From Caldicellulosiruptor saccharolyticus DSM 8903 (lineage in GTDB: Bacteria > Bacillota > Thermoanaerobacteria > Caldicellulosiruptorales > Caldicellulosiruptoraceae): DNA of 64,000 nucleotides. Below are positions 1-64,000 of this stretch, in pieces (within the stretch, counting starts at the first letter, position 1; each line of letters starts with the position of its first letter). The position numbers and the translations under genes were made by a program. The DNA lies in NCBI RefSeq assembly GCF_000016545.1, contig NC_009437.1, forward strand, positions 847,501-911,500, read 5' to 3'. The notes beneath the pieces are model-generated. The model did not search any database. It was not told the DNA's origin and saw only the letters and a program-made list of their open reading frames with translations.

Positions 1-1
1 T

Positions 2-1978
2 GAAGCTGTGAACAATAATTTAAAAATTGAGGATTGTCAGGATAAGATCTTGAAACTGAAAAAGCTCACAATTGAGACAGAGCTGAGTCCTAATACAAGG
101 CTTTTGAAAAATGCATGCCAGAAAAGAGGTATAAGATTTACAAGGATTGGTTATACAGACACATGTGTATTGGGTGAAGGGAAGTGGGCGAAGGTTTTTT
201 CAGGTCTTTTGAGTGATCATGACTTTGCTCAATTGAGTTTGTCTTTTGACAGAGAGCTGCAAAAGAGAGTCTTGCAGGCAAATGGTTTTCCGGTTCCAAT
301 GTTCAGAGTTGTATTTACACAAAATGAGCTTGTGCAAGCAGTAAAAGAACTTGGTTTTCCTCTTTCAATAAAAGGTTGTTGTAAGAATTCACCAAATTTT
401 GTAAATATAAGAACAAACCAACAGGCAATAGAGACTTTCAATACAATAAAAAACTTTGAAAACAGAGTAGTGGTAGAGAGGTTTGTCTTGGGAAACAGTT
501 ACAAGGTTTTGGTTGTAAATGGCAGGATGGTTGCTGCTATAAAAAGGATATCGCCTTATATTATAGGAGATGGAAAAAAGAAGATTTTAGAGCTTCTAAG
601 TGAGGCAGAGAGGCAAAATAAACAGATTCAGAAGAATATACTTAAACAGGGTTTTAATCTGTATGACATTTTACCAAGGGGAATGAGTATATATTTAAAA
701 GAGGCCACAAATTTTAAAAATGGATGTATTGTAGAGGATGTAACAGAGCAGGTAGCATGTACAAATCAGCAGCTCTTTTGCAATGTTGTACAAAAATTTG
801 GTTACCAGTTTGCAGTTTTGGACTTTGTAACAGAGAATATCTCTTTGCCATATACAACAATTGGTGGTTATATTGTAGATATAGAGACGAACGCCGATTT
901 GAGGGTATTTTGTCAAAACTGCAATGTTGATGTATATGGCGCAATCCTGGATGTATACTTTGAAAAAATGCCAAACCCGTCTGTACCGATAATTGCTGTT
1001 TCAGGAACATTTGGAAAAAGCACAATTCTCCAGATTATAAGATATATTTTGCAAAGATGCGGTGTTGAGACTACAATAGACTTTGATATAAACAATTTTT
1101 ATCTTAGAAATATTTCTGATACCTCAGATGTAAAACTGATTGAGTTCAATCCCTCAGATCAAATTGAAGAAATAGAGGTTGAACCATGCATAGGAATAAT
1201 AGCAAATACCTTAAATGAAAATCAAATAGAAAGAAATATACTATTTTCAAGAAGTATAAAAGAAAATGGATACCTTATTTTAAACATAAACGACCCTTTT
1301 AAATACCTCTATAGTAGCAAAGCAAAGTGCCAAATTGTATTTACTTCAGCTAAATTTGACCATCCTGACCTGAAGGCTCATATTGAATTGAAAAAACCTT
1401 GTGTGTATCTTGAAGATGATTCAATTATAATCTTTGATGGGAGAGAAACATTTGAATTTTGTAGCATAAAAGAAATTCCGTATTCATATGATGGGAAACT
1501 CAAATTTGCAATAGAAAATATCCTGCAAGTTGTGGCAGCACTTTACTTTTTCGGTGTTGATCCTGAGATCATTTACAAGTTCTTGATTGAGTATAAAAAC
1601 GACTCTCATCAAAACCCTGGTAAGTTTAACATCTTTGATATCAATGGGGTTAAAGTTATAATTGACGATATTCAAAAAAAGGAACATGTCAAGATTGTTA
1701 TCGAAAATCTTGAGCAGATAGGGATTTGTAAGCTTTTATTTGTATGTGATAGTACTAAAAAGGATTTAATAGATTTTGTAGAAGATAGAGAAAGGATTGT
1801 TTACAAGGATATAAAGGTTTTTGAAGATGTTATAGCACTGATTTCTGTGGCCATGAGAAAAGCGAAAAAGGGCGAAGGCGTTTTTATTATCCTTCCAGAA
1901 CCTCTTAATAAGGATATAACATTCGAAATACGGGAAAGTTTAGCAAGGCGTAAAAAGAATTTTGTTAACAATGCTTGA
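2..1978 (+). CDS. Cyanophycin-synthetase-like ATP-grasp/Mur-ligase protein, 5' end probably outside the window
   Basis: A GTG at position 8 could start a 656-residue protein, but the frame stays open to the window edge (GAA GCT before the GTG). The first visible residues already match the interior of cyanophycin synthetases (SPNTRLLKNACQKRGI, the block before the ATP-grasp domain). The N-terminal domain of about 160 residues that the ~870-residue family carries is therefore either upstream or missing. Counting from the GTG, an ATP-grasp domain covers roughly residues 75-300. A Mur-ligase-type domain follows, with P-loop GTFGKST near residue 333; the usual form is GTNGKTT. The family polymerises Asp and Arg into a nitrogen store in the cytoplasm. 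The altered P-loop and overall divergence leave room for another amino-acid ligase. Confidence 0.75.
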   Translation, partial: EAVNNNLKIEDCQDKILKLKKLTIETELSPNTRLLKNACQKRGIRFTRIGYTDTCVLGEGKWAKVFSGLLSDHDFAQLSLSFDRELQKRVLQANGFPVPMFRVVFTQNELVQAVKELGFPLSIKGCCKNSPNFVNIRTNQQAIETFNTIKNFENRVVVERFVLGNSYKVLVVNGRMVAAIKRISPYIIGDGKKKILELLSEAERQNKQIQKNILKQGFNLYDILPRGMSIYLKEATNFKNGCIVEDVTEQVACTNQQLFCNVVQKFGYQFAVLDFVTENISLPYTTIGGYIVDIETNADLRVFCQNCNVDVYGAILDVYFEKMPNPSVPIIAVSGTFGKSTILQIIRYILQRCGVETTIDFDINNFYLRNISDTSDVKLIEFNPSDQIEEIEVEPCIGIIANTLNENQIERNILFSRSIKENGYLILNINDPFKYLYSSKAKCQIVFTSAKFDHPDLKAHIELKKPCVYLEDDSIIIFDGRETFEFCSIKEIPYSYDGKLKFAIENILQVVAALYFFGVDPEIIYKFLIEYKNDSHQNPGKFNIFDINGVKVIIDDIQKKEHVKIVIENLEQIGICKLLFVCDSTKKDLIDFVEDRERIVYKDIKVFEDVIALISVAMRKAKKGEGVFIILPEPLNKDITFEIRESLARRKKNFVNNA

Positions 1979-2052
1979 AATAAGACTTTAAGTTTAGTAT
2001 CATATCCACTATGGGGATTTTGTAAAAAAACTTGTTAGGAGATGATTTTGCC

Positions 2053-2340
2053 ATGAAACTACCTGAGATTTTTAAATATAGAGGTAGAGAGGTTTACAAG
2101 ATAAAAAATAATCTCATTCACTACGGACGGCCTAACGATAAGTTTATAGCTGTGCTTGTAGTTTTGGGAACTGAAGAGTACAAGGGTTATAAAATCTCAT
2201 CACCACTTTCTGTTGAGCTTCAGATAAACAACCCAAAACTTACTGTAAAAGAGAGGGTTGTTAAAAAAGGTGAAGCAGACAACTTGTACAAGGCACTTGA
2301 GCTTGCGCATGTGTGGCTGACCCAGGCAAACGGTGAGTAA
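2053..2340 (+). CDS. Small conserved-looking hypothetical protein, 95 aa
   Basis: The ATG at 2053 is preceded by TAGGAGATG about 8 bases upstream, so it is preferred over the in-frame TTG at 2032. The product is a soluble, lysine-rich protein beginning MKLPEIFKYRGREVYKI, with no membrane segment, signal peptide or metal motif. I do not recognise the family. It lies 74 bases after the ligase gene with no visible terminator between, so it may be cotranscribed with it. It is followed by the SRP RNA promoter. Confidence 0.7.
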   Translation: MKLPEIFKYRGREVYKIKNNLIHYGRPNDKFIAVLVVLGTEEYKGYKISSPLSVELQINNPKLTVKERVVKKGEADNLYKALELAHVWLTQANGE

Positions 2341-2351
2341 ATTTTTGACGG

Positions 2352-2380
2352 TTGATTTTAATGCATTTTGGGAGTATAAT
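2352..2380 (+). promoter_or_regulatory. Vegetative promoter for SRP RNA
   Basis: TTGATT (2352-2357) and a perfect TATAAT (2375-2380) are separated by 17 bases. Transcription would begin near 2387, about 40 bases before the paired 5' end of the SRP RNA, implying a short processed leader. Confidence 0.65.
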
Positions 2381-2424
2381 TTAACTTATAGAGAAAGCTT
2401 TTATAAAAAAACTAAATAAAAGTT

Positions 2425-2702
2425 TGGCTGTGCTATGATGGGGAGGTAGCGGTGCCCTGTAACCCGCAATCCGCTACAGCGGGGTCGAATAGCCAGCATG
2501 AGGTATAACCCTGTTGGCATTGAGGGTAAGCCAGGGGCGAGGATGGTTGTGTCCTGCGCAACGCGACGGCTGTGAACCCCGCCAGGTCCGGAAGGAAGCA
2601 ACGGTAAGCAGTTTTTCGCGTGTGCCGCAGGGGTGCATGACAGGAGCCTGGCTGGCTTACTATTTCACCAGGAGGGTTATATCGAAGCTGGTTGCACAGC
2701 CA
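2425..2702 (+). ncRNA. ffs: Signal recognition particle RNA, long Gram-positive type
   Basis: The conserved domain IV hairpin is unmistakable: GCCAGGTCCGGAAGGAAGCA followed by ACGGTAAGCAG, the Ffh-binding loop. The 5' end GGCTGTGC (2426-2433) pairs perfectly with GCACAGCC (2694-2701), closing a molecule of about 275 nucleotides. This is the length of the Bacillus-type RNA with an Alu domain rather than the short 4.5S form. The RNA and Ffh form the particle that targets membrane and secreted proteins to the translocon. The exact ends are estimated from the closing stem. Confidence 0.95.
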
Positions 2703-2752
2703 TTTATTGTTTGCTCTTTCCAGGAAGATTAATCTAAAAGTTAATAATTTTA

Positions 2753-2781
2753 TTGACACATACTTATTTATAGAATATAAT
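2753..2781 (+). promoter_or_regulatory. Strong vegetative promoter
   Basis: A consensus TTGACA (2753-2758) and TATAAT (2776-2781) are 17 bases apart. They sit between the SRP RNA and the gene starting at 2827, giving a leader of about 40 bases. Confidence 0.75.
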
Positions 2782-2826
2782 ATAGAAAAATATAGCATAG
2801 GCTTACAAAGGGAGGATAAGCCACAA

Positions 2827-3243
2827 ATGATAATCGTAGAAGGACAGCAGCTTTTGACCTCCCAAATGACAGCAGTTCTGAAGCCTTACATAGGCGAGGC
2901 TCATCTTATCTCAAGTGTCTTAGTTTTGACTCATCTTATGGGACTCAAAGAATTTTCCTTTTTTGGTGATGAAAAGACCTATTTGAAGCTTAAAAAACTT
3001 CTCTTTCCAAACGTTTACATTCATTTTTGCATGGATAGCTTTGAGATTGCTTTTGTTGATGTAACTGCTATGAAAAAGAATTTTTTGAATCTTTTTCTGT
3101 TTAGAAACTGGGTTGAGACTTTGAAGTTTGGTAAAAAGGTGCTTTTATATGATGTTCTGAAGGAAGGTAACAGCGTGTTTGAACTTTGCGAGTATATTCT
3201 TCTCAACCACCAGATGTACATTTGTGAAAAAGAAAAACTATAA
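2827..3243 (+). CDS. Hypothetical protein, 138 aa
   Basis: The ATG at 2827 follows GGGAGGA (2810-2816) at normal distance; a longer in-frame reading would run back into the SRP RNA and is rejected. The product is a small, aromatic-rich cytoplasmic protein (MIIVEGQQLLTSQMTAVL...). It contains FSFFGDEKTYLKLKKLLFP but no catalytic motif that I recognise. It has its own consensus promoter and a terminator directly after it, so it is an independent transcription unit. Confidence 0.75.
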   Translation: MIIVEGQQLLTSQMTAVLKPYIGEAHLISSVLVLTHLMGLKEFSFFGDEKTYLKLKKLLFPNVYIHFCMDSFEIAFVDVTAMKKNFLNLFLFRNWVETLKFGKKVLLYDVLKEGNSVFELCEYILLNHQMYICEKEKL

Positions 3244-3259
3244 AGAGGGAGAAAAGCAG

Positions 3260-3282
3260 AGGGAGATTTGAAAAGTCTCCCT
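3260..3282 (+). terminator. Intrinsic terminator
   Basis: AGGGAGA and TCTCCCT form a 7-bp stem around a 9-base loop. A TTTTAAATTTTT tract follows. Confidence 0.7.
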
Positions 3283-3382
3283 TTTAAATTTTTGATAAAA
3301 TGGGGTATAATTAAATCATCCCTCGCAAACAGGGGAATAAATTAATATATAGGTAAAATTAATACTTATGAGGGCATCAGAT

Positions 3383-5128
3383 ATGAAAAAGAGTACAAGT
3401 TTTACAATTACAACCTGTTTGACTTTTATGCCTGCCTTAGTATTTGCACAATTTAATCTGTCAAAAGAGTTAACTGAATTTTATCTTTACAAATCTTTCA
3501 AAATTGCAGGACTTGTGGCAATAAGTGGAGTATTTACCATATCTCTTACCTTAGGCAATGAATTAAAGAATACTTTGCTTTACAGTTTCGGAAAAGCTTT
3601 TTTAAGCCTTACTATATTGAAATTTTTGTATGTCCTGAGTTTAGATAAAGACATTATAGATAATGTTAGAAATGTACAGGGTCCTGATTTTTTGAATGCT
3701 TTATTTAAACTTTTAATTATCTATTCTTTGTTATTTTCAATAGTGTTTAAAGATAAGCTTAGGTCTCTTTGGGAAAAATGGGTTGTTGCCATTAACGTTG
3801 TTGTAGCAGTGTATGGAATTTGGTTTTTTGGCAGTATAAGCATAGGCTATAAAGGTTCCTTTTTGCTCTCAGAAGAGACATTAACACATCTTTACACATT
3901 TTGTGAGATATTAATTATGATAGGGATTTTACTGTCTGTTTTTTCGCTTTTTACAAACGTAAACTACAGACAATTGAAGAGTTTGAATCTATTTTTAATT
4001 TTATTTGGTTTTGGTGAAGGTATATTGATCATTACAAAGAGAAATGGAATACTTTTAACAGAAGCGTTACAGAACTTTGCACTCTTATATCTTTTTATTG
4101 CTATATTTTTAAGTGTTACCTTACATCAATTTAGATTTTTACGCCAGCTTTCTTTGTTTAGCAGTGAGGTTTTGAAAGAAAAGCTTGACATTAGGAAGAG
4201 TTTTGATCTACTTGTTGAGTTTGTGTATGAGATATACTCTAAGGTTTTTTCAAAAATCTGCTTTTACTATCTTCAACATGAAAATGTGTTTAAGCTTATA
4301 ACAACAAAAGGTGATGATGATGTTGAAGACATTCAAGAAAAAGTGATATTAAAGTTAAATAGTGAATACTTTAGTGATTCAAAAATGGACATTGAAGTTT
4401 TTAATATTCCAAGACTTAAAGAATTTCTCCAGTTGGAAGAGGATGAGTATTTTTCTATTTCAAGCGTTTACAAAAATGCAGCAGTTGTTCCAATTTATAG
4501 GCAAAACCAAATTGTTGCCCTTTTGATTTGTTATACAAAGATTAAGAATTTCAAGCTCAGCAATGAGCTTATAGATGGGCTTTTGATATTCAAAAACTTT
4601 TCACAAGCACTTTTGTCTCAAATAGAGAGAATAAAAAAGATACGAAGCTTGTCAGCAGAGGATGAGCTAACTGGCCTTTACAACAGACGATATTTTATCA
4701 AAGAATTAATTATGGAGTCACTTTCGTGTGACAGGTATGGTGGCAAGTTTTGTTTAGCTTTCTTTGATATGGACAATCTAAAACTTCTGAATGACTTTTA
4801 TGGGCATTCAATGGGTGACAAGGCAATAAGGATGATAGCAAGGGCTATAAAGGACAATATCAGAAAGACTGATGTTCCGGCAAGGCTTGGTGGAGATGAG
4901 TTTGCTGTGATATTTAAAAACTGTAGCAAAGAAGATATAGAAAATAGAATAGAAAACATAAAAAAGCTTATTGAAGAAGAGTCGGAAAAACAGCTTCCCA
5001 AAAAGATAAGAGTTAGCTGTGGTGTTGCAGTGTACCCTGATGATACGAAAAGCCTGGATGAACTTTTGAAGATTGCAGATATGCGAATGTATGAGGAAAA
5101 ATTGAAAAACAAAGGGGAGAGTAAATGA
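3383..5128 (+). CDS. Membrane-bound diguanylate cyclase (GGDEF)
   Basis: Two in-frame ATGs exist. The one at 3383 has GAGGG 8-9 bases upstream and opens with MKKSTSFTI, so it is preferred to 3368. The first ~240 residues are a series of hydrophobic helices, likely seven or eight membrane segments. A GAF-like linker follows, then a C-terminal GGDEF domain with LTGLYNRRYF and the intact active-site loop RLGGDEFAVIF near residue 500. RKTD stands exactly five residues before GGDEF, so an allosteric c-di-GMP inhibitory site is present. The enzyme would make c-di-GMP from two GTP at the inner membrane face. Its stop overlaps the start of the next gene (ATGA), indicating translational coupling. Confidence 0.9.
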   Translation: MKKSTSFTITTCLTFMPALVFAQFNLSKELTEFYLYKSFKIAGLVAISGVFTISLTLGNELKNTLLYSFGKAFLSLTILKFLYVLSLDKDIIDNVRNVQGPDFLNALFKLLIIYSLLFSIVFKDKLRSLWEKWVVAINVVVAVYGIWFFGSISIGYKGSFLLSEETLTHLYTFCEILIMIGILLSVFSLFTNVNYRQLKSLNLFLILFGFGEGILIITKRNGILLTEALQNFALLYLFIAIFLSVTLHQFRFLRQLSLFSSEVLKEKLDIRKSFDLLVEFVYEIYSKVFSKICFYYLQHENVFKLITTKGDDDVEDIQEKVILKLNSEYFSDSKMDIEVFNIPRLKEFLQLEEDEYFSISSVYKNAAVVPIYRQNQIVALLICYTKIKNFKLSNELIDGLLIFKNFSQALLSQIERIKKIRSLSAEDELTGLYNRRYFIKELIMESLSCDRYGGKFCLAFFDMDNLKLLNDFYGHSMGDKAIRMIARAIKDNIRKTDVPARLGGDEFAVIFKNCSKEDIENRIENIKKLIEEESEKQLPKKIRVSCGVAVYPDDTKSLDELLKIADMRMYEEKLKNKGESK

Positions 5129-6792
5129 TGCAGGAGAAAAAAGATACTGCCAATGTATTTTTTGTGGATGTAAACCAATATCAGGAAGTTCCAGTTGGTA
5201 CTGTACTTCTGGATTTAGTACCCAAGTTCCAGATACTTTTTAAATCTCCAATTATTGCTGCAAAGGTTGACAATGAGATAAAAGAGCTAAAGTATGTAGT
5301 TTCAAAAGACTGCAAGATAAAGTTTATTGACATGACCCAAGAAGATGGGATGAGGATTTACAGAAGAAGTTTGATTTTTGTTTTAATTGTGGCAACAAGG
5401 ATGCTGTTTAAAGAAGCTGTGAATGTTCAGCATTCACTTTCAAAAGGACTATATTGTGAGGTTGAAAATAGGAAACTGTCTGAGGAGGACATACTTCTAA
5501 TCAGGCAAAAGATGCAGGAGATAATAGAAAAAGATATTCCTTTTAGAAGAGAAAAGGTTACAAGAGAGGAAGCAGTTAAACTTTTTGAAAGTATGGGGTA
5601 TTTGGATAAAGCAAGGACAGTAAAGTTTTCTGAAAACGACCACGTCTATATTTACTACTGTGGCGATTTTGTAGATTATTTTTACGGACACATGGTACCA
5701 TCAACTGGGTATCTTAAAATCTTTGATTTGATTCGCTACCAAGACGGAATGGTTTTGCTGTACCCTGACAAGTCCAATCCATTCAAACTTCAAGAGTTTG
5801 TGGAGAACAAAAAACTATTTGCCGTGTATCATGAATACAAAAACTGGGGCAAGATTCTGAAAGTAACAGATGTTGGTGAGCTTAATCAAGTAATTGCAAG
5901 CGGTAAGATAAGGGAGTTTATAAGAGTATCAGAGGCTCTTCATGAAAAGAAGATTGCATATATTGCTGATGAGATTTCTAAAAACCCGGATATTAAAGTG
6001 GTTTTGATTTCTGGTCCGTCATCATCAGGAAAGACAACGTTTGCACATAGGCTTGCAATTCAACTTAGAGTGAACGGAAAAAATCCAATTTACATTGGTC
6101 TTGATGACTATTTTTACGAAGATAGGGTGCCACTTGACGAAAATGGAAAGCCTGACTATGAATCAATTGAGGCAATTGATATTGAGCTTTTCAATACACA
6201 ACTGAAAGATTTAATTTCGGGTAAAGAAGTTGTTTTGCCCAAGTTTGATTTTATAAACCGAAAACGCACATTTCAAAGAAAAGTTAAACTTGAGGAGAAT
6301 GATATTATAATAATTGAAGGAATTCATGGATTAAATAGTAGGCTTACACCAATGATAGATGATAGGAATAAATTTAAGATATATGTAAGTGCACTTACGC
6401 ATTTGAACCTTGACAAACACAACCGTATTCAAACAACCGACTATAGGATACTCAGGCGAATTGTCAGAGATGCTCGTACAAGAGGTGCCTCTGCAAAAAG
6501 GACAATTTCAATGTGGCCATCTGTACGAAATGGCGAAGAAAAAAATATCTTTCCATACCAAGAGATGGCTGATACAATGTTTAACTCTGCACTAATCTAT
6601 GAACTTGCTGTTTTGAAAAAGTATGCAGTGCCGCTTCTTAAAACAATTACAAAAGAAGATGAGGAATACTCTGAAGCACAACGGCTTTTGCATTTTTTAA
6701 GCTTTATACTCTCTGTTGATGATGAACGTGAGATTCCTCCACAATCAATCATAAGAGAGTTTATTGGTGGCTCTTGCTTTTATGATTTTTAA
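5125..6792 (+). CDS. Nucleoside kinase: ThrRS-like N-terminal region fused to a uridine-kinase-like domain
   Basis: The 555-residue protein has two parts. Residues ~1-240 resemble the TGS and second additional domains of threonyl-tRNA synthetase (VQHSLSKGLYCEVENRKLSE). Residues ~290-500 form a P-loop uridine kinase/phosphoribulokinase domain with Walker A GPSSSGKTTF near residue 297, then DDYF and a conserved KFDFINRKR block. This architecture is widespread in Bacillota and Thermotogae and is usually annotated as uridine kinase or nucleoside kinase; the true substrate is not settled by sequence. The ATG at 5125 overlaps the cyclase stop; a second ATG at 5128 would shorten it by one residue. 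A strong terminator follows. Confidence 0.85.
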   Translation: MMQEKKDTANVFFVDVNQYQEVPVGTVLLDLVPKFQILFKSPIIAAKVDNEIKELKYVVSKDCKIKFIDMTQEDGMRIYRRSLIFVLIVATRMLFKEAVNVQHSLSKGLYCEVENRKLSEEDILLIRQKMQEIIEKDIPFRREKVTREEAVKLFESMGYLDKARTVKFSENDHVYIYYCGDFVDYFYGHMVPSTGYLKIFDLIRYQDGMVLLYPDKSNPFKLQEFVENKKLFAVYHEYKNWGKILKVTDVGELNQVIASGKIREFIRVSEALHEKKIAYIADEISKNPDIKVVLISGPSSSGKTTFAHRLAIQLRVNGKNPIYIGLDDYFYEDRVPLDENGKPDYESIEAIDIELFNTQLKDLISGKEVVLPKFDFINRKRTFQRKVKLEENDIIIIEGIHGLNSRLTPMIDDRNKFKIYVSALTHLNLDKHNRIQTTDYRILRRIVRDARTRGASAKRTISMWPSVRNGEEKNIFPYQEMADTMFNSALIYELAVLKKYAVPLLKTITKEDEEYSEAQRLLHFLSFILSVDDEREIPPQSIIREFIGGSCFYDF

Positions 6793-6798
6793 TAAAAA

Positions 6799-6829
6799 AA
6801 TGGTCTGGGATAAAGCATCCCAGACCATT
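6799..6829. terminator. Bidirectional terminator
   Basis: A perfect 13-bp stem (AATGGTCTGGGAT / ATCCCAGACCATT) with a 5-base loop is flanked by A and T runs on both sides. It serves the kinase gene and the convergent gene ending at 6870. Confidence 0.85.
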
Positions 6830-6869
6830 ATTTTTTATAACTCTTCATTTCATAGATTAACACGCTGAC

Positions 6870-7757
6870 TTAAAAAGTAAGATTTGTTGCTGAGCTATTT
6901 GTGCTGTTATTCTGGCCAGGAATTTGACCGCTTCCAAAGCCTCTGAACTTGCCCCAAAAACCATGCATCTTGCCAAAACCCATACAGCTACCCTTTTTAA
7001 AACCTCTAAATCCTTTAAATCCAAATCTTTTTGACAAATCCCAGTTTGTAATTTTGGTCTTGATAGCTTCTTTCATCTTATCAGCCTGATCTTTTGTGAT
7101 TTTTCCATCTGACAGCAGCTTGTCAATCTTCGCTGTTTCCATTGCAATGAGCTTGTTTTTGAAATCTTGCTCAGAAATATTCTTTGCTTTTAGGATATCC
7201 TGCAATGTCTTTCCATTTTTTAGCTCGTTCAAAAGCTCATCCTTTGTCATACCAAGCACAGATGCAATATCGCTCATCATGTCAAGTCCCAAAAATCCTC
7301 TGCCAAAAGCCTTGTCTTTAAAACCAAAGAAAGGTGTTTTCCCGTCCCAGCTGTCAAGTTTTTGTTTGATGTTTTGTTTAAGTAGATTTGCGCGGTCAGT
7401 TGTTATCTTGCCACTCTTGACGGCTTCATCAATTTTAGCATATAGCGCATCTAAAAGCTTTACCTTAAACTGTTCTAATGTCAACCCTTTTTCTTTCAAA
7501 ATGTCCAAAAATGTCTTTCCGCTTTGGATTTGCTTTTGAATGTCCTCTTTCTTCATTCCCAAGATGCTCTCAATGGTGCTACTGATGTTAAGGTCAACTC
7601 CACAGCCTTTGCCTTGCTTACCAAACCAAAGCTTTGTCAAGGAAGCTTTTAAAATGGTTGGTTTTGCCGCTTTGCTTCCTCCTGCAAACGCAAGGCTTAC
7701 ACTCAACACTAAAGCTGCAATTAAAACAATCCCAATAATTACTTTAAACTTTCTCAA
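6870..7757 (-). CDS. Secreted protein with a duplicated helical module
   Basis: The start is a TTG (7757) behind GAGGTGATAAG. An N-terminal signal peptide (MRKFKVIIGIVLIAALVLSV, ending near AFAGG) directs export. The mature part contains two copies of a ~75-residue module, at roughly residues 60-135 and 155-230. Each copy runs LGMxKxxL, then GKTxxDILK, then AKID, then SGKIT/DGKIT and ends in a basic helix. The tail is rich in Gly, Phe and Lys (GFKGFRGFKKG) and ends in an Asn/Ser/Thr-rich stretch. It has some resemblance to the YckD/DUF2680 type of small exported protein, which I state with low certainty. The function is unknown; it may sit in the cell-wall space. Confidence 0.8.
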   Translation of the reverse strand: MRKFKVIIGIVLIAALVLSVSLAFAGGSKAAKPTILKASLTKLWFGKQGKGCGVDLNISSTIESILGMKKEDIQKQIQSGKTFLDILKEKGLTLEQFKVKLLDALYAKIDEAVKSGKITTDRANLLKQNIKQKLDSWDGKTPFFGFKDKAFGRGFLGLDMMSDIASVLGMTKDELLNELKNGKTLQDILKAKNISEQDFKNKLIAMETAKIDKLLSDGKITKDQADKMKEAIKTKITNWDLSKRFGFKGFRGFKKGSCMGFGKMHGFWGKFRGFGSGQIPGQNNSTNSSATNLTF

Positions 7758-7947
7758 AACTTATCACCTCTTTTTATAGAATGCTTTCTTTCACTTTATA
7801 TTATTCCACACAAATTGGAGTTTTCTGTTGCAAAATTGTAAAAATATTTTGAAGGCAAGAATTTACAATTAAAAGTGTTTTGTGTTTCGCTTTAAAGGGG
7901 TATATTAACAGTGAAATTAAGATTTTGAAGGGAGGGCATTTTGAAAA

Positions 7948-9609
7948 ATGAGGTATATTGTAATTGGGGCTGTTGCAGGCGGGATGACAGCTGCAATGAA
8001 GATAAGACGGAACGACGATAAAGCACAAATTGTAGTTTATGACAAAGACACAGACATCTCGTACTCTGGCTGTTCTCTTGCGTATTACATCTCAGGAGTC
8101 ATAAAAGACAGAAAAAGCATTGTTCCAAGAGATGTTGAGTATTTCAAAAAGTTCAATGTTGAAGTAAAAACAAGTCATGAGGTCTTGAAGGTTGACACAA
8201 AGACAAAGTCAGTTCTTGTAAAAGACCTTTCGACAGGTAATATGTTTGAAGACAGGTTTGACAAACTTATAATTGCAACAGGTGCTCAGGCTTTCATTCC
8301 AAAGATTGAGGGAATAAACCTTGATGGAATATTCACGCTCAGGAATGTAAAAGATGCGGACAGGATAAAAGGGTATATTGAAAAAACAAGTCCCAAGAAA
8401 ACCTTAATAATCGGTGGTGGGTATATAGGTCTTGAGATGGCAGAAGCACTTTCTCTTTTGGGTATGGAGGTTTTGATTGTCGAGAAGCAGAAAAATATTT
8501 TGCCAAACCTTGACGATGACATGGCAAGGCTTGTTGAAAACTACCTTTTGCAAAAGGGAATACAAATTAGGAATGATTCTTCTGTTTTGCGATTTGAAGG
8601 TGAGGGCAAAGTAAAAGAAGCAGTTTTGAGCGATAAAAGTAAAATCCCTGCCGATTTTGTTTTGATTTCTGTTGGAGTACGCCCAAATACAGAGTTTTTA
8701 AAGGACTCTGGCATTGAACTCTTGGAAAATGGTGCAATCAAGGTTGATGAGTATATGAGAACAAACATAGAAGATATCTTTGCAGCAGGTGACTGTGCAG
8801 CTGTGTACTTCAAGCTAAATGGTAAGACTATGTATGTGCCGCTTGGCTCAACAGCAAACAAAATGGGAAGAATTGCTGGGGAGAACGCAACAGGCGGAAA
8901 TTTGAGATTTAACGGAATTTTAGCGACCTCAATCTTTAAGGTGTTTGATTTGACAATTGCCCAGACAGGGTATACAGAAAAGATGGCAAGGCAGGATGAG
9001 ATTGAATATGAGATTGGGCATGTTACAAAGCCGCACATCTCAACAGCTTATCCTGGTGCGGAAAAGATGACTATAAAAGCCTTGGCAGAGCTAAGTTCAC
9101 GGAAAATCATAGGTGCGCAGATTGTAGGTACAAAAGGGGTTGACAAGAGGATTGATGTATTGGCCACAGCTATTTATTCTGGTTTGACTGTAGATGACCT
9201 ATTTCAGCTTGATTTGGCATACGCACCGCCGTTTTCGTCAGCAAAAGACCCTATTCACTATGTGGGAATGGTTATGTCAAACTTACTTGATGAAAAAAAG
9301 TTCAATTGTACACAGGAAAAACTTCTTCAAAAGATAAAAAATGGTGAGGATTTTGTTGTATTGGATGTGAGAACGCCTGAGCAGTACCAGAAAAAACATA
9401 TAAAAGGTGCGATAAACATCCCGCTTGAGATGATATATCAAAAAATAAATCAACTTCCCAAAGATAAACCAATAATTGTGTACTGTAACAGTGGAGTCAG
9501 CTCAAATATAGCACAAAACATCTTGCAGCAAAATGGATTTAGAAAGGTTTGTAATCTCTCTGGCGGAATTTTAAATGTCACACTTCCTGAACTCCTGGAA
9601 GGAGAGTAA
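7948..9609 (+). CDS. CoA-disulfide reductase with C-terminal rhodanese domain
   Basis: An FAD/NAD(P)-dependent pyridine nucleotide-disulfide oxidoreductase: the N-terminal FAD site is VIGAVAGGMTAA (residues 5-16) and the NAD site is IIGGGYIGLEMAEAL near residue 152. The single redox cysteine typical of CoA-disulfide reductases and NADH oxidases is C42 in YSGCSLAYYI. Residues ~455-550 form a rhodanese domain with active-site C513 in VYCNSGVSS. Fusions of this kind reduce CoA disulfides or persulfides and have been linked to sulfane sulfur handling and oxygen defence in anaerobes. Start ATG 7948 follows GAAGGGAGGG. It is a single-gene unit with a terminator shared with the convergent dedA-like gene. 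Confidence 0.9.
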   Translation: MRYIVIGAVAGGMTAAMKIRRNDDKAQIVVYDKDTDISYSGCSLAYYISGVIKDRKSIVPRDVEYFKKFNVEVKTSHEVLKVDTKTKSVLVKDLSTGNMFEDRFDKLIIATGAQAFIPKIEGINLDGIFTLRNVKDADRIKGYIEKTSPKKTLIIGGGYIGLEMAEALSLLGMEVLIVEKQKNILPNLDDDMARLVENYLLQKGIQIRNDSSVLRFEGEGKVKEAVLSDKSKIPADFVLISVGVRPNTEFLKDSGIELLENGAIKVDEYMRTNIEDIFAAGDCAAVYFKLNGKTMYVPLGSTANKMGRIAGENATGGNLRFNGILATSIFKVFDLTIAQTGYTEKMARQDEIEYEIGHVTKPHISTAYPGAEKMTIKALAELSSRKIIGAQIVGTKGVDKRIDVLATAIYSGLTVDDLFQLDLAYAPPFSSAKDPIHYVGMVMSNLLDEKKFNCTQEKLLQKIKNGEDFVVLDVRTPEQYQKKHIKGAINIPLEMIYQKINQLPKDKPIIVYCNSGVSSNIAQNILQQNGFRKVCNLSGGILNVTLPELLEGE

Positions 9610-9648
9610 AAAAGGTGTTTAAATAGGTTTTTGGTCCTACACCTTTTT
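9609..9648. terminator. Bidirectional terminator between convergent genes
   Basis: AAAAAGGTGT and ACACCTTTTT form a perfect 10-bp stem with a 20-base loop. It overlaps both flanking stop codons. Confidence 0.75.
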
Positions 9649-10242
9649 CTTTTTTGTCAAAATCTTTAGAACAATTGCCCACACTAATACTACAATAGTA
9701 GCCAGAAGAAGAATTGCAAGCCAAAAGAGGTTTATATCCTTTTTGTACAAGAACTTAAAAAGACTAAACCCATACCAGTAAAAGTATACATAAAAAGTTG
9801 CCCAGATTGTATCACCAATGAATGAGGATATGACATATTCATAAAAATTCATTTTGCTAATTCCAGCCAAAAAAATTACAGGTGTGCGCGGCACACCAAT
9901 TATTCTTGCAATTGGCACGGCAAAGATTCCATACTTTACAAAAAAATTGTTGACAGACAAAAGGGTTTCTTTTTTTATTTTAAGTATCTTTTCAAAAATA
10001 TTGATAATAGAACTTCTGCCACTTCTAAGAAGAAGATTAATCGTAAGATTTCCGCATAGGTTTCCAAGTGAGATTACCATAATCAATGTAAAAGGACTGT
10101 ATTTGTGAAGGTTTATAAGCGCTACTGCTCCAAGATAAGCTATCTGCGTTGGGAATGGTATTCCAAGCCCTTCTATGAACAAAATTAAGAATATTCCAAT
10201 AAGTCCAAACCTCTCAACCAGATATTTCAGGAAACTAATCAT
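9637..10242 (-). CDS. DedA-family membrane protein (VTT domain)
   Basis: The 201-residue protein has several hydrophobic helices. It shows the DedA hallmarks: FIEGLGIPFPTQIAYLGAVA near the N terminus and a conserved basic stretch (ARIIGVPRTPVIFLAGISKM) in the middle. A short lysine-rich tail closes it. DedA proteins act in the cytoplasmic membrane in lipid flipping, proton-motive-force maintenance and antimicrobial tolerance; the exact role here is open. The ATG at 10242 is preceded by AAAGAGATGATG. It is convergent with the disulfide reductase gene. Confidence 0.85.
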   Translation of the reverse strand: MISFLKYLVERFGLIGIFLILFIEGLGIPFPTQIAYLGAVALINLHKYSPFTLIMVISLGNLCGNLTINLLLRSGRSSIINIFEKILKIKKETLLSVNNFFVKYGIFAVPIARIIGVPRTPVIFLAGISKMNFYEYVISSFIGDTIWATFYVYFYWYGFSLFKFLYKKDINLFWLAILLLATIVVLVWAIVLKILTKKKKV

Positions 10243-10608
10243 AATTACATCATCTCTTTGAAAAAACTTTTTTCATATATCTATTTTAGTCTTCTTGACA
10301 TAAAATAAACAGAGAAAATAAAAGTTTATGGAAATCCACAAATAAAATTTTATATGGCTATTAATATCCCACTTCCTGCTTAGGCAATAAAGAAAATACA
10401 CAATGGCCAGTTGATAGAAAAAATGTTAGGTGAAACTTAATAAAATTTGTGTATAACTTGTATGCAAAGAGTATAAAATTCAAATATAAATGGTGTGAAA
10501 GTTAAGAAAATTTCTTGACTTTTCAGGTCATTTGACAAAAAAATTTTTTTAAATTAAAATAACAAAGAAGTTTAGGACAAAAAATATCCACTTTATGGGA
10601 GGTTGGTT
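10243..10608. other. Intergenic region, 366 bp
   Basis: It separates two divergent genes and is very AT-rich. I see no RNA fold, riboswitch core or repeat in it apart from the promoter at 10532-10560. Confidence 0.5.
10532..10560 (+). promoter_or_regulatory. Promoter of the YabE-like gene
   Basis: TTGACA (10532-10537) and TAAAAT (10555-10560) are 17 bases apart. They lie about 48 bases before the ATG at 10609. Confidence 0.65.
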
Positions 10609-11637
10609 ATGAAAAAATTAAGGTGCCTTGTGGCAAAGCCAAGGGATTTGAAGAAACTCGTCCTTGCCTTCGTCATTGTATTTGTCCTGTCCATCCTACT
10701 TGGCGCAATGACAGCACAGGCACTAATAAAAGAGGTAAGTGTGACAATCGATGGCAAAACTTTTTATTATAAAACAATTAAATCAACAGTCAAAGAAGTT
10801 TTAGAGGAAAATGGAATTACCATTACAAAAGATGACTATATAAGTCCGAGCTTAGATTCAAAGATTGATGAGAATACTAAAATCGTTATAAAAAGAGCTT
10901 TTGAAGTAAAAATTTTGGTAGACGATGAGGAAAAGGTTGTATATATTCCAACTGGCACAGTTGAAGATGCCATCAAAAAAGCAGGTGTATCTCTTGGAAA
11001 GTCGGACAAAGTAAACCTTCCGCTATCTCAGATTCTTGACAAGCCCACGGTGATAAAAATTACCCGTGTAAAGGAAAAGATAGTAGTTGAAAAACAAAAT
11101 ATACCATTTTCTACAATAACAAAGACGAATTATAGGATGGACCATGGTAAACAAAAAGTTGTCCAGCAAGGTCAAGATGGTATATTAGAAAAGAAGTTTA
11201 AGATTGTTGTAGAAGATGGCAAAGAGGTAGAGAGAAAGCTAATAGGGCAGAGGATTATAAAAAGTCCCAAGCCGAGGATTATTGAAGTTGGGGCAATAAG
11301 ATGGTTTAAGACATCAAGAGGAGAGATTGTAAGGTACAAAAAGGTCTACACTATGATTGCAACAGCGTATTCCCTCACACCAAGTGACACCGGAAAAAGT
11401 CCAGGTCATCCAGACTATGGCAGAACAGCAACAGGGCACAGAGTTCGGCAGGGCGTTGTTGCTGTTGACCCGCGTGTGATTCCACTTGGCACAAGGCTTT
11501 ATATTGAGGGTTATGGGTTTGCAACAGCTCTTGATACAGGGTCTGCAATAAAAGGAAATAGAATAGACCTTTTTGTTGAGAAAGATGCCTATAAGTTTGG
11601 GGTTCGACGTGTAAAGGTTTATGTACTTACAAACTAA
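10609..11637 (+). CDS. YabE-like wall protein: DUF348 x2, G5 and 3D domains
   Basis: The ATG at 10609 follows GGGAGGTT, and a TTG six bases earlier is less likely. One N-terminal membrane/signal segment is followed by two DUF348 repeats (KEVSVTIDGKTFYYKT and the AFEVKILVDDEEK region). A G5 domain lies around residues 150-225. The C-terminal 3D domain has its conserved aspartates visible in DTGSAIKGNRIDLF. The architecture matches Bacillus YabE and clostridial homologues, which are thought to be cell-wall-remodelling proteins related to resuscitation-promoting factors with lytic-transglycosylase-like 3D folds. It acts outside the membrane. It has its own promoter and terminator. Confidence 0.9.
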   Translation: MKKLRCLVAKPRDLKKLVLAFVIVFVLSILLGAMTAQALIKEVSVTIDGKTFYYKTIKSTVKEVLEENGITITKDDYISPSLDSKIDENTKIVIKRAFEVKILVDDEEKVVYIPTGTVEDAIKKAGVSLGKSDKVNLPLSQILDKPTVIKITRVKEKIVVEKQNIPFSTITKTNYRMDHGKQKVVQQGQDGILEKKFKIVVEDGKEVERKLIGQRIIKSPKPRIIEVGAIRWFKTSRGEIVRYKKVYTMIATAYSLTPSDTGKSPGHPDYGRTATGHRVRQGVVAVDPRVIPLGTRLYIEGYGFATALDTGSAIKGNRIDLFVEKDAYKFGVRRVKVYVLTN

Positions 11638-11658
11638 AAATTGTGTGAAAAATGTGCT

Positions 11659-11684
11659 GGCCTCCTTGACAAAGAAAGGGGGCC
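11659..11684 (+). terminator. Intrinsic terminator
   Basis: GGCCTCCTT pairs with AAGGGGGCC (one G-T wobble) and TTTTGTTGTT follows. Confidence 0.75.
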
Positions 11685-11847
11685 TTTTGTTGTTCAAATC
11701 TGACATATCAATTTTCAAAAAGAAACGCAAAAAGGATGCAGGATATTTTTTCAATTGCAATTTTTAAAAGTTAAATTAAAATTATGTGTTGAAACTTCAA
11801 AAGAAGAATTGATAGCAGAAAAAACAAAGGGGGCGCAAGATACTTTT

Positions 11848-12741
11848 ATGTTCAAACTCCAAAGGGTGACAAATAAGCCTGTGCTAAGACCAAAACAGGA
11901 AAATGAGTGGGAGAGGGCTGCAGTTTTCAATGCAGCAGCTATATATCACAGAGGGCTGTTTCATTTAATTTACAGGGCAACTAATATTCCACCTCACAAG
12001 GACTATGGTGAGTATATTTCAACAATTGGTTATGCCGTGTCAACAGATGGTGTTAACTTCTATAGACTTGACAAACCTGTAATGGTTGCTGAGAATGATC
12101 AAGAAAGAAGAGGGATAGAGGACCCAAGAATTGTAGAGATTGACGGAACATTTTACATGACATACACTGGATTTGGTGGGAGATATGATGGTGATTTCAG
12201 GATAATGTTGGCGAAGTCAAAGAACCTAATAAAGTGGGAGAGAATGGGAGTTGCACTTGACGAGCCAAACAAAGACGCAGCTCTTTTCCCAGAGAAGATA
12301 AATGGCAGGTATGTGATGTTTCACAGAAGATATCCTAACATGTGGCTTGCATTTTCAGACGATTTGATTCACTGGACAGATCATGTTGAAATAATGACAG
12401 TACGAGAAAATTCTTGGGAGAGCAGCCGAATTGGCGTTGCAGGACCACCAATAAAGGTCAAGTTTGGCTGGCTTGTTATATACCACGCGGCTGATAATAA
12501 GAATGTATATAGGCTTGGTGCAGTACTGCTGGATAGCAAAGACCCAACAAAGGTTTTGTCAAGGTTCTCTGAGCCAATATTAGAGCCTGAGCTTTCATGG
12601 GAAGTTGATGGATACATACCAAACGTTGTTTTCAGCTGTGGTCATGCAGAAGTTGGCGATGAGGTTTGGGTTTACTATGGTGGTGCAGATACTGTCATTG
12701 GCGTTGCAAAGTTCAATAAAGAAAAGATAAAATTCGATTGA
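11848..12741 (+). CDS. GH130-family beta-mannoside phosphorylase-like enzyme
   Basis: The five-bladed beta-propeller family GH130 is recognised from RRGIEDPRIVEIDGTFYMTY, which includes the catalytic Asp, from AALFPEKINGRYVMFHRR, and from the closing blade WVYYGGADTVIGVA. GH130 enzymes phosphorolyse beta-1,2- or beta-1,4-mannosides such as mannobiose or Man-GlcNAc to mannose 1-phosphate; subfamily and substrate cannot be assigned by eye. The start is uncertain. The ATG at 11848 (MFKLQRVTNKPVLRP) begins where the family begins, with GGGGG about 14 bases upstream. An in-frame TTG at 11755 would add 31 unrelated residues. No signal peptide, so cytoplasmic; transporter genes for the disaccharide are not nearby. 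Confidence 0.85.
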   Translation: MFKLQRVTNKPVLRPKQENEWERAAVFNAAAIYHRGLFHLIYRATNIPPHKDYGEYISTIGYAVSTDGVNFYRLDKPVMVAENDQERRGIEDPRIVEIDGTFYMTYTGFGGRYDGDFRIMLAKSKNLIKWERMGVALDEPNKDAALFPEKINGRYVMFHRRYPNMWLAFSDDLIHWTDHVEIMTVRENSWESSRIGVAGPPIKVKFGWLVIYHAADNKNVYRLGAVLLDSKDPTKVLSRFSEPILEPELSWEVDGYIPNVVFSCGHAEVGDEVWVYYGGADTVIGVAKFNKEKIKFD

Positions 12742-12810
12742 AAAATCTTGCTTGGTAGTGGTAAACTGAATATTAGATGAAATTTTCTTTAGAGAAGGAT
12801 TAGAATAAAA

Positions 12811-13785
12811 GTGAGAGCGGCGGTATTTTATGGCAAAAGAGATTTGAGAGTAGAAGAATTTGATTTGCCCCCGTTAAAACAAGGCGAAATTTTGGTAAAG
12901 GTCAAGGCGTGTGGAATATGTGGAACAGATGTGCACATATTTAATGGCGAAAAAGGTTCAGCAAAGGTCACACCACCGATTATTTTAGGGCATGAGTTTT
13001 GTGGTGAGGTAGTTGAAACAAAAAGCTCACTTTTTAAAGTAGGGGACAAAGTAAGTATTGACCCGAACATTTATTGTGGGGTATGTAGATTTTGCAGAAG
13101 TGGGAAAGTACAATTGTGCGAAAGTCTTACAGCTTTGGGTGTAAATTTAAACGGTGGGTTTGCAGAGTATGCGATTGTACCTGAAAAGCAAGCAATATTG
13201 TTTGAAGATATAGAATTTGAGGAAGCAGCATTGGCAGAACCTCTTGCTTGCTGTCTCCATGGGATTAAAAAGCTTGAAATAAAACCAATAGATAAGGTTT
13301 TGATAATTGGCCTTGGGCCAATTGGCCTTATTATGCTTGAGATTTTGAAACTTTATGGGGCTTACAATGTCTATGGATATGAGATAGATGAGTTTAGAAA
13401 AGAGATTGCCAAATGGCAGGGTATAAAGGGAATAATTGAGGAAAATACAGATGAAAAGTTTGACATTGTAATTGAGTGTGCAGGAACAAAAGAGAGTATT
13501 GAGATGGCATTTGAAAAGCTTCAAAAAGGTGGACAACTACTTGTATTTTCTGTGCCCTCACCAAAGACAAATGTTTTAATAAATCCCTTTGAGATGTTTA
13601 AGAAAGAGGCAAGAGTTTATTGGTCATTTGTAAACCCGTTTACTCAAAAATTGGCAATTGAATTACTTAGAGCAAAGAAAATTAGCTTAAAACATATAAT
13701 AACCCACAAAATTTCATTAGAAGAGCTTTCTCAAGCTCTTAACAACAGGTATGAGAGACAGCTTAAAGTGATTGTTCAGCCTTGA
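12811..13785 (+). CDS. Zinc-dependent medium-chain alcohol/polyol dehydrogenase
   Basis: The 324-residue MDR protein carries the catalytic zinc site (CGICGTD and GHEFCGEVV). The structural zinc cluster CGVCRFCRSGKVQLC has four cysteines. The Rossmann motif is GLGPIGL. It resembles sorbitol, threonine or butanediol dehydrogenases; the substrate is not determinable. Start is GTG at 12811, with AAGGA about 10 bases upstream. It follows the GH130 gene by 69 bases on the same strand, so the pair may work on the same sugar, which is inference from position. The last codons overlap the -35 box of the tRNA-Ser promoter. Confidence 0.85.
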   Translation: MRAAVFYGKRDLRVEEFDLPPLKQGEILVKVKACGICGTDVHIFNGEKGSAKVTPPIILGHEFCGEVVETKSSLFKVGDKVSIDPNIYCGVCRFCRSGKVQLCESLTALGVNLNGGFAEYAIVPEKQAILFEDIEFEEAALAEPLACCLHGIKKLEIKPIDKVLIIGLGPIGLIMLEILKLYGAYNVYGYEIDEFRKEIAKWQGIKGIIEENTDEKFDIVIECAGTKESIEMAFEKLQKGGQLLVFSVPSPKTNVLINPFEMFKKEARVYWSFVNPFTQKLAIELLRAKKISLKHIITHKISLEELSQALNNRYERQLKVIVQP

Positions 13786-13810
13786 CGAAATAGAATATTT
13801 AAGCTATAAT
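13782..13810 (+). promoter_or_regulatory. Promoter of tRNA-Ser, overlapping the end of the dehydrogenase gene
   Basis: TTGACG (13782-13787) and TATAAT (13805-13810) are 17 bases apart. They lie 24 bases before the tRNA. Confidence 0.75.
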
Positions 13811-13833
13811 AAAATATGTCTATTGAGCCATGC

Positions 13834-13925
13834 GGAGAAGTACTCAAGTGGTGAAGAGGCGCCCCTGCTAAGGGCGTAGGTCGGGTAAAACCGGCGCGAG
13901 GGTTCGAGTCCCTCCTTCTCCGCCA
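13834..13925 (+). tRNA. tRNA-Ser (anticodon GCU)
   Basis: The 7-bp acceptor stem GGAGAAG/CTTCTCC, encoded CCA end, T arm GAGGGTTCGAGTCCCTC and anticodon loop CTGCTAA (anticodon GCT) are all present. A long variable arm (GTAGGTCGGGTAAAACCGGCGC region) is typical of serine tRNAs. It reads AGC and AGU codons. Confidence 0.95.
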
Positions 13926-13956
13926 GTAGAGAATAATAAGGACTTTAAAATAAAAA

Positions 13957-13990
13957 TATAACCTCTTCATGGAATGAAGAAGAGGTTATA
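13957..13990. terminator. Bidirectional terminator after tRNA-Ser
   Basis: TATAACCTCTTC and GAAGAGGTTATA form a perfect 12-bp stem flanked by A and T runs. It serves the tRNA and the convergent kinase gene. Confidence 0.85.
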
Positions 13991-14873
13991 TTTTTTTTGG
14001 CAAAGTTACTTTAAATGTTGTATATCCTTCTTTTTCATATTTGTCTTGGCTTTTGTACTCAGAGAAGACCTCAATCTGACCACCATATTTTTCGACTGTG
14101 GACTTTACTATAAAAAGTCCTAATCCTGTTGAGTTTTTTGTTGAATATCCGAGCTCAAATATTTTTTCTTTTTTACAATCATCAATGTATGATCCAGAGT
14201 TTGTGATAGAAATTTCAACCTGACTGCCTGTATCATTAATCTCAAGAACTACATATTTAGAAAGTGAGCACTTTGCATAATAAAATGCATTGTCAATTAG
14301 ATTGCCACAGATATTTATTAAATCCATCGAATCAAACTTTAAATTGCTAAAGTCTACATTGTAATGAAATTCAAAATTAATATCATACTTTTTAGCTAAG
14401 GAGCTTTTTGCAAATATCAAAGCTGATAGCTCAGCACAGCCAAGCCCATAAAACTTTGAAGTGCATTTAAGATTTTCGCTAATTTGTTCGATGTAGCGCA
14501 CGGCATCATCATATTTTCCAACACAGATGAGTCCCCAGATTATCTGAAGATGATTGTTAAACTCATGCCGCTGTGCTCTTAAGATGTTTATAAAATTGTC
14601 CAATGATTTTATATTATCCTTATAAATCTGTGTTGTCTTTAGTGTACTGAGTGCAGAAAAAAGGTTTTTGACAGTGTACAAGTTCAAAATAGCAAGTAAA
14701 GTAAAAGAGTATACAATAAGTATTCTTTGCCATTGAGGAATTCTTAAGTGTTTTATCAGTTCTGTGTTGATAAAATAAATTGAGTATATCAACAAAAATA
14801 TAATGAGAAATAGGAGAAAAAGAATTGCAAGTAGGAATTTTGTCTGTTCATTTTTCTTCATAGCCAGCTTCAT
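13986..14873 (-). CDS. Sensor histidine kinase, GHKL type (AgrC-like), kinase half
   Basis: Two membrane helices near the N terminus are followed by a Spo0B/AgrC-type dimerisation helix with the phospho-acceptor histidine in QRHEFNNHLQII. A HATPase domain follows with N box NICGNLIDNAFYYA and G box STGLGLFIVKS. Start is ATG 14873 or ATG 14861, both inside the preceding gene, so the two genes overlap by 14-26 bases and are translationally coupled. No response-regulator gene is adjacent, so the partner is elsewhere or absent. The ligand is unknown. It is about 295 residues, shorter than full AgrC-like kinases because the rest of the membrane sensor appears to be encoded by the upstream gene. 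Confidence 0.85.
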   Translation of the reverse strand: MKLAMKKNEQTKFLLAILFLLFLIIFLLIYSIYFINTELIKHLRIPQWQRILIVYSFTLLAILNLYTVKNLFSALSTLKTTQIYKDNIKSLDNFINILRAQRHEFNNHLQIIWGLICVGKYDDAVRYIEQISENLKCTSKFYGLGCAELSALIFAKSSLAKKYDINFEFHYNVDFSNLKFDSMDLINICGNLIDNAFYYAKCSLSKYVVLEINDTGSQVEISITNSGSYIDDCKKEKIFELGYSTKNSTGLGLFIVKSTVEKYGGQIEVFSEYKSQDKYEKEGYTTFKVTLPKKI

Positions 14874-15354
14874 TCCTTTTTTCAAATGTAATTGGAAATA
14901 GTTTGCAAATATCACAAATAAAATATTTCTTGCTTTTAATAACTGCTAACAAAATACTCATAATGGTTATTTCTATTACCAATGTAGCAATATCACAAGC
15001 AAGTACAGACGGCGTTAAATAAAGATTATAGGCAATTGTACTGATAATTGAATATCCTCCAAACTTTAGTGCAAGACATAAGGATTGCGAAATAAGACCC
15101 AAAATGATACCATATAAGGGTAGAAGCCTTAAATATATGATATATAAAAGTATTAAGCATACTGTCATAAGTATTAAACCAAGCATTAAATTGATTCCAT
15201 TGTTGAATACAATAGTATCCCACAGACCTTGGATAAAGCCCACAACTAATATTTTCTTGCTACTATAGCTTATACCAAATAGGCTAAGTATCAAGCTTAC
15301 AAGAAAAAATACTTTGAGAAAGTATAGTGGATACAAAACTATGTATTGAATCAT
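14848..15354 (-). CDS. Multi-spanning membrane protein, probable sensor module of the adjacent kinase
   Basis: The 168-residue protein has about five hydrophobic helices. The loop SSKKILVVGFIQGLWDTIVF resembles the N-terminal membrane sensor of AgrC/GHKL kinases in clostridia, where it is normally fused to the kinase. Here it ends with a TGA inside the kinase start region. Start ATG 15354 follows AGAGGAACAG. I do not recognise it as an independent family; the sensor-module role is inferred from position and topology. Confidence 0.7.
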   Translation of the reverse strand: MIQYIVLYPLYFLKVFFLVSLILSLFGISYSSKKILVVGFIQGLWDTIVFNNGINLMLGLILMTVCLILLYIIYLRLLPLYGIILGLISQSLCLALKFGGYSIISTIAYNLYLTPSVLACDIATLVIEITIMSILLAVIKSKKYFICDICKLFPITFEKRNEAGYEEK

Positions 15355-15394
15355 CTTTTCTGTTCCTCTACTTTACAAAAGTATTCTATATGAT

Positions 15395-15423
15395 ATTATA
15401 TATTTTCTTTTAGGTTTATTCAA
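15395..15423 (-). promoter_or_regulatory. Promoter of the split sensor-kinase operon
   Basis: On the minus strand, TTGAAT (15423-15418) and TATAAT (15400-15395) are 17 bases apart. They lie about 40 bases before the ATG at 15354. Confidence 0.6.
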
Positions 15424-15454
15424 AATTTTTATATATCAATGTGGGGGTAAAAGT

Positions 15455-16351
15455 ATGAAGTTTTACAAGATAGACATTTCTGACAAAAGAATATTTGATG
15501 AATATTTCAAAGCTTTTCAGCCAGAGATTGCTGACTTGACATTTACAAATCTATTTATGTGGGATCCATTTTATGATATTAACTTTACAGAAGAAGATGG
15601 TTTTTTATTAATTATGGCAAAACCTTATAACCAGCCACCATTTTTGCACGGTCCTGTAGGAGTAGATACCAACAAGCTTCCTATTGTAATTGAAAAGGCT
15701 AAGAAGTATTTTGAAACTCAAGGTTATAAGTTCATGCTAAAAAGAGCGTCTCAAAAGACAATTGATATGTTAACTCAATGTGGTATGAAATTTGAGAGTT
15801 TATTAGAAAGGGACCTTTCGGACTATGTTTACAAGGTTCAAGATTTGGTACAATTGAAAGGCAAAAAGTACCATGCAAAGAAGAATCATATAAATAAATT
15901 CTTACGGCTTTATGGCCAAAGGTATGAAGTAAAAAAAATTGATGATGAGATTGTCAGGCTTTGCTGGGATTTTGAATGTGAGTGGTATGAAAAGAGAAAC
16001 GGACAAAATGATGTTGGTCTTACATTTGAGAAGTTGGCAATTGAAAGGGCAATCAAAAACTTTGATAAACTCTCATATGAGGGAATGATCGTTTTTATTG
16101 ATGGTAAGATAAAAGCGTTTACCTTTGGTGAGCCTTTAAATAAAAATACAGTTGTGATTCACATTGAAAAAGCTGATCCTGACATTGAAGGACTCTATAC
16201 TTTTGTCAACAATAAATTCCTTATAGAATTTTGGCAGAACTTTGAATTTGTCAACAGAGAAGAGGACTTAGGGAAAGAAGGTATAAGAAAGGCAAAGATG
16301 TCTTATCATCCATTTAAATTTGCCGAAAAGTTTACAGTACTTTTTGATTAA
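15455..16351 (+). CDS. DUF2156 protein (GNAT-like fold)
   Basis: The 298-residue protein matches the DUF2156 family, related to the C-terminal aminoacyl-transferase domain of MprF-type lysyl-phosphatidylglycerol synthases. Signatures are the opening DEYFKAFQPEIADLTFTNLF, a central KKYHAKKNHINKF, and the C-terminal FVNREEDLGKEGIRKAKMSY. There is no membrane segment, so it is not a full MprF. Family members are predicted acyl- or aminoacyl-transferases with unknown acceptor. Start ATG 15455 follows GTGGGGGT. It precedes the three CotS-like kinases on the same strand with a 57-base gap. Confidence 0.85.
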   Translation: MKFYKIDISDKRIFDEYFKAFQPEIADLTFTNLFMWDPFYDINFTEEDGFLLIMAKPYNQPPFLHGPVGVDTNKLPIVIEKAKKYFETQGYKFMLKRASQKTIDMLTQCGMKFESLLERDLSDYVYKVQDLVQLKGKKYHAKKNHINKFLRLYGQRYEVKKIDDEIVRLCWDFECEWYEKRNGQNDVGLTFEKLAIERAIKNFDKLSYEGMIVFIDGKIKAFTFGEPLNKNTVVIHIEKADPDIEGLYTFVNNKFLIEFWQNFEFVNREEDLGKEGIRKAKMSYHPFKFAEKFTVLFD

Positions 16352-16408
16352 CACAAAAATAAACCTTGCCATATAATGAAATTGAGCCATTTGTAAATTT
16401 GAAATTTC

Positions 16409-17410
16409 GTGGAAAAGATAAATTTCAAATTAGTAGAAGAAAATTATTCAATCAAGATTGAAAGAATAAAACAAATTAAAACAAATGCATATTTCATTAA
16501 AACAAAGGATAAAAAGAAATATTTTTTAAAACTAAGCAGAGTGGACAAATCGCGCGTAGACTTTATTATGGATGTCTATTCACACCTGAAAAAAACATCG
16601 TTCAAAAGCCACCTGATTGACTTTGAAAGAACAATAGATGGTGGCTTTTATTTTTTAGACAACTTTGGAAGAGTTTGTCTTCTGTGCAAATGGATTGATG
16701 GTAGAGGAGCAGATTACAAAACATTTTCTGATTTGAAGGTCATTGTAAGCATTTTAGACCATCTTCACACCTCTACAATTTGTTTTGCAAAACAGGAAGA
16801 TAGAATGCACCTTCCTTGCTATGAAGAGATTTTTCAAAATAAGTATTCACAAATAAAAACAATGGAGAATATTATACATCAAAAAGAAGTATATAGCACA
16901 TTTGATAAGTGTTTCTTGAAGACCATTCATCGATTTGAGAATAGGTTTGCTGAGTGTATATGTTTTGTGAAAAAAATAGGTAGTTATTTTAGAATGTCGA
17001 ACCAAAAGGTACTTATCCACCATGACCCTGCTCATCACAACTTTATCTTCGCTGAGGATAATGTATATCTCATAGACTTTGACTATGCTGTTTTTGATTA
17101 TGATGTGCATGATTTTGTCAACTTAGGTGTGAGGATTTTAAAAACAAATGAGTGGAATATCGACATTTTTAAGTTTTATCTGAAACTGTTAAGGGAAAAA
17201 GGTATTCCCAAAAAGTTCTGGTTTGAAGTGTTTTGGATTTTGATGCTTTTTCCCCAGGAGATTTGGCAGGTTGGGCTTCAGTACTACTTTGAAAAACAGC
17301 CATGGACTGAAGAGTATTTTTTAAAAAGACTAAAAGGCGCTATTGAAATACAGACAAGAAAGGAGATGATAGTAAATAAGGTTGTAGGGGGGAAGTTGAA
17401 TTGGCACTGA
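16409..17410 (+). CDS. CotS-family kinase-like protein 1
   Basis: An aminoglycoside-phosphotransferase-fold protein of the spore-coat CotS/CotI family. The catalytic loop is LIHHDPAHHNF with Asp206. The metal-binding segment YLIDFDYAVFDYDVHDF follows, and the C-terminal LFPQEIWQVGLQYYF block is typical of CotS homologues. Start is GTG 16409, with only a weak ribosome site. CotS and CotI are coat proteins in Bacillus, and CotH-unrelated kinase activity is plausible but unproven for most members. Its 3' end overlaps the next paralogue by 10 bases. The intact motifs suggest an active small-molecule or protein kinase. Confidence 0.8.
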   Translation: MEKINFKLVEENYSIKIERIKQIKTNAYFIKTKDKKKYFLKLSRVDKSRVDFIMDVYSHLKKTSFKSHLIDFERTIDGGFYFLDNFGRVCLLCKWIDGRGADYKTFSDLKVIVSILDHLHTSTICFAKQEDRMHLPCYEEIFQNKYSQIKTMENIIHQKEVYSTFDKCFLKTIHRFENRFAECICFVKKIGSYFRMSNQKVLIHHDPAHHNFIFAEDNVYLIDFDYAVFDYDVHDFVNLGVRILKTNEWNIDIFKFYLKLLREKGIPKKFWFEVFWILMLFPQEIWQVGLQYYFEKQPWTEEYFLKRLKGAIEIQTRKEMIVNKVVGGKLNWH

Positions 17411-18369
17411 AAAATATAATCTCGCTTCAGTATGGGATGAATATAAAGAGTATGAAACAACTGCAAAATGAGTTTTTGATAAAAACTGCAAAAGCAGAGT
17501 ACATTGCTAAAAAAGTAAAGTTGTCTCCGGCAGAGATTGTTTTTATTTACCATTGTCAAGAACATTTGAAGGAAAACAGGTTTGTAAGCTTTGAAAAGAT
17601 TCTCCCAACAAAGGATGGTTGTCCTTACCTGAGGTTTGACAAATCAGTTTATGTCCTAATTGAACATTTTAAAAAGGAACCAATTGAGATTGTTGATAAA
17701 GAAATCTCAAACTGTGTAGAATTTATAAATATGTTTCACGCGGCTTCTACTAACCTTACTTCAACAGTTGGTGCAAGATATAAAGCTTCTTACGGCAAAG
17801 ACAGAATTGCAGCGAGAAACATGTATTCGGTTTTTACGAAAGTAAAACAAAATCCTAACCTTATCAAAAATGACAGCTTAAAAAAAGTTATTTTAAAGAC
17901 AATTGATAAAAATATTGAATATGTAGAAAAGGCAACAAAGATATTAGAGGATGACAGATATCTTGACATCATTGGACGATCTATGCAAGAAAATAGGTTT
18001 ATTCATGGAAAACTTACTCTTCAGAATATAGTAAGGAGCTACAATAAATTAAGACTTCTAAATATGTTCGATGTGGAGCTAAACATTCGCGAAAAAGACA
18101 TTGCAACCTTTGTCAAAAGCTTACTTAAAAGAAATAAGGACTTGGATTTTGACGAGATTATTGGACGCTTTTACATCACATCTTTTGACCAGTACAGGCA
18201 GAAACTAATATTAGCACTTTTGCTTTTGCCATATGAGTATTTTAGCGTGATCAAAAAGCTATTAAAGCTTGGAAATTTGGAGTGGGCATTTAGAGGTTTT
18301 GAAGAAAAGATAAATAGAATTTGTGAAAAAGATGAATACAAGCATAAAATTCTCACCTCCCTGCATTAA
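17401..18369 (+). CDS. CotS-family paralogue 2, probable pseudokinase
   Basis: Start is TTG 17401 behind GGGGGGAAG. The 322-residue protein aligns along its length with its neighbours, including a C-terminal LLLLPYEYFSVIKKLL block. The catalytic loop reads FIHGKLTLQNIV, so the catalytic Asp of HxD is replaced by Lys. The downstream IDFD metal motif is reduced to LLNMFDVEL. It is therefore unlikely to phosphorylate anything and may act as a regulatory or scaffold partner. Overlap with the upstream gene indicates coupled translation. Confidence 0.75.
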   Translation: MALKNIISLQYGMNIKSMKQLQNEFLIKTAKAEYIAKKVKLSPAEIVFIYHCQEHLKENRFVSFEKILPTKDGCPYLRFDKSVYVLIEHFKKEPIEIVDKEISNCVEFINMFHAASTNLTSTVGARYKASYGKDRIAARNMYSVFTKVKQNPNLIKNDSLKKVILKTIDKNIEYVEKATKILEDDRYLDIIGRSMQENRFIHGKLTLQNIVRSYNKLRLLNMFDVELNIREKDIATFVKSLLKRNKDLDFDEIIGRFYITSFDQYRQKLILALLLLPYEYFSVIKKLLKLGNLEWAFRGFEEKINRICEKDEYKHKILTSLH

Positions 18370-18412
18370 ATATTAGGATTTTTCATATAGTTTTTAGTGG
18401 GAGGTGTTTTTT

Positions 18413-19405
18413 ATGATTTTGCTCAGAGAAGAAATAACTCAGTTTTTTGATATAGAGGTTTTTTATTTTATGCCCATTCGTGACATTCTTGTACTGTCCA
18501 CAGACAGCGGCTTAAAATGCTTTAAAAAGGTTGACTATTCAGTGGAGACACTTTTGTTTATCCACGGTGGAAAGGAACACCTTGTTTCAAGAGGATTTTT
18601 AGATATAGACAGGTTTAACTTAAGCAAAGCTGGTGAGCCATATGTTATCTTGAATGACGATATTTATGTTCTCACTGACTGGATAGATGCAAGAGAGTGT
18701 GAGCTTGAAAATCCAATTGAGCTAAAAGCTGCAGCGGAAAAGCTTGCTCTCATGCACGAGGCGTCTTATGGTTATACAGATGTCCCGCAAGGTGCGAGAA
18801 TACGAGACGATTTAGGGAAACTCATGACACGCTTTGAAAAAAGGTGTAACGAGTTTTCGCGTATGAGAAAAATGGCAGAAAAGAGAAAAAGCATGTTTGA
18901 TTATGAGTATTTATTTACATATTCGTATTATTATGAGCTTGCTAAAGAAGCTTTCGAAAAGATTAAAAATTCTAAATATAGTAGCCTTTGCGAAGAGGCA
19001 AGACAAAAAAGAGGTTTTATCCACCGCGACTATTCATACCATAATATACTCTATACCCAAGATGGAGATGTGTATATAATTGACTTTGACTATCTTACGT
19101 ATGATTTGAGAGTAGTTGATATCGCAAGTTTTATGCAAAAGGTTCTAAAAAGGATTCATTGGGATATAAAAACAGGCGAGAGCATCATAAACTGGTACTC
19201 AAACATCTCGCCTTTGAGCAAAGATGAGCTTGAACTGATATATATCATTCTGCTCTTTCCATATAGATACTGGAAAACGTGTAACCGATATTACAATGGT
19301 AAGAAAAGCTGGTCTGAAAAGGTGTTTACTGCAAAGCTAAACGAGGTAATTAGCGAAAGAGACTTTCACTATGACTTTATAAAATGGTTGGAAAAGCAGA
19401 TATAG
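18413..19405 (+). CDS. CotS-family kinase-like protein 3
   Basis: The ATG at 18413 follows GGGAGGTG at good spacing; a GTG nine bases earlier lies inside that ribosome site. The catalytic loop FIHRDYSYHNIL and metal motif YIIDFDYLTYDLRVVDI are intact. LLFPYRYWKTCNRYY closes the fold as in other CotS homologues. It is the third consecutive member of the family, and the cluster ends with a strong terminator. In Bacillus these proteins belong to the spore coat; here the role is unknown. Confidence 0.8.
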   Translation: MILLREEITQFFDIEVFYFMPIRDILVLSTDSGLKCFKKVDYSVETLLFIHGGKEHLVSRGFLDIDRFNLSKAGEPYVILNDDIYVLTDWIDARECELENPIELKAAAEKLALMHEASYGYTDVPQGARIRDDLGKLMTRFEKRCNEFSRMRKMAEKRKSMFDYEYLFTYSYYYELAKEAFEKIKNSKYSSLCEEARQKRGFIHRDYSYHNILYTQDGDVYIIDFDYLTYDLRVVDIASFMQKVLKRIHWDIKTGESIINWYSNISPLSKDELELIYIILLFPYRYWKTCNRYYNGKKSWSEKVFTAKLNEVISERDFHYDFIKWLEKQI

Positions 19406-19411
19406 AAAAAA

Positions 19412-19445
19412 GGGCTACAAAACCAGAAGACTTGGTTAGTAGCCC
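19412..19445. terminator. Bidirectional terminator between convergent units
   Basis: GGGCTAC and GTAGCCC form the outer stem with an inner ACCA/TGGT pairing. A run precedes and T-rich sequence follows. Confidence 0.7.
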
Positions 19446-19456
19446 CATTTTACTTT

Positions 19457-20245
19457 CTATAGAATCACCTGCTTGTTCTTATAATAGATAATTCTCAAAC
19501 CTTCCAACGTCAAAATAGGATTAACAATTTGGATAGTCTTTGACTCTTGAGCAATTAATCTTGCAAGCCCACCTGTTGCAATCACTTTTGCATCCTTTTC
19601 ATTCATCTCTTCTCTGATTTTGTTTACCATATAATCAACAAGACCAACATATCCGTAGATAATACCTGACTGCATCGCATGCACTGTATTTTTGCCAATG
19701 ACTGTTGGTGGTTTTTGAAGTTCTATTCTGTGAAGTTTGCTTGCATGTGAAAAAAGAGCTTCTGCTGATATTTTTATTCCAGGTGCAATTGCACCACCAA
19801 GGTATTCTGATTTAGAGCTCAGGGCACAAAATGTTGTTGCTGTACCAAAGTCAATTATCACGGCAGGTCCGCCATATAGCTCATTTACAGCAACTGCATT
19901 GACAATCCTGTCTGAGCCAACCTCCTTAGGATTTTCAGTTTTGATGTTCAAACCTGTCTTAATTCCAGGTCCTACAACAATCGGTGTGCAATTGAAGTAC
20001 TTTTGGATGGCCCTTTCAAATGAGTACATTATAGGTGGTACCACAGAAGATATTATAACATCCATTATTTCAGATGGTGATATACCACTGTAGCTTAGCA
20101 TTTGAGTCATCAAGATTCCGAACTCATCTGCTGCCTTTTCCTTGTCTGTCTTCATCCTGTAGCTTGCAAGAAGATCTTTTCCTTTATAAACCCCAAACAC
20201 AATGTTTGTATTTCCAATATCAACAACTAAAAGTTTGTCTTTCAT
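19457..20245 (-). CDS. coaX: Type III pantothenate kinase
   Basis: The 262-residue ASKHA-fold protein has the CoaX motifs: [15 protein letters not shown] at the N terminus, [10 protein letters not shown] near residue 100, and [15 protein letters not shown] near residue 130. ATGGLARLI follows. It phosphorylates pantothenate in the first step of CoA synthesis and is the potassium-dependent, feedback-insensitive type. Start ATG 20245 follows AAAGGTGA. It is the last gene of the minus-strand dapL-UPF0145-coaX cluster, 23 bases after the previous stop. Confidence 0.93.
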
Positions 20246-20268
20246 CGTATCTTCACCTTTTAAGAAGT

Positions 20269-20589
20269 TTATTCAACTACAACAGCAGTTCCTGTGACAG
20301 AGACCATTAGCATACTTCCGTTTGTTCCCAAAACCTCATAATCAATGTCAATTCCAACTACAGCATTTGCACCAAGCATTGCAGCCCTGTTTTGAAGTTC
20401 TTGCAGAGCTTCTTCTCTTGCCCTTATAAGTTCATTTTCGTATGTTCCGGACCTTCCGCCAAATATGTCTGTGATAGAAGCTATAAAGTCTTTTACAAGA
20501 TTGACTCCTACAATTACTTCACTGCTCACAATTCCTTTGTAGTCCACAATTTTCTTGCCTTCAATAGAAGGAGTTGTTGTAACAATCAT
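20269..20589 (-). CDS. UPF0145/YbjQ-family protein
   Basis: The 106-residue protein matches the YbjQ/UPF0145 family: [19 protein letters not shown] at the start, [16 protein letters not shown] in the middle, and [15 protein letters not shown]. The family forms small pentamer-like beta assemblies and is sometimes described as a heavy-metal-binding domain; its function is unknown. The ATG at 20589 has AGGAGG eight bases upstream and is favoured over a TTG three bases earlier. It sits between dapL and coaX with short gaps, consistent with cotranscription. Confidence 0.88.
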
Positions 20590-20601
20590 CAAAAAAACCT
20601 C

Positions 20602-21837
20602 CTAAAATTCAAATTCCACATCAGAAAGTCTTCTCTTGAGCTCTTCCATAACTCTTATTTCATCCTCAGGTGTTTTTGCCTCAAATGTGACTGAGAATCT
20701 CACAAAATGTCCTGCGTCATCCCATGGAACTGTTGAGATGCACTTTTCTGTGATTAAGTATTCCGAAAACTCTTCAGCTGTCTCAAACCTTCGGCCATTT
20801 TTAATTCCCTTTGGAATCTCAACGTACAAATAGAAAGACCCCTTTGGTTTTTGAGCATCAAAACCAAGCTCTCTCAATGTTTTCACAAGAAGGTCATGAC
20901 GGCGGGAATATTTTTCATTTATCTTCTCAGTAATTTCAGGATGCTCAAGAGCATAAATACCTGCTTTTTGAATTGCCTTAAACTGACCAGAGTCGTTATT
21001 GTCTTTGACAGCTGCAAATGCCTTTACAACCAGTTCGTTTCCTGCAACAAATGCAAGTCTCCAACCTGTCATGTTGTAGGCCTTTGAAAGTGAATGAATT
21101 TCAACTCCAACCTCTTTTGCACCATCAACAGATAAAAAAGACAGAGGTTTGTATCCATCAAACACCAAAGCAGCATATGCAGCGTCATGTACAACTATAA
21201 TGTTGTTCTTTGCAGCAAACTCAACAACCTCTTCAAAGAATTCCTTTGTTGCAACAGCACCGCATGGGTTGTTTGGATAATTTAAGTACATCAGTTTTGC
21301 TCTTTTTTTGATATCAGCAGGAATAGAACTTAAATCCGGCAAGAAGTTATTCTCTTTCAAAAGTGGAACGTTGTAAACCTCTCCGCCAAGCCACTTTGTG
21401 ATTGTACCAAGCACAGGATAACCTGGCACCGTCATGATTGTCACATCACCAGGGTTTATAAATGCATATGGCAAGAGCGCCAATGCTGACTTTGAACCGA
21501 TTGCATGGTTGACCTCTGTGTCAGGGTTAATTTCCTTTACACCATATACTCTTTCTAAATACTTTGCAGCTGCTACTTTGAATTCATAAATTCCATTATC
21601 AGCATATCCTCTGTTTTCATCTTTTCCAGCTTCATAGGCCAAAGTTCCAATTATACCCATGTCTGCTTTCTCATCCGGCTCACCAACACCCATGTCAATT
21701 AGCTCCATATCAGGGTGAAGCTCTTTTGCCTTAGCCTTTGCTCTTTTAATTTTTTCGAACTTATATAAAACTGTCTCTTTTCCAAAGTTGCTTCCACCAA
21801 TTCGCTCTGCAAACATGTTCTGAATAAAGCTTTCCAT
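20602..21837 (-). CDS. dapL: LL-diaminopimelate aminotransferase
   Basis: The 411-residue fold-type I PLP enzyme matches DapL length and motifs. MGVGEPDEKAD lies near residue 50, YLNYPNNPCGAVA gives the substrate/PLP loop, and the Schiff-base lysine is in SLSKAYNMTGWRL. VRFSVTFEA marks the C-terminal arginine region. It converts tetrahydrodipicolinate directly to LL-diaminopimelate, a one-step route to lysine and peptidoglycan precursors found in many clostridia. Start ATG 21837 has GAAGGAGG upstream. No lysine riboswitch is visible in the leader. Confidence 0.93.
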   Translation of the reverse strand: MESFIQNMFAERIGGSNFGKETVLYKFEKIKRAKAKAKELHPDMELIDMGVGEPDEKADMGIIGTLAYEAGKDENRGYADNGIYEFKVAAAKYLERVYGVKEINPDTEVNHAIGSKSALALLPYAFINPGDVTIMTVPGYPVLGTITKWLGGEVYNVPLLKENNFLPDLSSIPADIKKRAKLMYLNYPNNPCGAVATKEFFEEVVEFAAKNNIIVVHDAAYAALVFDGYKPLSFLSVDGAKEVGVEIHSLSKAYNMTGWRLAFVAGNELVVKAFAAVKDNNDSGQFKAIQKAGIYALEHPEITEKINEKYSRRHDLLVKTLRELGFDAQKPKGSFYLYVEIPKGIKNGRRFETAEEFSEYLITEKCISTVPWDDAGHFVRFSVTFEAKTPEDEIRVMEELKRRLSDVEFEF

Positions 21838-22277
21838 TTAATATCTACCTCCTTCAAAAATCACAAATTTATATTTTCTGTGTTATTTTTCTTGTAAATT
21901 AGTGGTAATTTATTTTGGTTCCAATGAAATAGAAACATTCAAAACTAATGTGTTAGTGATATTTTAACATAAATCAATAAAAATTTGAAAGGGCAATATG
22001 CTTTTATATAGTGTGGAGAATTTTCGAAAAATTTTTTTATCAGAATATCCCTACATTTAAGAAATTGAAAGCAACACAACTACTTACGGTTTTCCTAATA
22101 AATATTTTACACTAAGCTTTTACAAACCATAGCTTATGCACAATTAAAAAATGAGACTTTCAAACCATAAAAAATTTCATTTAACTTTTCCAATTGACCT
22201 ACAATACCTACCCATGGTATATATCATCATTGAAAATATGAGTTTACAAAAGATAAAGACAAGGGGGTATAGCTGAG
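21838..22277. other. Intergenic region, 440 bp, between divergent genes
   Basis: Nothing coding is visible. For dapL, an extended -10 TGTTAAAAT (minus strand, 21969-21961) has only a weak -35. The dyad ACTAATGTGTTAGT (21944-21957) lies at its expected start point. For the gene at 22278, TTGACC (22194-22199) and TATATA (22218-22223) are 18 bases apart. The middle is AT-rich without a recognisable RNA fold. Confidence 0.4.
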
Positions 22278-22964
22278 ATGGAGGTTTTAGAAAAAGGTTT
22301 GCGGAAAGGCAATAAAAAGAAAACAGAAGCGAAAAAACTCAACTACAAGCCGTTTGTTGCACTTTTGTTGCCGACAGTTATTATAGCTGGTTTGTTTTGT
22401 CCTCTAATGGGACTTTTCGCATTTGTATGTATGGCAGGAGCAGTAGTTTTGAGTTTCTATAAAGGAAGATATTGGTGTTACAGATTCTGTCCAAGAGGTG
22501 CTTTTTTGGACGAATTCATCTCTAAACTCAGCTTTCAAAGGTCAGTTCCACAAATTTTGAAGTCAGGTTTTTCAAAGGCATTTTGGGTTGTATTTTTCAT
22601 GCTTATGATAGTTTTGAATGTGATAAGAAGTGGTGGGGATATATATAAGTTTGGCAAGGGAGTAGTTTTGCTTTTGTGGCTTACCTCTTTATTGGCAATA
22701 ATTGGTGGAATTTTGTTCAAGCCAAGAACGTGGTGTATTGTCTGCCCGATGGGAACAATAAGTGGTTTGGTAGGGAAAAGGAAAAGACCTATTGAAATAG
22801 ATGTAAGTAAATGTGTTCAGTGTAAGCTTTGTAATAAAAACTGTCCAATGGAGATAGAGGTTTGCTCTTTTAAAGAAAACGGAATAGTGGAAAGTATAAA
22901 CTGCATAAGGTGTGAAACTTGTGCTAAGGTATGTCCTAAGGATGCTCTTGTGAGCTTAGATTAA
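22278..22964 (+). CDS. NapH/MauN-like membrane polyferredoxin
   Basis: The 228-residue protein combines about four membrane helices with cysteine-rich cytoplasmic parts. Two CxxxCP-type membrane-proximal motifs (WCYRFCPRG and WCIVCPMG) are characteristic of NapH/CcoG-like proteins. At the C terminus are two 4Fe-4S ferredoxin clusters (CVQCKLCNKNCP and CIRCETCAKVCP). Such proteins pass electrons between the quinone or membrane pool and a cytoplasmic or extracellular partner. No partner reductase is next to it. Start ATG 22278 follows AAGGGGGTAT. It is a single-gene unit with its own terminator. Confidence 0.85.
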   Translation: MEVLEKGLRKGNKKKTEAKKLNYKPFVALLLPTVIIAGLFCPLMGLFAFVCMAGAVVLSFYKGRYWCYRFCPRGAFLDEFISKLSFQRSVPQILKSGFSKAFWVVFFMLMIVLNVIRSGGDIYKFGKGVVLLLWLTSLLAIIGGILFKPRTWCIVCPMGTISGLVGKRKRPIEIDVSKCVQCKLCNKNCPMEIEVCSFKENGIVESINCIRCETCAKVCPKDALVSLD

Positions 22965-22990
22965 AAGCAGCATTTTGAAGAACTGCTTTT
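22963..22990 (+). terminator. Intrinsic terminator
   Basis: AAAAGCAG and CTGCTTTT pair across a 12-base loop, and TATTTTTTG follows. Confidence 0.7.
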
Positions 22991-23053
22991 TATTTTTTGC
23001 TCTTTTATTACTTATATTTCCTTAATTTCAATTATAATTCTTCTTGTTCTGCA

Positions 23054-23082
23054 TTGACTTGAAAATGGTATTGGAATATAAT
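23054..23082 (+). promoter_or_regulatory. nrdD promoter
   Basis: TTGACT (23054-23059) and TATAAT (23077-23082) are 17 bases apart. The -10 box lies inside the first NrdR-like box. Confidence 0.8.
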
Positions 23083-23123
23083 ATATTGTGTTCAGGAAAT
23101 GTTTTAGACACAATATATAGTGG
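23076..23123 (+). promoter_or_regulatory. Tandem NrdR boxes
   Basis: Two 16-mers lie 32 bases apart start to start: ATATAATATATTGTGT (23076-23091) and ACACAATATATAGTGG (23108-23123). Each matches the NrdR palindrome of the type ACACAATATATTGTGT at most positions. The spacing puts them on the same helix face. NrdR is the ATP/dATP-sensing repressor of ribonucleotide reductase genes, and the first box covers the -10 element. Confidence 0.85.
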
Positions 23124-23190
23124 TATAAAATCTTTAAGGCTGTTTAAAATGAGTATTTTAAAGATTGGCATGTGAAAGGGGTAAAGAAAA

Positions 23191-25278
23191 ATGATAACAA
23201 AGGTTATGAAAAGGGATGGGACGATTGTTGACTTTGACCGCAAAAAGATAGAAAATGCGATCTTTAAGGCAGCAAAGGCTGTTGGAGGTTCTAATTATTC
23301 AATTGCTGAAAAGCTTACTGACCAGGTCATAGAGCTTTTGGAAAAGAAGTTTGGCTATTCAATCCCTCATGTTGAAGACATTCAGGACATAGTAGAAAAG
23401 GTTTTGATAGAAAACGGTCATGCAAAGACAGCAAAAGCTTATATCCTTTACAGAAAACAGCATCAGGATATGAGAGAGTTCAAAAACCTGTTTTTGGACA
23501 TTGAGAATACAGTTGACCAATATATTGGGAAAGAAGACTGGAGAGTAAATGAAAACAGCAACATGAGCTATTCTCTCCAAGGGCTGAACAACCACATATC
23601 AACAGCAGTTATTTCAAAATACTGGCTAAACAAGATATACCCAAAAGAGGTTGCAGAGGCGCATATAAACGGTGATTTTCATCTTCATGATTTGGGTGTT
23701 TTAGGCGTATACTGCTGTGGCTGGGATTTGAGAGACCTTCTTTTAAACGGATTTACAGGAGTTGAAGGCAAAGTTGCATCAAAGCCGGCAAAACATTTTA
23801 GAAGCGCTCTTGGTCAGGTTGTAAACTTCTTTTATACTTTACAGGGTGAGGCAGCAGGTGCACAGGCATTTTCTAACTTTGACACATACCTTGCACCGTT
23901 TATATACTATGACAAACTCACATATTCTGATGTAAAACAAGCACTTCAAGAGTTTGTGTTCAATACAAATGTGCCAACAAGGGTGGGTTTCCAGAGCCCG
24001 TTTACAAATATTACGTTGGACTTGGTGCCACCTTCCACTTTGAAAGATGAACCTGTTATCATTGGCGGTCAGATTATGGATAGGACCTATAAAGAGTTTC
24101 AACGTGAAATGGATATTTTCAACATGGCATTTGCCGAGGTTATGATGGAAGGAGATGCAAAAGGCAGGATTTTCTCATTCCCGATTCCAACATACAACAT
24201 AACAAAGGATTTTGACTGGGACAGTCCTGTTGTTGACAAAATCATGGAGATGACAGCAAAGTATGGTCTTCCTTACTTCAGCAATTTTGTAAACTCTGAT
24301 ATGAAACCTGAAGATGCAAGGTCAATGTGTTGCAGACTTAGACTTGACAATCGTGAGCTCAGAAAACGTGGCGGGGGACTTTTTGGTGCAAATCCGCTCA
24401 CAGGCTCAATTGGAGTTGTTACAATCAACCTTCCAAGAATAGGATACCTGTCAAAGTCCGAAGATGAATACTTTGAAAGATTAGCAAGACTTATGGATAT
24501 TGCAAAGACAAGCCTTGAAATAAAAAGAGAGGTATTAGAAGATCTTACCAAGAAAGGTTTGTATCCATATTCCAGATTTTATCTGCGCGACATCTATGCA
24601 CGATTTGGAGAGTATTGGAAGAATCACTTCAATACAATTGGAATTGTTGGAATGCACGAAAGCCTGCTTAACTTTATGGGTGTTGGCATTGATACAAAAG
24701 AGGGAAGAGAGTTTGCTATAAAAGTGCTTGACTTTATGAGAGAAAGAATAAGAAAGTACCAGGAAGAGACAGGTATTCTTTACAATCTTGAGGCAACACC
24801 TGCAGAAGGAACATCATACAGGCTTGCAAGAAAAGACAAGCAGATGTTCCCAGATATAATTACATCAGGAAAAGACGAGCCATTTTACACAAACTCAACC
24901 CAGCTGCCTGTTGACTACACAGATGATATATTCACAGCTTTGGACCATCAAGAAGAGCTTCAGATTCGCTACACAGGCGGAACTGTTTTGCACGGCTTTG
25001 TTGGTGAAAAGATTGACGATATTGAGGTTTGCAAAGAGATAGTCAAAAAGATTGCATACAACTATAGAATCCCGTACTACACAATAACACCGACATTCTC
25101 TGTATGCCCAGACCACGGATATGTTGCAGGTGAGCACTTTAGCTGTCCGACATGCGGCAAAGAGTGTGAGGTTTACTCAAGAGTTGTTGGCTACTACAGA
25201 CCCGTTCAGTGCTGGAACAAGGGCAAGCAGGAAGAGTTTAAGTTCAGAAAAGAGTATAAGATTGCGGTAAGAAGGTAA
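23191..25278 (+). CDS. nrdD: Anaerobic (class III) ribonucleoside-triphosphate reductase
   Basis: The 695-residue enzyme begins with an ATP cone (KRDGTIVDFDRKKIENAIFKA). The ten-stranded barrel follows, with SMCCRLRLDN containing an active-site cysteine. A C-terminal zinc site is formed by the cysteines of SVCPDHGYVAGEHFSCPTCG and KEC. The glycyl radical residue is G667 in RVVGYYRP. It reduces ribonucleotides to deoxyribonucleotides anaerobically and needs the radical-SAM activase NrdG, which is not adjacent. Start ATG 23191 follows AAAGGGGTAAAG. Regulation by NrdR is strongly suggested by the two upstream boxes. Confidence 0.95.
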   Translation: MITKVMKRDGTIVDFDRKKIENAIFKAAKAVGGSNYSIAEKLTDQVIELLEKKFGYSIPHVEDIQDIVEKVLIENGHAKTAKAYILYRKQHQDMREFKNLFLDIENTVDQYIGKEDWRVNENSNMSYSLQGLNNHISTAVISKYWLNKIYPKEVAEAHINGDFHLHDLGVLGVYCCGWDLRDLLLNGFTGVEGKVASKPAKHFRSALGQVVNFFYTLQGEAAGAQAFSNFDTYLAPFIYYDKLTYSDVKQALQEFVFNTNVPTRVGFQSPFTNITLDLVPPSTLKDEPVIIGGQIMDRTYKEFQREMDIFNMAFAEVMMEGDAKGRIFSFPIPTYNITKDFDWDSPVVDKIMEMTAKYGLPYFSNFVNSDMKPEDARSMCCRLRLDNRELRKRGGGLFGANPLTGSIGVVTINLPRIGYLSKSEDEYFERLARLMDIAKTSLEIKREVLEDLTKKGLYPYSRFYLRDIYARFGEYWKNHFNTIGIVGMHESLLNFMGVGIDTKEGREFAIKVLDFMRERIRKYQEETGILYNLEATPAEGTSYRLARKDKQMFPDIITSGKDEPFYTNSTQLPVDYTDDIFTALDHQEELQIRYTGGTVLHGFVGEKIDDIEVCKEIVKKIAYNYRIPYYTITPTFSVCPDHGYVAGEHFSCPTCGKECEVYSRVVGYYRPVQCWNKGKQEEFKFRKEYKIAVRR

Positions 25279-25304
25279 TGGTTTTTATTTTTAGTTTAAT
25301 GAAG

Positions 25305-25343
25305 AAAGGAGCTGTCTTTTTAACTAATAAAGGCAGTTCCTTT
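25305..25343 (+). terminator. nrdD terminator
   Basis: A 15-bp stem with two G-T wobbles (AAAGGAGCTGTCTTT / AAAGGCAGTTCCTTT) is followed by a T run. Confidence 0.8.
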
Positions 25344-25390
25344 TTTGTTTATATTACAAAATATTGTTGTAGATGAAATTTTAAAAAATA

Positions 25391-25419
25391 TTGACATATC
25401 TACTTTTATAGAGTAAAAT
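25391..25419 (+). promoter_or_regulatory. Promoter of the disrupted secreted-protein gene
   Basis: Consensus TTGACA (25391-25396) and TAAAAT (25414-25419) are 17 bases apart. They precede the start at 25552 by about 130 bases. Confidence 0.65.
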
Positions 25420-25551
25420 GAAAATAAGGATTACTAGGAAAATAGAGGTGTTTTAAATGAGTTAATATGATAGTGCAAACTAAATAGTCCAGTATTAACA
25501 TGTATTAAGTAATTATTAATATTTTAAAATACCAGAAGGGAGAAAAAAACA

Positions 25552-26232
25552 ATGTTAAAGAAGTTAATGGTCTCAATGGTTTTGATCGTTTTAATTATGA
25601 TATCTCAATTATACACTTTTGCAAACGATAATCTGACGTTAAGTGATTTAGGTATCGCAGATAGAGATATAAAAAAATATGAGTGATGAAAAGAAGAGTT
25701 TTTATAACAACCTAAAGATTCTAAATATCAAAGAACAGACAAAGTACTATCAAATAGAAGTAAAGAAAAGTTTGAATATATTGTAACAAATGATATATCA
25801 TATTTTGAATCAAATGTTTTTTTACAACCAGTAAATACTCATATTATAGGAATAGGAGTAGGTGCAAATTATTCTGTAGTTAAAGATAGCGAGTATTTAA
25901 GACACGAATATACATTGTACTCTTCTAATTTAGGTATCTATGAGCCCGGTCAGTATGATTATTACTGGACAGCTTATGAGAAAAGTGCGCAAGGGTACGC
26001 ATTTGTTATCCAAACGTACGAAACACAAATTAATAATAGAGCTTTTATGGCTTTAAGAATTAAAGCAAATGTATCAAATACAACTGTAGTCGATGCATAT
26101 GGACATTATGCAAAGTATACAAAGAGTGTAACACCAAGTATTTCGTTTAGTATAAATGGTGCTTCCATAGATATAACACCAACTACAAATTTAATAAAAG
26201 CGCCTAATACTCATGTTCAGCTTTATAGATAA
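25552..26232 (+). pseudogene. Frame-disrupted gene for a secreted protein of unknown family
   Basis: ATG 25552 behind GAAGGGAG opens a signal peptide (MLKKLMVSMVLIVLIMISQL) and a short mature stretch that stops at TGA 25684. A seven-A run (25671-25677) directly precedes the stop. In the +1 frame, MSDEKKSFYNNLKILNIKEQ continues to a stop at 25789. In the original frame an open stretch resumes after TAA near 25705. It runs to 26232 with coherent protein-like sequence, including NTHIIGIGVGANYSVVKD, SSNLGIYEPGQYDYYWTAYE and QGYAFVIQTYE. The simplest reading is one exported protein of about 226 residues broken by two compensating small indels, either real decay or sequencing error in homopolymers. 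A start at 25915 giving 105 residues is unlikely to be the true gene. Confidence 0.75.
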
Positions 26233-26246
26233 TGGAGTGAATTTCA

Positions 26247-27476
26247 ATGATGTATGTAAAAAATATTCAATTCCTAAAAAAAGTTTTTTTCTCCTTCTTT
26301 ACAATAATAGTAGTTTTATTTCTTGCAATTAGTACGGTTTCTTACTGTCAGAAAAATGACATTCGCTTTGTAAAAATAGAAGAAGAATATATTGTTGATG
26401 ATTTTTCTTATTTTTCCGAAGGAAAGATTATAACAAAGTATAATGGAAAGTACGGTTATATTGACTCCAATGGAAAGAAAGTTACAGATTTTATATATGA
26501 TAAGGCTCTTCCCTATATCAATGGAATTGCTAATGTTTGTAAAAATGGTAAATGGGGATATGTTGATGAAAAAGGTAATGAGCTGATTCCGTGTAGATTT
26601 GATAGTTTAGGGGTCAAGTTTGGAGATGGTTTTCTTCAAAAGAAAGGTAATAAGTGGTATTTTATACAACCTAAAGAGAGAAGGATAAGTATATTTAAAG
26701 TTAATTATGATCTCATAAGAGGTATGAGTGAAGGTTTTTCTGCTGTTAAGAAAGGCTCAAAATGGGGGTATATAAATTCTAAAGGGGAACTTGTTATTCC
26801 TCTAAAGTTTGATGATGCAGGAGATTTTTCAGAAGGAATTGCACCTGTTAAAATAAATGGGCAATGGACTTATATTAACACAAAAGGAAGTCTTGTTACC
26901 AGGGAAATGTTTTTCAGTAGTGTATCTTCGTTTTATATGGGAAGAGGAATTACTAATAAAGATGGTAAATATGGAGTTGTTGATAAAAACGGTAAAATTA
27001 TTATTAAACCGATTTACTCATGGTTAGGGTTTCCAATAAACAAACTTTTTCCAGCAAGTGTTGGGAATAAATCTGGAGTATTAGACATGAATGGAAATAC
27101 TGTAGTTAAGTTTGAATATGATTCTATAGGATATTTTTTTGATAATTTAGCACTTGCGCAAAAAGGATCTAAATTTGGATATATAGATTCACACGGAAAA
27201 GAGATAATTCCATTTGAGTATGATTATGCAACTGATTTTAATAATGGTTTAGCAATTGTTCAAAAGGGAGATTACTCGATGGTAATTGATAGGAAAAATA
27301 ATACAAAAGCTAAAGTTAAAAAACCTTACTTCTTTTTAAATATTTCTGAAGGGATAGCGGTTGTAGAAAATGATAGAAAGTTAAAAGGGTTTTATATATT
27401 TAGAGAGCTAAGTAATAAAAAGATTGATAATAACAATATAAAGTTATACTATGAAAATCTCAAGTTTTACAATTAA
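26247..27476 (+). CDS. Secreted or membrane-anchored WG-repeat protein
   Basis: A single N-terminal hydrophobic segment (FFSFFTIIVVLFLAISTVSY) is followed by roughly eight WG beta-repeats of 40-50 residues. Units such as KNGKWGYVDEKGNELIP, KKGSKWGYINSKGELVIP and QKGSKFGYIDSHGKEIIP are clear. WG repeats form extracellular or periplasmic binding surfaces; ligands are unknown. Start ATG 26247 or 26250 follows TGGAGTGA. It lies 15 bases after the disrupted secreted-protein gene, so the two were probably one exported-protein operon. Confidence 0.88.
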   Translation: MMYVKNIQFLKKVFFSFFTIIVVLFLAISTVSYCQKNDIRFVKIEEEYIVDDFSYFSEGKIITKYNGKYGYIDSNGKKVTDFIYDKALPYINGIANVCKNGKWGYVDEKGNELIPCRFDSLGVKFGDGFLQKKGNKWYFIQPKERRISIFKVNYDLIRGMSEGFSAVKKGSKWGYINSKGELVIPLKFDDAGDFSEGIAPVKINGQWTYINTKGSLVTREMFFSSVSSFYMGRGITNKDGKYGVVDKNGKIIIKPIYSWLGFPINKLFPASVGNKSGVLDMNGNTVVKFEYDSIGYFFDNLALAQKGSKFGYIDSHGKEIIPFEYDYATDFNNGLAIVQKGDYSMVIDRKNNTKAKVKKPYFFLNISEGIAVVENDRKLKGFYIFRELSNKKIDNNNIKLYYENLKFYN

Positions 27477-27519
27477 ATATTAGTGTATAGGGTTTCTCAC
27501 TCCATACAAGACGTTTATT

Positions 27520-27951
27520 TTAGAAGGTTTTAGATATTGATTTGTGGATTAATTTGTTTACTACTAATACCAAATAAAACACCAAACCGCTAATTGGAAT
27601 GCCAAAAAGGTAGAAGAAATTTTTTGTTTCAATTATTTTTAAAATGGAAATTATTACTGCAGTGCAACAGGATGTTAATAATACTATTTTAGTTAGTTTC
27701 CACGGCCTTATAAAGTCAGGTTTTGTATAAATTCCAATTTGTTTCCATACCTCTTCAAATCCATACCTTCCTACAAGCAATGCTAATTCGGGTAGAAACA
27801 AATAGACAATTATAACACTTAGCATTAATAGCAGACCACCAAATGATTTGTTAATAATGGAAAGAATAGTGCCGCTGATAAAGCCAATAAAGGCAGGAAC
27901 TAAAACAAAATATTTAAAAAAGACCTCAAATATTTTACCTATTAACTTCAT
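27520..27951 (-). CDS. Small integral membrane protein, 143 aa
   Basis: The ATG at 27951 has GAGGAG seven bases upstream and is preferred to upstream in-frame starts. The product has four hydrophobic helices (IGKIFEVFFKYFVLVPAFIG, then GGLLLMLSVIIVYLFLPELA, then two near the C terminus) and a soluble central loop ending KPDFIRPWKLTK. No family is recognised. It is convergent with the WG-repeat gene and no clear terminator is seen between them. Confidence 0.7.
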   Translation of the reverse strand: MKLIGKIFEVFFKYFVLVPAFIGFISGTILSIINKSFGGLLLMLSVIIVYLFLPELALLVGRYGFEEVWKQIGIYTKPDFIRPWKLTKIVLLTSCCTAVIISILKIIETKNFFYLFGIPISGLVFYLVLVVNKLIHKSISKTF

Positions 27952-28086
27952 AGCTTCTCCTCTATTATGTTGCAAATTTTTTTTCATAATATCAAAAAAA
28001 ACAATTCTTGTAGCTAACAAAAAATATTTAATTTTTATGCAAACTTATTATGCAAAATATCTAAAAATAAAGACTAAAAAGTATAT

Positions 28087-28115
28087 TTTACTTAATCTCT
28101 TTTTGTTGATATAAT
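28087..28115 (+). promoter_or_regulatory. Promoter of the glucokinase gene
   Basis: TTTACT (28087-28092) and TATAAT (28110-28115) are 17 bases apart. A TG one base before the -10 makes it an extended -10 promoter. Confidence 0.6.
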
Positions 28116-28152
28116 AAAATCAAAATCTTAAGAATTGGAAAGGAGAGAGAAG

Positions 28153-29103
28153 GTGTATTACATAGGAATTGACCTTGGGGGAACAAACATTGCAGCAGGA
28201 ATTGTTGATGAAGAAGGGAAAATCATAAAAAAAGGGACTGTTCCGACAGGTGCGCACAGGCACTACTCAGAAATATTAAAAGACATGGCAGATCTGAGTT
28301 TAAATCTTGTAAAAGAGTGTGGGCTTTCTTTGGATGACATTCACTCAGTTGGTATTGGAAGCCCCGGCACACCTGACAATGAAAAGGGAATGATTCTCTA
28401 TAGCAACAACATTGTTTTTTTGAATGTTCCTATGAGAGAAGAGATTCAAAAATACATTCCAAAGCCTGTTAACATAGAAAACGATGCAAACTGTGCGGCA
28501 TATGGTGAGTATATAGCAGGTGGTGCAAAAGGCACAAGGATTTCTGTTACAATCACATTGGGAACTGGCATTGGCGGGGGAGTTATAATCGATGGAAAAA
28601 TATACACTGGGGCACATCATGCAGGTGCAGAGCTTGGGCATATGGTTATTTGTGTTGATGGTGAACAGTGCACATGCGGTAGAAGAGGGTGCTGGGAAGC
28701 GTACGCATCTGCAACAGCTCTTATTCGAATGACAAGAGAGGCTGCTGCAAGGGATATAAACGGCACTATCATGAAACTTGTAGGTGGCGATATTTCTAAG
28801 ATTGATGCAAAAACAGCTTTTGATGCAAAGCGAATGGGAGATAGCACTGGTGCAGCAATTGTTGATAGGTATGTAAAATATTTAGCAGAAGGGCTTGTAA
28901 ATGTTTGCAATATATTTGAACCAGAGGTAATTTGCGTTGGCGGAGGAGTTAGCAAAGAAGGTGAATACCTGCTTGGACCGGTAAGAGAATATGTTTACGA
29001 AAAATTCTATTGCAAACAAATAACACCTCCTAAAATAATTCCAGCTGTCTTAGGAAATGATGCAGGTATAATTGGTGCTGCGCTTTTGGCAAAGCAGATT
29101 TAA
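28153..29103 (+). CDS. glcK: ROK-family glucokinase
   Basis: The GTG at 28153 (MYYIGIDLGGTNIAAGIVDE) has GGAGAG upstream; the in-frame TTG at 28135 lies before that ribosome site. The 316-residue protein has the N-terminal phosphate-binding GIDLGGTN. It also has ENDANCAAYGE, LGTGIGGGVIIDG, and the ROK zinc motif with ELGHM and CTCGRRGCWEAYAS. It phosphorylates glucose with ATP for glycolysis; other hexose specificities exist in the family. It overlaps no neighbour, but the SGNH hydrolase starts 28 bases later and is probably cotranscribed. Confidence 0.9.
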   Translation: MYYIGIDLGGTNIAAGIVDEEGKIIKKGTVPTGAHRHYSEILKDMADLSLNLVKECGLSLDDIHSVGIGSPGTPDNEKGMILYSNNIVFLNVPMREEIQKYIPKPVNIENDANCAAYGEYIAGGAKGTRISVTITLGTGIGGGVIIDGKIYTGAHHAGAELGHMVICVDGEQCTCGRRGCWEAYASATALIRMTREAAARDINGTIMKLVGGDISKIDAKTAFDAKRMGDSTGAAIVDRYVKYLAEGLVNVCNIFEPEVICVGGGVSKEGEYLLGPVREYVYEKFYCKQITPPKIIPAVLGNDAGIIGAALLAKQI

Positions 29104-29131
29104 AGAACTTATAAAAGAAGGTGAGTTTTTG

Positions 29132-29776
29132 ATGTTAATTGAAAAAGGCTCAAAACTTCTTTTTATTGGTGATTCTATCACAGACTGTGGAAGAGCAAGA
29201 CCGGTTGGCGAAGGTTTGCATTGGAACAATTTGGGCAGCGGGTATGTTTCTCTTGTTTCAGCTCAGCTTCTTGCAAAGTATCCTGAAAGCAAAATAAGAG
29301 TTATAAATATGGGTGTTGGAGGAGATACAGTAAGGCATCTCAAAGCGCGCTGGCAGACAGATGTTTTAGATTTAAAACCAGACTGGCTTTCTATAATGAT
29401 TGGTGTAAATGATGTTTGGCGCCAGTTTGACAATCCACTTATTCCTGAATGTCATGTGTATTTAGATGAGTACAAGTCTACCTTGGATGAGCTTATAAAC
29501 TTGACCAAGCCAAACTTAAAAGGGCTTGTTTTGATGTCACCATTTATTATAGAGGACAACAAAGAGGACGCAATGAGAAAGAAGATGGATGAATACAGGT
29601 TTGCAATGAAGGAAATAGCACAAAAACATGGTGCCATTTTTGTGGATGTTCAAGAGGCTTTCGATAGATTTTTAAAATACTATCATTCATATTCACTTGC
29701 GCTTGACAGAATTCATCCAAATTTAACAGGTCATATGATAATTGCAAACGAGTTTTTGAAAGCAATAGGGTTTTAA
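29132..29776 (+). CDS. SGNH/GDSL-family hydrolase (esterase-like)
   Basis: The ATG at 29132 follows AGAAGGTGAG and starts just before the catalytic block I FIGDSITDCGRARP. Block II is MGVGGDT, block III GVNDVW, and block V DRIHPNLTGH supplies the Asp and His of the triad. The 214-residue length and lack of a signal peptide indicate a cytoplasmic deacetylase or esterase. Members near sugar genes often remove acetyl groups from xylo- or other oligosaccharides, which is inference here. It probably shares the glucokinase transcript and ends at a bidirectional terminator. Confidence 0.88.
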   Translation: MLIEKGSKLLFIGDSITDCGRARPVGEGLHWNNLGSGYVSLVSAQLLAKYPESKIRVINMGVGGDTVRHLKARWQTDVLDLKPDWLSIMIGVNDVWRQFDNPLIPECHVYLDEYKSTLDELINLTKPNLKGLVLMSPFIIEDNKEDAMRKKMDEYRFAMKEIAQKHGAIFVDVQEAFDRFLKYYHSYSLALDRIHPNLTGHMIIANEFLKAIGF

Positions 29777-29788
29777 AGAATAAAAGCA

Positions 29789-29830
29789 GGGCAGGCAAAA
29801 GGGGGGTAGCTTTCTTATTTTTGCCTGCCC
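29789..29830. terminator. Bidirectional terminator between glucokinase unit and glycogen operon
   Basis: GGGCAGGCAAAA and TTTTGCCTGCCC form a perfect 12-bp stem with an 18-base loop. A T-rich tract follows. Confidence 0.85.
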
Positions 29831-29863
29831 AATTTTTATATTTTAAATTGTTCAAGATGGATT

Positions 29864-32326
29864 TCAATCAGGTATTTCAACCCTTTTAATATGCCAAATT
29901 TCATCAGCATACTTTTGAATTGTATTGTCACTTGAAAAAATACCAGATGCTCCTATGTTGATTATCATCATTTTTCGCCAACGCTTTGTATCTCGGTAGA
30001 GTTTATTAATTTTCATTTGAGCTTCATGATATGAATCAAAGTCTTTTAAAACAAAATACTCATCGTTGTATGTTATCAGATGATGATATATATCCATAAA
30101 CTCATCCTTTGGCACATCAAAGAAGTTTCCAATCAGCTGGTCAATAAGCTTTCTGATTCGCAAATCCTTCTGGTAAAGCTGAGAGCTACTGTATCCACCG
30201 TTTTTGTAGTAGTCCAAAACCTCTTCTGCCAAAAGTCCAAATATCACAATATTCTCATCACCCACAGCTTCTTTTATTTCAACATTTGCACCATCCAAAG
30301 TTCCTAAGGTAATTGCTCCGTTCATCATAAACTTCATATTGCCTGTGCCAGAAGCTTCTTTTGAAGCTGTTGAGATTTGCTCTGACACGTCTGCAGCAGG
30401 AATAATCTTTTCTGCCAACGACACACAGTAGTTTTCTAAAAATACAACCTTTAACTTGTCTTTTACATCTGGGTCTTTGTTGACTTTTTCAGCAATGGAA
30501 TTTATGAGTTTTATAATCTTTTTGGCAAGGATATAACCAGGTGCTGCTTTTGCTGCAAAGATGAAAGTTCGCGGATAAATATCTAAATTTGGATTTTCTT
30601 TTAACATATTGTAAAGATGTAAAATATGAAGAGCGTTTAAAAGCTGGCGTTTGTAAGCATGGAGCCTCTTTGCCTGAATATCGATGATTGAACGTGGGTC
30701 AACAACTATGTTGTACTTGTCTTTTATATACTTTGCAAGCTTTATCTTGTTGTTGAATTTAATGTTGCTACATAGCTCTTGGGTGAGTTTGTCATCTGCA
30801 AAGTCTTTGAACTTTAGCATCAGCATTGGCTCTTTTATCCACCTATCTGTCTGAAGACACTCAGAGATAAGCCTTGCCAGGTCTGGATTTGCCTCAACCA
30901 GCCATCTTCTGTGTGTAATTCCATTTGTTTTGTTGTTAAATTTTTCTGGATATAAGGTGTAAAAACATTTCAATACTTCATTTTTCAAAATTTCAGTATG
31001 AAGCTTTGAAACGCCGTTTACTGACTTACTTCCAATGACAGCTAAGTGTGCCATGTTTATTTGACCGTCGTGAATGATGGCCATATTGCAAACTTTTTGC
31101 CAATCGCCGTTTGTTTTTTCAAGCATCTCGCTGCAAAATCTTCTGTTGATTTCTTCAATAATTGTATATATCCTTGGAAGAAGAGTCCTAACCATGTCAA
31201 TTGGCCACTTTTCCAGAGCTTCAGCCATTATTGTATGATTTGTATATACCACAGTGTTAGTAGTAATCTCCCACGCTTCTTCCCAGCCCAAACCTTCTTC
31301 GTCGATCAATATTCTCATAAGTTCTGGAATGACAAGTGCTGGGTGTGTGTCGTTGATTTGTATCATTACATAGTTTGGAAGCTCATATATAGGCTTTCCT
31401 CTTTTTTTGAATGTCCTGATAATACTTTGAACCCCGGCTGACACAAAGAAGTATTCCTGTTTTAGCCGAAGAATTCTATTTTGTTCGTTTGTATCATCAG
31501 GATATAAAACCTGAGTTATAGACTGTACCATATACCTGTACTCAACAGCCTTTATATAATCACCTCTTGAAAACGATGCAAAGTCAAATACATTTTCAAA
31601 CGGTTCAGCACTCCAAAGTCTTAAAGTATTTACAGTGTTGCAGCCATATCCAATTATAGGAATATCATAAGGTATTGCCCATACAGACTCATAGTTTTCA
31701 TGGAAGGCTTTCAGTTTTCCATCAACAATGTCAAAACGCACTGTTCCGCCAAACTTTACAATGCAAGCTCTATCGCTTCTTTTTACCTCCCACACATACT
31801 CTTCCGAAAGCCAGTTATCAGGAACTTCTATTTGATAGCCGTTTTGAATCTTCTGCTCAAAAAGACCATAGCGGTATCTGATGCCATTTCCATGACCAGG
31901 AAGACCCATTGAAGCCATTGAGTCTAAAAAACACGCAGCAAGTCTGCCAAGGCCTCCATTTCCAAGGCCCGGCTCTCTTTCTGCCTCCTCAATTTCTTCA
32001 AGTGAAAGTCCAAGCTCATTTAGTGCTTCTTTGCACACATCACGAATTCCCAAGTTGATTAGATTGTTCACAAGAAGCTTGCCGAGCAAAAACTCAATAG
32101 AGAAGTAGTAAACTTGTTTAACATCGTTTTGTTTGTAGTATTTATTTGTTTTTAGCCATCTTTCAAAAGAATATTCCTTTATAACCTCACCAAGCGCAAG
32201 GTACTGCTGATAAGTTGTTGCTTCTTTTGGGTCTATGGCAAAAAGGGAGATTATCTTTCGCTGAAAATCATTCTTTATCTTTTCTTTGAGCTCATCTTTG
32301 CTGAGTCCTGCAATTCCATTAACCAT
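29864..32326 (-). CDS. glgP: Glycogen/starch phosphorylase
   Basis: The 820-residue GT35 enzyme has EPGLGNGGLGRLAACFLDSM near residue 135, RYMVQSITQVLYP, IQINDTHPALVIPELMR, and IDIQAKRLHAYKRQLLN. The PLP lysine lies in EASGTGNMKFMMNGA. It releases glucose 1-phosphate from the non-reducing ends of glycogen. Start ATG 32326 has GCAGGAGG upstream. It is the last gene of the minus-strand glycogen operon, 30 bases after glgA, so synthesis and breakdown genes share a transcript. Confidence 0.96.
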   Translation of the reverse strand: MVNGIAGLSKDELKEKIKNDFQRKIISLFAIDPKEATTYQQYLALGEVIKEYSFERWLKTNKYYKQNDVKQVYYFSIEFLLGKLLVNNLINLGIRDVCKEALNELGLSLEEIEEAEREPGLGNGGLGRLAACFLDSMASMGLPGHGNGIRYRYGLFEQKIQNGYQIEVPDNWLSEEYVWEVKRSDRACIVKFGGTVRFDIVDGKLKAFHENYESVWAIPYDIPIIGYGCNTVNTLRLWSAEPFENVFDFASFSRGDYIKAVEYRYMVQSITQVLYPDDTNEQNRILRLKQEYFFVSAGVQSIIRTFKKRGKPIYELPNYVMIQINDTHPALVIPELMRILIDEEGLGWEEAWEITTNTVVYTNHTIMAEALEKWPIDMVRTLLPRIYTIIEEINRRFCSEMLEKTNGDWQKVCNMAIIHDGQINMAHLAVIGSKSVNGVSKLHTEILKNEVLKCFYTLYPEKFNNKTNGITHRRWLVEANPDLARLISECLQTDRWIKEPMLMLKFKDFADDKLTQELCSNIKFNNKIKLAKYIKDKYNIVVDPRSIIDIQAKRLHAYKRQLLNALHILHLYNMLKENPNLDIYPRTFIFAAKAAPGYILAKKIIKLINSIAEKVNKDPDVKDKLKVVFLENYCVSLAEKIIPAADVSEQISTASKEASGTGNMKFMMNGAITLGTLDGANVEIKEAVGDENIVIFGLLAEEVLDYYKNGGYSSSQLYQKDLRIRKLIDQLIGNFFDVPKDEFMDIYHHLITYNDEYFVLKDFDSYHEAQMKINKLYRDTKRWRKMMIINIGASGIFSSDNTIQKYADEIWHIKRVEIPD

Positions 32327-32356
32327 TTGAAGTTTTTCCTCCTGCTTTTTTAAAAT

Positions 32357-33790
32357 TTATTTTAACAGCTGTTCATACACTCTATTGTACTCACCTGCTG
32401 AAGCATTCCACGAATTGTCTCTTGTCATTGCTTGATGGACAATAGACCTCCACTGTGCTTTATCTGAGTAGATAGACAGTGCGTACTTTATAATAGCAAA
32501 AAGCTCTGCTGGGTCATAGTTTGCAAATGAAAATCCCCAGCCTTCACCTGTAAACTGATTATAAGGTTTTACCGTATCTTTAAGCCCACCAGTTTCTCTC
32601 ACAATCGGCACAGTTCCATATCTCATAGCAATGAGCTGGGATATTCCACAAGGCTCTGTCAAAGACGGCATTAAATATATGTCAGATCCAGCATAAATTT
32701 TTCGTGCAAGTTCTTCACTGTAGCATATGTTTGCAGAGACCTTAGATGGGTATGCTATAGCATAGTATTTGAACATCTGCTCATAGTGATAATCACCGGC
32801 CCCTAAGATAACAAGCTGAACAGGCAGTGTCAAAAGCCTGCTTAAGATTCTCTCAATAAGATCAATTCCCTTTTCCTTTGTCAGCCTTGAGACCATACCG
32901 ATGAGTACAATATCATCTGAAACAGGCAAGTTTAACATCTGCTGGAGTCTAAACTTATTTTCTTTTTTACGACTCTCAAACGTATTTGCATCATAATTTA
33001 CAAAAATAAGTTTGTCTGTTGCAGGATTGCAAACTTCATAATCAATTCCGTTAACAATGCCTACTAATTTTTCTCCAATTCCAGACAAAAGTCCATGTAG
33101 TCCTTCGCCGTGTGAAAGTGTCCTAATTTCATTGGCATATGTTTTACTAACTGTTACAACTTTGTCTGCAAAGATAATGCCACCTTTTAAAAATGAGATT
33201 GCATCATAGAACTTGAGCTTGTTTTCGTCGAAGTATTCATCGGGCAAAGAAAGAAGGTCATACATGACCTCTTTTGGGAATACTCCTTGATATCTTAGAT
33301 TGTGGATTGTAAGTACTGTTTTTATCTTTTGGTGCTTTGGAGAGTGACTGTAATGAGCTTTCAGTAAGACTGGTATTACACTTGTGTGCCAGTCGTTTAC
33401 ATGGATTATGTCAACATCAAAGTCAAGATGGTAGATAGCTTCACAAACTGCTCTTGAAAAGTAAGAGAATCTCTCCCCATCATCATAATACCCATAATAA
33501 CCTGGTCTTTTGAAGTAGTATTCATTATCAATAAAGTAAAATGGTACTCCCTCAAAGTTGAGGTATTCAATTCCACAGTATTGGTTTCTCCATCCAACAG
33601 GAACAGTAAAGTGGCAAAGGTGTTTCATTTTTGTTGTATAATCAGAGGGAATATCACCATACTTGGGCATAATTACCCTTATATCAACACCAAGCTTTCT
33701 GAGGGCTTTTGGAAGAGAGTATGCAACGTCTGCAAGACCACCTGTTTTTGCAAACGGAAATGCTTCTGATACAGCAAAAAGTACATTCAT
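32357..33790 (-). CDS. glgA: Glycogen synthase (ADP-glucose type)
   Basis: The 477-residue GT5 enzyme has the N-terminal ADP-glucose motif SEAFPFAKTGGLADVAYSLP. DIIHVNDWHT, KVVTVSKTYANEI, VSRLTKEKGIDLI and the C-terminal MPSLTEPCGISQLIAMRYGT are also visible. It extends alpha-1,4-glucan chains from ADP-glucose. Start ATG 33790 overlaps the end of glgD by four bases, with AGAGGTG upstream. The length is that of typical bacterial GlgA. Confidence 0.96.
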   Translation of the reverse strand: MNVLFAVSEAFPFAKTGGLADVAYSLPKALRKLGVDIRVIMPKYGDIPSDYTTKMKHLCHFTVPVGWRNQYCGIEYLNFEGVPFYFIDNEYYFKRPGYYGYYDDGERFSYFSRAVCEAIYHLDFDVDIIHVNDWHTSVIPVLLKAHYSHSPKHQKIKTVLTIHNLRYQGVFPKEVMYDLLSLPDEYFDENKLKFYDAISFLKGGIIFADKVVTVSKTYANEIRTLSHGEGLHGLLSGIGEKLVGIVNGIDYEVCNPATDKLIFVNYDANTFESRKKENKFRLQQMLNLPVSDDIVLIGMVSRLTKEKGIDLIERILSRLLTLPVQLVILGAGDYHYEQMFKYYAIAYPSKVSANICYSEELARKIYAGSDIYLMPSLTEPCGISQLIAMRYGTVPIVRETGGLKDTVKPYNQFTGEGWGFSFANYDPAELFAIIKYALSIYSDKAQWRSIVHQAMTRDNSWNASAGEYNRVYEQLLK

Positions 33791-34929
33791 AGTCTTTTCA
33801 CCTCTTTTAGAACACTAAAGTCAACTTTACTTTGTTTTTCCATCACAAGAGGATTTTTGTTATGTCCAATCAAGGTTGCGTTTGAGTCAATTACAACATT
33901 TTTGTCAAGAATCACGTTTTTCAAAACTGCTCCACTTTTGATAATACACTTTGAAAATATTATACTATTTTCTACCACCGCATCTTTTTCAATTACAACC
34001 CCACGCGAAATTATACTGTTTTTTACTTTTCCTTTAATTAAACAGCCATTTGAAATAAAAGAGTTTTCAACATCACATGTAGAAAAGTATCGAGTTGGTG
34101 GTGAGTCGTTGGATTTTGTGTAAATTGGCCTTTCTTTTGAAAAGAGCTCTGACTGAATATCAACATTTAACATATCCATTGATACCTTGAAATATGAAGA
34201 TATTGAATTTATACACCCAACGTATCCTTTGAACTCATAAGCATTTACATTCATATTTTGGACGTTTTTATACACAAAATCCCTAAACGAACCACAATTG
34301 CCGTTTTCCAAACAGCCTAAAATACATTCGATTAAAAATTCTTTGCTAAGCAAAAACATGTCCAAGGAAATATTAACAAGTATGCGCCTTCCAATGTTCT
34401 TCCCAACTCCCACGACCTTTGAGTCTTGGTCTAAAATCAGGGTTGGTGCATCTAAGAAAAGGTCATCTTCATTGCTTACCTTTTTGTAAACAACTGTAAT
34501 ATCGGCATTTGTCTCTTCATGGTATTTTGCGACTTCTTCAAAATCAATATTGCAAATCATATGTGATAAAGTAAATATCACCATTTCTTTTCTGCTGCGA
34601 AGTAAGAACTCCATATTGCTTTTCAAAAGCTTTATATCACTGATTGAAGGTGGATCATAAGAATAATTAAAGATGTAAAGACCACCTACTTTTCTATTTA
34701 AATCCCATGGCTTGCCTGTTCCCACATGGTCAATAAGTGACCTTGACTTGGTTGGAGCTAAAATTCCAACATTTGTAACACCTGCATTAACAAGGTTTGA
34801 AAGTGCAAAATCAATTGCTCTATATCTTCCAAAAATAGGTATAGCGCCTAAAGGTCTTGTGGCTGTTAAACTTTTTAATTTACTATCGTTTTCTGTAAGA
34901 CTTACAATGCCCAAGCAATTTGTAAGCAT
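33787..34929 (-). CDS. glgD: Glucose-1-phosphate adenylyltransferase, GlgD subunit
   Basis: The ATG at 34929 (MLTNCLGIVSLTEN) follows GGGGGAGATT and replaces an upstream in-frame alternative. It belongs to the ADP-glucose pyrophosphorylase family with RYRAIDFALSNLVNAG, but has the divergent N terminus of GlgD. The glycine-rich nucleotide motif of GlgC (LAGGQGSRL) is absent, so on its own it is probably poorly catalytic. In Bacillota it forms a heterotetramer with GlgC. The C-terminal part contains left-handed beta-helix repeats (GCLIKGKVKNSIIS). It sits between glgC and glgA. Confidence 0.94.
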   Translation of the reverse strand: MLTNCLGIVSLTENDSKLKSLTATRPLGAIPIFGRYRAIDFALSNLVNAGVTNVGILAPTKSRSLIDHVGTGKPWDLNRKVGGLYIFNYSYDPPSISDIKLLKSNMEFLLRSRKEMVIFTLSHMICNIDFEEVAKYHEETNADITVVYKKVSNEDDLFLDAPTLILDQDSKVVGVGKNIGRRILVNISLDMFLLSKEFLIECILGCLENGNCGSFRDFVYKNVQNMNVNAYEFKGYVGCINSISSYFKVSMDMLNVDIQSELFSKERPIYTKSNDSPPTRYFSTCDVENSFISNGCLIKGKVKNSIISRGVVIEKDAVVENSIIFSKCIIKSGAVLKNVILDKNVVIDSNATLIGHNKNPLVMEKQSKVDFSVLKEVKRL

Positions 34930-34948
34930 TTTAATCTCCCCCAAAATT

Positions 34949-36127
34949 TTATTCTAAAATTAAATTTGAGCTTTGGTTTTTATTCTCAGGAACAACAGCA
35001 ATTTTAGCGGGCTTTCCCCTCACAATACATCCTTTTGAGACCTTAGCTTCAGAGCATATAATTGCATTTTCAACAACCGCACCCTCTTCAATGTGGCTAT
35101 TACTGAGAATTACAGAGTTTATGACCTTTGCATTTTTACCGACGTAAACATTGTAAGACAGAACCGAGTGGTAAACCTCACCCCAGATACAACATCCCTC
35201 AACTATCATGGACTTTTTCACATTTGCACCTGGGGCTATGTATTGGGGAGGATAGGCAATTGATGAAGTATATACCTTAAACTCATCATTATAAAGGTCT
35301 AAACTGCAGCAGCTGGGAGCATCTATTGGACAGCTTTCATTCAAAAGGTCCATGTTTGCCTCCCAGTATGACTCAACCGTTCCGACGTCTTTCCAGTATC
35401 CTCTGAAAGGATATGCAAACAGTTTTTCACCGCCTTTTAACATCTTGGGGATAATATTTTTGCCAAAGTCATGGTCAGAATTTTCATCTTTTACATCTTC
35501 TTTCAGATATCTCTTAAGAATTTCCCAGTTGAAGATATAAATTCCCATAGATGCAAGGTTGTTCTTCGGATGTCTTGGTTTTTCTTCAAATTCGTATATT
35601 CTATTATCTTCTCTGGTGTTCATGATACCAAACCTTGAAGCTTCTTGTATTGGTACTTCTATACAAGCAATTGTCACATCAGCCTTTTTCTCTTTATGGA
35701 ATTTGAGCATCTCTTGATAGTTCATAGTATAGATATGGTCGCCTGACAGTACTAAAAGATACTCTGGTGAGAAAAGCTCAACAAAGTTCATATTTTGATA
35801 AATAGCATCTGCTGTTCCTTTGTACCAGTTTCCACCACTGTCATTTGTGTGAGGTGGCAGGATGTAAACACCGCCTTTTGTGCGGTCCAAATCCCATGCA
35901 GTTCCAATTCCGATGTGACAGTGCAGTGTAAATGGCTGATACTGTGTCAAAACACCGACAACGTCAATTGATGAGTTTGTACAGTTGCTGAGAGTAAAGT
36001 CTATTATTCTGTACTTTCCTCCGAACTCTACCGCTGGCTTGGCATTTGCTTTAGTAAGTTCTTTTAACCTGCTTCCTTGACCACCTGCCAAAATCATTGC
36101 TATGATTTCACGTTTAAGGCCGTTCAT
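34949..36127 (-). CDS. glgC: Glucose-1-phosphate adenylyltransferase, catalytic subunit
   Basis: ATG 36127 ([20 protein letters not shown]) has GAGGTG about 10 bases upstream; the TTG three codons earlier lies against that site. The nucleotide-binding [32 protein letters not shown] and [11 protein letters not shown] motifs are intact. A C-terminal beta-helix follows. It makes ADP-glucose from glucose 1-phosphate and ATP, the committed step of glycogen synthesis. It is paired with GlgD, 19 bases apart. Confidence 0.96.
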
Positions 36128-36159
36128 CTTGTCCAATCACCTCTATTTGTATAACAATT

Positions 36160-38097
36160 TTATTCATCTGTAGCTTTTTCTTTTGTATCTTCAAAAAGCT
36201 CAACTGGTTTGAAGATTAAACATGATAGAGATGGTAATCTAAATTCAATGCACTGGGGGTATCCATGCCAAACTTCATCAATAGTTTTTAATTTTTCTGT
36301 GTTTACTATATTATTACCACCAAATTCAGCTTTATCACTGTTAAATACTTCCATATATATACCCTTTCTTGGCACACCTATTTTGTAATTTTCATATGAA
36401 GCAAGACCAAAGTTACAAATAACAACAAGGAAATCATCAGGGTCTTTTGAAAATCTCAAGTATGAGATGACACTTTGCTCCCAGTTGTGAACATCTATCC
36501 ATCTAAAACCATCCATTTTGTGGTCAAGTTCCCATAGAGCTTTATTCTCTAAGTAAAATCTATTTAAACTTTTGACATAATGCTGAAGCATTCTATGCAT
36601 GGGATAGTCCAAAAGCAGCCAATCCAATGATGCATAAAATCTCCATTCTATGAACTGACCAAACTCACTGCCCATAAAAAGTAGCTTTTTGCCCGGATGT
36701 GTGTACATATAACCATAAAGAAGTCTTAAGTTTGCAAACTTTTGGTTATATTCTCCTGGCATTTTATCAAGCAACGATTTTTTCCCATGTACAACCTCAT
36801 CATGCGAAAATGGCAGGATGAAGTTTTCTGAAAAAGCATACATTATGGAAAATGTCAAGAGGTTGTGATGATATTTTCTTTCATCTGGGTAAAATTGCAT
36901 GTATTTCAGCGTATCATTCATCCATCCCATGTTCCATTTATAGTTAAATCCCAAGCCACCATCATAAGTAGGGTATGTAACAAGTGGGAAGGCAGTAGAC
37001 TCTTCCGCAATCATTAGAATATTTGGATATTTTGAGAATATTGCCTTGTTGAGCTTTTTTATAAATTCAATTCCTTCTATGTTTTCATGCCCGCCATATC
37101 TATTTTTCTGGTTGTTGTTCATGTAGATAATGTGAGAAACAGCATCTACCCTTATTCCGTCAATGTGATAAATATCGAACCAGAACATTGCACTTGAGAT
37201 TAAAAAGCTTTGTACCTGCGGCTTTGAAAAGTCAAATGTAGCTGTGCCCCAAGTGTAGTTTTCTCTCAAAAGCTCATCTTCATATTCATAAAGAAAAGTC
37301 CCGTCAAATCTGTAAAGCCCATGCTCATCTTTGCAAAAGTGAGCAGGTACCCAATCGACAATAACCCCAATTCCATTTTGGTGCATAATGTCGACAAAGT
37401 ACATAAAGTCTTCAGGACAGCCATAACGTGATGTTACAGAAAAGTATCCTGTTGGCTGGTATCCCCAAGACATGTCCAAAGGATGCTCCAAAACTGGCAA
37501 AAGCTCAATGTGTGTGTAGTTCATTACTTTAAGATAATCAACAAGCATGTGAGCAAGTTCACGGTAATTATAAAATTCACCAGCTTTTTCTACAGTACCA
37601 TCCTTTTTCATTTTCCATGAAGCAAGATGAACCTCGTAAATATTGATGGGTTTGTCATAAGGAGGGGTAACCTTTCTTTTCTCCATCCACTCATGGTCAT
37701 GCCATTCATAGTCTGGAATGTTTTTGACAATTGATGCTGTGTTAGGTCTGACTTCTGAGTAGATTGCATAAGGGTCTGCTTTTAAAACTCTTTTTCCGTC
37801 AGCACCAATAATCTCATATTTGTAAAGCTCACCTTCCAGAAGCCCTTCGACAAACAGCCACCAAAACCCGCTACCATGTACTCTCATCATCTTGTGATTT
37901 TTGCCACACCAATTATTAAAGTCACCTACAACAGATACACTTTTTGCATTTGGTGCCCAAACACAAAAGACAGTACCAACTTTGCCTCTGTAATTTACAA
38001 CCCTGCTTCCTAAGAATTTATAGCTTTCAAAATGCTCACCTGCTTCAAATCTTTTAATATCAGACAAATATATTGTAGATTTTACTTTTTTTATCAT
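36160..38097 (-). CDS. glgB: 1,4-alpha-glucan branching enzyme
   Basis: The ATG at 38097 (MIKKVKSTIYLS) has GGAGG with eight to ten bases spacing; 25 upstream in-frame codons are rejected. The protein has an N-terminal CBM48 domain (GTVFCVWAPNAKSVSVVGDF) and a GH13 catalytic barrel. Catalytic residues are in GIRVDAVSHI (nucleophile Asp), MIAEESTAFP (acid Glu) and LPFSHDEVVHGK. It introduces alpha-1,6 branches into glycogen. It is the first gene of the operon, with a promoter about 140 bases upstream. Confidence 0.96.
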   Translation of the reverse strand: MIKKVKSTIYLSDIKRFEAGEHFESYKFLGSRVVNYRGKVGTVFCVWAPNAKSVSVVGDFNNWCGKNHKMMRVHGSGFWWLFVEGLLEGELYKYEIIGADGKRVLKADPYAIYSEVRPNTASIVKNIPDYEWHDHEWMEKRKVTPPYDKPINIYEVHLASWKMKKDGTVEKAGEFYNYRELAHMLVDYLKVMNYTHIELLPVLEHPLDMSWGYQPTGYFSVTSRYGCPEDFMYFVDIMHQNGIGVIVDWVPAHFCKDEHGLYRFDGTFLYEYEDELLRENYTWGTATFDFSKPQVQSFLISSAMFWFDIYHIDGIRVDAVSHIIYMNNNQKNRYGGHENIEGIEFIKKLNKAIFSKYPNILMIAEESTAFPLVTYPTYDGGLGFNYKWNMGWMNDTLKYMQFYPDERKYHHNLLTFSIMYAFSENFILPFSHDEVVHGKKSLLDKMPGEYNQKFANLRLLYGYMYTHPGKKLLFMGSEFGQFIEWRFYASLDWLLLDYPMHRMLQHYVKSLNRFYLENKALWELDHKMDGFRWIDVHNWEQSVISYLRFSKDPDDFLVVICNFGLASYENYKIGVPRKGIYMEVFNSDKAEFGGNNIVNTEKLKTIDEVWHGYPQCIEFRLPSLSCLIFKPVELFEDTKEKATDE

Positions 38098-38238
38098 CAG
38101 TTTTACCTCCACTGATAGGAATTTGAGGGGTAAAATAAAATTTGCACAAAACACAGAAGAAATTAAATACAAATTAGAATAGTAAGGTTGCTAAAAATTT
38201 TTACGCCTAATTATATAAACCATACAAAACACACTTTG

Positions 38239-38267
38239 ATTATAACATTACTGTAAAATTAAAGCAA
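38239..38267 (-). promoter_or_regulatory. Promoter of the glycogen operon
   Basis: On the minus strand, TTGCTT (38267-38262) and TATAAT (38244-38239) are 17 bases apart, with a TG extended -10. It leaves a leader of about 135 bases before glgB in which I see no riboswitch. Confidence 0.6.
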
Positions 38268-38325
38268 TAAGAAAATCTTTTCTCTAATTTGTTTATACCC
38301 ATAAAACAGAGCTTTAAATTTGATT

Positions 38326-38354
38326 TTGACTTGATTTATGTTGAGGGCTATAAT
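38326..38354 (+). promoter_or_regulatory. Promoter of the two-transporter unit
   Basis: TTGACT (38326-38331) and TATAAT (38349-38354) are 17 bases apart, about 125 bases before the ATG at 38478. Confidence 0.7.
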
Positions 38355-38437
38355 AGTTATAAAAATGTAACTATTAATTTTTTAACCCAAGCTTTGATAG
38401 TTACAATTTTTTCAATAACTTATAAGTTGATAACTAT
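38354..38437 (+). promoter_or_regulatory. Cluster of TAGTTAY/ATAACTA dyads downstream of the promoter
   Basis: TAGTTAT (38354-38360) faces GTAACTA (38367-38373) across six bases. TAGTTAC (38398-38404) faces ATAACTA (38430-38436), and the perfect 12-bp palindrome AACTTATAAGTT (38417-38428) lies between. The first dyad overlaps the -10 box and start point, the place where a repressor would act. TAGTTA half-sites are common for MarR-type regulators, but no regulator gene is adjacent. Confidence 0.5.
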
Positions 38438-38477
38438 AAAATGTAAAAATTTGTCAAAAAGAAGGAGTGTTTGAGAT

Positions 38478-39389
38478 ATGGAAAAAGGAATCTTGTATTT
38501 GATGATTACTCTTATCTTTTTCAGTTCTTATGAGGTTGTTGGAAAAACCTTAGCAGGCATGGTGAATCCATATCAGCTGAACTTTATCAGGTTCTTTTTT
38601 GGTGGGCTTATTCTTTTGCCAATTGCAATAAAAAATTTACAGGGCAAAAAAATTAAGCTTTCTAAAAGAGACATATTTTTTCTTGCTTTAATCGGTATAG
38701 TTAATGTAGTAATCAGTATGTCATGTTTACAATTAGGAATAAATATCACAAAAAAGGCAAGTTTAGCAGCTGTCATATTTAGTTCAAATCCGTTATTTGT
38801 AGCATTGTCAGCACATTTTATTTTGAACGAAAGATTGAATATACGAAAGATTATAGGGATGATAATTGGTATTGGAGGAATTGTAATAGTATTTTATAAG
38901 GATTTAATCATTGGCAAAGATTTTATTAAGGGAATTCTTCTTTTGATTTTGTCTGCAATAACATATGGAGTTTACACAACTATGGGGAAGAAGTTTACAC
39001 AGAGAAGTAGCAGTATAATCATGAATTCGTTTTCATTTTTATTTGGAAGTATATTTTTATTGCCAATAATTCTGCTTAAACGTTTTTCTCTATTTAGTAT
39101 GCCGCTGAAAGCTATATTTCCAATGTTTTATTTGACCTTTTTTGTCACAGGGATAGCTTATTATACATACTTTTTAGGTCTGACATATACAAGCGCAGGA
39201 GCTGGTTCTATGATATTCTTCTTAAAACCTATTTTGGCAAGTATATTTGCAAGTATTTTTCTTTCTGAAAAGATTTCTATAAACTTAATTTTAGGGACAT
39301 TGGTAATACTTTTAGGAATTGGAATTGTCCAGTTTGCAGATAAAAAATCTTTGAAAATCTTGAGTAAAGAGCATCCAGTTAAACCTTAA
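38478..39389 (+). CDS. EamA/DMT-superfamily transporter
   Basis: The 303-residue protein has ten predicted membrane helices in two EamA halves. The first begins FSSYEVVGKTLAGMVNPYQLNFIRFFFGGLILLP, read here in two parts. The second begins ILLLILSAITYGVYTTMGKK. Family members export metabolites such as amino acids or purines, and specificity is not readable from sequence. ATG 38478 follows AAGGAGTG. It is followed after 30 bases by an MFS exporter, so the pair may form an efflux operon controlled by the dyads upstream. Confidence 0.85.
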   Translation: MEKGILYLMITLIFFSSYEVVGKTLAGMVNPYQLNFIRFFFGGLILLPIAIKNLQGKKIKLSKRDIFFLALIGIVNVVISMSCLQLGINITKKASLAAVIFSSNPLFVALSAHFILNERLNIRKIIGMIIGIGGIVIVFYKDLIIGKDFIKGILLLILSAITYGVYTTMGKKFTQRSSSIIMNSFSFLFGSIFLLPIILLKRFSLFSMPLKAIFPMFYLTFFVTGIAYYTYFLGLTYTSAGAGSMIFFLKPILASIFASIFLSEKISINLILGTLVILLGIGIVQFADKKSLKILSKEHPVKP

Positions 39390-39419
39390 CAAAATCTTGA
39401 CGAAGGGAGTAGGCTCAAG

Positions 39420-40646
39420 GTGGCAGCATATATTGATGTTAATAATCCATTTGCAGCTTTGAAATCTAAAAATTTTAGATATTTTGGGATAGGTCAATGT
39501 ATTTCATTAATTGGAACATGGCTTCAAAATACAGCTCTTTCATGGCTTGTGCTTACTCTGACAAAGTCAGCATTTTTAGTCGGTCTTTTTAATGCACTGC
39601 AATTTACTCCTCAATTATTTTTGTCTTTATTTGCTGGAGCAATTATTGATCATTTTCCAAAGAAGAAGTTATTGATTATAACTCAAAGCTTGCTTATGAT
39701 AGTAGCTTTTTTACTTTCATTTTTGATATGGACAAAGGTGATAAATTATCCTATCTTGCTTGTATTTGCTTTAGCTTTGGGGATTATAAACACCTTTGAT
39801 ATGCCAGCACGGCAGTCATTTGTAATTGAACTTGCTGGTCAAGAATTGCTAATTAATGCTGTTGCTTTAAACTCACTGAATTTTAACCTTGCAAGAGTGA
39901 TAGGTCCTGCGATAGCAGGCATACTTCTCAAAAATGTTGGAATGAGTGTATGTTTTTTTCTCAATGGACTGAGTTTCATTGCAGTTTTAATAGGGCTGTT
40001 TTTGATTGACGTTGGTCTAAAACCTTTGAATGAGACAAAGAGCAAGGGAATGTTAAAAGATATTTTGGAAGGTCTAAAATATACTAAAAATAATAGAGTT
40101 ATACTTCAAACTATGATATTGATTTTAATAATGAACGTTTTCATTATGAATTTCAATGTATTAATACCATTGTATACAAAATATGTCTTACATAAAGATG
40201 AAGCAGGTTATGGTTTTTTGCTTTCTTCGATGGGCATAGGTGCTCTTTCAGGTGCACTTTTTGTTGCCTCTACAAGCAGAAAACTTGATTTGAAAAGATT
40301 GTATTTTTCATTAGTGATGTGTTCCTTGATTCTCATTTTTATAGGAATAAATAAAGATTATAAACTTTCTTCTTTTCTGTTTGCGGCGGTAGGTTTTTTC
40401 ATGATATTGTTTACAACAACAGCAAATTCAACATTACAACTATCCTCTGCTGATGAGTACAGAGGAAGGGTAATGAGCTTATATACCTTAGTTTTTGCTG
40501 GTACAACCCCTATTGGTAGTTTGATTGCAGGGACATTTGCTCAGATTTTTAAAGTTGGTGGGGCATTTGTGATATGTGGTATTTTTTGTTTTGTGCTATT
40601 TATATTGGAATACTTGATTTTTGAAATTATTTTTGCTAAAGCTTGA
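39420..40646 (+). CDS. MFS transporter (MFS_3/EntS-like exporter)
   Basis: The 408-residue protein with 12 hydrophobic helices has the MFS_3 opening NNPFAALKSKNFRYFGIGQC. SLIGTWLQNTALSWLVL and the loop GAIIDHFPKKKLLI (motif A) follow. The central DMPARQSFVIELAG block and ADEYRGRVMSLYTLVF are typical of EntS-type exporters. Start is GTG 39420 with AAGGGAG about 10 bases upstream. The substrate is unknown; siderophore or drug export occurs in relatives. Confidence 0.87.
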   Translation: MAAYIDVNNPFAALKSKNFRYFGIGQCISLIGTWLQNTALSWLVLTLTKSAFLVGLFNALQFTPQLFLSLFAGAIIDHFPKKKLLIITQSLLMIVAFLLSFLIWTKVINYPILLVFALALGIINTFDMPARQSFVIELAGQELLINAVALNSLNFNLARVIGPAIAGILLKNVGMSVCFFLNGLSFIAVLIGLFLIDVGLKPLNETKSKGMLKDILEGLKYTKNNRVILQTMILILIMNVFIMNFNVLIPLYTKYVLHKDEAGYGFLLSSMGIGALSGALFVASTSRKLDLKRLYFSLVMCSLILIFIGINKDYKLSSFLFAAVGFFMILFTTTANSTLQLSSADEYRGRVMSLYTLVFAGTTPIGSLIAGTFAQIFKVGGAFVICGIFCFVLFILEYLIFEIIFAKA

Positions 40647-40721
40647 AAAGATATATTGAGGAAATGTACAATATAATTAAAAATTGGTTACTTCTTTAAA
40701 TTAATGGTGGAGAAAGATAGG

Positions 40722-41414
40722 ATGAATAAGAATATTCACGAGGGGCACAGGCAAAGATTAAAAAGAAGATTTGTTGAAGAAGGTCTTGACAGTTTTGAAG
40801 ACCATCAAGTTTTAGAGCTTCTTTTGTTTTTCAGCATTCCAAGAAGAGATACAAACGAAATAGCACACAGGTTAATTTCTACCTTTGGAAGTATTTCAAA
40901 TGTATTTGAGGCTCACCCAAAAGAGCTTCAAAAAGTAGAGGGAGTTGGTGAAAACTCAGCAATTTTAATCTCTCTTATATCCCAAATAGCAAGAAGGTAT
41001 CTTGCTGATAAAACGAGAAAGACATTTCAGCTTAAAAATGTAGAAGTGGCAGCAGAGTACATAAAAAGTCTGTTTGTGGGAAGAAAGAATGAGGTATTCT
41101 ATGTAATATGTTTAGATACTCAATTAAACGTTATTCATTCTGTGCCACTTTTTGAAGGAACAGTAAAAGAAGCTGTTGTATATCCACGAAAGGTGGTTGA
41201 ATGCGTTTTGCGATATAACGCAAGCAGTGTGATTTTAGCTCACAATCATCCAGGTGGTTCTGTAAAGCCTTCCATGGATGATATCAAGACAACTCAAAAG
41301 ATTGTAAATGCTCTTTCGACAATAGGCGTTGCTGTCAATGACCATTTTATAGTGGCGAAAGGTGAATACTATAGCTTTGCGCAAAATGGAATGCTTCCAG
41401 AGCCACAGATTTAA
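40722..41414 (+). CDS. radC: RadC-family JAB1/MPN protein
   Basis: ATG 40722 (MNKNIHEGHRQRLKRRF) is preferred because GGTGGAG lies in front of it; the ATG at 40704 lacks a ribosome site. The N-terminal helix-hairpin-helix (GVGENSAILISL) is followed by a JAB metal site, LAHNHPGGSVKPSMDD, with its His-x-His and distal Asp. The name comes from an E. coli locus, but a role in DNA repair is doubtful; metal-dependent isopeptidase-like activity is possible. The terminator after it is shared with the convergent LysM gene. Confidence 0.92.
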   Translation: MNKNIHEGHRQRLKRRFVEEGLDSFEDHQVLELLLFFSIPRRDTNEIAHRLISTFGSISNVFEAHPKELQKVEGVGENSAILISLISQIARRYLADKTRKTFQLKNVEVAAEYIKSLFVGRKNEVFYVICLDTQLNVIHSVPLFEGTVKEAVVYPRKVVECVLRYNASSVILAHNHPGGSVKPSMDDIKTTQKIVNALSTIGVAVNDHFIVAKGEYYSFAQNGMLPEPQI

Positions 41415-41451
41415 TCTTGTTAAGATGAAAATAAAGCGCTTTAACAAAATG

Positions 41452-41488
41452 GGGCTGCATATATGGATTTTACATTTTTATGCAGCCC
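41452..41488. terminator. Bidirectional terminator between radC and the LysM gene
   Basis: GGGCTGCATA and TATGCAGCCC form a perfect 10-bp stem with a 17-base loop and a T run. Confidence 0.8.
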
Positions 41489-41504
41489 TTTTTAAGTAAT
41501 TTTT

Positions 41505-43028
41505 TTACCTAAGCCCTGCAGCAATCGAGGCTGTCAGCTGATGCTGAGGGTCAATTTGACCATCTTTGTGGCGAAGGCTATTTAATGTATACACATCAAA
41601 GTGACCATCCATCCCATTTACAATTGTATCAAGGTTTGGACCGTAGCCATATCCACCGCTTCTGTTCGCAACATTTTGGTTGTAAGGCACACCATCTACT
41701 CCTGCATGTGGCATACCAGAAACTGACACAGCTATTCTTCTTCCTTTTACTTCAACTATGAACGGACGTCTTTCCCAACTCCAGCTGCCACCAAATATCT
41801 CTTTCATAATTTGAGTGTCTTTAAAGCTCAAGGTTTCAACATCTGCATGGCTTGCACCCATTGTTCTTTTTGCAAAAAAGTACTTTCCTGTCTGGATGTC
41901 AATAAACTTACCAACACTGCCGATGGGAAATACATAATTGCCTTGTGAAAACCAATCAAGCATTTCGACACCATTTTCGTTTGAATGCATAGCAACTGTA
42001 TGAACCGGCACTTTTAAAGTTTGTCCTGCATAGATGTATGAGTTTTGGTTTATATTGTTTGCCTGCATAAGTTCATAGTCTGGTATTCCAAATTTTACTG
42101 CAATCGACCATATTGTATCTCCACTTTGCACCTTGTAATATGTATAGCTTACATAGTCACCTGAAGTATCAACAGGTAGAAAGGAGTAAAAGTAGCTGCT
42201 TGGTTTTGAGGTATCTGTAATATCTTGCTTTATAGCTACTGCCCATATTGAAACATATCCAGTTCCTTTCTGTGTTGAAATTTTATAGAAATCTACTTGC
42301 TTTCCAACAACATTTACAGTTTGCCCTTGAGTAAGATAAAATAGGTTTTGCGAAGATGAAGAAGGCGCAGCTTTTACGTAAGTCCACCGCCTTATTGTTC
42401 CAGTAATTTGAGCTAAATTGAGGTTCACTTTTTTTACAATTAGCTTTTGTCCCACATAGAGTGTATCATTTGTGAGATTATTAAAACTCTTTATAGCTTC
42501 AATAGATGTTCTAAACGTTTGTGATAATATCCAGAGTGAATCACCACTTTGAACACTGTAGACTATGTAATTTCCATTTGGCTTGAATATCATCCGCTTT
42601 CCGGATGTATAATGACGAAATTCAAATAAATTTAAGTAAGTTTTGAAAGTAGAATAAGGTACAAAAATTCTATTTTGTATAATTTGCATTGGTCCTTCCA
42701 TATAAAAATATTTCCCATTGAACATAACAACATTGCTATCGAGTTTGAATATAAGTTCATTTTGGTCAATGATAAGCTTTGACTGAAGAAAGTTATAGTC
42801 TTTTGGATCAAAAGCAAAACTTCCGCCCAGTATCCTTGAAAGTTCATGAGGAGAGAGATAAGCTACTGAGCTTTTGTTAATAATGGTGATATAAGATAGC
42901 TTGCCATTTGAATCAAAAAACAGAGCCTCTTCTTTTTTAATATCAGAGGCAAGCGAAGGAGAGACTATGACTAAGGATAAGACTATAGCAGTAGTAACAA
43001 ACAGCCAAAACCTTAATAGACTTTTCAT
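41505..43028 (-). CDS. Secreted LysM/SH3 cell-wall protein
   Basis: A signal peptide (LFVTTAIVLSLVIVSPSLAS) precedes a copper-amine-oxidase-N-like domain (~35-145). LysM 1 (YSVQSGDSLWILSQTF, ~155-200), an SH3-like domain (~205-270) and LysM 2 (YKVQSGDTIWSIAVKFG, ~295-340) follow. The C-terminal domain of about 160 residues contains RTMGASHADVETL, WSWERRPFIVEV, SGMPHAGVDGVPYN and GHFDVYTLNS. That domain recurs in clostridial wall proteins and I know no assigned activity for it. LysM domains bind peptidoglycan, so the protein is wall-associated. Start ATG 43028 follows AAGAGGCGGGG. Confidence 0.88.
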   Translation of the reverse strand: MKSLLRFWLFVTTAIVLSLVIVSPSLASDIKKEEALFFDSNGKLSYITIINKSSVAYLSPHELSRILGGSFAFDPKDYNFLQSKLIIDQNELIFKLDSNVVMFNGKYFYMEGPMQIIQNRIFVPYSTFKTYLNLFEFRHYTSGKRMIFKPNGNYIVYSVQSGDSLWILSQTFRTSIEAIKSFNNLTNDTLYVGQKLIVKKVNLNLAQITGTIRRWTYVKAAPSSSSQNLFYLTQGQTVNVVGKQVDFYKISTQKGTGYVSIWAVAIKQDITDTSKPSSYFYSFLPVDTSGDYVSYTYYKVQSGDTIWSIAVKFGIPDYELMQANNINQNSYIYAGQTLKVPVHTVAMHSNENGVEMLDWFSQGNYVFPIGSVGKFIDIQTGKYFFAKRTMGASHADVETLSFKDTQIMKEIFGGSWSWERRPFIVEVKGRRIAVSVSGMPHAGVDGVPYNQNVANRSGGYGYGPNLDTIVNGMDGHFDVYTLNSLRHKDGQIDPQHQLTASIAAGLR

Positions 43029-43066
43029 AAAAACCCCGCCTCTTTCAAAAGTTTTAATATATTTTC

Positions 43067-43096
43067 ATTATAAAGCCAGGTTTTTACTCAGCTCAA
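43067..43096 (-). promoter_or_regulatory. Promoter of the LysM gene
   Basis: On the minus strand, TTGAGC (43096-43091) and TATAAT (43072-43067) are 18 bases apart. Confidence 0.55.
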
Positions 43097-43160
43097 ATGA
43101 AATACTTTCCAAAGTGACTGAGTGTCTAAAGATAACTTGTAAACTTTTACATAAGTTTTG

Positions 43161-43169
43161 TGGTATACT
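43161..43169 (+). promoter_or_regulatory. Extended -10 promoter of the MNT/HEPN pair
   Basis: TGGTATACT is an extended -10 element. No good -35 box is seen 17 bases upstream. The gene start is at 43202. Confidence 0.4.
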
Positions 43170-43201
43170 AATAATTGAAGAAATAATAGGAGATGATTGC
43201 A

Positions 43202-43549
43202 ATGCCGGCAATCTCGGTTCTCAATAGTTCTTTGAAGAATGAGTTGGATAGAATATTGAACATAATTATTGAAAATTTCAATCCTGAAAAGGTGATACTG
43301 TTTGGGTCAATGGCAAATGGAAATTTTAATGAATCGAGCGATATTGACTTGGTGGTGATAATGCCTACTAATCTTAGGTTTATGGAGAGATTATTACATC
43401 TTGCACAGACTGTAAAACCTGAAGTACCTGTAGATTTTTTGGTCTATACTCCAGAAGAGGAAGAAGAATTTATAAAAAATAACCATTTATTTTACACAGA
43501 AGAAATTTTAAAAAAAGGAGTTATACTCTATGAAAAAAGGAAAAACTGA
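43202..43549 (+). CDS. MNT-type minimal nucleotidyltransferase (antitoxin-like)
   Basis: ATG 43202 (MPAISVLNSS) has TAGGAGATG at good distance; the ATG at 43193 lies within that ribosome site. The 115-residue protein carries the MNT active site: VILFGSMANGNFNESSDIDL gives GS with a downstream DxD, and a third Asp is in PVDFLVY. It is paired with a HEPN gene with a 20-base overlap, a classic arrangement of toxin-antitoxin or nucleotidyl-transferase/HEPN systems. In characterised pairs the MNT protein modifies the HEPN partner by AMPylation; for this subgroup that is inference. Confidence 0.88.
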   Translation: MPAISVLNSSLKNELDRILNIIIENFNPEKVILFGSMANGNFNESSDIDLVVIMPTNLRFMERLLHLAQTVKPEVPVDFLVYTPEEEEEFIKNNHLFYTEEILKKGVILYEKRKN

Positions 43550-43934
43550 ATTTGAACAATGGGTAATGTATGCAGAAAATGATCTAAAAGCTGCTGAAAA
43601 GCTGTTAAACTCAAAACTTTATAATATAGTATGTTTCCATTCTCAGCAGGCAATTGAGAAATATTTGAAAGCGTTTTTGGTATATAATGGTGTAAATCCA
43701 CCCCGAACACATAGTATAGTAAATTTAATAGAAATGTGTGCAAATATTAAAAAAGATTTTGAAAAATTTAAAGAAGAGGCGCGCATAATAGATGTTTTCT
43801 ACATTCCCTCAAGGTATCCCAACGCGCCTCTTGGAACCCTTCCGGATGGTTTGCCGAACAAAGATGATGCAGAAAGAGCATTTGAAATTGCTCAAAAAAT
43901 TTGTGAATTTGTAAAAAATCTATTGCCAAATTAA
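43530..43934 (+). CDS. HEPN-domain protein, partner of the MNT gene
   Basis: The 134-residue helical protein has the HEPN signature [16 protein letters not shown], then [30 protein letters not shown] and SRYPNAPLG. The RNase motif Rx4-6H and the HepT motif Rx4HxY are not seen, so ribonuclease activity is doubtful. It resembles the COG2250 branch, whose role is unclear. Start ATG 43530 lies inside the MNT gene behind AAAAAAGGAG. The convergent ribH stop overlaps its end by four bases. Confidence 0.87.
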
Positions 43935-44407
43935 GATTCAGAAATATTTTTCATCAAATTTGCCATCTCCAGGGCAGAGAGGGCTGCGTCAAATCCTTTG
44001 TTTCCTGCTTTTGTACCCGCTCTTTCTATTGCCTGGTCGACTGTATCACATGTCAGAACACCAAATATAACTGGAACCTCTTGTTCTAAAGAGACGTTTG
44101 CAATGCCTTTTGATACTTCTGCGCTTACATACTCAAAATGTGGTGTGCTGCCGCGAATTACTGCACCAAGTGCAATTATTGCATTGTATTTTTTTGACTT
44201 TGCAAGCTTTTTAGCAACAAGTGGTATTTCAAAAGCACCTGGTACGTAATATACATCGATATTTTCACTGTCAACATCATGCCGAGAAAGACCATCTAAG
44301 CACCCTTTTAAAAGCTCATCAGTGATAAATGAGTTAAATCTTGAGACCACAATTGCAAGTTTCAAATCTTTTCCACAAAAGCTTCCTTCAAAAGTTCTCA
44401 AAGCCAT
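43931..44407 (-). CDS. ribH: 6,7-dimethyl-8-ribityllumazine synthase
   Basis: The 158-residue protein has the lumazine synthase motifs. [18 protein letters not shown] is at the N terminus, followed by [31 protein letters not shown] and [17 protein letters not shown] complete them. It condenses the ribityl pyrimidine with dihydroxybutanone phosphate, usually as a 60-mer shell or pentamer. Start ATG 44407 with AAAGGAGAGG lies 20 bases inside ribBA. It is the last gene of the riboflavin operon. Confidence 0.96.
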
Positions 44408-45596
44408 CCTCTCCTTTTATTAAGATTTCATGCTTTTTCTTTAATATTTTCGAATGTATATATTTCCTGTTATATGGATTTATCACGATTGGAATAGATA
44501 TTCTCTTTAAAATCTCGATTCCTAAGTCTTGCAAAAAAGAAACTTTTTCAGGGTTAGATGTTGCAAGATTTATTTTCTTTATTCCAAAGAACCTTAAAAT
44601 ATGCAAAGCATCAAAGTAATCTCTCAAATCGTCGTCAAAGCCAAGTAGATTGTTTGCCTCATAGGTATCAAAGCCTTGCTCTTGAAGTGCGTAAGCTTTA
44701 ATCTTATTGGCAAATCCAATTCCTCTTCCTTCCTGGTCAAGGTAAATGAGCATGCAGTTTTTATTCTCTGCCATAAAATGCAAGAAAAATTCAAGCTGTT
44801 GGTGACAATCACACCTCAAACTGTGAAAAACATCTCCTGTTTTGCACGAAGAATGTATTCTAACATTTACAGGCTGGCTTGGGTTAAAAGTCTGGTTTAT
44901 CAGCACAGCATGTTCTTTTTGCGAAAAATAGTTTTTGAAAACAAAAATCTTAAACTTTCCATACTGTGTGGGAAGGTTTGCTTCAGCTTCTTTTTGGACT
45001 GTGGGCCGGTTTAATAAAATATATTTTTCAATCTCATCAATTGTGGTAATAGGTATTGAAAATCTCTTTGCTAAATTTTTTACATACTCTTTGTTATGGC
45101 TATCTCCTTTTTCGTCTAAGATTTCAATCATCACTGCAGCAGGAAAAAGCTCTGAGATTCTGCAAAGTTCAACAGCAGCTTCTGTATGACCTTTTCTTGC
45201 AAGAACACCTCCTTCATGAGCAACAACAGGATTTACATGCCCAGGAATTTTAAAGTCAGAAGCCGTTGCTTTTGGGTTTGCAAGTTCTTTGCTTGTTTTG
45301 CTTCTCTCGATAGCAGTTATACCTGTTTTTGTGTTTTTGTGGTCAACAGTAACTGTAAAGGTGCAGGTGTTTTGAGTATTGTAAGGAACGTATAAATTCA
45401 AGCGCCTTTGAATTTCTTTGTCTATGGCCACACAGAACATTCCTTTAGCGTGATTTAAAACAAAGCTTATTTTATCTGGTGTTGAAAACTGAGCAGGCAA
45501 AATTAAATCTGCCTCATCTTCACGGTTTTGGCTGTCAAATACTATTACAAACTTTCCACTTTTAAAGTTCTGTATTACATCTTTTAAATCATACAT
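44388..45596 (-). CDS. ribBA: Bifunctional DHBP synthase / GTP cyclohydrolase II
   Basis: ATG 45596 ([13 protein letters not shown]) is favoured over a GTG three codons upstream, because GAGGTGA lies just before it. The N-terminal half is DHBP synthase ([38 protein letters not shown]). The C-terminal half is GTP cyclohydrolase II with the zinc cysteines in [20 protein letters not shown] and the catalytic [16 protein letters not shown]. It supplies both branches of riboflavin synthesis from ribulose 5-phosphate and GTP. Confidence 0.96.
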
Positions 45597-45601
45597 GTCT
45601 A

Positions 45602-46180
45602 TCACCTCAAATTCTCCTTTACAATCTTTGCAATGTAGTCAAATTCAATGTTTACCCAGCTACCTACCTTTTTGTACTTCAAGGTAGTATTTTCGATAGT
45701 GTGTGGAATCAAAGATATTGTAAAGTATGTGTCAAAGACATCTACAACTGTAAGAGAAATACCATCAATTGCAACAGAACCTTTTCTGATAACAAGGCCT
45801 TTAAAATCTTCAGATGGTTTTATTCCAATTATTCTACTTTTTCCCCGAATTTTTTGCATGCAGATTGTGCCAATACAGTCAACATGACCAAGGACAATGT
45901 GACCGCCAATTCTGTCTCCCATCTTCAAAGCAGGCTGCAGGTTTACAGGCATCCCCTCTTTTAAAAATTTAAGCGTGGTCCTTTCAATTGTTTCAGGTGA
46001 CAGGTCAAAGTCAAATTTGCCACTCGAGATATTTGTAACAGTCAGGCACACACCATCAACTGCTATGCTGTCACCAATTTTTGCATCTATCTTTTTCACT
46101 TCTATACTCAGCTTTACAATATCTTCAATTTTTCTCATTAGAACAACCCTGCTAACCTCTTCAACAATGCCGCTAAACAT
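45602..46180 (-). CDS. ribE: Riboflavin synthase, alpha chain
   Basis: The protein begins with the family hallmark MFSGIVEE. It contains two related beta-barrel lumazine-binding halves, with GDSIAVDGVCLTVTNI in the first and KGSVAIDGISLTVVDV in the second, plus GHIVLGHVDCIGTI. It dismutates two lumazines to riboflavin. At 192 residues it is slightly shorter than common homologues. Start ATG 46180 overlaps the end of ribD by eight bases behind GGAGAAA. Confidence 0.95.
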   Translation of the reverse strand: MFSGIVEEVSRVVLMRKIEDIVKLSIEVKKIDAKIGDSIAVDGVCLTVTNISSGKFDFDLSPETIERTTLKFLKEGMPVNLQPALKMGDRIGGHIVLGHVDCIGTICMQKIRGKSRIIGIKPSEDFKGLVIRKGSVAIDGISLTVVDVFDTYFTISLIPHTIENTTLKYKKVGSWVNIEFDYIAKIVKENLR

Positions 46181-47288
46181 AACTTATTTCTCCTTCAATA
46201 ATAGTTGAGTTTTTAAATGTTGTAACTTTTGTATTTGCAAGCTTTGGGAAAAACTGTTCAAAGCCTTCTGCACCAACTACACCTTTTGTGTTCTGTCCAC
46301 CTATGAAAACATTGAATATCAATGAATACCAGTAATCTGCAATTCTTTGCTTCAAAAGAGAAAAATTAAGAAAGCTTCCTCCCTCAACAAGTACTGATAC
46401 TATCTTTTGCTGTGCAAGTTTTGAAAGTGCATCTAAAAGGTCAAGATGGCCATCTTCTGATGACTTTGCAAAGATAATTTTTATTCCTTTTTGAGAAAGA
46501 AATTCTATTTTTTGAGTATCATTTACATTTTCGCTGCACACAGTGTAGGTAGAATATTCATCAGAAGTTTTTACAATATTGGATTCAAGAGGAATTCGAA
46601 GCTTTGAATCAAGCACAACTCTTATGGGCTGTCTTACAATCTGGCCATACCTTGCATTTAAAATTGGGTTATCTGAAATTACAGTATTTACAGAAACCAT
46701 TGTTGCCATATATTTTTGCCGAAGACTGTGTACAAAGACGTTTTCATCTTCTGTGTTAAATATAAATCTTTCACCTGACGGTTTTGCAATTTTGCCGTCA
46801 ATACTCTGGGCAACTTTTATAGCGATATAAGGAATGCCTGTCTTCATATATTTAAAAAATTCTTTGTTTACACTTTCTGCTTCTTTTTCTAAAATGCCCT
46901 CTACAACTTTAATTCCGTGCTGTTTTAAAATTTGTATGCCCTTGCCATTGACAAGAGGATTTGGGTCTTTAGTAGCAACCACAACTTTTTTAATGCCACT
47001 TTTTATAATTGCGTCTGTACAAGGTGGCTGTTTACCAAAATGACAACAGGGTTCTAAAGAGACATACATTGTTGAGTTTTTGAGACTATGGCCATTTTTT
47101 ATTGCATCCTCGATTGCTAAAACTTCAGCATGTTTTTCACCATACTTTTGGTGATATCCCTTTCCGATTATTGTTCCGTTTTTTACAATCACGGATCCAA
47201 CTCTTGGGTTTGGCAGCACCAAAGGAGAAGCTTTCTTTGCCAGCTCAAGTGCTATGTGCATGTAATAGCTGTGCGATAGGCACTTCAA
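46173..47288 (-). CDS. ribD: Riboflavin-specific deaminase/reductase
   Basis: The start is best placed at TTG 47288, seven bases after GGGGAGG. It keeps the conserved SYYMHIALELAKKA helix, which a later ATG would truncate. The deaminase domain has HAEVLAIEDAI and the zinc motif EPCCHFGKQPPCTDA. The reductase domain starts near residue 150 (AIKVAQSIDGKIA) and ends with VLVEGGSFLNFSLL. It carries out the second and third steps of the pathway. It is the first gene of the operon and lies behind the FMN riboswitch. Confidence 0.94.
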   Translation of the reverse strand: MKCLSHSYYMHIALELAKKASPLVLPNPRVGSVIVKNGTIIGKGYHQKYGEKHAEVLAIEDAIKNGHSLKNSTMYVSLEPCCHFGKQPPCTDAIIKSGIKKVVVATKDPNPLVNGKGIQILKQHGIKVVEGILEKEAESVNKEFFKYMKTGIPYIAIKVAQSIDGKIAKPSGERFIFNTEDENVFVHSLRQKYMATMVSVNTVISDNPILNARYGQIVRQPIRVVLDSKLRIPLESNIVKTSDEYSTYTVCSENVNDTQKIEFLSQKGIKIIFAKSSEDGHLDLLDALSKLAQQKIVSVLVEGGSFLNFSLLKQRIADYWYSLIFNVFIGGQNTKGVVGAEGFEQFFPKLANTKVTTFKNSTIIEGEISYV

Positions 47289-47330
47289 TAATATCCTCCC
47301 CTCCAACGAAAATTGATACACAAAAAATTA

Positions 47331-47364
47331 AAGCCTCGAAAGTGCTTTTCCACCTTCGAGGCTT
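47331..47364 (-). terminator. Riboswitch-controlled terminator of the riboflavin operon
   Basis: On the minus strand AAGCCTCGAA pairs with TTCGAGGCTT, and a TAATTTTTTG tract follows just before ribD. A preceding hairpin, GATGTGTAAG with CTTATACATC (47410-47381 region), lies between it and the aptamer as part of the expression platform. Confidence 0.85.
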
Positions 47365-47410
47365 GCAATCTTTTACAAGATGTATAAGAAAATCATCCTT
47401 ACACATCCAT

Positions 47411-47533
47411 TCCTTCTCCCATCCGGACTGTAACCGTTGGCACCGGAATTCCACCGGTTCTGCAAAAGCCAGAAAGGCTTTTGCTCGCGGGCTTTTACCG
47501 CCAGTGGGGAATTTCACCCCGCCCCGAAGGATG
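47411..47533 (-). promoter_or_regulatory. FMN riboswitch (RFN element)
   Basis: The conserved RFN core is complete on the minus strand. It reads TTCGGGGCGGGGTGAAATTC, then CACTGGCGGTAAAAGCCCGCGAGC, seen here as consecutive blocks, then a variable hairpin. AACCGGTGGAATTCCGGTGC, CAACGGTTACAGTCCGGATG and GGAGAAGG close it. It senses FMN and controls the terminator before ribD, shutting the operon at high FMN. Confidence 0.96.
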
Positions 47534-47570
47534 GACATTGAACAGAGATTTATGTTCAATTTTACATTTC

Positions 47571-47599
47571 ATTATATTCGTAAATTTACGAAATTTCAA
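47571..47599 (-). promoter_or_regulatory. Riboflavin operon promoter with palindromic spacer
   Basis: On the minus strand, TTGAAA (47599-47594) and TATAAT (47576-47571) are 17 bases apart. The spacer is almost entirely a perfect 16-bp palindrome, TTCGTAAATTTACGAA (47577-47592). Confidence 0.7.
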
Positions 47600-47678
47600 T
47601 AGCAAAATTTACCTTATCCAAACTTTGTAGACTACAGCAAGGCTTAAGACCAATAATGGAACGCCAAAATATATTATC

Positions 47679-47972
47679 TCAAAATTTCTTGCTTGTAATT
47701 CCTACAATCAAAAACACAATAATACTCAAAATTATACCAAAAGCTAAAAATAGCCCTAAAAATTTTTTAAAATTTTTCGCAGACTTTGTTCCAAAAACAA
47801 AGGGGAAAAGAATAAACTCTACAATTAAAATCAAAAATACACCAAGAACAATTGTTCCAACTATATAAAAAGCATTTTTTTCAAGAATTGAACTGATTAC
47901 AGAGCCAATAGTAGCTAATATAACAAGTATGTAAAAGAAAATCCTATAAATTCTCAACAATTTTTCATTCAT
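47679..47972 (-). CDS. Small membrane protein, 97 aa
   Basis: ATG 47972 (MNEKLLRIYRIFFYILVILA) follows GGAGG by 11 bases. Three hydrophobic helices are visible, with a lysine-rich loop FGTKSAKNFKKF between the second and third. No known family. It lies directly after the start-less fragment at 48000, on the same strand as the DUF4176 gene. Confidence 0.65.
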   Translation of the reverse strand: MNEKLLRIYRIFFYILVILATIGSVISSILEKNAFYIVGTIVLGVFLILIVEFILFPFVFGTKSAKNFKKFLGLFLAFGIILSIIVFLIVGITSKKF

Positions 47973-47999
47973 TTTACAGTTTTCCTCCAAAGAACTTTA

Positions 48000-48184
48000 T
48001 TACCATCTAATATTTATGAAAACTCCAGCACCTACTTTAGCAGCAAGCCCGCCACCTATTGATATTCCGCTTGATAAAAATTTAAGTTTACCTTCTGCTC
48101 CCCACGCACCAGCATAACCTTTTCCACCAACTTCGACAGTAATGCCACCAATACTAAACCCAAAACTTTGTCTATCTCCCCTTA
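48000..48184 (-). pseudogene. C-terminal fragment of a glycine-rich protein without a start codon
   Basis: A minus-strand open frame reads FGFSIGGITVEVGGKGYAGA and then WGAEGKLKFLSSGISIGGGL and AAKVGAGVFINIRW before a TAA at 48000. It has no ATG, GTG or TTG with a ribosome site, and meets a stop about 24 bases upstream of its first clear residues. The glycine- and valine-rich C terminus resembles ends of large secreted effectors, so it looks like a truncated gene. It directly follows the DUF4176 gene. Confidence 0.45.
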
Positions 48185-48433
48185 TTTTAGCATTTTTCTC
48201 ATTTCAAATTCAAGTTCATTCTCGTAACCTTTGAATAGTACTTTATCAATGTCTTCCTTGTTAAAGAAAATGTTGTAATCAGCCGAAAAGTTTCCCTCAA
48301 GATAAAAACAAGCAACATAATCAAATTCATGACCCGTTCGTGAATTGAACTGTTTTCGACCATAAATCATTAATGGTTTATTTCCACCTTTTAGAACGAC
48401 TACACTTCCAATTGGAAGCCATTCGCTTTCCAT
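48182..48433 (-). CDS. DUF4176-family protein
   Basis: ATG 48433 (MESEWLPIGSVVVLKGGNKP) has GGAGGTG upstream; an alternative start ten codons earlier is less likely. LPIGSVVVLKGGNKPLMIYGR followed by EFDYVACFYLEGN is the DUF4176 signature. Members are found in type VII secretion and LXG/polymorphic-toxin loci of Bacillota, with unknown function. No WXG100, EssC or LXG gene lies in the window, so it may be a leftover or part of a remote locus. Confidence 0.75.
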   Translation of the reverse strand: MESEWLPIGSVVVLKGGNKPLMIYGRKQFNSRTGHEFDYVACFYLEGNFSADYNIFFNKEDIDKVLFKGYENELEFEMRKMLK

Positions 48434-48665
48434 CTTAATCACCTCCATAACCTTTATTTCCACTTTATCAAAGAAAGAAACATCAATGGATGTTTTAGTA
48501 ATATATAGTTAAAAATTAAAATACCCTAACTTGCTATTTTTAAAAATTTTGTTGATAAACCAACTACCAATGTGATAAAGTATATAACAAAGAGAAATCG
48601 AAATCGGTTACAATATCTGATGTTTATAAAGATGAGAAAACAAAGAGAATTAGGAGGTGAAATTT

Positions 48666-49652
48666 TTGCCATCAATTGAAGATGTTGCAAAAAGGGCTGG
48701 TGTGTCAAAAGCCACAGTTTCAAGGGTTTTGAACAACAGTGCAAATGTATCAGAAAAAAAGAGAAAGGCTGTGCTTGATGCAATAAAGGCTTTGAACTAT
48801 ACTCCAAACGTCACTGCAAAGAACTTGGCAAAGAGAAAAACTGAAACTGTGGGAATCATAATCCAGTCGCTGAGCGGTTGGTTTTACGGTGAGGTGGTTG
48901 ACCTTCTTAACAATTACATATCAAAACGAGGTTATGGTGCAATATTTTGCCAAATTTCAGACAATATAGACTATTTTAAATTTCTTGTCGGCAGGGTTGA
49001 TGGAATAATTGTGTTTGGATACAAAACCATTAACAGAGAGTCACTGAGGCTTTTAAAAGCTAACAATGTGCCAGTGGTACTTGCAGAGAATAACACCGAA
49101 TATTCAGATGTGCCGCGGATAAATGTAAACAACTTCCAAGGTGGATACATGGCAGCAAAGTACTTAATAGACAAAGGTTGTAAAAAGATTGCTCATATTT
49201 TAGGCCCCTCAGATTCTTTTGAAAGCCTTGCAAGGTTTGAAGGATATAAAGCAGCCTTGAGTGATGCTGGAATTGAATTTGATGGAAGACTTTGCATTGA
49301 AGGAGATTTTATGTTTCAAAAGGCATATGAGAATATAAAAAAGCTTGTCCAAACACAACAGATTGATGGCATATTTGCAGCAAATGATGTAATGGCATAT
49401 GCAAGCATATATGCTTTAAATGAGATGGACATTAAGGTTCCCCAGCAAATCAAAGTTGTGGGTTTTGACGATGTAGATATATTTGGGTTGAGACTTAGCA
49501 AGATGCCAAAGCTCACAACAGTTCGTCAACCAATTGATTTAATGGTCAAAACTGCCTGTGATATTCTTTTTGACAAAATAAATAACCCTGAGAAAAAATT
49601 TGAAAGCGAGTATGTATTGGATACTCAGCTGGTTGTGAGAGAGTCTGCTTAA
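48666..49652 (+). CDS. LacI-family transcriptional regulator
   Basis: Start is TTG 48666, eight to nine bases after AGGAGG; the GTG at 48657 overlaps that site. The N-terminal HTH PSIEDVAKRAGVSKATVSRV is followed by the hinge helix SEKKRKAVLDAIKALNYTPN. A periplasmic-binding-like sensor domain runs to the end, with DGIFAANDVMAYA and VVGFDDVDIFGL. It sits 35 bases before xylulokinase on the same strand and is probably its local, sugar-responsive regulator; the effector is inferred only. Confidence 0.9.
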   Translation: MPSIEDVAKRAGVSKATVSRVLNNSANVSEKKRKAVLDAIKALNYTPNVTAKNLAKRKTETVGIIIQSLSGWFYGEVVDLLNNYISKRGYGAIFCQISDNIDYFKFLVGRVDGIIVFGYKTINRESLRLLKANNVPVVLAENNTEYSDVPRINVNNFQGGYMAAKYLIDKGCKKIAHILGPSDSFESLARFEGYKAALSDAGIEFDGRLCIEGDFMFQKAYENIKKLVQTQQIDGIFAANDVMAYASIYALNEMDIKVPQQIKVVGFDDVDIFGLRLSKMPKLTTVRQPIDLMVKTACDILFDKINNPEKKFESEYVLDTQLVVRESA

Positions 49653-49687
49653 AAAGAAATTATTTTGGAAAGGGGAGGTTGTTCAAA

Positions 49688-51196
49688 ATGTACTTTATTG
49701 GAATTGATGTCGGAACATCAGGTACGAAGACCATTTTGACGGATTCAAAAGGGAACATCTTAGCTACAGCTACTTTTGAGTATCCTCTTTACCAGCCTCA
49801 GATTAGTTGGGCTGAGCAAAACCCTGAAGACTGGTGGGATGCAAGTGTTAAAGGAATTAAAGCTGTGCTTGAAAAGTCCAAGGTAAACCCCAAGGAAGTC
49901 AAAGCTGTGGGACTTACCGGGCAGATGCACGGGCTTGTGATGCTTGACAAGAACTACAACGTCATAAGACCATCAATCATTTGGTGTGACCAGAGGACAG
50001 CAAAAGAATGTGATGAGATAACAGAAAGAGTTGGTAGGCAGAGGCTTATTGAGATAACAGCAAACCCTGCTTTAACAGGTTTTACTGCTTCTAAGATATT
50101 GTGGGTAAGAAACAATGAACCACAAAACTATGAAAAGGTTTATAAGATTTTATTGCCAAAGGACTATATAAGATTTAAGCTCACAGGCGAATTTGCAACA
50201 GATGTATCTGATGCTTCTGGTATGCAGCTTTTAGATATCAAAAATAGGTGCTGGTCTGATGAGGTGTTGCAAAAACTTGAAATAGACAAAGAACTCTTAG
50301 GTAGAGTGTATGAATCACCAGAGGTAACAGGGACGATATCAGAAGAAGCAAGCAAAATAACAGGTCTTGCGAAAGGAACACTTGTTGTTGCAGGTGGAGG
50401 AGACCAGGCAGCAGGTGCTGTTGGAAATGGAATTGTAAGAACAGGTGTTGTATCGTCAACAATTGGTTCATCCGGTGTTGTTTTCGCACACTTAGATGAC
50501 TTTAGAATTGACCCTGAGGGTAGAGTTCATACGTTTTGTCATGCTGTGCCCGGCAAGTGGCATGTTATGGGCGTGACGCAGGGTGCAGGGCTTTCTTTAA
50601 AGTGGTTTAGAGACAACTTTGCTCACATCGAAAAGGCTGCATTTGAGTTTATTGACAAAGACCCATACATCTTGATGGACCAAGAAGCAGAGCTTGCAAA
50701 CCCAGGAGCAGATGGACTTGTGTTTTTACCATACCTTATGGGAGAGAGAACACCAATCTTAGATCCCTTTGCAAAAGGGATTTTCTTTGGGATAACAGCA
50801 AAGCATACAAGAAGAGAATTTATAAGAGCTGTTATGGAAGGAGTTGTATTTTCTCTTAAAAACTGTCTTGACATCTTGGTTGAGATGGGGATTGAGATAA
50901 AAGAAATAAGAGTCTCTGGCGGTGGTGCAAAGAGCAAACTCTGGAGACAGATGCAGGCAGACATATTTGAGATGGATGTATGGACGTTAAATTCCAAAGA
51001 AGGTCCTGCATTTGGTGCGGCTATCTTGGCAGCTGTTGGAGCAGGAGAGTATGCTTCAGTCGAAGAAGCGTGTGATGCGATGATTCAAAAAGTAGATGTA
51101 TGCAGGCCTAATAAAGAATTGTTTGATATTTACAGAAAGACTTATAAGCTATACAATAGTATATATCCGCGAATAAAGGATTTGTTTAGGCAATAA
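49688..51196 (+). CDS. xylB: Xylulokinase
   Basis: ATG 49688 follows AGGGGAGG at nine bases. The 502-residue FGGY kinase has GIDVGTSGTKTILTD, the substrate loop GLTGQMHGLVMLD, IIWCDQRT, and ATDVSDASGMQLLD. The C-terminal RVSGGGAKSKLWRQMQADIF signature completes it. It phosphorylates D-xylulose after xylose isomerisation, feeding the pentose phosphate pathway. Xylose isomerase is not in the window. It ends at a short terminator. Confidence 0.94.
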   Translation: MYFIGIDVGTSGTKTILTDSKGNILATATFEYPLYQPQISWAEQNPEDWWDASVKGIKAVLEKSKVNPKEVKAVGLTGQMHGLVMLDKNYNVIRPSIIWCDQRTAKECDEITERVGRQRLIEITANPALTGFTASKILWVRNNEPQNYEKVYKILLPKDYIRFKLTGEFATDVSDASGMQLLDIKNRCWSDEVLQKLEIDKELLGRVYESPEVTGTISEEASKITGLAKGTLVVAGGGDQAAGAVGNGIVRTGVVSSTIGSSGVVFAHLDDFRIDPEGRVHTFCHAVPGKWHVMGVTQGAGLSLKWFRDNFAHIEKAAFEFIDKDPYILMDQEAELANPGADGLVFLPYLMGERTPILDPFAKGIFFGITAKHTRREFIRAVMEGVVFSLKNCLDILVEMGIEIKEIRVSGGGAKSKLWRQMQADIFEMDVWTLNSKEGPAFGAAILAAVGAGEYASVEEACDAMIQKVDVCRPNKELFDIYRKTYKLYNSIYPRIKDLFRQ

Positions 51197-51237
51197 ATTC
51201 ACTAGAAGCAGCTGAACTTGGTATATAATTCAAAAAA

Positions 51238-51256
51238 AGGGGGCTATAAGCCCTCT
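51238..51256 (+). terminator. Intrinsic terminator after xylB
   Basis: AGGGGGCT pairs with AGCCCTCT (one G-T wobble) around a three-base loop, and a T run follows. Confidence 0.75.
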
Positions 51257-51339
51257 TTTTTTGCTATTTTTCTTAAAGGAGTTTTACGAAGTTTGTCGAA
51301 ATAAATAGTTATGTGAGTTTTTTGACAGGAGGATTGAAA

Positions 51340-52830
51340 TTGAAGACACAAAAGAAATTATTAAGACGATCTTTTGAATTTTTAGTAATTCTTCTCATCT
51401 GTTTTCCTTTGGGTATTCAAATTAGTAAACTCTTTTGGAAGCTAAAAAATCCCCTATTTGAATATCTTCAACTTGCAAGTCTTTCTTTTGCCGTATTTTT
51501 CTTTTCTATTTTCTATGTACTCAGATACAGTGCTGTTTTAAAACGATATCGACTCTCTGAGAAAAAGCAAAAACTCATTATTAACAAATTAAAGGAAGAA
51601 AAAGAAACTATTGAAAAGGGGTATATTAACAGTATTCAGATGAACAAGGAAATGACAAGTATTGTAAAAAGACTAATTGATACCCAAAGAGTACTCAAAC
51701 AAAAAAATGAGTGGCTAAGAAGCTTTTTTGAGCTTACAACAGAGATTTTGAGCCTTTCAGATGCCTATGAAGTAATCAAACTACTGGGTAGTTTTGAAAG
51801 TAAGAACTTAGGATTTTTGAGAATTAGTGTATATTTCAATAATCAAGACAATGTATTTAAACATTTGTGTTATTTCGGGAAAAAAGACCCTGATGAAGAT
51901 TTGCTGCTAAAAAAGGCAAGAGAAGATGTCAATATTGCTTACAAAATGGAGCAAAGGGATAATCTTCTTAAAATAGCTGTTCCAATGATATCAGAAGAGA
52001 AGTGTGAAGGCGTTTGCTTTTTTACCATTAGATGTGACTTTTTAGAAAAGGAAGATATAAGTTATTACATAAGTATATGCAATTTCATAACAATAGCAAT
52101 CAAAAATTCAATTTACTATTCAAATCTAAAGAAGCAGAAATTAGAGATTGAGGATTTGTATGAGAAAAGTACATATGTTAACGAAAAATTAAAAGAGACT
52201 ATCGAGGAGCTAAATAAGTCAAAGGTTGAGTTGGAAAAGAAAAATGCTGAGATAGAGAGATTTTTTTATGAAATAATCCTTTGTCTGTCAAAGGCAATTG
52301 AGTACAAGGATTTGTATACAAAAGGACATTGTGAACGGGTACAATCTATTGCTTTAAAGATTGCAGATGAGCTTGGACTTTCTGAGGATGAGAAAGATGT
52401 TTTAAAGGTTGCCTGTCTTCTTCATGATATCGGTAAGATTGGTATCAAGGAGGAGATATTAAATAAAAAAGAGCCTTTATTACCTCAAGAGTATGAGGAA
52501 ATAAAAAAACATCCGTTAATCGGATACAACATACTAAAGGATTTAGACTTTATGGAGAGAATACAAAAAGTTATCTTGCAGCATCATGAAAGGGTGGATG
52601 GCAAAGGTTATCCGTATGGCTTGAAAGACGATGAGATTGATTTGTTGGCAAGAATAATTTCTGTTGCAGACGCATATGATGCTATGACATCAGACAGGCC
52701 TTATCGCAGAGCTTTTACTAAGGATGAGGCTTTGAAGGAACTTCAAAGATGTGCAGGAAGCCAGTTTGATAAAAATATTGTAGAAAAACTTCTTAGTTTG
52801 GCACAAAAAGGAATGGTGATGTTTTTATAG
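51340..52830 (+). CDS. Membrane HD-GYP phosphodiesterase with GAF-like sensor
   Basis: Start is likely TTG 51340, seven bases after GGAGG; a GTG at 51313 lies before that ribosome site. Two N-terminal membrane helices lead to a coiled coil (~70-130). A GAF-like domain (~130-270), a second coiled coil and a C-terminal HD-GYP domain follow. HD motif: LLHDIGKIG. GYP motif: HHERVDGKGYPYGL. ISVADAYDAMTSDRPYR completes the signature. It should degrade c-di-GMP to pGpG or GMP, opposing the GGDEF enzyme at 3.4-5.1 kb. The ANTAR gene starts 61 bases later. Confidence 0.92.
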   Translation: MKTQKKLLRRSFEFLVILLICFPLGIQISKLFWKLKNPLFEYLQLASLSFAVFFFSIFYVLRYSAVLKRYRLSEKKQKLIINKLKEEKETIEKGYINSIQMNKEMTSIVKRLIDTQRVLKQKNEWLRSFFELTTEILSLSDAYEVIKLLGSFESKNLGFLRISVYFNNQDNVFKHLCYFGKKDPDEDLLLKKAREDVNIAYKMEQRDNLLKIAVPMISEEKCEGVCFFTIRCDFLEKEDISYYISICNFITIAIKNSIYYSNLKKQKLEIEDLYEKSTYVNEKLKETIEELNKSKVELEKKNAEIERFFYEIILCLSKAIEYKDLYTKGHCERVQSIALKIADELGLSEDEKDVLKVACLLHDIGKIGIKEEILNKKEPLLPQEYEEIKKHPLIGYNILKDLDFMERIQKVILQHHERVDGKGYPYGLKDDEIDLLARIISVADAYDAMTSDRPYRRAFTKDEALKELQRCAGSQFDKNIVEKLLSLAQKGMVMFL

Positions 52831-52891
52831 AAAAAAGATATAAGGTGTGTTAAAATTATTTAATATAATATTCGATGGGGTATGACAAAAA

Positions 52892-53476
52892 ATGTATAAA
52901 GTAATCTTGGCCATAAGAAATAAAAAGCTATTTGCCACTGTTAAAAGTTCTTTAATAGAAAATGGATACTCTATCGCAGATACAGCTTCTGATTTTTCTG
53001 ACTGTCTCAGAAAGATAAGGGTGTTAAAACCTGATGTAGTAATTATGGAATATGGATTTAGTATAGGAAGTATGGTTGAGATAATAGATATTCTTAAAAA
53101 TGACAAAATATGCCCTGTTGTAATTCTTGCAAACCAGGCACAAAAGTCTAACATAGAGAGTGTTATTTTAGAGGATGATGAATTTAATGTATTTTTATAC
53201 AGTCCATTTAACAAATGGGCTTTTATTTCTTTTGTTGAGATGGTGGTTAGAAATTGGTCAAGATTAAGAAAATTGGAAGAACACATAAAAAAACTGCAGG
53301 ATGATTTAGAGACAAGAAAACTTGTTGAAAGAGCAAAAGGAATCTTGATGAAAGAGCTAAAGCTTGATGAGGAGCTTGCAATGAGAAAACTTCAAAAACT
53401 CAGCATGGACCACCAAATGCCTATTAAAGAAGTTGCAAGAAGAATCATAGAATGGAAGATGAACAATAAACAGTAG
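52892..53476 (+). CDS. ANTAR RNA-binding regulator with degenerate receiver domain
   Basis: The 194-residue protein has an N-terminal response-regulator-like domain and a C-terminal ANTAR domain (KLVERAKGILMKELKLDEEL, then AMRKLQKLSMDHQMPIKEVA). The receiver is unusual. The phospho-acceptor position is Glu53 in VVIMEYGF, the N-terminal acidic pair is replaced by AIRN, and the KPF lysine is lost (YSPF). It therefore cannot be switched by normal phosphorylation. ANTAR proteins act as antiterminators that bind paired hexaloop hairpins in leader RNAs. The likely start is ATG 52892 with GATGGGG upstream. Confidence 0.88.
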   Translation: MYKVILAIRNKKLFATVKSSLIENGYSIADTASDFSDCLRKIRVLKPDVVIMEYGFSIGSMVEIIDILKNDKICPVVILANQAQKSNIESVILEDDEFNVFLYSPFNKWAFISFVEMVVRNWSRLRKLEEHIKKLQDDLETRKLVERAKGILMKELKLDEELAMRKLQKLSMDHQMPIKEVARRIIEWKMNNKQ

Positions 53477-53488
53477 AGGTTTTTGAAA

Positions 53489-54172
53489 ATGAGGGTATTA
53501 GTTTTTGGCGGTTTTGACCTTGAAAAGTCACGCCTTTACGTAGTAAGCAGCTATTTAGAGGTCCTGCTGAGCTTAAATGCTAAGGTTATTATCTTTCCAC
53601 TCAGCGAGCTTGCAAAGGGAATGATAGAGGAGTACATAAATGAATGTGAGTGTGTACTTTTTTGTGGAGGTGAGGATTTACATCCGAGGTTTTATAAAAA
53701 AGAGCCAGAAAGAGGAATAAGAAAGATAAATCTTCTTCGAGATGAGATTGAGATTGAAGCAATGAGACTTTCATATGAGCAAAACAAAAGAGTTTTAGCT
53801 ATATGCAGAGGTATTCAGGTGATGAATGTTGCTTTTGGGGGGACACTTAAGCAAGACATAGACAAAGAAGGCTATATAAGCCACTTTCAAGATATGGACG
53901 GCAGGTTTGGTTATCACACGGTAAAAATTAACGGAAGGGTTTTAAAGGCGATTTTTAAACGTGAAGAGATTTTAGTCAACTCATTTCATCATCAGGCAAT
54001 TGAAACTGTAGCTCAAGGCTTTTTAGTGGAGGCAACATCAAAAGACGGTGTGATAGAGGCTATCTCGAGACATGATAGGGACTTTTTTGTGGGTGTGCAG
54101 TGGCATCCTGAGCTAATGTGGAAGCAAGATGCTTTGCAATTTGAGCTTTTCAAAGAGTTTGTCAAGGGGTGA
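53489..54172 (+). CDS. Class I glutamine amidotransferase (PuuD/peptidase C26-like)
   Basis: ATG 53489 (MRVLVFGGFDLEKS) follows AGAGG. The triad is visible as the cysteine in LAICRGIQVMNV and the His and Glu in VQWHPELMW. FCGGEDLHPRFY and HHQAIETVA are typical of gamma-glutamyl-GABA hydrolase-like proteins. It would cleave gamma-glutamyl amide bonds. It follows the ANTAR gene by 12 bases, and its stop lies 4 bases before the MscS start, so these three are probably one transcript. Confidence 0.88.
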   Translation: MRVLVFGGFDLEKSRLYVVSSYLEVLLSLNAKVIIFPLSELAKGMIEEYINECECVLFCGGEDLHPRFYKKEPERGIRKINLLRDEIEIEAMRLSYEQNKRVLAICRGIQVMNVAFGGTLKQDIDKEGYISHFQDMDGRFGYHTVKINGRVLKAIFKREEILVNSFHHQAIETVAQGFLVEATSKDGVIEAISRHDRDFFVGVQWHPELMWKQDALQFELFKEFVKG

Positions 54173-54176
54173 GTAA

Positions 54177-54959
54177 ATGACATATCAAAAGATTGGGGAA
54201 ATACTTTTAAAGTACAGTGGTAAGATAATATACTCTATAATTATCTTGGTGGTTGGCGTTGTACTTCTAAAATTTTCAAATAAGATGCTTGAAAGATGGA
54301 AAAATAGAGAAAAAAGCAGTGTAATTCCATTTAACCAAAAACGGATAGATACTCTTGCGGCACTTTTTAAGAGTATTGTAAAATACTCTATATACTTTAT
54401 TATGATTGTGCTTATACTTGAAAATTTTAATGTTTCAATCAAAACAATATTAGCAGTAGCTGGAATTGGAGGTTTGGCAATAGGTTTTGGTGCGCAGAGC
54501 CTTATTCGAGATGTCATAGCAGGGCTTTTTCTGATAATCGAAGACCAGCTATCTGTTGGTGACTATGTGACAATTGACGGGCGAAGTGGAATTGTAAAAG
54601 AGATGGGTATTAAAACCATCAAGATTCAGGATTATAACGGCTCAGTCCATATTATACCAAATGGTTCAATAGGTGCTATTACCAACTGGTCAAGGCACAA
54701 CTCTAAGGCAATTGTTGATGTGAAGTTAAATACAAAGATGAGTTATGACGAGGTTTCTCAAAAACTAAAAGAGGTGTTTGAGAAGATTGAAAAGGAGTTT
54801 GAAGATGACATTGTAACACCGCCACAGATTTTAGGTATTGTTGATACTAACTGGATAGAATACACTTTAAGGATTGTGACTGAAACCAAACCGCTAAAAC
54901 ACTGGGATGTTGAAAGAGAGATGAGAAAGAAGATTATAGAAAAACTGTTTTTAAACTAA
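54177..54959 (+). CDS. MscS-family mechanosensitive channel
   Basis: The 260-residue protein has three membrane helices. The pore helix AVAGIGGLAIGFGAQSLIRD is the MscS hallmark. The beta domain (GDYVTIDGRSGIVKEMGIKT, HIIPNGSI) and C-terminal alpha-beta domain follow. It releases solutes under hypo-osmotic stress. ATG 54177 follows GGGGTGAG. Length is close to the E. coli channel. Confidence 0.92.
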   Translation: MTYQKIGEILLKYSGKIIYSIIILVVGVVLLKFSNKMLERWKNREKSSVIPFNQKRIDTLAALFKSIVKYSIYFIMIVLILENFNVSIKTILAVAGIGGLAIGFGAQSLIRDVIAGLFLIIEDQLSVGDYVTIDGRSGIVKEMGIKTIKIQDYNGSVHIIPNGSIGAITNWSRHNSKAIVDVKLNTKMSYDEVSQKLKEVFEKIEKEFEDDIVTPPQILGIVDTNWIEYTLRIVTETKPLKHWDVEREMRKKIIEKLFLN

Positions 54960-55006
54960 GTTTTATACTATAAAACAAACTTTCAGAAAGGGGAAAAATA
55001 GGAGAC

Positions 55007-56725
55007 ATGAAAGTATCTGAGCTTTTCATGCCAACAATGAAAGAGACACCTTCTGATGCCGAGATAGAATCACACAAACTTATGCTTCGCTCAGGTTTTA
55101 TGAGACAGCTTTCATCAGGTATTTACGTTTATCTACCACTTGGATACAGGGTTTTGAGAAAGATTGAAAATATTGTGAGAGAAGAGATGGACAGAGCAGG
55201 TGCTCAAGAAGTGCACATGTCAGCTTTGATGCCAAAGGAGCTGTGGGAAGAGTCTGGCAGATGGGCAGTATTTGGGCCTGAGATGTTCAAGATAAAAGAC
55301 AGAAATGAAAGAGAGTACTGCCTTGGACCAACCCACGAAGAGGCTTTTACTTACATTGTCAGAAATGAGGTTACATCCTACAGAGACCTTCCAAAGATTC
55401 TGTATCAGATTCAAACAAAGTTCAGGGATGAGAGAAGGCCAAGATTTGGTGTTATGCGCTGCAGAGAGTTTACAATGAAAGATGCATACTCTTTTGACAT
55501 GAATGAGGAAGGCTTGGATATATCTTACAAGAAGATGTATGATGCATATGTTCGAATATTTAAAAGATGCGGACTTGATGTAAAGATTGTTGAAGCTGAT
55601 ACAGGTGCAATGGGTGGCTCAAACTCGCATGAGTTTATGGTACCATCATCTGTTGGTGAGGCAGAGATTGCATACTGCAAGGCATGTGGATATGCTGCAA
55701 ACTTGGAAAAGGCAGAGTGTTTAGATGAACCTGTTGAAAATACCGAAGAGATAAAACAAATGCAAGAGGTCTACACTCCAAATGTAAGGACAATTGAAGA
55801 GCTTGTGAACTTTCTTAATATAGATGCAAAAAGATTTGTAAAGACAATGATATACAGGGCAGATGACAAGTTTGTTGCAGTTTTAGTTCGAGGCGACAGG
55901 GAGGTCAATGAAACAAAGCTCAAAAACCTTTTAAAAGCAAACGAACTTGAGCTGGCGAATGCTGAAGATGTCGAGAGGATAACTGGTGCAAAGGTCGGGT
56001 TTGCAGGGCCTGTTGGACTTTCAATAGAAATCTATGCTGACAATGAGGTAAAATATCTCAAAAACTTTGTGGTGGGTAGCAACAAGACAGATTATCATAT
56101 AAAGAATGTAAATCTTTCGGATTTTAAAGTAACAAAGTTTGCAGATCTTAGGAATATAACACAAGACGATCTTTGTCCAAAATGCCTATCTCAAAAAGTC
56201 ACAATTGAAAGAGGAATTGAAGTAGGGCATATTTTCAAGCTCGGCACTAAATACACAGAGGCTTTTAACTGTGTGTACACAGACGAAAAAGGCGAAAAGA
56301 AACTTATGATTATGGGCTGCTATGGGATTGGCATCAACAGGACTGCCGCTGCTATAATTGAGCAGATGCACGATGAGGACGGAATAATTTGGCCAATAAC
56401 TGTTGCGCCATATGAGGTAATTGTGGTGCCTGTAAACATAAAGGATGAACAGCAGAGTAAGATAGCGTTTGAGATTTATGAAGATTTGCAGAAAAAAGGC
56501 GTTGAGGTTTTAATTGACGATAGAGATGAAAGGGCTGGTGTTAAGTTCAAGGATGCAGATTTGATAGGAATTCCGTTTAGAGTAACAATTGGAAGAAAAA
56601 TAGCAGATGGGAGGATAGAGGTGCGAAACAGAAGAACAAAAGAGTCGGTTGAGGTGGACATAGAATCAGCAGTTGAGTTTATTCTAAATTTAATAAATGA
56701 GGAAAAAGCAAGGTACAAAGTGTAA
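55007..56725 (+). CDS. proS: Prolyl-tRNA synthetase, bacterial type with editing domain
   Basis: The 572-residue class II synthetase has motif 1 around [18 protein letters not shown], motif 2 [20 protein letters not shown], and motif 3 [17 protein letters not shown]. The insertion domain that edits Ala-tRNA lies at roughly residues 220-400 ([20 protein letters not shown]). An anticodon-binding domain ends the protein. ATG 55007 follows GGAG. No T-box is present in the 47-base gap upstream. Confidence 0.97.
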
Positions 56726-56748
56726 GTGAATACAGACGTGAAGACAGT

Positions 56749-56787
56749 AAAGGGAGCATTGATTGGCACTTTTCAGTGCTCCCTTTT
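56749..56787 (+). terminator. Terminator after proS
   Basis: AAAGGGAGCA pairs with TGCTCCCTTT across an 18-base loop, and TTTGTTTTT follows. Confidence 0.8.
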
Positions 56788-56846
56788 GTTTTTATGGCTA
56801 TTTTCGTTACTTTACAAAAAATTAAAAGAAAGGAGATTTGAATAAT

Positions 56847-57473
56847 ATGAAGATAATCGATGTAAGCCTTGACATCTCCAATGAGACCATTTCATTTCCA
56901 GGTGATCCCAAAGTAGAAGTAAAAAGAGTTTTTGACATCACAAAAGGTGATATTGCAACAGTGAGCAAACTCTCTTTGTCTTCACATACAGCAACACATA
57001 TAGACGCACCTGCACATTTTATAAAAGGTGGGCTGACAGTTGACAAAATTCCTCTTGAACACCTAATGGGCAAGGTAAAGATTTTCGAGGTGCCAGAAGA
57101 GGATAAAATAACAAGGAGTTTTCTTGAGAAAAAGCATATTGAAAGAGAGAAAGCTATATTTTTCAAGACAAAAAACTCACATTATTTAAATTCGAGCAAT
57201 TTTTATCAAAAATATACGAGTCTCTCACTTGATGCAGCAGAGTATCTCATAGAAAAAGGTATAAAGGTGGTAGGGATTGATTATCTTTCTATCGAAGAAT
57301 ATGGTTCGGATGAATACCCAGTCCATAAAATCCTTCTTTCCCACGGCGTTTTAGTTATTGAAGGTTTGAATCTTCTTGGAGTTAAAGAAGGCAAGTATGA
57401 ATTTATAGCTCTACCGCTTAGGATAAAAGGTTGTGATGGAGCGCCTGCAAGAGTGGTTCTGATAGAGAAGTAG
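56847..57473 (+). CDS. Cyclase-family hydrolase (kynurenine formamidase-like)
   Basis: The 208-residue protein has the metal-binding signature SSHTATHIDAPAHF of the cyclase/KynB family. IDVSLDISNETISFPGDP opens it and VVGIDYLSIEEYGSDEYPVH follows. The family includes arylformamidases and isatin hydrolases; no tryptophan-degradation genes are nearby, so the substrate is unknown. ATG 56847 is taken over a TTG at 56838, because AAGGAG lies immediately before the TTG. It is a single-gene unit between two terminators. Confidence 0.86.
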   Translation: MKIIDVSLDISNETISFPGDPKVEVKRVFDITKGDIATVSKLSLSSHTATHIDAPAHFIKGGLTVDKIPLEHLMGKVKIFEVPEEDKITRSFLEKKHIEREKAIFFKTKNSHYLNSSNFYQKYTSLSLDAAEYLIEKGIKVVGIDYLSIEEYGSDEYPVHKILLSHGVLVIEGLNLLGVKEGKYEFIALPLRIKGCDGAPARVVLIEK

Positions 57474-57487
57474 AAATCATGACAACA

Positions 57488-57545
57488 AAAAACCTCCCCC
57501 TTGTTATGGAGTTTCTTTCATCTATCTTGTGGGGGGGAGGTTTTT
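57488..57545. terminator. Bidirectional terminator
   Basis: AAAAACCTCCCCC and GGGGGAGGTTTTT pair perfectly across a 32-base loop, between the cyclase gene and the convergent chemoreceptor remnant. Confidence 0.75.
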
Positions 57546-57550
57546 CGGTT

Positions 57551-58035
57551 TTAGTTTTTCTCTGAATCTAAAATATTGCTTTGAGCAATGGCTTGTCCTG
57601 AACTATTCATATCTCTTGTTTTAAATCTTTCAACCAAACTTTGTAAACTCTCTGCTTGGCTAAACAATTCTTCACTCGCTGCTGCTGTTTCTTCAGAATT
57701 TGCCGAGGTATTTTCAACACCTTTTGCAACTTCGGTTATACTCTGTACAATTTGAGAAATGGCATTTACTTACTCTCTAGACGAATATTTAACATTTTGG
57801 ATCTAAATATCTCTTGAGCTTCTTCTCTACTTAATTTTCCTTTCTGCACTTGTGTTTCTAATACTTCCATAAAAGCAATTCCCATATTTACTTTATTTTT
57901 TAGTGCAGCTATTCCTAAATTTGTGAGAGCTTTTTTGGAGATATTGTAGGCTATAAATTCTAAGACAGTTGTACTAATCAAAATGATTCCAATAAATGTC
58001 AAAGCAATTGTCCATTTAATACTGTTCTTACCCAC
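57551..58035 (-). pseudogene. Chemoreceptor remnant with internal deletion
   Basis: From GTG 58035 a frame of 89 residues encodes the start of a methyl-accepting chemotaxis protein: one membrane helix and the beginning of a sensor (NKVNMGIAFMEVLETQVQKG). It then runs directly, in a shifted frame, into the extreme C terminus of a receptor: YSSRE, an in-frame TAA where the neighbouring receptor has Gln, then NAISQIVQSITEVAKGVENT and SEELFSQAESLQSLVERFKT. The HAMP domain and nearly all of the signalling helix are missing. The tail closely resembles that of the adjacent receptor. It cannot make a working receptor. Confidence 0.85.
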
Positions 58036-58217
58036 AGTTTTGTACCCTTCCCAACGCTATTTTGTTTGATTATTTTTGTGACTAATATTAACTTTTGTAC
58101 ATTTGTTAGCTATTTATATCATTCTTAGCTGATTAAAACTTTTGTGTTAATTTAAATTGAGTAATTGATTTTTTTGACCTTCAAACCAAGGTCACAGTAC
58201 TTTTAATTAATTTACAT

Positions 58218-59412
58218 TTAATTTCTTGTTTTAAACCTTTCGATTAAAGCTTTCAAACTTTCTGATTGACTAAATAATTCTTCACTAGCTGCTGCAGTTT
58301 GTTGAGCATTTGCAGAATTGGTTTGAACAACGTTTGCGACTTGATTTATTCCTTCTGTAATCTGTTCAATAGCTTGGGATTGTTCTCGTGATGAATACAA
58401 AATATCATTCATTATCATTACCATTTTATCTACCCCACTACTTATCTTGTCTAAAGCTGACTGAGTCTGCTTTGCAATGATGTTTCCTGTTTCTATCTTT
58501 TTGATAGTAGTTTCAATTAACTCACTTGTTTCTTTTGCTGCGTTTGCACTTCTTGTTGCTAAGTTTCTGACTTCTTCAGCGACAACAGCAAAACCCTTGC
58601 CATAACTACCTGCTCTTGCAGCTTCAACTGCTGCGTTCAAAGCTAAAATGTTTGTTTGGAATGCTATTTCGTCTATTGCTTTTATAATCTTTGAAATGTT
58701 GCTTGACACAGTATTTATTTCCTCCATCGCTTTTATCATTTCTTGCATTTGCTCAATACCATGTCGGGCATCACCCTTGACTTGATTTGCAAATTTACTT
58801 GCTTCTTCAACATTATGTGCATTTTGCTTAGTTTGAGTGGAAACTTCTTCAATAGAAGCATTCAGTTCTTCAATTACACTTGCTTGTTCACTTGCACCTT
58901 CAGCTAAGCTCTGGCTTGCATCAGATAACTGTTTTGCTCCAAGAGCAACCTGTTCTGAAGCTGATTTGATACCAGCAATAAGCTGGTTTAAGCTATTTAT
59001 CATGTTTTCAAAACTTGATGCTAATTGTCCTATCTCATCTCTAGATTCATTTTTTATCTCGGCGGTAAGGTTTCCATCTGCAATCTGCTGAGCGACATAA
59101 ACCATTTGATTTAATGGTTTGCTTATACTGTTAGAAATAAAAATGCCTATAAACAATGCAAGACCGATACAACAGATAGTAACAAGTATCATAAATATTT
59201 CTGTAGATGATTTGACTCTATCATTTTGACGTTTTGTGTTTTCTATATATCGTTTTTCCATTTCATATAGATTATTTATAGAAGTTTGTACATTTGATAC
59301 AAGTCTAGCTGAATTTGGATCAAACAACAAATCAATTGCTTTCTTTTTGTCTATTCTTGCCAAATTAACAATGTTATGCATTAATTTATAATAATCGTTA
59401 AGAAGTACTTTT
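58218..59412 (-). pseudogene. C-terminal part of an IS-disrupted chemoreceptor
   Basis: From the insertion point the frame reads LLNDYYKLMHNIVNLARIDK. The second membrane helix, a HAMP domain (NSISKPLNQMVYVAQQIADG) and a complete signalling domain follow. The hairpin tip is IIKAIDEIAFQTNILALNAA with VEAARAGSYGKGFAVVAEEV, ending at ERFKTRN. Translation could begin internally at ATG 59381, giving a 387-residue product without most of the sensor, but no ribosome site is visible there. The N-terminal part lies beyond the IS at 60530-60895. Confidence 0.9.
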
Positions 59413-59469
59413 TAGCTTGTTGAATAAAACAGATTAACAGAAAAGACAATAAATAGATATATATAAAAA

Positions 59470-59534
59470 GCCATCCTCCTTAAGGTAAAATTATAGCAAG
59501 AGAAGACTAAAAACACGTAACTAAGGAGGATGGC
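59470..59534 (+). promoter_or_regulatory. Inverted repeat covering the transposase ribosome site and first ATG
   Basis: GCCATCCTCCTTA (59470-59482) and TAAGGAGGATGGC (59522-59534) are perfect 13-bp complements with a 39-base loop. In an RNA containing both arms, the Shine-Dalgarno AAGGAGG and the ATG at 59530 would be locked in the stem. Confidence 0.8.
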
Positions 59535-59535
59535 A

Positions 59536-60483
59536 ATGACTAATTTTATTAAAACACAAAAACAAAAATTTTTAAAGATACTTATGACAATTGAGAAAGT
59601 AATAAAAGCCTTGGGATTAAAGATAAAAAGTAGCAGGAGAGGAAGACCGAAGAAATTTAAGCTAAGCCATATAATAGCTTGTTTTGTTTACAAAGTCAAA
59701 AACAAGATAAACAGTTTCAGGGAATTAGAATACAAGATAAATGAAGATGAAGAATTTAAAAAGGCTATAGGGATAGAAAAGAGCCCCGATCATACATATT
59801 TTTCGAAATGGGCAAAAGTAATTGAAGAAGAATATATAGAAGGGATAGCAAGAATTTTAGTGAGAGAAATAGATCCGCAGACAAAAGTTTGTGCTATAGA
59901 TTCTACACCTTTGAGAAGCTCGAGGGGTGACAAAGAGGCAGAAGTAGGAGTATGTGTTAGTTTAGGTTTTTACAATGGGTATAAATTACATGTGTTAGCA
60001 ACAGTTGAAAGCGAGGTTATACCTATAGTATGGTGGTTGACATGTGCAAATATCCATGACAGTAAAGTAGTAGAACTTTTGTATGAAGCTAAGATATTTG
60101 GACCTGAAGTGATATTGGCAGATGCAGGTTATGATTGTGCGAAATGGTTTGAGGTGTCAGATAGACTTGGGATGAAGTTTGTAGCGGCGGTAAATAAGAG
60201 AAATAGTAAGGATTTCAGTAATGTAAAAAATATTTTGAGGATAAAAAATATGGAATTTTTAAGAAGCGAAGAAGGACAAAAGTTATATAAGCAGAGGACA
60301 AAAATAGAAAGATTATTTGGTAAGTTAAAAGGAGAATACAATTTAGAACAAGTAAGGTTAAGAGGTTTTAGAACATATAAGAAGCATGTAGACTGGATTA
60401 TGATTACTTATTTGATAGAGGTCTATATTCAAAAAATTGAAAACTGTAAATTTTCTTTTAAATACACGTGGAATAATTTATAG
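59536..60483 (+). CDS. DDE transposase
   Basis: ATG 59536 (MTNFIKTQKQKFLKIL) lies six bases after GGAGG; ATG 59530 sits too near that site. The 315-residue protein has a basic N-terminal region (SSRRGRPKKFKLSHIIACFV) and a DDE_Tnp_1 catalytic core. First Asp is in VCAIDSTPLRSS, second in ILADAGYDCAKW, and the Glu in RTKIERLFGKLKGEYNLEQV. It appears full length, so the IS may still be mobile. The exact IS family needs comparison. Confidence 0.92.
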   Translation: MTNFIKTQKQKFLKILMTIEKVIKALGLKIKSSRRGRPKKFKLSHIIACFVYKVKNKINSFRELEYKINEDEEFKKAIGIEKSPDHTYFSKWAKVIEEEYIEGIARILVREIDPQTKVCAIDSTPLRSSRGDKEAEVGVCVSLGFYNGYKLHVLATVESEVIPIVWWLTCANIHDSKVVELLYEAKIFGPEVILADAGYDCAKWFEVSDRLGMKFVAAVNKRNSKDFSNVKNILRIKNMEFLRSEEGQKLYKQRTKIERLFGKLKGEYNLEQVRLRGFRTYKKHVDWIMITYLIEVYIQKIENCKFSFKYTWNNL

Positions 60484-60529
60484 TTCTATATAGTAACATT
60501 AATGGTATAATTATTTATTCAACAACTTG

Positions 60530-60895
60530 AAGTACTTTTAATTTGTTATATTCATTGCTAATATCATTTTCCTTTATAGTTTTTTCAAACAGTTGTAAGT
60601 TGCTTTTGTAGAATTGATCTATTTCACTAATTTCTTGTATATACCTGTTCATTTCGTCTTTATTTCTTGAAAGTAAAATGTTCCTTGAATTTATTCTTTG
60701 TCTCTCAAAACCTTCCAAAACATTACTTATGTATATAAAGGCTTTGACATTATTTTCGTACATTTCTGTATATGTATAATTAATCTTGTTAATACTATTT
60801 ATCCCGATAATACCAACAATACTTAGCAAGAGTAAGACTACTATAAAACTTGATAAAATTTTTACAGATATTTTCATGTTATTAAATAATTTCAT
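60530..60895 (-). pseudogene. N-terminal part of the IS-disrupted chemoreceptor
   Basis: From ATG 60895 behind GGAGGGTGA the frame encodes a first membrane helix (SSFIVVLLLLSIVGIIGINS). A four-helix-bundle sensor (4HB_MCP type) follows, with INYTYTEMYENNVKAFIYI. It is cut after NEYNKLKVL, and reading into the IS adds only a few residues before a stop. It follows cheW by 17 bases and was the third or later gene of the chemotaxis operon. Confidence 0.9.
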
Positions 60896-60912
60896 ACAGT
60901 CACCCTCCTTTG

Positions 60913-61407
60913 TTAGTTTAATTTTATTACTTTATCAGGCAATACAAGCTTTTCACAATCCAGGATTAAAATAAGTCTATCTGTCAGATTTCCCACATAT
61001 CTTACAAATTTGTTTTCGTCATCAGCCTCACTAATATCGGGCGGTGTAGAGAGAGCTTCTTCTTTTATAATTAAAACTTCGCTTACATAATCAACAATAA
61101 GCCCTACATCAACATCATTTACGTTTACTACAATAATACACGTTCTGTCATCATATTTCCTAAATTCCTTTCCCATTCTAATTCGAACATCTATCACAGG
61201 AATAATTTTCCCTCTTAAATTAATTACACCTTTTACATATGGTTGTTGATGAGGAATTTCTGTAATTGGCTGAATGCCAATTATTTCAGTAACATATCTT
61301 ATTTCAATAGCGTAAAATTGATTTTCTATTTTAAATACAAGATATTTGTCCTTCATACCATCTTCTGTATCAAAGACAACCTCTTTGTCAAATTCCGAAT
61401 TTTTCAT
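60913..61407 (-). CDS. cheW: Chemotaxis coupling protein
   Basis: The 164-residue protein matches CheW. LVFKIENQFYAIEIRYVTEI opens the domain and PYVKGVINLRGKIIPVIDVR is the conserved core. VGLIVDYVSEVL also fits. It links chemoreceptors to CheA in arrays at the membrane. ATG 61407 follows AAAGGAGGCGG and overlaps the cheA stop by four bases. Confidence 0.95.
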   Translation of the reverse strand: MKNSEFDKEVVFDTEDGMKDKYLVFKIENQFYAIEIRYVTEIIGIQPITEIPHQQPYVKGVINLRGKIIPVIDVRIRMGKEFRKYDDRTCIIVVNVNDVDVGLIVDYVSEVLIIKEEALSTPPDISEADDENKFVRYVGNLTDRLILILDCEKLVLPDKVIKLN

Positions 61408-63359
61408 ATATTCCGCCTCCTTTCAGTTACTCGAATATGTTCAAATAAACCACTTATGTCTAATATTAGAGCAATAGATCCATCTCCTAACAAAGTACAG
61501 CCAGAGACTACTTGCGCATTTCTCAACAGCAATGGCAATGGTTTTATTACTATTTGTTGCTGAGAAATCAAATTATCTACCAACAATACTGCTTTTTTAC
61601 CGTTTTCTTCTATCATTACACCTATGTTGAAGGTGTTAGAGTTGAATTCTGTTTCCTTGCCAAAAAAAATCTTTTTTAAGTCAACCAACGGATAGCATTC
61701 CTCACGTAACAAAATAAATTTTTTTCCTGCTTCTAAAATTATCTTGTCAGTATCAAGTCTTATTATCTCAACCATAGAGGTAATTGGAATTACAAATTTT
61801 TTAGAATTTAGTTCAACCAACATTCCATCAATTATTGCAAGAGTCAATGGGATTTTTAGCGTAAAAGAGGTACCTCTACCCTTTTCTGAAGTTACAAGTA
61901 TTTTTCCACCAATTCTCTCTATATTGTTTTTAACTATATCAAGTCCAACTCCTCTCCCTGAGTATTCTGTTGCTTCGTCTTTAGTTGAAAATCCTGGCAT
62001 GAATATCAACGAATAAATATCCTCATCAGTTAAATTATTTTTAGACTTAATTATTCCTTTTTCTAATGCTTTCTCCAATATCTTCTCTCTGTCAATTCCC
62101 CTCCCATCATCTTGAATTGTTATTAGTACCTCTGAATTAGTACTTTTTGCGTGAATATAAAGATTTCCCTCTTCAGCTTTCCCCTGTTTTCTTCTCTCAT
62201 CAGGTGTTTCTATCCCATGGTCTATGGCATTTCTTACTAAGTGTATGAGTGGGTCTGTTATGTGCTCAATCATCATTCTGTCAAGTTCAGTTTCTTCTCC
62301 AGTAACGTAAACAGTTACTTTCTTATGGAGCTTTTCAGACACTTCAAGAGCGACCCTTCTTAACCTTTGGAATGTGTTCGAGAGAGACACCATTCGCATA
62401 GACATTGCTATTTCTTGGAGTTCGTTTATTACTCTTGAAACTTTTGAGTAAGATTTTTTAAAGTCCTCCGAAGCAATTCCAAGTGATTCTACACTTAGAA
62501 CCAATCCTGAAAAGTTGATTAAAAGTTCGCCTATTAAGTCTATTATTTTGTCAACTTTTTCAACATTAACGTTGATAATTTTTTGCCCGAGATTGGTATT
62601 TCCACCTCCCAATTTGGAACCATTTTGAGAGAACTCTTCGTTAGACATGTTATCTGCAAATTCAATTTCTATATTAGATAAATAAAGAACATCATCAAAA
62701 AGCTGAAAAACTTCATCTTTTTCAAGTACAGTTTCTATTACTAATTCGAATCCCTTTTTTTGTATTACATCTGCTGTGTTTGGGTCATTTTGTATATTCT
62801 TTGGAGTATAATCAATAATATCACCCACATCTTTTAACTTCCAAATAACACCATAAGCTCTTACATTTTCCATGCCTGCTCCATCTTCAAAAAATACTTT
62901 AATACGATACTTCTTTTTAGTTTTTTCAATATTGTCCACAGAGGCTGTGTTTTGATTTTCATTGATATTTTCTATTAACTGATCGATTAATTTCTGAGCA
63001 GTGCGGGAAGCAGAAAAATCTGTAGTTTCAATTGAGTCAATGTCGAGATTTAAGCAGTCTATAACTTTTAAAAAACAATTGATAAGCTGGTCAACAATAT
63101 TAGGTGTTATATGTATTGAGTTTAATTTTACAAATAAATCCTCTGCCTTGTGGCATACTTGGCTTATATCTGAATATTTCATAGCTGCTGATGATCCTTT
63201 GAGTGTATGGAAAATGCGCATAATGTCATTGTTTACATTTTTGAGTATTAACTTTCTTTCTTTAAGACAAATGAATATGTTTTCTAAGTCGTTAAGAAGT
63301 TGTTTTGACTCCGCAATGAAAATTTCAAATAGTGGGTCTTTAAACTTTTCTTCCATCAT
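61404..63359 (-). CDS. cheA: Chemotaxis histidine kinase
   Basis: The 651-residue protein has the CheA order. The Hpt domain with the phosphorylated His is in IFHTLKGSSAAMKYSD. A P2-like domain lies at ~145-245 and a dimerisation domain at ~265-330. The ATPase has HLVRNAIDHGIETPDERRKQ, DDGRGID and GRGVGLDIVKNNIERIGGKI. A CheW-like domain ends the protein. ATG 63359 or 63356 follows AAGGTGAT. It controls a motility or other output through a response regulator that is not in the window. Confidence 0.95.
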   Translation of the reverse strand: MMEEKFKDPLFEIFIAESKQLLNDLENIFICLKERKLILKNVNNDIMRIFHTLKGSSAAMKYSDISQVCHKAEDLFVKLNSIHITPNIVDQLINCFLKVIDCLNLDIDSIETTDFSASRTAQKLIDQLIENINENQNTASVDNIEKTKKKYRIKVFFEDGAGMENVRAYGVIWKLKDVGDIIDYTPKNIQNDPNTADVIQKKGFELVIETVLEKDEVFQLFDDVLYLSNIEIEFADNMSNEEFSQNGSKLGGGNTNLGQKIINVNVEKVDKIIDLIGELLINFSGLVLSVESLGIASEDFKKSYSKVSRVINELQEIAMSMRMVSLSNTFQRLRRVALEVSEKLHKKVTVYVTGEETELDRMMIEHITDPLIHLVRNAIDHGIETPDERRKQGKAEEGNLYIHAKSTNSEVLITIQDDGRGIDREKILEKALEKGIIKSKNNLTDEDIYSLIFMPGFSTKDEATEYSGRGVGLDIVKNNIERIGGKILVTSEKGRGTSFTLKIPLTLAIIDGMLVELNSKKFVIPITSMVEIIRLDTDKIILEAGKKFILLREECYPLVDLKKIFFGKETEFNSNTFNIGVMIEENGKKAVLLVDNLISQQQIVIKPLPLLLRNAQVVSGCTLLGDGSIALILDISGLFEHIRVTERRRNI

Positions 63360-63388
63360 ATCACCTTCTTGCCAGAAAATTCACTGGT

Positions 63389-64000
63389 TCATCTACTTGT
63401 ACAAACTTCTTCTATTCGTTTTTTTAGGTCAATATGTTTTCTAAAAATCTGCTTAAATAATCTTTCTTTTGTGGTGTCAGAAACCATTACAAATGCATAT
63501 TTGTAATAAGAGCTTTCTTTTGTTACTGGATAATTACACACAATTCGACCATTTAAGATTAGTTCTTCTCCATTTTCAAAAAGTACTTCCATTTTGTAAA
63601 GTTGTGACGTATCAAATTCACACATACTGTTGCATTCAAACAACAGATCCTCTTCCGATAATTTTCGAATATTAACACTTATTCTTCCTTCTTGAGTTAT
63701 TATGAATGCTTCTAAGTTCCATAGCATACAAACACAACTATTTTTCTCAACAGTTCTTATTTTTGAAATTAACCACGTTGTTTCGTCTAAAGGTATTGCA
63801 TGAACATTGTATTCATAAATTGAACTAAGTACTTCAATAACCAAATGTGCCGAAACTGAGTTTCTTAAATCTAGCTTATTTGTAACTATTTCAATTAGTT
63901 TAAAGTAACCCCTTGTTCCATCAAAGTAAAAGTATCCATTCAAACAACACACTTCTTTTCCTTCACCGAAATGTAGCAATAGCATCGCAGGGAATATTCT
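63389..64000 (-). CDS. PilZ-like domain protein, 5' end outside the window
   Basis: The frame is open from the window edge to the stop at 63389. The ATG at 63985 has no ribosome site in the 15 visible bases, so the true start is probably upstream. The C-terminal ~110 residues look like a PilZ domain: GRISVNIRKLSEEDLLFECN, a hydrophobic core MEVLFENGEELILNGRIVCN, and a closing helix TTKERLFKQIFRKHI. The c-di-GMP-binding arginines are not clear, so ligand binding is uncertain. It ends 30 bases before cheA on the same strand and likely belongs to the same operon. Confidence 0.6.
   Translation of the reverse strand, partial: RIFPAMLLLHFGEGKEVCCLNGYFYFDGTRGYFKLIEIVTNKLDLRNSVSAHLVIEVLSSIYEYNVHAIPLDETTWLISKIRTVEKNSCVCMLWNLEAFIITQEGRISVNIRKLSEEDLLFECNSMCEFDTSQLYKMEVLFENGEELILNGRIVCNYPVTKESSYYKYAFVMVSDTTKERLFKQIFRKHIDLKKRIEEVCTSR

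Follow-up and report, generated by a model that had tools for sequence, protein, structure and literature searches.

In Caldicellulosiruptor saccharolyticus DSM 8903, within the 64,000-nucleotide stretch of DNA analysed here (the window), an open cheA and cheW pair lies close to a short chemoreceptor remnant (57551-58035, minus strand), in which the head of a receptor is followed, one frame apart, by the tail of a receptor, and which is almost certainly a deletion pseudogene. We consider it likely that the locus as a whole is explained by a dead receptor gene, a replaced operon and the loss of both matching receptors. The head of an sCache_2 receptor is fused out of frame, almost certainly by deletion, to the end of a receptor that aligns to the 36H type; on this account, the operon would have been acquired from outside, or would be an ancient second copy, and would have replaced a native operon that was lost here; and it would then have lost both of its matching receptors, one to a deletion and one to an insertion sequence. 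This would have left the CheA/CheW pair without receptor input, with flagellar chemotaxis running on other CheA genes and receptors.

Chemoreceptor pseudogenes and receptors split by insertion sequences are found in other bacteria, where internal deletions, frameshifts and insertion sequences are the lesions involved, and receptor decay of the kind seen in the remnant is a common form of gene decay. In contrast to receptor pseudogenes elsewhere, both of the 36H-type receptors found here are damaged with CheA and CheW open. It is the setting that is worth keeping: an operon common in the genus is gone from its site, a diverged counterpart stands elsewhere, both receptors are broken, and the kinase and coupling protein are open. 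This offers a natural case of what CheA does once its own receptor class is gone, together with a test case for whether the length-class rule, by which different heptad classes do not mix, predicts gene decay. All readings are taken from one sequence of one strain, in its assembled form rather than as reads.

A receptor head joined to a receptor tail

The head (57787..58035, minus strand) was recognised from its frame, its homology and Pfam, and runs from a GTG start through membrane helix 1 into an sCache_2 sensor, of which it keeps the first third. Its frame runs for 89 codons, from the GTG at 58035 to a TAA at 57766-57768. Pfam assigns residues 40-87 to sCache_2 positions 4-51 of 155 (E 6e-10), and the receptor-like part of the frame is its first ~83 residues, after which six out-of-frame codons follow. 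The last codon with homology to the head is 57789-57787, and homology to the tail starts at about codon 57787-57785, so that the joint (57787..57790, minus strand) is uncertain by a few bases, with the tail one frame out. The tail itself (57551..57790, minus strand; stop at 57551-57553) was found by homology and represents the last ~78 codons of a chemoreceptor, that is, the C-terminal end of a signalling domain in 36H-type alignment together with ~19 extra residues; its translation reads KYSSRE*VNAISQIV...ERFKTRD...DSEKN*. At the DNA level, it matches the neighbouring receptor at 71% over 177 bases (57611-57787 against 58221-58397). An in-frame TAA (57770..57772, minus strand) stands where the neighbouring receptor has Gln (KYSSRE*VNAIS against LYSSREQSQAIE).

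The remnant has lost membrane helix 2 and HAMP, along with the greater part of both the sensor and the signalling hairpin. What is left of a complete sCache_2 sensor between two membrane helices is the segment covering profile positions 4-51; the second helix is absent as read from the sequence, and Pfam finds neither HAMP nor MCPsignal in the head frame. The initial annotation had described the first ~80 codons of a receptor joined to its last ~75, with HAMP and signalling domains deleted. The span 57551-58035, the out-of-frame joint and the Gln-to-stop change near it were all correctly read, and the two lengths come to about 83 and 78 codons; the loss was larger than described, taking in membrane helix 2 and the bulk of the sensor as well.

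The remnant therefore shows the features of a deletion pseudogene: its ends are homologous to intact receptors, its middle is gone, its frame is lost, and it bears traces of past constraint. As the sequence reads, the out-of-frame fusion together with the further stop in the tail frame excludes the production of a receptor. A promoter scan across 57440-58260 gave 4 sites against 2.7 +/- 1.8 in shuffled sequences, which is no excess. We also looked for an insertion sequence at the joint and saw none there, and a deletion caused by such an element was set aside on this ground. The tail was likewise rejected as a recent duplicate of the end of its neighbour, given a DNA identity of 71% and a dS of 1.36.

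Relatives of the head and constraint on both ends

The head matches a receptor of Thermoanaerobacter wiegelii Rt8.B1 at 70% over 88 aa (E 4e-36), and the tail, as protein, aligns with the last part of the neighbouring receptor at E 6e-16, values that exclude a chance match at either end. The T. wiegelii receptor (L095:7983-9746, 587 aa) resembles the head in its start, its membrane helix 1 and the first part of its sCache_2 sensor. Unlike the remnant, it possesses a full sensor, a HAMP domain and a 44H-type signalling domain, and its end is unlike the remnant's tail. It adjoins apparent histidine breakdown genes (names taken from translations only), and no cheA was seen within the 16 kb around it.

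Such relatives are sparsely distributed. The head has no match at E 0.001 in the 11 other genomes of the genus and none in 72,556 plasmid records, and in this genome neither a second copy of the head nor a second sCache_2 match (E 0.001) was found. Among 37 genomes of the class it matches two, this one and T. wiegelii (G016; 71%, 587-aa frame). When one genome from each GTDB species was scanned, a search sensitive to close relatives only, three loci emerged, in T. wiegelii Rt8.B1 (69%), a Caloramator MAG (62%) and Clostridium acetireducens (54%). A phylum-wide sample of 398 genomes gave matches in 11, this one included; the best of the others is an open 595-aa frame (G183, 63%) and the remaining ones lie at 26-40%. 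Two of the four close relatives are thus open, full-length receptors (T. wiegelii, 587 aa; G183, 595 aa). In the Caloramator MAG (L096:3199-4953) the frame is interrupted, the receptor ending early and continuing in another frame, and in C. acetireducens (L097:8001-9709) the head match and the remainder lie in different frames; both are draft assemblies, in which error and decay look the same in an interrupted frame.

Full-length sCache_2 receptors, with frames of 584-609 aa, are present in seven other genomes of the genus (G002, G003, G005, G006, G007, G009 and G010). The head gave no match at E 0.01 to those of G002, G003, G006 and G009, and orthology with this group was rejected on the basis of these four unmatched copies and of all seven genomes being unmatched at E 0.001.

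Over 82 codons, the head and the T. wiegelii gene are identical in 74% of bases and 73% of residues (dN 0.18, dS 1.28; 12/16/35 differences by codon position), and over 59 codons, leaving out the stop codon, the tail and the neighbouring receptor give dN 0.25 and dS 1.36 (19/9/26), where dS values above 1 are near saturation and a single pair is silent on which branch the constraint acted. These dN and dS values suggest that for the greater part of their separation head and tail were both under constraint in working genes, and that they were broken late.

The neighbouring receptor is split by an insertion sequence

The receptor next to the remnant is in two pieces. Its C-terminal part (58218..59381, minus strand), identified from Pfam and frames, is a 387-codon frame with membrane helix 2, HAMP and a complete 36H-type signalling domain, while its N-terminal part (60515..60895, minus strand), identified in the same way, carries a 4HB_MCP_1 sensor and has last codons that run into the insertion sequence between them. 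This element of ~1.12 kb (59413..60530, plus strand; ends good to ~2 bases) encodes a DDE transposase (59530-60483) and has on both sides a direct repeat of 9-11 bases containing AGTACTTTT. Once the insertion is removed, the two parts form a single frame of 516 residues, which aligns without gaps, at 66%, to the 516-residue receptor of a counterpart operon in another Caldicellulosiruptor genome (L077). No further damage was seen in the neighbouring receptor beside the insertion, which is therefore probably recent. The 387-codon part could still be expressed, as a full, open signalling unit.

The L077 receptor is of the 4HB kind and has a 36H-type signalling domain, with the end of which the remnant's tail aligns at 59-66%. 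It belongs to a cheY-cheA-cheW-receptor operon, the same context as that of the split neighbour; unlike the remnant, it has a four-helix-bundle sensor, is intact, and lies at another chromosomal site. Beyond the N-terminal part of the split receptor come cheW (60913..61407, minus strand; 164 aa) and cheA (61404..63359, minus strand; 651 aa), both open by their frames and by Pfam, with Hpt, P2, dimerisation, ATPase and CheW-like domains in CheA. Thus the description of a receptor split by an insertion sequence next door, and of an operon with both receptors broken and cheA and cheW intact, was borne out.

Length classes and the ancestry of the remnant

Between the conserved hairpin tip and the C-terminus lie 139-140 residues in the neighbouring receptor, and likewise in its ten counterparts (L077-L080, L082-L087). 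The corresponding distance in relatives of the head is 154-166 residues, as measured in 12 of 15 (L095, L096, L097 and L118-L129, of which L096, L119 and L122 were unmeasurable), the values 154 and 161 being lower bounds that run to the locus end. Three of these 12 are close relatives (L095, L118 and L097; 54-71%), and identity falls to 26-38% in the remaining nine. Six further receptors encoded in this genome (L003-L008, including the broken L006) are also long, at 165-166 residues, and five are without a length class (674, 546, 330 and 681 aa, and a truncated one of 314 aa), leaving the split neighbour as the only other 36H-type receptor found. The difference of ~28 residues corresponds to four heptads per arm, which is the gap between 36H and 44H; the class names are those of PMC6943060 and were assigned here by residue length rather than with MiST models. 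In the remnant, the hairpin tip is deleted, and the tail aligns gap-free to the 36H-type neighbour, which at 139 residues is four heptads per arm shorter than other receptors at 165-167.

Since the tail aligns to the 36H type whereas the measured relatives of the head are of the long type, the remnant could derive from one gene or from two. The initial annotation had taken head and tail to be parts of one receptor, which does not hold as stated, because the 12 measured relatives of the head carry a longer signalling class than the tail. It is quite possible that two receptors once stood side by side, one an sCache_2 receptor of the 44H type and the other a further 36H-type receptor, and that a deletion then took out all but the beginning of the former and the end of the latter: not one of the 12 relatives has the 139 residues of the 36H type, and the tail's gap-free alignment fits an origin in a separate gene. 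Swaps between sensor and signalling domains are, however, common among receptors; only three of the 12 measured relatives are close; a second 36H-type receptor would suit the operon; and a single gene is the simpler ancestor. A single receptor with a swapped sensor is therefore somewhat more likely than the ends of two adjacent receptors.

Length classes have been linked to pathway types. According to the MiST 3.0 account, the receptors preferred by F7 pathways are of the 36H class, and those usually present in F1 pathways are of the 44H class (PMC6943060), and mixing is described as restricted to receptors of equal length, with exceptions discussed (PMC9855816). The sole pointer of this operon to the F7 type is the 36H-like length of its receptor.

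Origin of the operon

Nine of the 11 other Caldicellulosiruptor genomes (L077-L080, L083-L087) carry the counterpart operon in the order cheY-cheA-cheW-4HB receptor, and in the three annotated loci (L077, L079 and L084) it is flanked by a nucleoside phosphorylase on one side and a transporter on the other, as named from translations. G004 has no CheA of the operon's kind (best E 2.8e-84), and its best MCPsignal match has E 4e-35, where the operon receptor of the other genomes reaches ~1e-49. The native operon of G003 is found split over two distant places (L081 and L082). One and the same 442-aa frame recurs close to both halves, and the split probably came about by rearrangement at repeated elements.

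A comparison with the orthologous operon of related species, as suggested in the initial annotation, thus proved informative, revealing intact counterparts at another site and an empty native site in this genome. Here, the flanks join directly at 2,430,080-2,430,084 (L145, 2,427,000-2,433,000) and are 95% identical to the flanks in G003. The operon under study sits instead between a second che cluster and a convergent gene to its left (56838..57473, plus strand), which we take from family resemblance to be cyclase-like. Its G003 copy is 91% identical and has no che operon after it; in the stretches read, neither the operon nor the second cluster follows it in G003, G009 or G008, and the second cluster does so in G007 and G004. 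Upstream of cheA, on the same strand, lies a gene for a 555-aa HD-domain (HD_5) protein (window 63389-63985 and beyond; L088:7889-9556), and the three annotated loci showed no HD_5 gene next to their counterpart operons.

The CheA of the operon shares 47-50% identity with its ten genus counterparts, whereas the nearby proS is 98% identical in G003 and G009, which we took on this basis as the nearest relatives within the genus set of 12 genomes, this one included. CheY is 86-92% identical among the native operons, and its best match in the surrounding locus (L088) is at 36%, with none adjacent in the manner of the native gene. In a tree of 18 CheA sequences (11 from the genus and seven of 15 from outside it), the operon's CheA falls outside the clade of the ten genus CheAs (support 100/99). 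Grouping it with G003 is rejected (p-AU 4e-5), as is grouping it with G003 and G008 (p-AU 0.0018). In the same tree, G009 pairs with G005 by its CheA (100/100), although the proS and cyclase-like gene of G009 are nearly as close to those here as are the G003 copies. CheA history thus departs from that of the neighbouring genes elsewhere in the genus as well, which makes it unsure that G003 is the sister to be expected. Base composition was considered as a marker of origin and rejected as not distinctive, the genes of the operon having a G+C content of 24-34%, against 34.9% for the window, and not being clearly foreign.

Taken by its site, the absence of a leading cheY and the position of its CheA outside the genus clade, this operon differs from the native one, and it probably either entered from a related lineage outside the sample or survived as an ancient second copy, as judged from these comparisons. 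It would be less expected, and we consider it unlikely, that the native operon was relocated beside the second che cluster, with fast evolution under relaxed constraint thereafter. Such a move would account for the shared order cheA-cheW-4HB receptor, for the empty native site, and for a CheA that is far closer to those of the genus (609-649 bits) than to 15 CheAs from outside it (at most 431 bits, in the phylum sample at a cut-off of E 1e-110). The branch of the operon's CheA, at 1.01 changes per column, is long, so that fast evolution is not fully excluded. Yet the tree and the tests place this CheA outside all ten of the genus, the C-terminal part of the split receptor is still 67-70% identical to its genus counterparts, and an adjacent native-like cheY is missing. 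An acquired or anciently duplicated operon therefore remains our preferred reading, and the picture of a native operon simply losing an input is not supported as it stands, given the divergence of the CheA and the vacant native site.

Chemotaxis genes in the rest of the genome

The genome is a single contig of 2,970,275 bases, in which 15 MCPsignal matches correspond, by our grouping, to 12 receptor genes, the remnant not being among them. Three of these are damaged: the split neighbour and the genes at 2,676,874 and 961,213. The first of the two distant genes (L148:2719-4823, ~2,676,700-2,678,800) is a frameshifted pseudogene in four segments with alternating frames. The second (L147:2087-3031, ~960,600-961,500) is a 314-aa frame that ends 72 residues past the start of the hairpin tip; directly after it, on the opposite strand, comes a 403-aa frame with weak helix-turn-helix matches below Pfam cut-offs, which may be a transposase. 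The nine other receptor genes are open frames of 330-732 aa. One of these (L005; 2,636,330-2,636,716), at 498 aa against 715 aa for its apparent counterpart in G003, is possibly shortened.

FliG is present in all 12 genomes of the genus, this one included, and two further CheA matches are found here, at 1,445,132 (query residues 12-636) and 917,774 (276-640). Given FliG, these CheA matches and the remaining open receptor frames, chemotaxis as such has probably been kept. This agrees in part with the earlier suggestion that one sensory input was lost rather than chemotaxis: the proposed count of receptor and flagellar genes supports the persistence of chemotaxis, but the pathway of the operon has probably lost all inputs of its own. 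As both 36H-type receptors found in the genome are broken, the CheA/CheW pair may well be a kinase without a matching receptor. We think it improbable that this foreign module persists by running on the sensorless 387-codon receptor part, as a constitutive signalling unit beside flagellar chemotaxis.

An assembly or sequencing artefact, arising from a collapse between similar receptor genes, had been named as the outcome that would overturn the deletion. Although receptor genes do have conserved stretches in common, such a collapse is very unlikely, since no second copy of the head is found in a genome that assembles as one contig, in which head and sCache_2 have one match each; in addition, the tail and the last part of the neighbouring receptor share no more than 71% identity, and the two further damaged receptors make decay a pattern in this genome. 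Least credible of all is that the 89-codon head, with its open frame and a plausible ribosome site before the GTG, has been kept as a small functional membrane protein, as the frame ends inside the sensor domain and then adds six out-of-frame codons, no relative of such a size was found among the head relatives, those that are open being full receptors, and in the Caloramator MAG and C. acetireducens the head continues, with an interrupted frame, towards a receptor.

Among published work, as covered by titles and abstracts, we found no paper pointing to this locus, and it may be described elsewhere. A transcript study of C. saccharolyticus lists an induced chemotaxis cluster, Csac_0811-0812, 0814 and 0816 (PMC5658599). 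The second che cluster (L088:10531-19680, ~913,500-922,700) contains a 674-aa receptor frame with two signalling domains, together with separate CheA-like proteins of 550 and 334 aa that resemble a split kinase. Short, split-type CheA proteins have been noted in C. saccharolyticus (PMC2829493), and by our own linking, these may be the two proteins of the second cluster.
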